Shown here piece by piece: positions 1-32,143 of a DNA stretch of 32,143 nucleotides; the first letter of the stretch is position 1, and each line of letters begins with the position of its first letter. The stretch comes from Actinomycetota bacterium (GTDB lineage: Bacteria; Actinomycetota; Thermoleophilia; Miltoncostaeales; Miltoncostaeaceae), in contig CAUJCX010000005.1 of NCBI GenBank assembly GCA_963169235.1, positions 1 through 32,143 on the forward strand, given 5' to 3'. Made by a program: the position numbers and the translations under genes. Below the pieces are notes generated by a model. That model had not been told where the DNA came from and did no database searches. It saw nothing but the letters and a program-made list of their open reading frames with translations.

Positions 1-1102
1 GGACGCGCGGCACCCGCGCCGACACGGCGCACGTGACCTCGTAGTTGATGGTGCCGCGCAGGGCCGCGAGCTCCTCGGCGGTGACGCGCTCGTCGCCGTC
101 GGCGCCCAGCAGCACCACCGGCTCTCCCGGCGTCTCGGTGGCCTCGGGCCCCAGGTCGACGGCGATCTGGTCCATCGACACGTTGCCCACCACGGGCACG
201 CGACGGCCCGACACCAGCGCGTGGGCCGTGTTGGCGTACGCGCGGGCGTAGCCGTCGGCGTAGCCCAGGGGCACGATGGCCACGCGCGTGCCCCGCGGCG
301 CCCTCCACGTGCGGCCGTACCCGGCCGAGTCGCGCGAGCGCAGCGTCTTGACCGACGCGATGCGCGACACCAGCGACATCACGGGTCGCAGATCGTGCGC
401 GGCGGGGTCGTCGCCGAACGGGCTGCAGCCGTACAGGGCGATGCCGCAGCGCACCATGTCGAACGCCGCGTCGGCGCCGTCGCGCAGCGTGGCGGCCGAG
501 TTGGCGCAGTGCCGGAGCGCCCCCGGGAAGCGGGGCGACAGCTCGGCCACCGCGTGGCGGAAGCGCAGCAGCTGCTCGCGCATGAACCCGGCGTTGGGGC
601 CCTGGGTCTCGTCGGCCGTGGCGAAGTGGGTCATCAGCCCGGCCACGCGGTCTGCCACCGGCAGCGCGGCCTCCACCAGCGCGGCGACGGCCTCGGGACG
701 CGCGCCCAGCCGGCCCATGCCCGTGTCGAGCTTGAGGTGGATGCCGGCGACGCCCGCCGCGGCCGCCCGCGCGACGCCCTCGGGCGTCCACGCCACCGCG
801 TGCCCGCCGGCGGCCGCGATGCGGCGCCATTCGTCGTCCCACGCGGGGCCCATCATCAGCACGGGTGCCTCGATCCCCCCGGCGCGCAGCTCCTCGAGCT
901 CGGTCACGGTGGCGACGGCCAGTTGGTCGGCGCCGCCCTCCAGCGCGGCCTGGCCGCACGCCACCGCGCCGTGGCCGTAGCCGTTGGCCTTCACCACCGC
1001 CATCAGGCGGGCGTCGCCCGCCGCCCGTGCCAGGCGGGCGGCGTTGTGGCGCACAGCGGCGAGGTCGATGCGGCATTCGCCGCGCCCCTGCGGCGCGGTC
1101 AC
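1..1102 (-). CDS. alr: Alanine racemase (3' end outside window)
   Basis: PLP enzyme interconverting L- and D-alanine in the cytoplasm, supplying D-Ala for peptidoglycan. I translated it directly from the minus strand. It begins with GTG at 1102, overlapping the nnr stop by four bases (GTGA), and runs off the left edge after 367 codons. The PLP-lysine motif VVKANGYGHG places Lys38. DTGMGRLG, the catalytic-tyrosine region SAGYGRTW (Tyr262) and the C-terminal GNVSMDQI all match fold-III alanine racemases. The last visible residues, CAVSARVPRV, are the usual C-terminal ending, so only a few codons should be missing. Translational coupling to nnr is likely. Family assignment is near certain; only the exact 3' end is unknown. 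Confidence 0.96.
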   Translation of the reverse strand, partial: MTAPQGRGECRIDLAAVRHNAARLARAAGDARLMAVVKANGYGHGAVACGQAALEGGADQLAVATVTELEELRAGGIEAPVLMMGPAWDDEWRRIAAAGGHAVAWTPEGVARAAAAGVAGIHLKLDTGMGRLGARPEAVAALVEAALPVADRVAGLMTHFATADETQGPNAGFMREQLLRFRHAVAELSPRFPGALRHCANSAATLRDGADAAFDMVRCGIALYGCSPFGDDPAAHDLRPVMSLVSRIASVKTLRSRDSAGYGRTWRAPRGTRVAIVPLGYADGYARAYANTAHALVSGRRVPVVGNVSMDQIAVDLGPEATETPGEPVVLLGADGDERVTAEELAALRGTINYEVTCAVSARVPRV

Positions 1103-2670
1103 GCCGTGCGCCCCGCGCGCAGCGCGTCGGGCAGGGCGGCCGCGATGTCACCCGCCAGCGTGCCGTCCCCCCGGCCGGCCAGGACGCCGGCCTCGGCGTG
1201 GACGGCGACGGCCGCCGCGGCCGCCGTCAGCGCCGGGACGCCCTTGGCCAGGAACGCCGCCACCACGCCCGTGAGCACGTCGCCGCTGCCGGCCGTGGCC
1301 AGCTCGGGACCGCCGGGCAGGCACACCAGGGGAGCGCCGACCCCGTCGCACACGATGGTGCCGGGACCCTTCAGCACCACGGTCGCCCCGAACCGCGCGG
1401 CCAGGTCGGCGGCGGCCTCGAGGCGGGCCGCGTCGACGTGCTCGCGTGCGGTCTCCAGCAGCCGGGCCGCCTCGCCCGTGTGGGGCGTGATGACGGTGGG
1501 CGCCGCGCGCTCGGCCGTGACACCGGCGTGACCCACCAGGTGCCACAGGGCGTCGGCGTCGATCACCGCGGGCAGCGGGCAGCGGGCCACGAGGTCGCGC
1601 ACCGCGTCGCCGGTGGCGGGGTCGCGTCCCAGGCCGGGACCCAGTGCCAGGGCCGAGAAGCGCGGGGACGCCGCGATCACGGCGTCGACGTCGCCGGGCG
1701 TGAGGTGCGGTGCCCCGGAGGGCAGGGCGGCCACCATCACCTCGGGCGCTCCCGCGGCCACCAGGTCGGCGACCGGGCCCGGCACCATCGCCTGGCACAG
1801 GCCCGCCCCGGCGCGCAGCACGGCGGTGGTGGCCAGGCGGGCTGCGCCCGACATGCCCCGCGCGCCTGCCACCACCAGCACGGCCCCGGACGCGTACTTG
1901 TCGCCCCCCTCCCCCTTGCGCGGGATCGCCGCGGCGGCGCGCGCGTCGATCCCCCACGCGGCCGGGGCGACGGGCGCGTCGGCGGGGATGCCGATGGGCG
2001 CCACGACCACTTCGCCGGCATGGGCGCGGCCGGGGTGGACGCGCAGGCCGACGGTGTCGGCGTGGAACGTGACGGTGACGTCGGCGTGGATTGCGTCGGG
2101 GTCGGCCCGGCCGGTGTCGGCGGCGACGCCCGTGGGCACGTCGAGCGCCACGATGGGCACGCCCTGCGCGTTGGCCCAGCGGCACATGCCGCGGATGGGT
2201 TCGCGCAGGTCGCCGTCCTGCCCGGTGCCCAGCATGGCGTCGATGATGAGGTCACCCGCGAACGCGGGCACGTACGGGTCGAACGCCGACAGCCACACCC
2301 GCCCCGCGGCGGCGCTCATGGTGGCGGCGTCGGGCGTCGCGGGCGGCTCGCCGTCGCGGGTGATGACGCGCAGCGACCATCCCCCGCCGGCCGCGGCGGC
2401 CTCGGCGAGGCGGCGGGCCACCACCATGCCGTCCCCGCCGTTGTTGCCGGGCCCCACCAGCAGCGTCACCGTGCCTGTGTGCGGGTAGCGGCGCAGGATC
2501 AGCTCGGCCGCGGCCGCCCCGGCCCGCTCCATCAGCACCAGCGACGGAATGCCGGCCTCGTCGCAGGCGTAGCGGTCGGCCGCGCGCAGGCCGTCGGAGT
2601 CGAGAAGCGGCGTCGCGCCGGTGACGGGTGCGGACGTGGAGGGGCCCGGGGGGTTCATGGGACCACCCAT
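1099..2670 (-). CDS. nnr: Bifunctional NAD(P)H-hydrate epimerase / dehydratase
   Basis: Repairs damaged nicotinamide cofactors. The N-terminal YjeF_N domain epimerises NAD(P)HX, and the C-terminal ribokinase-like domain dehydrates S-NAD(P)HX at the expense of ADP. About 523 residues, normal for the fused form. The N-terminal half shows VGPGNNGGDGMVVARRL, IDAMLGTG and ALDVPTG. The C-terminal half shows LALGPGLGRDP, VIDADALW, PHTGEAARLL and the GSGDVLTGVVAAFL signature. ATG at 2670 and ATG at 2658 are both possible starts and neither has a decisive ribosome-binding site. The stop overlaps the alr start (GTGA), a common nnr-alr pairing in actinobacteria. The gene begins 39 bases after the aldolase stop and could share its transcript. 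Confidence 0.95.
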   Translation of the reverse strand: MGGPMNPPGPSTSAPVTGATPLLDSDGLRAADRYACDEAGIPSLVLMERAGAAAAELILRRYPHTGTVTLLVGPGNNGGDGMVVARRLAEAAAAGGGWSLRVITRDGEPPATPDAATMSAAAGRVWLSAFDPYVPAFAGDLIIDAMLGTGQDGDLREPIRGMCRWANAQGVPIVALDVPTGVAADTGRADPDAIHADVTVTFHADTVGLRVHPGRAHAGEVVVAPIGIPADAPVAPAAWGIDARAAAAIPRKGEGGDKYASGAVLVVAGARGMSGAARLATTAVLRAGAGLCQAMVPGPVADLVAAGAPEVMVAALPSGAPHLTPGDVDAVIAASPRFSALALGPGLGRDPATGDAVRDLVARCPLPAVIDADALWHLVGHAGVTAERAAPTVITPHTGEAARLLETAREHVDAARLEAAADLAARFGATVVLKGPGTIVCDGVGAPLVCLPGGPELATAGSGDVLTGVVAAFLAKGVPALTAAAAAVAVHAEAGVLAGRGDGTLAGDIAAALPDALRAGRTA

Positions 2671-2709
2671 CCTAGAGTCCCGTCCCTGCGGGCGGCACCC
2701 GCGCCGACG

Positions 2710-3801
2710 TCACCCGGCGACGATCGCGGCCAGGCGCGCGGCGGCCGCGGCCGGGTCGTGCGCCTGCGCGGCGCCGTAGACCGCGAACTCGGCGACGGCG
2801 GTGCCGGGCGCGTCGGCGGGCCGCCACCGCGGCGACAGCTGCATGCCGCAGCTCGTCATGTCGGCGATGAGGCGGGCGTTGACCGCGTCGGCGTCCGCGT
2901 CCGCGTACACCAGGAACGTGGAGATGTGCGGCACCTGCGGGAACGGGCGCAGCCCCTGCGCCGAGAGGGCCGCGGCGAACGCCCGCGCCCACGCCAGGTA
3001 CTCGGCCATGCGCGGCAGCTCTCGGCGCATCCCCACCAGGCCACCCAGCGCCAGGGGCGTCATGCGGTAAAGGGTGCCGCCCATGCGCCGGCGCCACAGC
3101 CGCACCTCGTCGGCGGCGCCGGCCCCGCACGCGACCAGCGCGCCCGCGGGGGCTCCGAGCCCCTTGTACAGCGACACGTACACCGAGTCGGCCTGCGCCG
3201 CGATCTCCGCGTGGGGGCGGCGGTACGACGCCTGGCACTCCCACAGGCGCGCGCCGTCGAGGTGCAGCGGCGTGCCCCGCTGCCGCGCGGCGGCGGCGAG
3301 GCCCGTGAGCTCGTCCCAGGTGGGCAGGATGCACCCCGCGTCGCGCAGGGGCAGCTCCGCCACCACGGCGCCCAGGCGTCCCGGGACGGCGTCCAGGCGG
3401 GCCGCCGTCGCCACCTCGCGGCCGGTGGTGAGGTGCTCGAACGCGAACCCGTGCAGGCGCCGGGGACCGTCCTCCTCGTGCACCAGCGGATGGGCCAGAT
3501 CGGGGATCGCCACCCGCCGCGTCCCGTGCGCATCGCACCACACCCGCAGCGCGCACTGCTGGGCCATGATGCCGCTGGGGAACGCGATGCCCGCGTCCTT
3601 TCCCAGCAGCTCGGCCACCTCGGCCTCGAGGCGCTCCACGGCGCCGCCCTCGCCGTACGTGTCCCACCCGTCGATGCCGAGCTCGTCGCACAGGGCCGAC
3701 CACGCGGCCAGCTCCTCGGCGGGCGTACGGCGCGCGTGCCAGTGCACCGACCCGTCGCAGGCGAGGGCGGCGGCGGCGAAGCGCTCGGCGTCGGTGCTCA
3801 C
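2710..3801 (-). CDS. Low-specificity threonine aldolase-like PLP enzyme
   Basis: A fold-I PLP lyase of the beta-eliminating-lyase/threonine aldolase family. Members cleave L-threonine or other beta-hydroxy amino acids to glycine plus an aldehyde. From GTG 3801 it has 363 residues. Visible motifs are the tetramer/PLP-phosphate region FPSGIMAQQCAL, the PLP-ring aspartate in LHLDGARLWE (Asp182) and the Schiff-base lysine in SVYVSLYKGLGAPAG (Lys213). The reading frame stays open upstream to 3945, but that extension is Arg/Pro/Gly-rich, runs into the hairpins and lacks family similarity, so I chose GTG 3801. No strong Shine-Dalgarno is seen at this start. The substrate cannot be decided from sequence. 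Confidence 0.85.
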   Translation of the reverse strand: MSTDAERFAAAALACDGSVHWHARRTPAEELAAWSALCDELGIDGWDTYGEGGAVERLEAEVAELLGKDAGIAFPSGIMAQQCALRVWCDAHGTRRVAIPDLAHPLVHEEDGPRRLHGFAFEHLTTGREVATAARLDAVPGRLGAVVAELPLRDAGCILPTWDELTGLAAAARQRGTPLHLDGARLWECQASYRRPHAEIAAQADSVYVSLYKGLGAPAGALVACGAGAADEVRLWRRRMGGTLYRMTPLALGGLVGMRRELPRMAEYLAWARAFAAALSAQGLRPFPQVPHISTFLVYADADADAVNARLIADMTSCGMQLSPRWRPADAPGTAVAEFAVYGAAQAHDPAAAAARLAAIVAG

Positions 3802-3838
3802 CCCGCGAGCGTCGCATCCCCGGGGGCCGGTGGCAACG

Positions 3839-3865
3839 CCGTCCGCCCCGCTGAAGGGCGGACGG
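3839..3865 (-). terminator. GC-rich hairpin upstream of the aldolase gene
   Basis: CCGTCCGCCC at 3839-3848 is the perfect reverse complement of GGGCGGACGG at 3856-3865, with a 7-base loop. There is no T-run. It lies downstream of the peptidase gene, beyond a second hairpin at 3919-3950, so it may be a back-up terminator or part of the aldolase leader. Confidence 0.45.
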
Positions 3866-3918
3866 GATGCATCGTGGGGCGACCGTCGGCCGCGCGCTGC
3901 CCCGTGGCCGACGTGGTC

Positions 3919-3950
3919 GGGGGATGCGACCGCAAGCGGCCGCATCCCCC
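3919..3950 (-). terminator. Terminator-like hairpin after the S8 peptidase gene
   Basis: GGGGGATGCG (3919-3928) pairs perfectly with CGCATCCCCC (3941-3950). The intervening bases form a further 3-bp stem with a CAAG tetraloop after one A-C mismatch. It starts 18 bases past the peptidase stop. There is no T-tract, as is usual for terminators in high-GC actinobacteria. Confidence 0.65.
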
Positions 3951-3967
3951 GGTCCTGCGTGACGCTG

Positions 3968-5686
3968 CTAGCGCGCCCGGCGCTTCGTGGGCATCGCCTT
4001 GAAGTTCACGCCGCGGCTGGCCGCCGCGGTGAACCGCGCGGACCCCTGCAGGATCACGCGCACCCGGTACTGCCCGCTGCCGGCCGCCTTGTAGTTGACG
4101 GCGAACTTGCCCTGGCGGTTGGTCTTGACCACCGCCACCGTCGCCCATCCGCCCCTCGCACGGAACCGCTGCAGGCGCAGGTTGGTGAACGCCCGCGCCG
4201 GGCGGGTGAAGCCCGTGAGCATGACCTTCTTGCCCGTCCGCACCGACGCGCGGTTGCGGAACAGGAAGATGGACGTCGGCACCGCCTGGATGGTCGCCAC
4301 CGGCGGCGGAGGCGGCGGAGGCGGCGGGGCCGGCGGGGTCGGGTCGGGCCGCGTGAACGCCCTCGCCGTGTTCAGGGCGCGGAACGCGTCGATGCGCCCG
4401 GCGCCGTACACGCGGTCCTTGCCCGGGGCGCCCAGGTCGGTGGCGGACGCCTCGATCACCTGCTGCACCTCGGCGGGCGTCAGGTCGGGGCGCACCTGGC
4501 GCACCAGCACCGCCAGGCCCGCGACGATGGGCGACGCCATCGACGTGCCCCCGATGGCGTGGTACCCGGTGCCGAAGTTGCCCTGGGCCCGGGTGTCCCA
4601 CGTCGAGACGACCGGGCCACCCGGCGCGGCGACGTCGACGTACTCCCCGTTGGTGGAGCTGGGGGAGATCTGACCGCCGGGCTGCACGTTGGCCACCGCG
4701 ATCACGTTGGGGTACGCGGCCGGGTAGTTGGGCGCGCCGCCCTCGTTGATCTGGCCGTTACCGGCCGCCGCCACCAGCACCTTCCCGCGGGCCGACGCCA
4801 GGTTGATGGCGTCGCGCAGGGGCGCGTGGTCGCGGGTGGTACCCAGCGACATGTTGATGACGGTCGCGCGGCCCTGAGACGCGTAGTCGAGTGCCTGCAC
4901 GAAGTCACCCAGGAACGACGCGTCCACCTGGCTGCGCCCGAGGTCGCCCGACGTGTTGATCTTGATCGGGATCACCATGCAGTCGAAGCAGGCACCCGCC
5001 ACGCCGATCGAGTTGTCGGTCTGGGCGGCGGCCAGGCCCGCGACGTGCGTGCCGTGCAGCTCGTTGGTGGTCTCGGCGGCCACGTTGACGCTGTTGAAGT
5101 TGGCGCTGCCCGACTTCAGGTTCTTGGGAGTCTCGATCTTGGCCTGGAGGTCGGGGTGGTTGACGTCGAACTCGCTGTCGATCACCGCGATGGCCTGGCC
5201 CTGCCCCTTGGAGATGTCCCAGGCGGCCGGGAAGTTGGCCTCGGTGAAGTGCCAGGCGGCCTGCGCCTGGAGGCCCTGATCGGTGGTGACCATGAGGTTG
5301 GCACCGAAGACCTCGTCGCGCGGCGTGAACGCCGGCGCGAGGTTCTCACCCGGCTGCGGGAAGTCGATGCGGCTCACCGAGCCGTCCGTGCGCAGCGCAT
5401 CGTGAGCGGCGCGCACGTTGCCCGGGATGGCCATCTCGACCCAGCCGATGTTGTTGAACGTGCGCGTGACCCGCAGGCCGTTGCGCCCCGCCACCTCGGC
5501 CGCCAGCGCGTCGCTGGACACCGGGTACAGCTGCACCAGCACGGTCGGGTCGTGGACGGTCGGCGCCGCCGTCGCGGGCAGGCCGTCCGCCAGCGCCCCC
5601 GGAGCCGCGACGGCGGCGATCGCGCCCGCCGCGCCCAGCACCCTCAATGCACGGGAGACGCGCCCCCTGTGAGCTTGACCAGCCAC
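3968..5686 (-). CDS. Secreted S8 (subtilisin-like) serine peptidase
   Basis: Exported endopeptidase of 572 residues from GTG 5686. I chose this start because AAGGGG stands seven bases before it and it gives a textbook signal peptide (basic RGRVSRALR, then hydrophobic to about residue 34). The open frame continues to 5725. An I9-like propeptide spans roughly residues 45-110. The catalytic triad is intact: Asp170 in VIDSEFDVNHPDL, His211 in HGTHVAG and Ser382 in GGTSMASP, with the oxyanion Asn310 in AAAGNG. A proline-rich linker encoded by a GGCGGA-type repeat near 4301-4335 leads to a C-terminal beta-sandwich domain (about 465-572) that may bind the wall or substrate. Flanking terminator-like hairpins suggest a monocistronic unit. 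Confidence 0.93.
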   Translation of the reverse strand: MAGQAHRGRVSRALRVLGAAGAIAAVAAPGALADGLPATAAPTVHDPTVLVQLYPVSSDALAAEVAGRNGLRVTRTFNNIGWVEMAIPGNVRAAHDALRTDGSVSRIDFPQPGENLAPAFTPRDEVFGANLMVTTDQGLQAQAAWHFTEANFPAAWDISKGQGQAIAVIDSEFDVNHPDLQAKIETPKNLKSGSANFNSVNVAAETTNELHGTHVAGLAAAQTDNSIGVAGACFDCMVIPIKINTSGDLGRSQVDASFLGDFVQALDYASQGRATVINMSLGTTRDHAPLRDAINLASARGKVLVAAAGNGQINEGGAPNYPAAYPNVIAVANVQPGGQISPSSTNGEYVDVAAPGGPVVSTWDTRAQGNFGTGYHAIGGTSMASPIVAGLAVLVRQVRPDLTPAEVQQVIEASATDLGAPGKDRVYGAGRIDAFRALNTARAFTRPDPTPPAPPPPPPPPPVATIQAVPTSIFLFRNRASVRTGKKVMLTGFTRPARAFTNLRLQRFRARGGWATVAVVKTNRQGKFAVNYKAAGSGQYRVRVILQGSARFTAAASRGVNFKAMPTKRRAR

Positions 5687-5816
5687 GTCCGCACCCCTTG
5701 TTCGGCAGTCGTCGAGTGGACCCACCCCCGCGGGTCTCAGTCGTTTTTACCCGCTTCTCACAAACCGCGTTACCCGTCGGAGGGATGGGAATCCGCTGGT
5801 CGTTCGACGAGCGTTG

Positions 5817-5841
5817 AAAAACCGTTCGTACCGCGGAACGG
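5817..5841 (-). terminator. Rho-independent terminator after the AhpD-like gene
   Basis: Read on the minus strand, CCGTTC and GAACGG form a 6-bp stem with an 8-base loop, followed immediately by five T residues (5821-5817). It lies about 80 bases past the AhpD-like stop. This is the only clear stem plus T-run in the window. Confidence 0.7.
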
Positions 5842-5921
5842 CTATTCCTCGCGGGAAGCGCGCGCCAGACGTGGCGGCGGTGCGGTCACGGCCCGACGCC
5901 GCGCGTGCGGGAGCCCGCCGG

Positions 5922-6392
5922 TCAGTCCCCGGCCAGCGCAGGCGCCTGGGCTCCCTCGGCGATCATCACGCGGTTCCACGCGTTGATGCTGACGATCACC
6001 GCCATCAGCGGGGTGAGGTCGTCGCCCGCGAAATGGGCCTTGGCGCCGTCCACCACGTCGGCGCCGAGGGGCCCCAGCGGCGGCACGGTCATGGCCTCCG
6101 CCAGCGCCAGGGCGGCGCGCTCGCGGGCGTCGAAGAACGGCACCTCCCGCCACGCGGGCAGCGCGGCCAGGCGCCGGGGATCCTCGGCGGCATCCTCCAG
6201 CGCCTTGCGCACGTGCAGGTCGACGCAATAGCCGCAGCCGTTGATCTGCGACACGCGCACCTTCACCAGCTCGGCCGTGCGCAGGTCGAGCGCGGAGCCG
6301 GCGCGGGTGAGCGCGGCCAGGCCGCGGTTGGCGTCCTGCGAGCCCTCGCGAATGCGAGCCTCGAGCATCGGGTGGTCGGGCGGCGTGGTCAC
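5922..6392 (-). CDS. AhpD-like / carboxymuconolactone decarboxylase-family protein
   Basis: Protein of 156 residues with the AhpD redox core. INGCGYCVDLHVRKALE gives Cys53-x2-Cys56-x3-His60, the arrangement used for peroxide or disulfide chemistry in AhpD. Members with CxxC generally act as alkylhydroperoxidases or related thiol reductases, but the physiological substrate is not determined. Start GTG 6392 is set by GGAG six bases upstream (TTGGAGAACGCC). The open frame extends upstream through acpS, but that part is a shadow. The gene appears to stand alone, with a T-run terminator after it and a perfect palindrome 59 bases before it. Confidence 0.88.
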   Translation of the reverse strand: MTTPPDHPMLEARIREGSQDANRGLAALTRAGSALDLRTAELVKVRVSQINGCGYCVDLHVRKALEDAAEDPRRLAALPAWREVPFFDARERAALALAEAMTVPPLGPLGADVVDGAKAHFAGDDLTPLMAVIVSINAWNRVMIAEGAQAPALAGD

Positions 6393-6450
6393 GGCGTTCT
6401 CCAAGGGTGTCCGTGCACCGCGGTGCGGCGCGTCGCTCCTCACGTTACTA

Positions 6451-6468
6451 CACAACCACTTGGTTGTG
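6451..6468. promoter_or_regulatory. Perfect palindrome, candidate repressor operator
   Basis: CACAACCA (6451-6458), two bases, then TGGTTGTG (6461-6468) form an exact 8+8 inverted repeat in the 80-base gap between acpS and the AhpD-like gene. The AT-richer surroundings contrast with the rest of the window. Size and symmetry suit a small dimeric repressor (ArsR-, MarR- or HxlR-type). No regulator gene is in the window, so the partner is unknown. Confidence 0.55.
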
Positions 6469-6472
6469 GAGT

Positions 6473-6838
6473 TTATCCCTCGACGATGGCCGCGGCCGCC
6501 GCCATGCCCCGGCTGTGCGTCAGCGTCACGGCCACCGACGTGACGCCCAGCGCCTCGGCGCGCGCCTTGTAGCGGCCGTGCAGCGCGATGGTGGGCGCTC
6601 CCCGGCCGCGCACCACCTCCACCTCGCGCCAGCGGGTCATGCCGATGCCGAGGGCCTTGCCCACGGCCTCCTTGGCGGCGAAGCGGGCCGCGAAGTGCTG
6701 TGGCGGGAACTTCCGCGACCGGCAATAGCGCGCCTCGTCGGGCGTGAAGCAGCGCTCGGCGAAGCGCGGCCGCCGCTCCAGCGCGGCCGCGATGCGGTCG
6801 ATCTCGATCAGATCGAGCCCGATGCCGAGAACCGGCAT
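6473..6838 (-). CDS. acpS: Holo-[acyl-carrier-protein] synthase
   Basis: Transfers 4'-phosphopantetheine from CoA to apo-ACP, activating it for fatty acid synthesis. It has 121 residues, typical of the small trimeric AcpS type. Metal-binding Asp9 lies in GIGLDLIEIDRI, and the second signature RFAAKEAVGKALG carries Glu57. C-terminal VAVTLTHSRGMAAAAAIVE is the usual last strand. ATG 6838 follows a purine-rich AGAGG. The gap after the glmS stop is only 11 bases, so it is probably co-transcribed with glmS. Confidence 0.95.
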   Translation of the reverse strand: MPVLGIGLDLIEIDRIAAALERRPRFAERCFTPDEARYCRSRKFPPQHFAARFAAKEAVGKALGIGMTRWREVEVVRGRGAPTIALHGRYKARAEALGVTSVAVTLTHSRGMAAAAAIVEG

Positions 6839-6849
6839 AGCCTCTACCT

Positions 6850-8694
6850 CTACTCGACGGTGACGGTCTTGGCCAGGTTGCGCGGCTTGTCCACGTTGAG
6901 CCCCTTGCCCTTCGCGATCTCGTACGCGAACAGCTGCAGCGGGACGATGGTGGTGATGGGCGACAACAGCGCCGGAGTGCGGGGAGCCCACAGCACGTCG
7001 TCGGCGTGCAATGCGATCTCCTCGTTGCCTTCGGTCGCGACGGCGATCACGCGGGCGCCGCGCGCGCGCACCTCCTGGATGTTGGAGATGACCTTGTCGA
7101 ACACGTGGCCGTCGGGGGCCACCACCACCACGGGCGAGCCCTCGTCGAGCAGCGCGATGGGGCCGTGCTTCATCTCGCCCGCCGGGTACGCCTCGGTTGG
7201 CACGTAGCTGATCTCCTTCAGCTTCAGCGCGCCCTCGAAGCACACCGGCACGCCGACGTGGCGCCCGAGGTACAGGAAGAAGCCCTTGTCGACGTACTTC
7301 GCGGCCACGGCGGCCACGTCGGCCGGCGCGGACGACAGCAGGTACTGCTCGATGGCGTCGGGCAGTCGGCGCAGCTCCTCGGACAGGTCGCGCACGCCGG
7401 CCTCGGTCAGCGACCAGCGCATGCGCCCCAGCTTCAGGGCCAGCACGGCCAGCGCCATGATCTGGGCCGTGTGGGTCTTGGTGGCGGCGACGCCGATCTC
7501 GAGCCCCGCGCGGGTGAGCAGCACGCCGTTGGCGTCGCGGGCCGCCTGCGAGTCGGTCTGGTTGGTGAGCGCCACCACGTGGGCGCCGCGCTCGCGGGCG
7601 ACGCGCATGGCCGCCAGCGTGTCGGCGGTCTCGCCGCTCTGCGTGATGCCGATGACCAGGTCGCCCGGGCCCGCGAGGCACGTGCGGTAGCGGTACTCCG
7701 ACGCCACCTCGACGCTCACGGGGATGCGCGCCCAGTCCTCGATGAGGTACCGGCCCGCCAGGCCCGCGTGGTACGACGTGCCGCACGCCACGATGTGCAC
7801 GGCGTCCACGCGCGCCAGCACGTGGTCGTCGATGCCGATGCCGTCCAGCGAGATGCTGCCGTCGGCGCCCAGGCGCGAGCCGATGGTGTCCCACAGCGCG
7901 GCCGGCTGCTCGTGGATCTCCTTCAGCATGAACGTGTCGTAGCCGCCCTTCTCGGCGGCCTCCTCGCTGCCCTCCCACGTGCGGGTGGGGCGCGTCACCT
8001 CGGTGCCGAAGCCGTCGTAGATGTGCACGGCGTCGCGGTCGACCACCACGATCTCGTCGTTCTCGGGGTAGATCACCTCGCGGGTCTCGCCCAGGAACGC
8101 GGGGATCGCCGAGGCCAGGAACATCTCGTTGACGCCGACTCCCACCACAAGCGGGCACTCGTGGCGCACGGCCACCAGGCGGCCCGGCTCGGACGTGTGC
8201 GACGCGACGAACGCGTAGTGACCGGACAGCTGCGGCAGCACGGCCTGCACGGCGGCCACGATGTCGCCCTCGTAGTGGCGGGCCAGCAGGTGCGGCAGCA
8301 CCTCGGTGTCGGTCTCGGACGCGAACACCACGCCCTCGTCCTGAAGGCGCCGGCGCAGCTCGACGTAGTTCTCGATGATGCCGTTCATCACCACGGCCAC
8401 GCGGCCGTCGTTCGACACGTGCGGGTGGGCGTTGGGCAGCGTCACCTTGCCGTGCGTGGCCCAGCGGGTGTGGCCGATGCCGGTGGTGGGGCCCTCCAGG
8501 CCGTCCGCGCCGACGGTGGCGGCCCGCAGGTCCTCAAGCTTGCCGACGGCGCGCACCAGCGCGTACCGGTCGTTGTCGGCGTCGAGCAGCGCGAACCCGG
8601 CCGAGTCATAGCCGCGGTACTCCAGCCGCTCCAGCCCGCGCACGATCAGCTCGTAGCAGGGCCGGTCACCGACGTATCCGATGATGCCGCACAT
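6850..8694 (-). CDS. glmS: Glutamine-fructose-6-phosphate aminotransferase (isomerizing)
   Basis: Makes glucosamine-6-phosphate from fructose-6-phosphate and glutamine, the first step to UDP-GlcNAc for peptidoglycan. It has 614 residues, full length. The start is ATG 8694, behind AGGAAGG, because it places the nucleophile Cys2 (MCGIIGYVG) at the N-terminus; the frame is open further upstream. An N-terminal class-II glutaminase domain (about 1-240) carries RLEYRGYDSAG. Two SIS sugar-isomerase domains follow, with CGTSYHAG and ITQSGETADT. It ends in the classic AKTVTVE. The product feeds GlmM, encoded two genes upstream. A terminator-like hairpin precedes its ribosome-binding site. Confidence 0.97.
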   Translation of the reverse strand: MCGIIGYVGDRPCYELIVRGLERLEYRGYDSAGFALLDADNDRYALVRAVGKLEDLRAATVGADGLEGPTTGIGHTRWATHGKVTLPNAHPHVSNDGRVAVVMNGIIENYVELRRRLQDEGVVFASETDTEVLPHLLARHYEGDIVAAVQAVLPQLSGHYAFVASHTSEPGRLVAVRHECPLVVGVGVNEMFLASAIPAFLGETREVIYPENDEIVVVDRDAVHIYDGFGTEVTRPTRTWEGSEEAAEKGGYDTFMLKEIHEQPAALWDTIGSRLGADGSISLDGIGIDDHVLARVDAVHIVACGTSYHAGLAGRYLIEDWARIPVSVEVASEYRYRTCLAGPGDLVIGITQSGETADTLAAMRVARERGAHVVALTNQTDSQAARDANGVLLTRAGLEIGVAATKTHTAQIMALAVLALKLGRMRWSLTEAGVRDLSEELRRLPDAIEQYLLSSAPADVAAVAAKYVDKGFFLYLGRHVGVPVCFEGALKLKEISYVPTEAYPAGEMKHGPIALLDEGSPVVVVAPDGHVFDKVISNIQEVRARGARVIAVATEGNEEIALHADDVLWAPRTPALLSPITTIVPLQLFAYEIAKGKGLNVDKPRNLAKTVTVE

Positions 8695-8716
8695 GTGCGT
8701 CCTTCCTGGAATGAGA

Positions 8717-8741
8717 AACGGCCCCCGCCTCGGGGGTCGTT
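8717..8741 (-). promoter_or_regulatory. Terminator-like hairpin in the glmS leader
   Basis: CCCCCG (8722-8727) pairs with CGGGGG (8731-8736) around a 3-base loop. After one mismatch, AACG (8717-8720) pairs with CGTT (8738-8741). On the minus strand TTTCTC overlaps the stem's 3' end and runs on past it. Only 22 bases separate it from the glmS ATG, so glmS transcripts from any upstream promoter must pass through it. It may be an attenuator or simply a leftover intergenic terminator. Confidence 0.5.
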
Positions 8742-8880
8742 CACCGTGGCCCGCCGGTCCCGCCGCCGATCGCCGCACCGCGGGAACCTGAGCACGTGAC
8801 ATCGTGACGCGCCACCGGTCGGGTTGCATTCTCCCGCATCCGGCGGGCGGATCGCCCATCCGTTGGTACAGACCGGCGGA

Positions 8881-10620
8881 TCAGGGTGTCGGGGCCCGCG
8901 GGGTCCACAGCCTCACCGGCCGTCCGTCCGGCGCCCGCAGCGCGTCGTGCACCGCAAACCCCTCCGCCGCGAGCGCCGCCTCCAGCGCCCGCTGCGCCGA
9001 CGTGTCTCGCCCAGGTACGAGGGCGGCGGTCACCGCGGCGCCGGGCCGCCTGGCGACGATGAACTCCCGATAGGCGGCCTCGTCGCCCTCGGCCGGGGCG
9101 CGCATCACCTCGGCGTACGCCCCCGCGCTCAGCTGCAACCCCAGCGACACGCGGGTGGTGGTGAGGGGTCCCGCATCGGAGATCACCAGGACGCGCGTTG
9201 GCGTGCCCCCGCGCGGGGACGCGAGCCGGTCCCCTATCTCGGTGAAGAACGCGGTCCACCGATGATGGGGGGCGGGCAACGGCCGGTGGGCGGGGGGTAC
9301 CGCGTACCCGTCGCCCGCCATGTCGGCCCGCTGCAGCCAGTCGCCGTCGTACACGGCGACCGACGGCAGCCCGCCGAGTTGCACCGTGCGGGTGCCGCTC
9401 ACCACCGGCAGCGCGTCGCTCTTGACCATCAGGGCGAACGCCACCGCCGCCACGAGCGCCGCCGACAACCCCCTCGACGCGGCGCGGGTGCGCACGTGTC
9501 CGGCCGCCACCACGGCCAGTACCGCGAGGCACGGCACCCAGGCAAGCGTGAAGCCGGTGCCGACGTTGTGGCTGCTGGTGAGCGCCATGTAGCCCTCGGC
9601 CACGAGCGCGACGGGCACGACGGCGTCGGTGCGCCACAGCGTGCGCACCCCGGCGCGCACTCCCCGGGAGTGGAGCCAGGCCGCGCCGCCCACCAGCAGG
9701 CACGCCGCCACCGCGACGGCCAGCGGCAGCTGCAGGTCGTTGGCCACCACGGCCAGCTGGTACAGCCAGTACGCCGGGTCCGTGGGTGCCAGCGCGTGGC
9801 CGTACGACGACGCGTCGGCGCCGTAGCCGGCGTCGAGCAGGTAATCGCGCACCGCGTGCCACGCCCGTGCGTACCACGTGGCGGCCACCATCACCGCCGC
9901 CATCGCCGCCACGCCGAGGTTGACAAGGCGCGCGCGCCGCGGCGCGTTCGCGGGTCGCAGTGCCACGGCCAGCGCAGCCACGGCCAGGCCGGGCAGGTAC
10001 GCCACCGTCATCGTGCGCGACAGAAGCATCAGGCCCACCAGCACGCCGCACCACACGGCCGGGCCGCGGCGGGTGAAGCCCCGGGACGCGACCATGGCCA
10101 GCGCCGCGCCCGTCATGCACGCGGCGGCGGGCACGGCGAAGTGGAACGTGCGGGTGAAGTCGGCCATGGCGGGCACCGCGGTGGCCACCACCGCGGCCAG
10201 CGCGGCGGGCCACCCCGGCCGCCAGCGGCACGCGAGGCGGTACGTGAACACCCCCACCAGCACCAGCGACACCAGCTGCACGGCCAGCACGGCCGTGACG
10301 CCGGCGCCGCCCACGAGCATCGGCACGACGCCCGCCAGAGGCACCAGCGGGGCCTCCGGCACCTGGTCGGCGTACGCCCGCCACAGCCCCGTCAGCCCGT
10401 CGCGCTGCCAGCCATGCAGGTCGCGCAGCGCGATCGCGATGTACCCCGCCTCGTCGTACTCGGGGGGCGCGCTCGCGCGGAACCTCGCCAGCCACAGCAT
10501 GTGCCCCGCCACCAGCACCGCCAGGTACGCGGCCAGCACCTGCGCCGCCCGTCCCCACGACCGGGGATCCCCGCCCCGCAGCATGCCTCGGCCGGCGAGA
10601 CGGCCGCTCACGCGAGGCAC
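8881..10620 (-). CDS. Polytopic membrane protein, GT-C glycosyltransferase-like
   Basis: Protein of 579 residues with about ten or eleven hydrophobic segments between roughly residues 25 and 400 and a soluble C-terminal part. An acidic pair in the first extracytoplasmic loop (PPEYDEAGYIAIALRDL) resembles the catalytic Asp/Glu site of GT-C enzymes such as ArnT/PMT-type transferases, which use polyprenyl-phosphate sugars. No other signature decides donor or acceptor. Start GTG 10620 lies 16 bases after the glmM stop; the ATG at 10584 is an alternative. Its position between glmM and glmS suggests a job in envelope glycan assembly, which is inference only. Confidence 0.65.
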   Translation of the reverse strand: MPRVSGRLAGRGMLRGGDPRSWGRAAQVLAAYLAVLVAGHMLWLARFRASAPPEYDEAGYIAIALRDLHGWQRDGLTGLWRAYADQVPEAPLVPLAGVVPMLVGGAGVTAVLAVQLVSLVLVGVFTYRLACRWRPGWPAALAAVVATAVPAMADFTRTFHFAVPAAACMTGAALAMVASRGFTRRGPAVWCGVLVGLMLLSRTMTVAYLPGLAVAALAVALRPANAPRRARLVNLGVAAMAAVMVAATWYARAWHAVRDYLLDAGYGADASSYGHALAPTDPAYWLYQLAVVANDLQLPLAVAVAACLLVGGAAWLHSRGVRAGVRTLWRTDAVVPVALVAEGYMALTSSHNVGTGFTLAWVPCLAVLAVVAAGHVRTRAASRGLSAALVAAVAFALMVKSDALPVVSGTRTVQLGGLPSVAVYDGDWLQRADMAGDGYAVPPAHRPLPAPHHRWTAFFTEIGDRLASPRGGTPTRVLVISDAGPLTTTRVSLGLQLSAGAYAEVMRAPAEGDEAAYREFIVARRPGAAVTAALVPGRDTSAQRALEAALAAEGFAVHDALRAPDGRPVRLWTPRAPTP

Positions 10621-10636
10621 GGGGCCCCCGGGCGGC

Positions 10637-11977
10637 TCAGGCTCCGCCGAGGTCGTCCTCGACCCGGGCGGCGATGCGCGCGCACCACTCGTCGCAGTCC
10701 GCCGCCGTGGGCGCCTCCACCATCACGCGCACCAGCGGCTCGGTGCCGGAGGGACGCACCACCACGCGGCCGTCGTCGCCGAACGCCTGCTCGAATGCGC
10801 GCACCTCGGCCCACACGCCGGCGGCGTCGGGAAGCTCGTGCTTGCGCACATCCGGGATGTTCACCAGTTTCTGCGGCAGGCGCACCACCACGCCCGCGGC
10901 GTCGGCAAGCGTGCGGCCCGACGCCACCAGAGCGTCCAGCAGCATCAGGCCGCTGGCCAATCCGTCGCCCGTGGGGCCGGCGTCGAGGTTGATGAGGTGG
11001 CCACTCTGCTCGCCGCCCAGCACGTAGCCGCCCGCGCGCATCTCGGCCAGCACGTAGCGGTCGCCGACGTCGGTCCACTTCACGCGCACGCCCTCGGCGT
11101 CCATGGCGCGGCGGAAGCCCAGGTTGGTCATGGTGGTGGTGACCACCGTGTCGTGCGGCAGCGCCCCGCGGGCCTTCATGTCGAGCGCCAGCACGGCGAG
11201 GATCTGGTCGCCGTCCACGACGTTGCCCGCGGCGTCCACCGCCAGCACGCGATCGCCGTCGCCGTCGAACGCCAGGCCCAGGTCGGCCGAGCCGTCGACC
11301 ACGGCGGCCTGCAGCGACTCGAGGTGGGTCGAGCCGCACCCCGCGTTGATGTTGACCCCGTCGGGCTGCGCGTGCAGCACCGTGAGGCGCGCCCCCAGCC
11401 GCTCGAGCGCGGCGGGAGCGGTGGTGACGGTGGCCCCATGGGCGCAGTCGATCACCACCGACAGCCCGTCAAGGCGGGTCGCGAACCGCTGGCACAGCGC
11501 GTCGACGTAGCGCTCGGCGGCCCCAGGATCGTGGGTCACCGAGCCCAGGGCCCCGCCGGTGGGGCGCTCGCCCGGCTGGTCCATCAGCGCCTCGACCTCG
11601 GCCTCCTGCGCATCGGCCAGCTTGAAGCCGTCGGCGCCCACCAGCTTGATGCCGTTGTCGGCGAACGGGTTGTGGGACGCGCTGATGATGGCGCCGCCTG
11701 CGGCGCCCGATGCGGGCACCTCCTCGGCGATCGCCGGCGTGGGCAGCACGCCCACCAGGCACGCGTCCACCCCGACGCTGGTGAGGCCCGCCGACAGCGC
11801 CCCCTCGAGCATCGGCCCCGAGCGGCGGGTGTCGCGTCCGATCACCACGGTGGACCCCGCGCCCACCACAGCGCCCAGGGCACGGCCCATCGCGAGCGCC
11901 ATCTCGGGCGTCAGCCCGGCGTTGGCGACGCCACGCACACCGTCGGTGCCGAACAGCCGCCGGCGCGACGTCGTCAT
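10637..11977 (-). CDS. glmM: Phosphoglucosamine mutase
   Basis: Converts glucosamine-6-phosphate to glucosamine-1-phosphate for UDP-GlcNAc synthesis. It has 446 residues, full length. It begins with RRRLFGTDGVRGVAN. The phosphorylated active-site serine is Ser101 in ISASHNPFADNGIK. The metal-binding loop FDGDGDR sits at about 238-243. The C-terminal phosphate-binding region VVVRPSGTEPLVRVMVE is intact. ATG 11977 lies 19 bases after the rpsI stop. The order rplM-rpsI-glmM is well conserved in actinobacteria and implies one growth-linked transcript. Confidence 0.97.
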   Translation of the reverse strand: MTTSRRRLFGTDGVRGVANAGLTPEMALAMGRALGAVVGAGSTVVIGRDTRRSGPMLEGALSAGLTSVGVDACLVGVLPTPAIAEEVPASGAAGGAIISASHNPFADNGIKLVGADGFKLADAQEAEVEALMDQPGERPTGGALGSVTHDPGAAERYVDALCQRFATRLDGLSVVIDCAHGATVTTAPAALERLGARLTVLHAQPDGVNINAGCGSTHLESLQAAVVDGSADLGLAFDGDGDRVLAVDAAGNVVDGDQILAVLALDMKARGALPHDTVVTTTMTNLGFRRAMDAEGVRVKWTDVGDRYVLAEMRAGGYVLGGEQSGHLINLDAGPTGDGLASGLMLLDALVASGRTLADAAGVVVRLPQKLVNIPDVRKHELPDAAGVWAEVRAFEQAFGDDGRVVVRPSGTEPLVRVMVEAPTAADCDEWCARIAARVEDDLGGA

Positions 11978-11996
11978 CGGCAGCCCGCCCGCGGCG

Positions 11997-12398
11997 TCAG
12001 CGCTTGGAGAACTGCGGCCGCTTGCGGGCGCCCTTGAGGCCGGCCTTCTTGCGCTCGGTCTCGCGCGCGTCGCGGGTGAGGAACCCTTCCTTCTTCAGGT
12101 CGCCGCGCAGGTTCTCGTCGGCCACGCACAGGGCGCGGGCGATGCCGTGCCTCAGCGCGCCGCTCTGGCCCGCCGTGCCGCCGCCGTCGAGGCGGGCGAT
12201 CACGTTGTACGTCGCCATCGTGCCGGTCTCGACCAGCGGCTTGAGCGCCGTGGTCACCAGCACCTTGCGGCCGAAGTACTCGTCCACCGGGCGGCCGTTG
12301 CACGTCACGGTGCCGTCGCCGGGCGTGAGGATGACGCGGGCCACGGAGGTCTTGCGCTTGCCGGTGGCGATCACGCGGCCGTGCTTGTCGGTCTTCAC
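11997..12398 (-). CDS. rpsI: 30S ribosomal protein S9 (uS9)
   Basis: Small-subunit protein of 133 residues whose basic tail reaches towards the P-site tRNA. The body motifs [11 protein letters not shown] and YFGRK, and the C-terminal [10 protein letters not shown] with its terminal Lys-Arg, are diagnostic. GTG 12398 overlaps the rplM stop by four bases (GTGA), so the two are translationally coupled, matching the universal L13-S9 pairing. Confidence 0.98.
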
Positions 12399-12847
12399 GA
12401 GGGCACCTCTGCCTTACGGGTGAGTCGCAGCGGCTCGGGGGCCTGCGCCTGATGGGGATGCTCGGTGCCGGCGTACAGCTTCAGCTTCAGCAGCTGCTGA
12501 CGGCCGAGGCGGTTCTTCGGCAGCATGCCCTTGACCGCGGCCCGCAGCACCTCTTCGGGGCGGCGCTCGAGCTGCTCGGCGAGCGTGCGCGAGCGCAGGC
12601 CGCCGGGGTAGCCGGAGTGGCGGTAGTAGCGCTTGGTCTCGAGCTTGTTGCCCGTCACCGCGATCTTGCCCGCGTTGAGGACGACCACGAAGTCGCCGGT
12701 GTCGCAGTGCCGCGTGTACCAGGGGGAACGCTTACCCGAGAGCGTCTCGGCGATGACGCTGGCCAGCCGGCCCAGGTTCTGGCCCTCGGCGTCGACGAGC
12801 CACCACTTGCGCTCGACGGTGCCGGGCTTGGCGCTGACGGTCTTCAC
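12395..12847 (-). CDS. rplM: 50S ribosomal protein L13 (uL13)
   Basis: Large-subunit assembly protein of 150 residues. [19 protein letters not shown] at the N-terminus, [13 protein letters not shown] in the middle and [15 protein letters not shown] near the C-terminus are standard uL13 features. The start is GTG 12847 (KTVSAKPG follows). GGAGGG lies upstream with a rather long 11-base spacer. The frame is open to 12943, but the extension is not conserved-looking. First gene of the ribosomal-glm operon; a candidate promoter lies at 12915-12943. Confidence 0.97.
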
Positions 12848-12914
12848 GGGTCGCAGGTCCCTCCGGTCGGAAAACGAGCATGCGGACCCGCTCCGATCGC
12901 GGGGCCGACGGTGG

Positions 12915-12943
12915 AGATTACGCAACACCCGCCTCGCGCGCAA
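12915..12943 (-). promoter_or_regulatory. Candidate promoter of the rplM operon
   Basis: On the minus strand TTGCGC (12943-12938), a 17-base spacer and TAATCT (12920-12915) fit the actinobacterial TTGnnn-17-TAnnnT pattern. The start of transcription would leave a leader of about 60 bases before rplM. A perfect 10-bp hairpin (12929-12938 with 12947-12956) overlaps the -35 box. Confidence 0.4.
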
Positions 12944-13027
12944 GGCCGCGAGGCGGTGACGACGTGCCCCCTCTGGACGCGGCGGGGGTTCGTGCGCAAC
13001 AATGGCGGGATTGTTTGTGTAACAGGG

Positions 13028-13477
13028 ATGCGCCCGGATGGCGTGTCCGCGAGTACCGCGAGCCTTCCCGTGACCCCCACATCAGTGGACCGTTGCATCG
13101 CCGTCGCCGCACACGGGCGACGGTGCCAGCAGACCACCTACCGTGGTAGCCCGTACTGCTGGCATCACACGCAGAGCCGCAAGGTGTGGGCTCCCAGCCG
13201 CGTGTCGAAGACGCGCACGCGGCGCCCGGACGCCGACCTGGTGGAGGCGGCCGAGGAGGCCCGGTCGGGCCTGCCCGCCCCGTCCACGTTCGAGACGGCG
13301 GCGGCGCTGGCGGCGGCCCTCACCCCCACCCAGATGGCGCAGTTGCGCGCGTTCCTGGCGCGCGAGGGCACCGGGGTGTTCCGCATCGACAAGGCCGACG
13401 GCAGCGTGGTGGACGCCCGCGTCGACCCCCGCCTGGGGCGGGCGCTGGACGCCCGCATCAGCCTCACCACCGAGTAG
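13028..13477 (+). CDS. Small Cys/His (zinc-ribbon-like) protein, function unknown
   Basis: Protein of 149 residues from ATG 13028; GTG 13085 is an alternative start just before the conserved-looking part. It contains Cys23-x9-Cys33-x10-Cys44-x2-His47 ([13 protein letters not shown], then [12 protein letters not shown]), a spacing that suggests a small zinc-binding knuckle. The C-terminal half (about 70-149) is alpha-helical in character, with [19 protein letters not shown], and ends SLTTE. It is divergent from rplM (180-base gap) and convergent with guaA, six bases from its stop. I do not recognise a named family; nucleic-acid binding is only a guess from the Cys/His cluster and basic patch. 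Confidence 0.7.
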
Positions 13478-13483
13478 GTACCG

Positions 13484-15046
13484 TCACTCCCACTCGATGG
13501 TGCCCGGGGGCTTCGACGTGATGTCGAGCGCCACCCGGTTGACTCCCGGGACCTCGTTGATGATGCGGCTCGAGACGCGCTCGAGCAGGTCGTACGGAAG
13601 GCGCGCCCAGTCGGCCGTCATCGCGTCGTCGGACGTGACCGCGCGGATGACGATGGGGTACGCGTACGTGCGCTCGTCGCCCTGCACGCCCACGCTCTTG
13701 ACCGCCGGCAGCACGGCGAAGCTCTGCCACAGCTCGCGGTAGAGGCCCGCGCGGCGCACCTCCTCCTGCAGCACGAAGTCGGCGCGGCGCAGGATCTCGA
13801 GCCGCTCGGCCGTGACCTCGCCGATGATGCGGATGGCCAGGCCCGGGCCGGGGAACGGCTGGCGCCACACCATGCGCTCGGGCAGGCCCAGCTCGGCCCC
13901 CACCACGCGCACCTCGTCCTTGAACAGCTGCCGCAGCGGCTCCACCAGCTCGACGGTCATGTCGTCGGGCAGCCCGCCGACGTTGTGGTGGCTCTTGATC
14001 TTGTCGGCGTGCTTGGAGCCCGACTCGATCACGTCGCTGTAGAGCGTGCCCTGCACCAGGAAGCGCACGCCGCCGAGGGTGCCAGACTCGCGCTCGAACG
14101 TGCGGATGAACTCGCGGCCGATGATCTTGCGCTTGGTCTCGGGGTCGGTGACGCCGGCCAGCTGCGACAGGAAGTGATCCTGCGCCTTCACGTGGATGAG
14201 GGGCACGTGGAAGTGCTCGCCGAACGCCTCCTCCACCTGGTCGGCCTCGCCCTGACGCAGAAGGCCGTGGTCGACGAAGATGCACGTGAGGCGGTCGCCG
14301 ACGGCGCGGTGCACCAGCAGGGCCGCGACGGCCGAGTCGACGCCGCCCGACAGCGCGCAGATGACCTTCTCGTCGCCCACCTGGGCGCGGATGCGGGCCA
14401 CCTGGTCCTCGATCACGTGCACCGGCGTCCACGTGGGCGTGCAGTCGCACGCGTCGAACAGGAACGCCTTCAGCAGGTCGGTGCCGAACGGCGTGTGCAC
14501 CACCTCGGGGTGGAACTGCACGCCGTACATGCCGGTCTCGCGGTGCTCCATGGCCGCGACGGGCGCGCCGGCCGTCTGCGCCGACACCACGAACCCGTCG
14601 GGCGCCCGCACCACGCTGTCGTTGTGGCTCATCCAGCACGTCTCGGCCGGCAGGTCGCGCAAGAGACCCGCGCGCGACAGAACGTTCAGTTCGGTCTTGC
14701 CGAACTCGCTGGCGCCCGTGCGGGCCACCTCGCCGCCGAGCGCCTGCACCATCGCCTGCATGCCGTAACAGATGCCCAGCACCGGGATGCCCAGGCGCAG
14801 GTACTCGGCGTCGAGGCCGGGCGCGTCCGGGGCGTACACCGACGACGGGCCGCCCGACAGCACCAAGCCCATGGGCTCGAGCGCCTTGATCTCGTCGGCC
14901 GGCATGTCGTGCGGGATCACGGCCGAGAACACCCGGCACTCGCGGATGCGCCGGGCGATCAGCTGCGCGTACTGCGCTCCGAAGTCGACCACCAGCACTC
15001 CGCCCGGCGCCGCCGAGGCGAGCGCCGGATCGAGGTGCTGCGTCAT
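13484..15046 (-). CDS. guaA: GMP synthase (glutamine-hydrolysing)
   Basis: Aminates XMP to GMP with ATP and glutamine in the cytoplasm. It has 520 residues, full length for the fused form. The class-I glutamine amidotransferase domain carries the nucleophile Cys93 in [10 protein letters not shown] and His179/Glu181 in [11 protein letters not shown]. The ATP-pyrophosphatase P-loop [10 protein letters not shown] lies at about 231-240. The dimerisation domain ends with the family-typical [12 protein letters not shown] 15046 overlaps the guaB3 stop by four bases (ATGA), giving a coupled IMP-to-GMP pair. Confidence 0.98.
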
Positions 15047-16200
15047 CCCATGCCCACGTTCTGGCTCTGCTGCAGGCGCTTGCCCTCGTTCTTCAACGCG
15101 GGCGCCACCATCACCTCGCACTTCTGGAAGCTCTGGATGGACTCGTAGCCGCACGTGGCCATGGCGGTGCGCAGGCCGCCCACCAGGTTCAGCGAGCCGT
15201 CGTTCTCGTGCGCCGGCCCCACCAGGATCTCCTCGAGCGTGCCCAGCGTGGTGGTCTTCACGCGGGTGCCGCGCGGCAGCGTGGGGTGGAACGTGGCCAT
15301 GCCCCAGTGGTACCCGTGGCCGGGCGCCTCAGCGGCCTTGGCCAGCGGCGAGCCGATCATGCACGCGTCGGCGCCGCACGCGATGGCCTTGGCCAGGTCA
15401 CCGCCGAACGCCATGCCGCCATCGGCGATGACGTGGCAGTAGTTGCCGGTCTCGAGCAGGTGCTGCAGCCGGGCGCCCGCGGCGTCGGCGATGGCCGTCG
15501 CCTGGGGCACGCCCACGCCGATGACCTGGCGGGTGGTGCAGGCCGCGCCGGGGCCGACGCCCACCAGCACGCCCACCGCGCCGGTGCGCATCAGGTGGAG
15601 CGCCGTCTGGTAGCTGGCGCATCCCCCCACGATCACCGGGATGGGCAGGTCGGCGATGAACTTCTTGAGGTTGAGCGGCTCGGCCACCGTGGACACGTGC
15701 TCGGCGCTCACCACGGTGCCCTGGATCACCAGGATGTCGAGGCCCGCCTCCAGCGCGACGTCGATGTACGACGTGACCTTCTGGGGCGTGAACGAGCCGC
15801 AGGCCACGACGCCGTTGGCCTTCAGCTGCCGGATGCGCTCACCGATGAGCGCCGGGTCGACGTCGGTGCGGTAGATCTCCTGCAGGCCGCGCGTGGCGTC
15901 GGCCGGGGCGTACCCGGCGATGCGCTCGAGCTCGGCGGCGGGGTCCTCGTAGCGCACCTGGATGCCCTCGAGGTTGATGACCCCGAGCCCGCCCAGCTTG
16001 CCGAGCGTGGTGGCCGTGCCCACGTCGACCACGCCGTCCATCGCCGAGGCCAGGATCGGCAGCTCGAACGTGTGGCCCCCGACCGTCCATCTGAGGTCGA
16101 CGTCCTCGGGGTCCCGCGTCCGCCGGCTGGGCACGATGGCGATGTCGTCAAACCCGTACGCCCTGCGGCCCTTCTTGCCACGCCCGATCTCGATCTCCAC
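15043..16200 (-). CDS. guaB3: GuaB3-family IMP dehydrogenase-related protein
   Basis: A (beta/alpha)8 barrel of 385 residues from the IMPDH/GMP reductase superfamily. It has no inserted CBS-domain pair, unlike classical GuaB of about 480-500 residues. The catalytic cysteine loop [15 protein letters not shown] gives Cys221, and the phosphate-binding [16 protein letters not shown] is present. GTG 16200 follows GGAAAGG. It is the type called GuaB3 in actinobacteria; cyanobacterial GuaB3 is reported to have IMPDH activity. The ATGA overlap with guaA supports a role in GMP synthesis. A classical guaB may exist elsewhere in the genome; that cannot be seen here. Confidence 0.9.
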
Positions 16201-16263
16201 GTGTGGCTCGCCTTTCCGTCGCCCGATTCAGTCCTTGTTGACGCAGCGCCCCGCGCCCATCAA

Positions 16264-16306
16264 CGACGAAACCCAGGCGCACACGATCGTGCCCTGGGTT
16301 TCGTCG
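16264..16306 (-). terminator. Strong hairpin terminator between pfkB and guaB3
   Basis: CGACGAAACCCAGG (16264-16277) is the exact reverse complement of 16293-16306. Inside it, GCAC/GTGC adds four pairs after a single bulged C, closing on a 6-base loop. It lies 117 bases past the kinase stop and 64 bases before the guaB3 start, so it separates the two minus-strand units. The stem is long enough to act on both strands. Confidence 0.75.
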
Positions 16307-16422
16307 CCTGCCGATGTCGCCTGCCGCACCTCACGTCTGGCTCGGCAGGCTAGCGGACCACCGCGGCCTGCGCCGTGCCTCGAGGAGGACCTTCGACACG
16401 TGTGTCGACGGCGTCCGTCCGG

Positions 16423-17379
16423 TCACCTCCCGGGCGGCCCTTCCACGGTGCGCTCGATGACGACCTGACGTGACAGGGCCTCGACGTCGCGCGGGTCGAA
16501 GACGCCCGCTCCCGGCATCAGGGTGTTGGCGGCGCCGCACGCGACGCCCAGGCGCAGGCACGCCTCCATGTCGGACTCCCGCGACAGCGCGGCCAGGTAG
16601 CCGCCCAGGAACGCGTCGCCCGAGCCGACGCTCGACAGCACCTCGCGGCGACGCAGGAACGCGGTCCACGTGGTGCCGGTCTTGCCGTCGCCCCGCTCGC
16701 GCGCCACGCACCCGTCGGGGTGGTGCACGAGCGACGTCGCGGCACCCATGGCGGTGAGCTCCTCGGCCGCGGCGATCATGTCGCCGTCGTCGCTGAACTC
16801 GTGGCCGACGATCTCCTCGGCCTCGCGGGCGTTGGGGCTGACCACGTCGACCCCGGCCGCCAGCGCCGCCCGCAGCACCGGGCCCTGCGCGTCGACGGCC
16901 ACCACCACGCCGGGGCCCAGCTCGCCGCGCAGCGTGGCGTAGAAGTCGCCCGGCACGTTCTGGGGCAGCGACCCGGCCAGCACCATCATGTCGGCCCCGC
17001 GCGACAGGAAGCGGATCTTCTCGAGGAACAGGGCCAGCTCGTCCTCGCCGATCTCGGGGCCGTACTCGATGACCTCGGTCTGGTCGCCGTTGGGGTCGAC
17101 GATGGCCGTGGTGGTGCGCGACTCGTCGCGGATGCGCACGAAGTCGTTGAGGATGCCCTCGGCCGTCAGGCCCTCGATGATGGACGTGCCGGTGCGGCCG
17201 CCCGCCAGGCCGGTGGCCACCACCGGCTCGCCCAGTGCCTTCAGCGTGCGGGCGATGTTGACGCCCTTGCCGCCCGACAGCTCGACGGCGTCCGTGGCCC
17301 GGTTGCGGGTGCCGGGCTGGAAGTTGGGCACCGACACGGTGCGGTCGAGCGCGGCGTTCAGCGTGACGGTGACGATCAC
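16423..17379 (-). CDS. PfkB-family sugar-phosphate kinase, probable 1-phosphofructokinase
   Basis: Ribokinase-fold kinase of 318 residues. The N-terminal MIVTVTLNAALDRT and LSGGKGVNIARTL are typical of 1-phosphofructokinase/tagatose-6-phosphate kinase (FruK/LacC). The second PfkB signature SSVGSGDAFLGGYL places the catalytic base at Asp255. The likely reaction is ATP-dependent phosphorylation of fructose-1-phosphate or a similar sugar phosphate. No PTS fructose transporter or DeoR regulator is adjacent, so the substrate is uncertain. GTG 17379 overlaps the carboxypeptidase stop (GTGA), an unexpected coupling partner. Confidence 0.88.
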   Translation of the reverse strand: MIVTVTLNAALDRTVSVPNFQPGTRNRATDAVELSGGKGVNIARTLKALGEPVVATGLAGGRTGTSIIEGLTAEGILNDFVRIRDESRTTTAIVDPNGDQTEVIEYGPEIGEDELALFLEKIRFLSRGADMMVLAGSLPQNVPGDFYATLRGELGPGVVVAVDAQGPVLRAALAAGVDVVSPNAREAEEIVGHEFSDDGDMIAAAEELTAMGAATSLVHHPDGCVARERGDGKTGTTWTAFLRRREVLSSVGSGDAFLGGYLAALSRESDMEACLRLGVACGAANTLMPGAGVFDPRDVEALSRQVVIERTVEGPPGR

Positions 17380-18521
17380 GGCACGAGGCCCTCCAGGGAA
17401 GATGTCACGCGGTCGAAGAACCCGGCCCCGGCGACATCCGTCGCCGCGACCAGGGGCCGCGTGGCGAGCGTGCGCCGACCCTGGCGCACGACCAGCGTAC
17501 CCAGCCGATGGCCCGCGGCGGTATCCCCGTCGACCATCTGGGGCAGCGCCAGCGACTCCACGACGGGCACGCCGAGCCGCAGCGGCGCCCGCACGGCCGC
17601 GCCGGACGGCCGCACGGCCACGAACACGCCGTCGCGGTCGCGCACCGGCACCCGCGCGTACTCGCGCCGGGGGTCCACCACGACCGCCGACCCGTAGTGC
17701 TCGAATCCCCAGTCGAGCAGGCGCTTCATGTCGGCGGCGCGCACGTCGCGGCTGGGCGCGCCGATGACGGCGGCGTACAGCTCGACTCCCAGCCCCCGGC
17801 GGCGGGCGTGCGCGGCCAGCGCGTAGCCGGCCCCGTTCGTGTGGCCGGTCTTGACGCCGTCGGCGTCGGGGTCGATGTCGAGCAGGTCGTTCTCGCCCTC
17901 CAGGCGGCGCGTGCCGACTCCGCCGGGCCCCGGGATGGTGGCGTGACGGTGGCCGACCAGGGTGCTCAACCGCGGCACGGCCATGACGGCGCGGGCCAAG
18001 GTGACCAGGTCGCGCACGGTGGAGTAGTGGCCCGCCTGGTCGAGCCCGTGCGGGTTGGCGAAGTGGGTGCCCCGCAGGCCCATGGTGCGGGCCCGGCGGT
18101 TCATCAGCGCCACGAACCGCGCCTGCGAGCCGCTGACGTGGTCGGCCAGCGTCACGGCCGCGTCGTTGCCGCTTCCCACCATGAGGCCGGTGAGCAGGTC
18201 ACCGATGCTGATGCGCTCGCCCGCCACCAGGCCCGCGCTCGACTCACCCGGGGATGCCGCCTCGGCGGGGACGGTCGCGGTATCGTCGTCAGAGGTGGCG
18301 GTGACGACCGTGAGCGCCGTCATCATCTTGGTCGTGGAGGCCATCGGGAGACGCATGTCGGGATTGCGCGACGCCAGCACCTCGCCCGTCGCCGGGTTCA
18401 CCAGGATGTACGCCCGCGCGTGGACGGCGGGCGGGGCGGCGAAGGCCGCCACCGCGGCCGCGTACCACAGCGTGAGGGCCAGGACGAAGCACGCGACGGG
18501 CCGCGAGATGGTCGTCGACAC
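17376..18521 (-). CDS. D-alanyl-D-alanine carboxypeptidase (DacA/PBP5-like)
   Basis: Penicillin-binding serine peptidase of 381 residues that trims the terminal D-Ala from peptidoglycan stem peptides. It is exported: hydrophobic segment at about 8-29 with an AxA-type site (FAAPPAVHA). Active-site motifs are complete: Ser62-x-x-Lys65 in MASTTKMM, Ser117-Gly-Asn119 in VGSGNDAA and Lys224-Thr-Gly in DGVKTGHTNGAGYAL. A C-terminal beta domain (about 270-360) follows. GTG 18521 is the last start that keeps the signal peptide; it has no clear Shine-Dalgarno. It lies only 34 bases from the divergent start at 18556, so promoters on at least one side must lie within a neighbouring gene. Confidence 0.93.
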   Translation of the reverse strand: MSTTISRPVACFVLALTLWYAAAVAAFAAPPAVHARAYILVNPATGEVLASRNPDMRLPMASTTKMMTALTVVTATSDDDTATVPAEAASPGESSAGLVAGERISIGDLLTGLMVGSGNDAAVTLADHVSGSQARFVALMNRRARTMGLRGTHFANPHGLDQAGHYSTVRDLVTLARAVMAVPRLSTLVGHRHATIPGPGGVGTRRLEGENDLLDIDPDADGVKTGHTNGAGYALAAHARRRGLGVELYAAVIGAPSRDVRAADMKRLLDWGFEHYGSAVVVDPRREYARVPVRDRDGVFVAVRPSGAAVRAPLRLGVPVVESLALPQMVDGDTAAGHRLGTLVVRQGRRTLATRPLVAATDVAGAGFFDRVTSSLEGLVP

Positions 18522-18555
18522 CGGGCGATGGTACCAACCGGGCGAGGAGCCCCCG

Positions 18556-18891
18556 GTGAAGCGCCGTCGCGTGCCGCGCCCGAGCCTGCCCGCGCTGCGG
18601 CGCGATGGTGCCCCGCGGCAGCAGGTGGCCGGGGTGGAGCGCACGGTGTGCGTCGAGTTCGGCCGCGTGGGCGTGGAGGTGCGCCCCACGCGGGTGCTGC
18701 TACGGGCCGGGCGCACGCGTCAGCTGGTGCGGGTGGTGCCGCTGTCGTCGCGGCCACGTCCCCTGCGCCGGGCCCGGCGCGCCCGCGGCGTCAAGGCGGG
18801 GCCGGTGAGCGTCACGTTCGTCGGCAGCCCCGCGGTGACCGTGGCGCTGGCGGGCGTCCACGCCGTGGGCCGCAACCTGCGCCGCGGCTGA
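18556..18891 (+). CDS. Small basic protein, function unknown
   Basis: Protein of 111 residues, rich in arginine and valine. GTG 18556 follows a very good GGAG with a six-base spacer (GAGGAG at 18544-18549), the best support that this is a real gene. The N-terminal 20 residues are strongly basic (KRRRVPRPS). The rest alternates Val/Arg in a way that suggests beta-strands (FGRVGVEVRPTRVLLRAG, then VSVTFVGS). There is no signal peptide or membrane segment, and I recognise no family. It is divergent from the D-Ala carboxypeptidase. It could be a small wall- or nucleic-acid-associated protein, but nothing in the sequence decides this. Confidence 0.55.
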   Translation: MKRRRVPRPSLPALRRDGAPRQQVAGVERTVCVEFGRVGVEVRPTRVLLRAGRTRQLVRVVPLSSRPRPLRRARRARGVKAGPVSVTFVGSPAVTVALAGVHAVGRNLRRG

Positions 18892-19021
18892 GCGCCCCTG
18901 CCACGGTGAACGTCGTCGGCGCACGAGGCCGGGCCGCGCGATCGGCGGTACTGCCAGAAACGGGGCGCGCCGGCGCGATGCGCGCGCAGGACGTGGCGCC
19001 CCGCCCGCGAAGGGACACGGC

Positions 19022-19627
19022 ATGCCGTTGCCTTCCCGCATGAACGTGCGCCTGGTCGCCGGCATCGCGGCCATCGTGGTGGCCGGATCGGCGGCGACGC
19101 TGGTGGCCAAGGACGTCACGGGCGGCGCGTCGGGCGACACGCCCCCGAAAGGGCAGACGACGAGCGGCATCTCGACGCTCGACCGCCCGGCCGGTCGTGG
19201 CGACGCGATGCCCGACGCCAGCGCCGTGGCGCCCCTTGACCTCACGCCCGGGACCGTGCGGCACGCGCAGGACACGTCCCACGGCGCGGTGTGGCTGGCC
19301 ACCCAGGCACCCAGCGGCCACGTGTGCCTCATCGTGACGCGCGCGACGGGCAGCGGCTCGACGTGCAACGCGCCCAGCATGCTCACCACGTGGGGCGCCA
19401 TCCCGCTGGTGCAGCTCGACGAGACGGCCACGCGCGCCCTCCTTTACGGAGTGGTCGCCGACGGGTACGCCACCGCCCAGGTCGGCCGCGACGGCGCGCG
19501 CGTGAACGTGGTGGGCAACACGTTCGTGCTGCCCGTTCCGCGCGCTGCGAAGCGCGGCATCGTCACCATCCGGGGCGAGGCCGGCGCCAAGCGGCTCAAC
19601 TACACGGCGTTCCTGCCCCGCAAGTAG
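19022..19627 (+). CDS. Exported protein of unknown function
   Basis: Protein of 201 residues. ATG 19022 follows GAAGGG with a seven-base spacer. An N-terminal hydrophobic stretch (VRLVAGIAAIVVAGSAATLV, about 9-28) acts as a signal or membrane anchor. A Ser/Thr/Gly/Pro-rich linker extends to about residue 70, followed by a compact beta-rich domain with two cysteines (HVCLIV and GSTCNA) that could form a disulfide. The end, VTIRGEAGAKRLNYTAFLP, looks like a final beta-strand pair. I recognise no named family. It is convergent with ald, with nine bases between stops. Confidence 0.75.
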   Translation: MPLPSRMNVRLVAGIAAIVVAGSAATLVAKDVTGGASGDTPPKGQTTSGISTLDRPAGRGDAMPDASAVAPLDLTPGTVRHAQDTSHGAVWLATQAPSGHVCLIVTRATGSGSTCNAPSMLTTWGAIPLVQLDETATRALLYGVVADGYATAQVGRDGARVNVVGNTFVLPVPRAAKRGIVTIRGEAGAKRLNYTAFLPRK

Positions 19628-19636
19628 TGCCCCGGG

Positions 19637-20764
19637 CTACCCGGGCAGCCGGCGAAGCGCGTCCTCCGGGGGCGTGAACTCCCGCCCCTGGTCGTCGGCT
19701 ACCGCCCGGTTGGTGACGTCACCGGCGCACACGTTGAGGCCCGCCAGGAAGCCCGGGTCGGCGCCCAGGGCCGCGGCCACGCCCCGGTCGGCCAGCGCCG
19801 CCACGTACGGAAGCGTGGCGTTGGTGAGCGCGTACGTCGCGGTGATGGGCACGCCGCCCGGCATGTTGCTGACGCAGTAGTGGATGACGCCGTCCACCTC
19901 GTACGTGGGATCGTCGTGCGTGGTCGGGCGCGACGTCTCGAAACAGCCACCCTGGTCGATGCTGACGTCCACCAGCACGGCGCCCCGTTTCATCAGGCCC
20001 AGCTGCGCGCGGGTCAAGAGGCGCGGGGCCTTGGCGCCGGGCACCAGCACGGCGCCGATCACCAGGTCGGCCTCGGGCAGCGTCTGCTCGATGCTGAGCG
20101 TGGTGGAGAACACGGTGGAGCAGCGATCGTTGAGCTCGGTCTCGATCTGCCGCAGGCGCGGTATGGAGCGGTCGAACACGTACGTCTCCGCCCCCATGCC
20201 GATGGCGACGCGCGCCGCAGCCGTGCCGACGACGCCGCCGCCGATCACCATCACGCGGCCCGCGGCGACGCCGGGCGCACCGCCCAGCAGCAGGCCCCGC
20301 CCGCCGGCGGCCTTCTCGAGCATGAACGCGCCGGCCTGCGTGGCCAGGCGGCCCGCGATCTCGCTCATGGGCGCCAACAGCGGCAGGGCGCCCCGCGCGT
20401 CGGTCACCGTCTCGTACGCGATGCACGCGGCCCCGGACGCCACCAGGCCGTCGGTCTGCGCGGGATCGGGCGCCAGGTGCAGGTACGTGAACAGCGTGTG
20501 CCCGGGCCGCAGCATGGCGATCTCGCCGGGCTGGGGCTCCTTCACCTTCACGATCAGCTCGGCCTCGCCGAACACCGCGGCGGCGTCGGGCACGATGCGG
20601 GCGCCCTGCGCGGCGTACTGCTCGTCGCCGATGGCCGACCCCTCCCCCGCCCCGGCCTCGACCAGCACGTCGTGGCCGTGCTCGCACAGCTCGCGCACGC
20701 CGGCCGGTGTCATCGCCACCCGGTACTCGCCGGGCTTGATCTCGGTGGGGATGCCGACGCGCAT
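19637..20764 (-). CDS. ald: Alanine dehydrogenase
   Basis: NAD-dependent oxidative deamination of L-alanine to pyruvate and ammonia, or the reverse. It has 375 residues, the usual length. Catalytic Lys75 ([10 protein letters not shown]) and His96 (TYLHLAPD) are in the canonical positions. The Rossmann motif [17 protein letters not shown] lies at about 171-187. [18 protein letters not shown] and the substrate loop [14 protein letters not shown] are typical of Ald. ATG 20764 is chosen over the GTG just before it because CGGAG is seven bases upstream. It begins 40 bases after pyrF, so is probably in the same transcript. Confidence 0.97.
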
Positions 20765-20804
20765 CACGGGTCTCCGGGGTCGGTGGATGTGCGGGCGGGC
20801 CGCG

Positions 20805-21626
20805 TCACGAGGGGGCCGATCGCTCGGACAGCGTCCACAGGGTGGCGCGCAGGTCCTCGGCGGCCTTGCGGGGGTCGGGCGCGAAGATGATGGAGCGGCT
20901 GGCGTTGACCACCGCGCCCGCCCGGTGCCGTGCGAACGCGGGCCCCAGGTCCTCGGGCCGCCCTCCCTGGGCCCCGACGCCGGGGATGAGGAACGGCTGG
21001 TGCGGCATCAGATCGCGCAGGCGCCCGAGGTGCTGCGGGGCGGTGGCCCCCACCACGGCGCCGACACCCGACAGCCCCGACTCGCCGACGCTCGCCTCGC
21101 CGATGAGCGCCACCAGCCCGGCGACGGCCTCGTGCCACGGGCGGCCGTCATCGAGCACCAGGTCCTCCAGGTCGCCCGCCCCCGGGTTGGACGTGCGCAC
21201 CAGCGCGAACACGCCCTTGTCGCGCTCGCGGGCGTGCATGGTGAACGGCCGCACCGCGTCCCCGCCCATCATGGGGTTCACCGTGAGCGCATCGACGGGG
21301 TCGCGCAGGAGGGCCTGGGCGTACGCGGCGGCGCTCACGTCGATGTCGCCCCGCTTGGCGTCGAGGATCACCACGAGGCCCGCGTCGCGGGCGGCCTGCG
21401 ACACGTCCCACATCACGTCCCACCCGGCCGCCCCGAGGCGCTCGAAGTACGCCGACTGCGGCTTGACGGCCACGCACGCGGGGCCCGCCGCCGCGATCAC
21501 GCCCAGGCAGAAGCGGCGCACGGCGTCGGGGTCGTCGCCCACCTTGCGGGGGTCGGGGTCGAGGCCCACCACCACGTGGCTCTGCCGCGCCGCCACGGCG
21601 CGCGCCAACGTGTCTCCGAAGCTCAC
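20805..21626 (-). CDS. pyrF: Orotidine 5'-phosphate decarboxylase (type 2)
   Basis: Converts OMP to UMP, the last step of pyrimidine synthesis. It has 273 residues, the length of the group-2 (actinobacterial) enzyme. The substrate aspartate is in VVGLDPDP, and the catalytic charged network in VVILDAKRGDIDVS holds Asp89, Lys91 and Asp94. The C-terminal phosphate-binding VVNASRSIIFAPD is present. GTG 21626 overlaps the stop of the AEC transporter (GTGA). It is separate here from the usual pyr operon partners (carAB, pyrD). Confidence 0.95.
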   Translation of the reverse strand: MSFGDTLARAVAARQSHVVVGLDPDPRKVGDDPDAVRRFCLGVIAAAGPACVAVKPQSAYFERLGAAGWDVMWDVSQAARDAGLVVILDAKRGDIDVSAAAYAQALLRDPVDALTVNPMMGGDAVRPFTMHARERDKGVFALVRTSNPGAGDLEDLVLDDGRPWHEAVAGLVALIGEASVGESGLSGVGAVVGATAPQHLGRLRDLMPHQPFLIPGVGAQGGRPEDLGPAFARHRAGAVVNASRSIIFAPDPRKAAEDLRATLWTLSERSAPS

Positions 21627-22549
21627 ACCATCACCATCCTCACGAGCGGCAGCGTCACGAGCGCCAGCAGGGTGGTGGCGACGATGGTCCCGGCCATGAC
21701 GTCGGCGTCCAGGCCCTCGCGCGCACCCAGCACCAGCGACATCATGGCGCTCGGCATGGCCGAGAGTATGACCACCGTGTGCAGCACCGGGCCCGAGAAG
21801 CCCATCGCCAGGCCCACCGCCAGGCCCATCAGGGGCCCCAGGGCCAGCCGCAGGGCCGTCGCCACCGACACCACCCGCCAGCGCCGTCGCACCCCGCCCA
21901 GGTCGATCATCGCGCCCGCGTAGATCATCACCAGCGGCAGCACCGCCGCGGCCGTGATCTCGAGCGGCTTCTCGAGCGCCAGCGGGATGTCGTGCCCCAG
22001 CGTGAGGTTCCACGCGAGTCCCGCCAGCAGCGCCCACGTGGGCGGCATGAACACGCCCGCGAGCACGGTGCGGGGATGGACGCCGATGCCGCCGGGCCGG
22101 CTCTCCCGGGGGCTGAAGATCGCCGCGATCGCGACGGTGGACACCCACGTGGTGAGGCCGGTGGCGACCGAGTCGTACACGGCCGCGGCGGAGTGCGAGA
22201 ACTCGTCCCCGGACGCGGCGATGAGCGGCAGCCCGAAGAAGCCCGTGTTGGCGCCCGCGGTCACCAGCACGAACGCCCCCGTCGACGGGCGGTCGAGGCG
22301 CAGCAGGCGGGCGACGGGCAGCATCAGTCCCACCAGCACCGTGTGGATGACGATGCCCGCGACGGGCACCAGCATCAGCGCAGGGGTCAGCTCGGCGCGC
22401 ACGATGATGAGGAACACCAGCGCCGGCATGCCCGCGTAGATCACCACCGCCACCAGCCCGGGACGGGCCTCGTCGCGCAGCACGCCCGCGCGGCGCAGCC
22501 AGGCCCCCGTGAGGATGATGGCCAGCGCCGCGAACGCGGTGGCGGTCAC
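21623..22549 (-). CDS. AEC-family (auxin efflux carrier-like) transporter
   Basis: Inner-membrane protein of 308 residues with about ten hydrophobic helices throughout. The fold marks are the two inverted halves with conserved breaks, here ANTGFFGLPLI in the first half and SAMPSAMMSLVLG in the second, as in bacterial AEC (Mem_trans) carriers. Some relatives export or import organic acids such as malate; the substrate here is unknown. GTG 22549 has GAGG upstream. It is the first gene of an apparent transporter-pyrF-ald operon, just beyond the pilin terminator. Confidence 0.88.
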   Translation of the reverse strand: MTATAFAALAIILTGAWLRRAGVLRDEARPGLVAVVIYAGMPALVFLIIVRAELTPALMLVPVAGIVIHTVLVGLMLPVARLLRLDRPSTGAFVLVTAGANTGFFGLPLIAASGDEFSHSAAAVYDSVATGLTTWVSTVAIAAIFSPRESRPGGIGVHPRTVLAGVFMPPTWALLAGLAWNLTLGHDIPLALEKPLEITAAAVLPLVMIYAGAMIDLGGVRRRWRVVSVATALRLALGPLMGLAVGLAMGFSGPVLHTVVILSAMPSAMMSLVLGAREGLDADVMAGTIVATTLLALVTLPLVRMVMV

Positions 22550-22580
22550 GGGGCCTCGGGGGTCGGGGGACGGCGGAGCA

Positions 22581-22609
22581 CCGGGGGGAGGCTAGCGGCC
22601 TCCCCCCGG
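22581..22609 (-). terminator. Terminator of the minor-pilin operon
   Basis: CCGGGGGGAGG (22581-22591) is the exact reverse complement of 22599-22609; one more C-G pair closes a 5-base loop. It begins 10 bases past the PilX-like stop and lies before the AEC start. No T-run. Confidence 0.75.
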
Positions 22610-22619
22610 GCCGCGCCGG

Positions 22620-24131
22620 TCAGGACGGCGGCTGCACCTCGCGCCAGTCGGTGACGTCCCACGTGCCGTCGATGTCGGGGAACTGCGGCGGCGGGCCGCT
22701 GGCCGCGAACTGCTCGTCGTACTGATAGTCGCGCGTGCCGAACATGTCGGCGTAGCCGCCCTGCGCCGTCGCGATGGAGCCGATGAACGTCAGCGACCCC
22801 TTCGTGCCCGACAGCTCGCCGTTGTAGCGGGGTGCGGCGGTGCGCCACGACCCGGTCTCGGCCAGCGTGGCGGCGCGCCACGTGAGGTTGTTGGGCGCGT
22901 ACGTGGCCATCACCACGTCGTTCTGGGCCATCAGGCCGAGCACGTCGAGGCCCGGCTGCTGGTACGTGATGTTGCCGCCGATGTAGATGCTGGCGGACGT
23001 CGAGATGCTGACGCGCCCGTCGATGACCGAGTCACGGCTGCGCGGGGTGGTGTCGCACGCGGTGGCCACGGCGGTGCCGTTGCCGATCACCACCGGCTGC
23101 TCGAAGTACAGGAAGTTCTCGAGGTTGCCGCCGCGCAGGTTGACGGTCTGGGGACATCCCAGCGTGCCCGTCTGGCGCTCGAGGTCGATGGCCGAGCCGC
23201 TGGTGATCTTCCAGATCAGCACCTGGCCGGCGCCGTTGAACTGCAGCATCCAGCCGCGGGCGGACGCGTCGTTCTTGTAGACGCCCATGCCCGGCGCCTG
23301 CGCGCTCTGCTTGAACTGCTGGCGGTCGAGCGCGAACGACGAGAAGTCGATGGGGTTGCGGAACAGCGTGCGGAACGCCGGGGTCGTGCTGCGGTCCATC
23401 GACTTCGGCACGCCCTTGAAGCGGCTGGCGCTGACGCTGGCGCCGGGGCAGTTGACGTATGTCCACTGGGTGCACACGTAGTTCTGGGCGTACAGCGTGT
23501 CGAGCGCCGTACCGCCGTGCAGGACGTCCTCGTTGGAGTAGATCTTGCCGTTGGTGGTGGCCGTGTCGCCGTAACGGATGGTCTTGTCGGAGACCATCTG
23601 GAAGTCGCTGAGGTTGAGGGGCTTCACGGTGGCCACGATCGAGCGGTAGACGGGGTTGTTGCCGGACGCCTCCACCACGCGCGCCGTGGCGTGCACGCGC
23701 AGCGACGTCGAGCCCTGGGGGTACACGCGCAGGGAGTAGCTGCTGGTGCCGTAGCGGCCGGTGTTGAGGGTCTTCCACGACGACGGCCCGCCCACGTACG
23801 TCCACGGCCCGCCGGGCCACGCGGCGCCCGGGGTCACGGTGAGGCCCGTCGACGTGATGCGCGGGTCCTCGGCCGCGTCGACGTAGCCGCCCCAGAAGCG
23901 CTTGGACTCGACGATGCGGGACACGTACTGCTGCACTCCCGCCTCGGCCGTCTGCAGCGCGATGTCGCTGCGGCTCGACCGGGCCGACTGGCCGGCGCTG
24001 GTGCGCGCCCACGTGAGGGTGCCCAGCACGAGCAGCGCGACGATGCTGGTGATCGCGATGGTGCTGATGAGCCCCTGACCGCGCTGCGCGCGGCGGCGGG
24101 CGTCAGTTGGCCGGGTTGCGAGGCGCAACAT
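22620..24131 (-). CDS. PilX-type minor pilin / pilus assembly protein
   Basis: Protein of 503 residues. It has a prepilin-like N-terminus: basic leader ending QRGQG, then LISTIAITSIVALLVLGTL, with the helix running into IALQTAEAGVQQYVSRI. The AEAG segment is typical of PilX N-terminal domains. Mature position 5 is Ile rather than Glu, as is seen in GspK/PilX-like tip subunits. The long C-terminal part is beta-rich and has an ITYQQPGLDVLGLMAQND stretch like that in DUF7305-type polymer-forming domains. ATG 24131 overlaps the previous prepilin gene by 29 bases. It probably sits at the tip of a type IV pilus-like fibre. Last gene of the cassette, followed by a terminator. Confidence 0.8.
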   Translation of the reverse strand: MLRLATRPTDARRRAQRGQGLISTIAITSIVALLVLGTLTWARTSAGQSARSSRSDIALQTAEAGVQQYVSRIVESKRFWGGYVDAAEDPRITSTGLTVTPGAAWPGGPWTYVGGPSSWKTLNTGRYGTSSYSLRVYPQGSTSLRVHATARVVEASGNNPVYRSIVATVKPLNLSDFQMVSDKTIRYGDTATTNGKIYSNEDVLHGGTALDTLYAQNYVCTQWTYVNCPGASVSASRFKGVPKSMDRSTTPAFRTLFRNPIDFSSFALDRQQFKQSAQAPGMGVYKNDASARGWMLQFNGAGQVLIWKITSGSAIDLERQTGTLGCPQTVNLRGGNLENFLYFEQPVVIGNGTAVATACDTTPRSRDSVIDGRVSISTSASIYIGGNITYQQPGLDVLGLMAQNDVVMATYAPNNLTWRAATLAETGSWRTAAPRYNGELSGTKGSLTFIGSIATAQGGYADMFGTRDYQYDEQFAASGPPPQFPDIDGTWDVTDWREVQPPS

Positions 24132-24753
24132 CGGTGGTGAACTCCGCGGTCGGGGACGAGTTTCCGTTGGCGTACTTGATGAGCAGCCGCAGCCGGACGC
24201 GGCCGATGCGGAGGTTGTCGGGTGAGACCACCGTGGCCGGCAGCGCGGCGCCCTCCGACGTGAACGCGGCGAACAGCGGCGTGGACGACGTGTTGGCGAT
24301 GCCGTTCACCATCACCTCGGTACCCGTGTACGCGCCGTACGTGTACGGCGGCGCCGTGCCCACGGGCTTGACGACCTCACGCACCAGCTGGGTGCCGTCG
24401 ATGCGGTATCGCACCCGCCACGGCCGCAGCGTGTACGGCGCCGACGCGTCCACCAGCGTGTTGTCGACGTACAGCACCATGGACGTCGCCGTGATCTGCT
24501 CGATGCCCGGGTTGGTGCTGTCGGGCTTGGACGCCTGGCGCACGTCGCGTGCCAGACGTGCCAGCGAGTCGCGGGCCTGCATCTGCATGGTGGCCCGGCT
24601 CTGCTCGGTGGCCGACTGCGTCATGCCGTTCTGCAGGAACCCGTACAGGGCGGCGCCGAACACCGCCATCAGCAGGATGCCCAGCAGCAGCTCCACCAGC
24701 GTGAAGCCGCCCTGCGCGCCGCGGCGCGCCATGGATGCCCGGTGCGGCGTCAT
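24103..24753 (-). CDS. PilW/PulJ-type minor prepilin
   Basis: Type IV prepilin of 216 residues. The class-III leader RRGAQGG is followed by FTLVELLLGILLMAVFGAAL, with cleavage after Gly16 and Glu at mature position 5. The rest has a helical spine (QMQARDSLARLARDVRQAS) and a beta-rich head ending DVAPRNPAN, as in PilW/PulJ pseudopilins. ATG 24753 overlaps the PilV-like stop by four bases (ATGA), and its own 3' end overlaps the PilX-like gene. Processing by a prepilin peptidase is implied, but none is encoded here. Confidence 0.9.
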   Translation of the reverse strand: MTPHRASMARRGAQGGFTLVELLLGILLMAVFGAALYGFLQNGMTQSATEQSRATMQMQARDSLARLARDVRQASKPDSTNPGIEQITATSMVLYVDNTLVDASAPYTLRPWRVRYRIDGTQLVREVVKPVGTAPPYTYGAYTGTEVMVNGIANTSSTPLFAAFTSEGAALPATVVSPDNLRIGRVRLRLLIKYANGNSSPTAEFTTDVAPRNPAN

Positions 24754-26351
24754 CCGATCACCGGGGTGCCGCGCGTGTTGGGGCACTTGACGTTGCCGGG
24801 AACGGCGCCGGCGGTGCCGTCCGTCCACGTCGCCGTGGCCCACGTGGGCTGACCGTCCGTGTAGCCGCTGACGTACTGCATGCTGTACGTGCCGTACGGC
24901 GGGTTGAACGTGGCGACGCCGCTGGACGCGACGGTCGTCTGCTGGTCGAACGTCACGGTGACGCCGATGAGGCGCACCAGCTGGCCGACGCCGAGCCGGT
25001 GCTTGATCGGCAGCACGCACTTGGTGGTGGGGCCCATGCGCACCACCTGCGACCGCACGGTGCCCTCCGGCAGCAGCAGGGTCATGCTGGCGTCCGAGTA
25101 CGAGGGCGACACGACCGACAGCGTGTACGGGGTGACGTCGGTCTTCGGCAGGCAGAACTCCGCGTAGCCGTTGGCGTCGGTCACGCGCGACGGGATGTCC
25201 GACCGCGCCGCGTCGCCACCGGACACCTGCACCGTCGCACCCGGCACGGCGCTGCCGTTGGCCGCGCTGACGACCGACACCTTCAGCCGGGCGGTGCGCG
25301 TCGTGCGCGTCATCCGGGCGGTGAAGACCTGGTTGGGGTTGTCGGGGTAGCCCTCCGGCACCTTGGCCACGAGGGGCGGAAGCGCGTCGTAGCAGTCGGC
25401 CGTCACCTTGACCGTGGTGTTCTCGGAGCTGGGACGGATGTTGGCGCCCTGGATCTTGTCCACCTGGAACCCGCCGGTGTAGCCGACGAAGCTCTGGGAC
25501 AGTCCCCCGGCCGTCGCGGGCAGCGCGATGTCGGCCTGGGCGCGCTCGGTGACGGGCGCGCCCGTCGTCGCGTCCAGCACGTTCACGGTGATGGTGGCCG
25601 GCCGGTACAGCTTGATGGTGCCCTCCCACGCCTGCGACGCCGCGAGGCTCTGCTGCACGGTGTCGGGGCCGGACGTGGGGTCGGTGGCGTAGTCGTTGTA
25701 CGTGGCGGCGGCCTTGTACCAGTGCAGCGGGCTCGTCAGCGGCGGGTCGCTGGGGTCGAGGCCGCCGAAGACCACCTTGCCCTGGGCGTCCGTCAGCGCG
25801 GTGCGCTCGGGCGACGTGCTGCCGTACAGGCGCACGCGCGCGCCCACCAGCGGCGTCAGCGTGAACCCGTCGATGACGTTGATGATGGCCGTCGCCTTGC
25901 CGCGGATGGCCGCGACGTTGGGGGGAGCCATCTGCGTGACCACGGTGACGGGGCGGCCCGCCGTGACCTGGGGGGTGACGGTGACGCTGATGCGCTTGTA
26001 GTTGATGTACGAGCGGCTGCGTCCGGGGGTGGGATCGTCGACGTACGTGACGTCGGTGTCGACGCGGTACGTGATGCCGCTGACGTCGGTGGTGTCCGTC
26101 GCCTTCAGCAGGCCCACCGGGTTGCCGGCGATGACGCCCACGTCGTCGTAGTCCATCTCGCGGATGGTGTCGAGGCGGCCGTTGGCCATCTTCGACGACA
26201 CGGTGTCCAGGCGCCCCTTGGAGATCTGCGCGCTCGAGGCGGCGAAGCCCATGAACACGCCGCCCGCGACGATGCCGAGGATGACGATGCCGATGAGTAC
26301 CTCAATGAACGAGAAGCCGCTCTGGGAGGAGCGGGCGTGGCGCTGGGGCAC
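24750..26351 (-). CDS. PilV-like minor prepilin with multiple beta-sandwich domains
   Basis: Prepilin of 533 residues, far longer than usual for PilV (about 150-200). GTG 26351 follows GGAGG with a six-base spacer and gives a 12-residue leader (PQRHARSSQSG after the start) before FSFIEVLIGIVILGIVAGG, with Glu5 intact; the frame is open to 26432. After the pilin helix and head (to about 140) come at least three carboxypeptidase-regulatory/CnaB-like repeats, seen as AIINVIDGFTLTPLVGARV, TITVNVLDATTGAPV and LKVSVVSAANGSAVPGATV, each followed by a TDAQG- or TDANG-type turn or an equivalent. A further beta domain ends TRGTPVIG. The stacked domains suggest a stalk or adhesin. First gene of the three-gene cassette. 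Confidence 0.88.
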   Translation of the reverse strand: MPQRHARSSQSGFSFIEVLIGIVILGIVAGGVFMGFAASSAQISKGRLDTVSSKMANGRLDTIREMDYDDVGVIAGNPVGLLKATDTTDVSGITYRVDTDVTYVDDPTPGRSRSYINYKRISVTVTPQVTAGRPVTVVTQMAPPNVAAIRGKATAIINVIDGFTLTPLVGARVRLYGSTSPERTALTDAQGKVVFGGLDPSDPPLTSPLHWYKAAATYNDYATDPTSGPDTVQQSLAASQAWEGTIKLYRPATITVNVLDATTGAPVTERAQADIALPATAGGLSQSFVGYTGGFQVDKIQGANIRPSSENTTVKVTADCYDALPPLVAKVPEGYPDNPNQVFTARMTRTTRTARLKVSVVSAANGSAVPGATVQVSGGDAARSDIPSRVTDANGYAEFCLPKTDVTPYTLSVVSPSYSDASMTLLLPEGTVRSQVVRMGPTTKCVLPIKHRLGVGQLVRLIGVTVTFDQQTTVASSGVATFNPPYGTYSMQYVSGYTDGQPTWATATWTDGTAGAVPGNVKCPNTRGTPVIG

Positions 26352-26413
26352 TCGTGGCCTCCGACGATGCGGCTGCGGCGGCGGACCGCCGATCGGCACT
26401 GACGTTTCGCACG

Positions 26414-26419
26414 CATATA
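26414..26419 (-). promoter_or_regulatory. Possible -10 element of the minor-pilin operon
   Basis: TATATG within CGATATATGCG on the minus strand is a rare AT-rich spot in the 99-base gap before the PilV-like gene. I find no convincing -35 box, so this is a weak candidate. Confidence 0.25.
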
Positions 26420-26450
26420 TCGGCCGCGACACGCGATCACTTGATGGGGT

Positions 26451-27650
26451 CTATGCCACCGCCCGGCGCGGGTCGTCGCGTCCGGCCACCGCGCGCAGCC
26501 ACAGCGTGCTGAGCAACGGGAACGCGAACGCGGTGACGAACGCCGCCTCGACACCGGCGTGCGAGGCCAGCCACCCGGCGACCACGGTGCCGAGCGCCGA
26601 CCCGCACACCACCGCGCCGATGGACCACGAGAACGCCTCGGTCAGCGCATCGGGGGGCGAGATCTGCTGGATGAGCTCGTACACCGCCGCGATGGTGGGC
26701 GCGATCGCGATGCCGTCCACCGTCAGCGCCACGCTCATCCACACCCAGCCGGAGGTCGCGGTGAGCACCAGCGGCACGCCGGCCAGCACCAGCACCGGCA
26801 ACAGCAGCGTCAGGCGGCGCAGCGCCGGCGCGTGCCACAGCCGCGTCACCGCCAGCCCGCCCACCAGGCTGCCCGCGGCCCAGATGCCCAGCACGACGCC
26901 CGCGCGCGACTTGTCGCCCACCGCCTCGAGCCCGGCGATGGCGGCGATCTCGATGCCGCCGAACGTGCCGCCCAGCAGGGCGTACGTCACCAGCACGGCC
27001 CGCAGCCGCCGGTCGCGCAGCACAGCCCCGGTGCGGCCCGTGACGCGGGACGGCGCGGAGTGGCGCGCCATCATGGCGGCGAACCCCAGCGTCACCAGGC
27101 CGGTGAGGCCCGCGCACGCCAGCATCCCCAGCGGGGCGCTGGTCGCGGCGATCAGCGCGACGATCATCATGGGCCCCACCACGAACACGGCCTCCTGGCA
27201 CGCCGCCTCCAGGCCGTACAACCCGCGCAGCGCGTCGGCAGGCACCAGGCGCGGCAGGGCGGCGCGGTAGATGGTGGCGATGGGCGGGGTGAGCGCGCCG
27301 CCCACGGCCGCCAGCGCGGTCATGCCCACGACGCCCAGCCGGCCGGGGATCGCCCCCATCAGCCCCAGCGCCACCGAGCAGCCCGCCGCCGTGACCACCA
27401 GCACGCGCGCGTGGCCCAGGCGGTCGGCCGTGCGGCCGATGAACGGGGCGGCCCCGCCCGCCGCGACGGTGAACGTGCCCGCGACGACGCCGGTGGCGGC
27501 GTACGACAGGCCCTCGTGGCGCGCCAGCAGCACGAGTGCCAGGTTGGTCATCGTCAGCGGCAGCCGCCCCAGGAGGGCCAGCACCAGCAGTGCCACCAGC
27601 TCTCCGCGGCTGATGTGACCGCCCGCGGCCGCGGGGCCGTGTGCGCCCAC
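26451..27650 (-). CDS. MFS transporter
   Basis: Inner-membrane protein of 399 residues with about twelve hydrophobic helices in two sets of six. The loop between helices 2 and 3 carries PFIGRTADRLGHARVLV, the G-x3-D-R-x-G-(R/H) motif A of the major facilitator superfamily. The central cytoplasmic loop is around residues 200-215 (ARHSAPSRVTGRTG). The type resembles drug or sugar efflux carriers, but the substrate cannot be told. GTG 27650 follows the proA-like stop directly (TGAGTG), implying co-transcription and coupled translation. Confidence 0.88.
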   Translation of the reverse strand: MGAHGPAAAGGHISRGELVALLVLALLGRLPLTMTNLALVLLARHEGLSYAATGVVAGTFTVAAGGAAPFIGRTADRLGHARVLVVTAAGCSVALGLMGAIPGRLGVVGMTALAAVGGALTPPIATIYRAALPRLVPADALRGLYGLEAACQEAVFVVGPMMIVALIAATSAPLGMLACAGLTGLVTLGFAAMMARHSAPSRVTGRTGAVLRDRRLRAVLVTYALLGGTFGGIEIAAIAGLEAVGDKSRAGVVLGIWAAGSLVGGLAVTRLWHAPALRRLTLLLPVLVLAGVPLVLTATSGWVWMSVALTVDGIAIAPTIAAVYELIQQISPPDALTEAFSWSIGAVVCGSALGTVVAGWLASHAGVEAAFVTAFAFPLLSTLWLRAVAGRDDPRRAVA

Positions 27651-28892
27651 TCAGGCCCCGGCGGGCGTCACCACGAACTGGCGCAGATACAGATCGCGGA
27701 ACGTCACGGGGCCGCGCGGACCCGGCACGTGGTCGACGTTGATGCCGGTCTCCGGCGCCGCCAGCAGCTTGAAGCCGTCCAGCAGCCGGGTCGTGGCGTT
27801 CCAGAACGCACCGGTGCCGGCGTAGTCGGCGATGAACCCGTCGGCGGCGGCGGCGTCCTCGGTGACGATGGTGGCGGCCAGGCCGGAGGTCTCGGCGTTG
27901 GCGGTTGCCGCGGCCTCGGCGTACGAACCCACCGGCGCCACCGTCACGTGCGCCTCGTCACCCTCCTGCAGCGCCCACTCGAGACCGAGGGCGTGGTCGT
28001 GCGGGGGCAGCGCCAGGGTCACCCCGGCGTCGTCGGCGGCGGCGCGGGCCACAGCCAGCGCGTCGTCCCACACGGCGGTGTGCACCAGCAGCAGGTTGAG
28101 GCGGTTGCACACGCCCAGGCGGTCGAGCCCCTCGCGCACCAGGCGGGACGCGGTGCCGAGGTCGGCCGCCTGGTCGACGTACATCACGCCGCCGCCGTCG
28201 GCGTGGGCCATGGTGCGCACGCCATGGGCCGCCGCGTGGGTGCCCAGCTCCCGGGTGGTGGGGCCGCTGCCGCGGATGATCACCAGCGGGATGAGCGCGG
28301 GCATGCTGACGAGCGCCCGCGCCCCCTCCCGATCGGGCGAGCGCACCAGCTGCACCGCGTCCTCGGGCAGACCGGCGGCCGCGAGGGCCGGGGCGATGAC
28401 GTGGTCCACGAGGGCCTCGGCCGAGCGCAGTGCCGCACCGCCCGTGCGCAGCACGCCCGCGTTGCGGCTCTTGAGCAGCTGGGACGCGACGTCCACCGTG
28501 ACGTTGGGGCGCGCCTCGTAGTTGGCGCCGATGACGCCCACCGGGCGCCGGCGCTCCTGCATGCGCAGGCCCCCGGGGAGCTCGCGCGTGGCCACCACCG
28601 GGTCGGGGAACGGCGTCGCGGACAGGATCTCGATCTGCTGGGCCATCGCCGCCAGCCGGCCTTCGTCGAGGCGCAGGCGGTCGCGCATCGCGTCGGGGAA
28701 CGCCGGGTCGAGCGCGGCCACATCCGCCGCGTTGGCGTCCAGCACGGGGCCCGACGCCGCCGTCAGGCGCGCGCGGATGCCGTCGAGGGCGGCGGTGACG
28801 GCGTCGTCCGGGGCGGCGGCCAGGCGCGGCGCGGCGCGGCGGGCGGCGTGGCCCGCCTCGGCCACGAGGTGGGAGATCTCGCTGGTGGTCAT
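27651..28892 (-). CDS. proA: Glutamate-5-semialdehyde dehydrogenase-like protein (divergent ProA)
   Basis: Aldehyde dehydrogenase-superfamily protein of 413 residues. ProA reduces glutamyl-5-phosphate to glutamate-5-semialdehyde in proline synthesis. RRRPVGVIGANYEARPNVTV matches the ProA cofactor region strongly, and the catalytic cysteine is Cys262 in LGVCNRLNLLLVH. The C-terminal third departs from the family: the usual glycine-rich FGxGxE segment is replaced by FKLLAAPETGINVD, and the tail reads FRDLYLRQFVVTPAG. No proB or obg lies next to it; an MFS carrier follows. ATG 28892 has GGAAG upstream. It is either the proline enzyme of a divergent lineage or a paralog with another acyl-phosphate substrate. 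Confidence 0.75.
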   Translation of the reverse strand: MTTSEISHLVAEAGHAARRAAPRLAAAPDDAVTAALDGIRARLTAASGPVLDANAADVAALDPAFPDAMRDRLRLDEGRLAAMAQQIEILSATPFPDPVVATRELPGGLRMQERRRPVGVIGANYEARPNVTVDVASQLLKSRNAGVLRTGGAALRSAEALVDHVIAPALAAAGLPEDAVQLVRSPDREGARALVSMPALIPLVIIRGSGPTTRELGTHAAAHGVRTMAHADGGGVMYVDQAADLGTASRLVREGLDRLGVCNRLNLLLVHTAVWDDALAVARAAADDAGVTLALPPHDHALGLEWALQEGDEAHVTVAPVGSYAEAAATANAETSGLAATIVTEDAAAADGFIADYAGTGAFWNATTRLLDGFKLLAAPETGINVDHVPGPRGPVTFRDLYLRQFVVTPAGA

Positions 28893-28989
28893 CCGCCGAT
28901 TCTTCCACGGCGGCCGCCTCCGCGCCGTGTGCGCCCCCGCATTGGTGTCACGCAGTGCCGCGGGGCCGCACGAGGGCCGAGGTTCATGC

Positions 28990-29006
28990 TTAGGTTGAGG
29001 TTGAGG
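28990..29006 (+). repeat. Short tandem repeat TTAGG-TTGAGG-TTGAGG
   Basis: Three near-identical 5-6 base units in a row lie in the 250-base divergent gap between proA and the FG-GAP gene. Tandem half-sites like this can bind winged-helix or MerR-type regulators. The rest of the gap is very GC-rich, with partial inverted repeats near 29038-29076, and shows no clear promoter. Confidence 0.3.
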
Positions 29007-29129
29007 CTGGCCGAAGGCGCGCGCCCCCCGCGCCCTCGCACGCGCGGTGCGCCGCCCGCACGTGCCGCGCGCGTGCGGATTCGTCAGCTTTTCACGGTTT
29101 GGTGCCGATGAGATCTGTGACCCGTCCAC

Positions 29130-29145
29130 GGAGGGACGCGCCATC
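29130..29145 (+). promoter_or_regulatory. Shine-Dalgarno with apparent AUC start codon
   Basis: GGAGGG (29130-29135), a seven-base spacer and then ATC (29143-29145), in frame with the FG-GAP protein. No ATG, GTG or TTG exists in frame between here and ATG 29224. That ATG would leave only a stub of the signal peptide and has no ribosome-binding site. Confidence 0.5.
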
Positions 29146-32143
29146 TCGTTCGGCCCCAAGAGAGCCCGCCGCCCCCGGCGGCCCGGAGCCCGCCTACGCG
29201 CGCGGTGGCTGGTCGGCGTCCTGATGGGCCTTCTGGTGATGGCCGGCGCCGCCCACGCGGCACCGGTGGCGACCACCGACCCGGCCACGGGGCTGGTGTC
29301 CGGTGGCGCGACGCTCAACGGCACGGTCACGCCCGATGGCGTGGCCACCAACGCGTGGTTCGAGTACGGCGACACGACGTCGTATGGCTCCTCGACCGCT
29401 ACCACCGCAGTGGGCGCGGGATCGGCCGCCGTGCCCGTGTCCCAGTCGGTGACCGGCCTTTCGTACAACACGCTCGTCAACTTCCGCGTGGTGGCCGATG
29501 ACGGCGGCGGTCCGGTGTATGGGGCCAACCGGACGTTCCTGGTGCCCGATACCACCGCCCCCGGCGTGCCGGCGGTCAGCGGCGGCTCCGCCACGTGGCG
29601 GACGGTCGCGTCGATCGCCATCGTCGCCTCGGGGTCGACCGACTCCGAGTCGGGGATGGACCGATACGAGTACCAGACGTCCACCAACGGCGGCAGCACG
29701 TGGTCGGGTGTCACGGCGGGCGCGACGGCCACGGTGACCGCTCAGGGCACCACGATCGTGCGGTTCCGGGCCCGCGACACGGCGGGCAACGTGTCCGCCT
29801 GGACCGTGCCCGGCGCGGCCGCCACCGCGAAGATGGACCGCACGGCGCCGACGGTGACGACGTCGGGCGGAGCGTGGGCGTGGCGCCAGGCGCCCGCCAC
29901 CGTCACGGTGACCGGCGCGGGCGTCGACGCCCACTCGGGCGTCACCGGCCTGGAGCACCGCACCAGCGCCGACGACGGGGCGACGTGGTCGGCGGCCGCG
30001 CCCGGCGCCACCGTCGCCGTCAGCGCCGTCGGGGACACGCAGGTGCAGTTCCGCGCCACCGACGCGGTCGGCCACGTCGGCGCGTGGGGCTCGACGTTCC
30101 TGCAGGACCGGGCCCGCATCACCACGCAGCCGGGCATCGACATGGCGGCCACGAGCGCGCACCTCACCATCCGGGGGCGCCACGCCAACAACCTCGTGGG
30201 CAGCGGTGGCATCGCCGACGCGGGCGACGTCAACGACGACGGCATCTCGGACTTCATCGTGGGTGCGCCCAACGACACGGTCGCAGGGGAGCGGCTGGGA
30301 GCGGCGTACGTCGTGTTCGGCCGCGCCACGGCGGCGACGGTCGACCTGGCATCGCTGGGCACCGGCGGATTCCGCATCGGCGGGTCGGTGGAGGATGGCC
30401 GGTTCGGGGACGCGGTCGCCGGCATCGGCGACGTCAACGGCGACGGCTTCGACGACGTGGCCGTCGTCGCCTCCATCACCAACGGCCCGGTGGCCGACGC
30501 CGGGGCGGCCTACGTGGTGTTCGGCAAGGCCGACGTGGGCGCGGTCGACACGGGCACGGACGGCGCCTGGGGCTACCGGGTGGACGGGCCGTCGCCGTCG
30601 TACCCGTCCAACGCGGGCGACACGGTGGCGCCCGCGGGCGACGTGAACGGCGACGGCGTGCCCGACCTGCTCGTGGGCATCGCGGACGCCGACGCCGGTG
30701 CCCGCACCAGTGCCGGTGCCGCGTGGGTGGTGTACGGCAAGAGCACCACGGCGACGATCAGCCTGGAGTCGCTGACGCTGGCCCAGGGCTACCGCATCAT
30801 CGGCGCAGGCGATGACACCAAGCTCGGCTCGAGCCTCACGTCGCTGGGCGACGTCAACGGCGACGGGGTCCCCGACCTGGCCGTCGGCGCCGCCGATCAC
30901 GTTCCCGGCGGTGCCGACGCGGGCGCCGCGTACATCGTGTTCGGGCAGACCAGCCAGCTGGAGATCGACGTCGCGAACCTGGGCTCCCAGGGGCGCGTCA
31001 TCACGTCCGTGGGGGACAACCACCGGGCGAACACCGTCGCGGCGCCGGGAGACATCACGGGCGACGGCGTCGCCGACGTGCTGGTGGGGGCTGCCGGGGC
31101 GGGGTACCACGGGCGCCCCAGCAGCGGCAGCATCTACGCGATCTCCGGCGCCGGGTCGGGCCCCGTCGACCTGGCCGATCCCGGCGACGTGGCCTTCCGC
31201 GTCGACGGCGCCGCCAGCTCGGAGGGCATCGGCCTGGGCCTGGGCCCGTCGGCCGCAGACGTGAACGGCGACGGCATCAACGACGTCTTCGTGGGCCACA
31301 ACAACGGGCAGCGCGGACGGAACTGGTCCGGGACCGCGTACGTGATCATGGGCCGCACGACGTCCGGGGTGATCGACCTGCGCGACGCCGCCCCGGGCAC
31401 CATCCGCCTGGACGGACCCACCGGCGACGCGCGCTTCGGCTGGCGCCCCACGGTCGTCCCCGACGCCGACGGCGACGGCGTCCCCGACATCGCCGCCGCC
31501 GACGAGTCGACGGTGGCGGGGCTCGCGTCGGCCGGCACGGTGAAGGTGTTCAGCCTGCAGCGGGCGGGCGCGCTGCCGTCGGCCGGCACGTCGGCGGCCA
31601 CCGCCCTGGCGTCCGGCACCGGCACGCTCAACGGCACGGTCAACCCCAACGGCTCCGACACGACCCGCTGGTTCGAGTACGGCACCACCACCGCCTACGG
31701 ATCCACCACCACCACCATCGGCGCCGGCTCCGGCACCGCCGACGCCGACGTCGCCACCACCCTCACCGGCCTCACATACGGCGACACCATCCACTACCGC
31801 CTCGTCGCCGAAAACGCCGACGGCCACCGCACCTACGGCCCATCCCGATCGTTCTCGGTACCCGACACCACCGCCCCCACCACCCCCACCGTCACCGGCG
31901 GCTCCACCACCTGGCAATCCGTCGCCTCCATCACCATCACCGCCTCAGGATCCACCGACACCGGCGGCTCCGGCCTCGACCACTACCAGTACCAAACCTC
32001 CACCAACAGCGGCAGCACCTGGAGCGCCGCCACCACCGGCGCCACCGCCACCATCACCGCCGAGGCCACCACCCTGGTGCGCTTCCGCGCCGTCGACGCC
32101 GACGGCAACACGTCCGCATGGACCACCCCGGACGGCGACGCCA
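29143..32143 (+). CDS. Large exported FG-GAP propeller protein with Fn3/Ig-like modules (3' end outside window)
   Basis: At least 1000 codons, open at the right edge. From the ATC at 29143 the N-terminus is a strong signal peptide: a basic stretch with KRARRPRRPGARLRARW, then hydrophobic VGVLMGLLVMAG and an AHA cleavage site. An Fn3-like module (29266-29550) with WFEYGDTTSYGS and two Ig-like modules (to about 30110) follow. Then come seven FG-GAP/integrin-alpha repeats, each with a calcium-loop motif such as GDVNGDGFDD, near 30227, 30427, 30637, 30847, 31048, 31258 and 31459. These should close a seven-bladed propeller. After it, the Fn3/Ig pair returns (31570 onwards, WFEYGTTTAYGS) with different codon use. 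Likely a surface adhesin or extracellular matrix protein; ligand unknown. Confidence 0.88.
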   Translation, partial: MSFGPKRARRPRRPGARLRARWLVGVLMGLLVMAGAAHAAPVATTDPATGLVSGGATLNGTVTPDGVATNAWFEYGDTTSYGSSTATTAVGAGSAAVPVSQSVTGLSYNTLVNFRVVADDGGGPVYGANRTFLVPDTTAPGVPAVSGGSATWRTVASIAIVASGSTDSESGMDRYEYQTSTNGGSTWSGVTAGATATVTAQGTTIVRFRARDTAGNVSAWTVPGAAATAKMDRTAPTVTTSGGAWAWRQAPATVTVTGAGVDAHSGVTGLEHRTSADDGATWSAAAPGATVAVSAVGDTQVQFRATDAVGHVGAWGSTFLQDRARITTQPGIDMAATSAHLTIRGRHANNLVGSGGIADAGDVNDDGISDFIVGAPNDTVAGERLGAAYVVFGRATAATVDLASLGTGGFRIGGSVEDGRFGDAVAGIGDVNGDGFDDVAVVASITNGPVADAGAAYVVFGKADVGAVDTGTDGAWGYRVDGPSPSYPSNAGDTVAPAGDVNGDGVPDLLVGIADADAGARTSAGAAWVVYGKSTTATISLESLTLAQGYRIIGAGDDTKLGSSLTSLGDVNGDGVPDLAVGAADHVPGGADAGAAYIVFGQTSQLEIDVANLGSQGRVITSVGDNHRANTVAAPGDITGDGVADVLVGAAGAGYHGRPSSGSIYAISGAGSGPVDLADPGDVAFRVDGAASSEGIGLGLGPSAADVNGDGINDVFVGHNNGQRGRNWSGTAYVIMGRTTSGVIDLRDAAPGTIRLDGPTGDARFGWRPTVVPDADGDGVPDIAAADESTVAGLASAGTVKVFSLQRAGALPSAGTSAATALASGTGTLNGTVNPNGSDTTRWFEYGTTTAYGSTTTTIGAGSGTADADVATTLTGLTYGDTIHYRLVAENADGHRTYGPSRSFSVPDTTAPTTPTVTGGSTTWQSVASITITASGSTDTGGSGLDHYQYQTSTNSGSTWSAATTGATATITAEATTLVRFRAVDADGNTSAWTTPDGDA
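30214..31560 (+). repeat. Seven FG-GAP repeats (beta-propeller)
   Basis: Seven units spaced about 180-210 bases apart, each with a D-x-(N/D/T)-x-D-G-x-x-D calcium loop. Variants are DVNDDGISD, DVNGDGFDD, DVNGDGVPD (twice), DITGDGVAD, DVNGDGIND and DADGDGVPD. Most are followed by a GxAYVVFG-like strand, with IRLDG- or YRVDG-like strands between units. Units are diverged at DNA level, so this is an old repeat rather than a recent expansion. Confidence 0.85.
31570..32143 (+). repeat. Second Fn3/Ig-like module with distinct codon use
   Basis: Protein-level repeat of 29266-29830: TLNGTVNPNG versus TLNGTVTPDG, YQTSTNSGSTWS versus YQTSTNGGSTWS, and VRFRAVDADGNTSAW versus VRFRARDTAGNVSAW. From about 31682 on, threonine is written almost only as ACC (about 37 of 39 by my count) and alanine mostly as GCC. 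The first copy mixes ACG and ACC about evenly. It continues past the window edge. Confidence 0.75.

Follow-up and report, generated by a model that had tools for sequence, protein, structure and literature searches.

A probable AUC start codon on the gene of a giant exported repeat protein, and apparent near-cognate starts in its bacterial family

Natural starts at codons other than AUG, GUG and UUG have been described in several bacteria. The rnhC gene of Listeria starts with ATC, as confirmed experimentally (PMC13068326), and in E. coli CTG, ATA, ATT and ATC are functional at reduced rates, as summarised in the same study (PMC13068326). Among mapped starts of Caulobacter crescentus, CTG accounts for 0.7% and other near-cognate codons for 0.25% (PMC4117421), and one of the upstream sites reported by an N-terminomics study of E. 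coli is an ATC start (PMC13245402). Weak initiation would agree with in vitro work in which IF3 acted against weak third-position pairs (PMC10158994). AUC is a rare start codon a priori, at <0.3% of starts in the cited genomes.

Here, we analysed a window of 32,143 nucleotides, which is the entire contig C5 of a genome of the family Miltoncostaeaceae (Actinomycetota; GCA_963169235.1; 2.94 Mb, 65 contigs, 73.7% GC). Its 3′ end holds the first part of a gene for a giant exported protein (Table 1). The last 141 nt of C5 (window 32003–32143) are identical to the first 141 nt of contig C50 (L096:1–141), on which the reading frame continues, giving a protein of ~3,685 residues in total; the gene was split between the two contigs by the assembly at a repeat. 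FG-GAP (PF01839) was detected in both parts, with 108.1 bits in the window and 96.8 bits on C50 (Pfam gathering cut-off 22.1), and an Fn3 match (PF00041) was found on C50, in a protein with Fn3-like repeats. Because the upstream neighbour is divergent, the start of the giant gene falls in an intergenic region of ~250 bp and does not form part of an operon. We presume this neighbour to be proA, a name based on its N-terminus. The intergenic region also contains a short tandem repeat, TTAGGTTGAGGTTGAGGCTGG (window 28988–29010), and a TANNNT-like element at about 28991. An Rfam scan returned no match, and scans for promoters and terminators found nothing.

Table 1. Features of the giant gene and its surroundings (window coordinates), and genes with putative near-cognate starts elsewhere (locus and contig coordinates; G000 is the genome under study).
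Feature	Position	Strand	Evidence or remark
Giant exported protein gene, 5′ part (1,000 aa in window)	29143..32143	+	Pfam, contig overlap
Divergent neighbour, aldehyde-dehydrogenase superfamily, proA-like	27651..28889	-	Pfam PF00171; starts ATGACCACC
Alternative in-frame GTG, no SD	29047..29049	+	duplex +1.9 kcal/mol
GC hairpin CCGCACG...CGTGCGG covering GTG 29062	29056..29078	+	sequence, fold
Alternative in-frame GTG in hairpin	29062..29064	+	fold
Predicted 5′ UTR hairpin, SD near tip, ATC in 3′ arm	29098..29160	+	fold, -29.5 kcal/mol
Shine–Dalgarno GGAGGG	29130..29135	+	sequence, anti-SD duplex
ATC, proposed AUC start codon	29143..29145	+	SD; poor canonical alternatives
Sec-type signal peptide, 39 aa	29143..29259	+	translation, exported-type gene scan
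First in-frame ATG, in hydrophobic core	29224..29226	+	sequence; duplex -4.5 kcal/mol
RNase III, putative CTG start	L139:18677 = G000:C47:38677	+	also L257, L262, L263, L271, L272
rsmG, putative start at CTGA overlapping the upstream gene's stop	L148:19208 = G000:C20:59208	-	
rluD, probable ATC start	L132:3561 = G000:C39:3561	+	
RNase G-like gene	G001:C60:55441 (in L181)	-	
Exported-type gene, putative CTG start in CTGA overlap	L147:4974 = G000:C20:24974	+	

The original prediction placed the start of the giant gene at an ATC codon behind a near-perfect Shine–Dalgarno (SD) sequence. The arrangement is as described, with GGAGGG separated by a 7-nt spacer, and so at normal spacing, from an in-frame ATC at 29143; the SD is indeed strong, but is better described as a 5-nt GGAGG core. 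Its duplex with the anti-SD, for which the usual bacterial sequence was assumed in this host, has an energy of -10.0 kcal/mol and ranks above ~88% of confident starts. No other near-cognate codon in the n-region has a strong SD. Translation from ATC 29143 reads ISFGPKRARRPRRPGARLRARWLVGVLMGLLVMAGAAHA followed by APVATT and yields the complete signal peptide that had been proposed, with a basic arm, a hydrophobic core and a terminal AHA. From this translation and a scan of the exported-type genes of the genome, the sequence has the basic n-region, hydrophobic h-region and AXA site of Sec-exported proteins. Its n-region of 21 residues is among the longer ones in this genome, just under the 95th percentile (median 7, 95th percentile 22, 99th percentile 27 among exported-type genes). 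The coding signature of the basic arm (29143–29208) is weak, ranking at the 2.6th percentile among true gene starts, and the arm includes the rare codons AGA and CTA; the coding signal climbs only from about 29209.

To judge how often such an arrangement occurs by chance, stretches of the genome were sampled (0.84 Mb, then 1.22 Mb) and genes were predicted by codon usage and third-position GC. Duplexes of -10 kcal/mol or stronger stand before 12% of confident starts, against 2.3% of background positions, a difference of about 5-fold. Among the 185 exported-type genes that have an ordinary start, four (2.2%) have a near-cognate codon with an equally good SD 10–35 codons before the core, and the number falls to one (0.5%) when only ATC, ATT, ATA and CTG are counted. 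The probability of a chance coincidence is about 0.5–2%, before allowing for the gene having been picked from a 32-kb window. Across the sampled stretches there was no genome-wide excess of SD sequences before ATC codons near gene starts (16 seen, 14 expected), so that AUC is not in common use as a start codon here.

Prodigal and similar gene callers weigh only ATG, GTG and TTG. We searched for genes that lack all three near the onset of coding, both in the genome under study (G000) and in related genomes. The gene for RNase III (rnc; Pfam match) starts at CTGA in six species (G000, G001, G012, G019, G022 and G025), none of which has an ATG, GTG or TTG at that place, and the overlap of this CTGA with the acpP stop was seen directly in G000, G001, G012 and G025. 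For rsmG, the CTGA of G000 is replaced at the same position by ATGA in G022 and G025 and by GTGA in G019. The gene upstream of rsmG is presumably R3H/Jag-like, and the N-terminus of rsmG holds a parS-like site, TTTCACGTGAAAC, translated as VSRET. In rluD (Pfam match), an ATC codon with a modest SD (-5.6 kcal/mol) corresponds to ATG in 13 relatives, the N-termini aligning without gaps, and in six others (G006, G012, G013, G020, G023 and G025) a CTGA lies one codon away. In G001, the nearest relative, a GTGA occupies a neighbouring position and the lengths differ by 1 nt; this leaves room for an indel in one of the two genomes and weakens the rluD parallel. G001 also has an RNase G-like gene in which a CTG in a CTGA overlap follows four bases after AGGAGG and reads LNTKILVSVDPWETRVAL. 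In G000 itself, the CTG of the exported-type gene on C20 (Table 1) is preceded by AGGTGATC, an extended SD match. Two further candidates were discounted. A CoaE-like gene without a canonical start (G000:C35:115141, + strand, in L121) fits a CTG start as well as a 1-nt indel, and an exported gene at G000:C35:163588-163414 (- strand, in L124), which has GTA at the expected start and whose 84-codon frame ends in an in-frame stop, is probably broken. Judged by these gene comparisons, near-cognate initiation looks real in the family, and the AUC start probably has a second case in this genome, in rluD.

No ortholog of the giant gene itself was found in the genus, in the family or among 399 class-level genomes. 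The genus has one further genome, G001, in which the proA side aligns up to about window position 28940 and is then followed by a groEL-like gene. Domain homologs are present in the family and in 154 of the 399 class genomes; they have the repeats in common with the window protein, but not the position of the gene. Homologs with clear starts use ATG or GTG and carry full signal peptides. Three FG-GAP/Fn3-like giants of the family (G006:C53, G015:C134 and G010:C112) resemble the window protein in sequence and in their N-terminal signal peptides, but those of them with a clear start use ATG or GTG, and none is a same-place ortholog. The homolog on G015:C134 has a similar n-region (MPTGRAPGHTPYGRPPRRRTARGWVLCVLIALLM...) behind an ATG start with an SD, which shows that for such proteins a long arm rich in arginine and proline is nothing unusual.

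RNA folding was also considered as support for ATC 29143. The codon seemed to be favoured when a short window was folded, but was paired in a longer one (unpaired probability 0.04, 16th percentile); we therefore let structure count solely against GTG 29062, whose predicted unpaired probability of 0.00 is among the lowest 1% of starts. The predicted hairpin at 29098–29160 neither supports nor excludes an ATC start, and would fit low translation.

GTG 29062 had been put forward as the lone in-frame alternative upstream, and as one without an SD. There are in fact two such codons, GTG 29047 and GTG 29062, and the latter lacks a strong SD but has a weak one (-5.3 kcal/mol). Initiation at one of them would give the signal peptide an extremely long basic arm, which we regard as unlikely: the n-region would extend to ~53 residues from GTG 29047 or 48 residues from GTG 29062, against a 99th percentile of 27, GTG 29047 has no SD and GTG 29062 is fully paired. 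This holds even though GTG is a common start, used at 217 of the 454 confident ones, most genes do without a strong SD and no stop interrupts the frame from 29005 onwards. Codon composition is uninformative, since 29047–29142 scores no worse than 29143–29208 and both lie between coding and non-coding sequence. A start inside the hydrophobic core, at CTG 29209, ATG 29224 or GTG 29236, would leave a minimal signal peptide or none, or imply that the gene is improperly expressed. ATG 29224 is, as previously described, the first in-frame ATG, and the rise of the coding signal near 29209 would suit such a start; it lies within the core without a basic arm or a strong SD. All three codons are poorly served in this respect (-1.1 to -4.5 kcal/mol), and using them would discard a complete basic arm together with the first part of the core, in a protein whose homologs carry full signal peptides. 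We consider a start in the core very unlikely. GTG 29047, GTG 29062 and ATG 29224 are all poor, though conceivable, starts.

An error in the assembly, or a minority variant, had been named as the main alternative. We retain it as a rival explanation but judge it quite unlikely. Either the start codon was misread, or a missing base hides a start at ATG 29108, which lies in another frame and would come into frame if the assembled sequence lacks one base between 29108 and the core; a few other genes in the genome do look broken near their starts. ATG 29108, however, has no strong SD, and the 141 nt that C5 and C50 share exactly point to a short-read de Bruijn assembly, probably with k = 141, in whose consensus single-base and homopolymer errors are rare. 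The CTGA starts that recur across several species cannot be errors.

Initiation at AUC 29143 remains the best available reading of this locus and is backed by the near-cognate starts in the family, but falls short of proof, as no ortholog was found. We assign a probability of roughly 0.6 to a genuine, probably weak AUC start, as read from the sequence. Ribosomes would bind GGAGGG at 29130, and the initiator tRNA would start at AUC 29143 and insert fMet despite the third-position mismatch. The 39-residue signal peptide would then send the ~3,685-residue repeat protein out of the cell. We infer that initiation does take place at AUC and that its yield is low, the latter because AUC is weak in E. 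coli; the hairpin may act as a further brake, and its predicted fold around the SD and ATC is at most compatible with weak translation. It is reasonable to suppose that a weak AUC start might throttle the production of this giant surface protein.

Taken alone, the gene yields a corrected start and an example of what may be weak initiation on a giant surface protein. AUC starts have been described before, and a lead of greater interest is the conserved use of CUG, with AUC now and then, in the family. Start-codon stringency may be relaxed there, a proposal to which we give somewhat less than even odds: CUG, and sometimes AUC, would be ordinary, conserved starts in ~1% of genes, all of them misplaced by gene callers. 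The genes concerned would be the exported giant and three genes that begin in stop-start overlaps, namely rnc, rluD and rsmG. Where an AUC or CUG start is real, annotation loses the signal peptide or the N-terminus, and standard annotation would hide the conserved CUG and AUC use of the family. If housekeeping genes such as those for RNase III, RluD and RsmG do keep CUG or AUC, the family would offer a natural system for studying how IF3 and the initiator tRNA set start-codon stringency.

Among described systems, Caulobacter crescentus shares the GC-rich genome; its starts were mapped by ribosome profiling and LC-MS, whereas the start proposed here was derived from sequence and comparison. The natural AUN non-AUG starts of Listeria, rnhC (ATC) and infC (ATT), belong to housekeeping genes with mapped initiation, while the present gene encodes an exported repeat protein in a GC-rich draft genome. 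Both Listeria starts are conserved and experimentally confirmed (PMC13068326), and the likeness to the giant gene lies in the AUN start codon.
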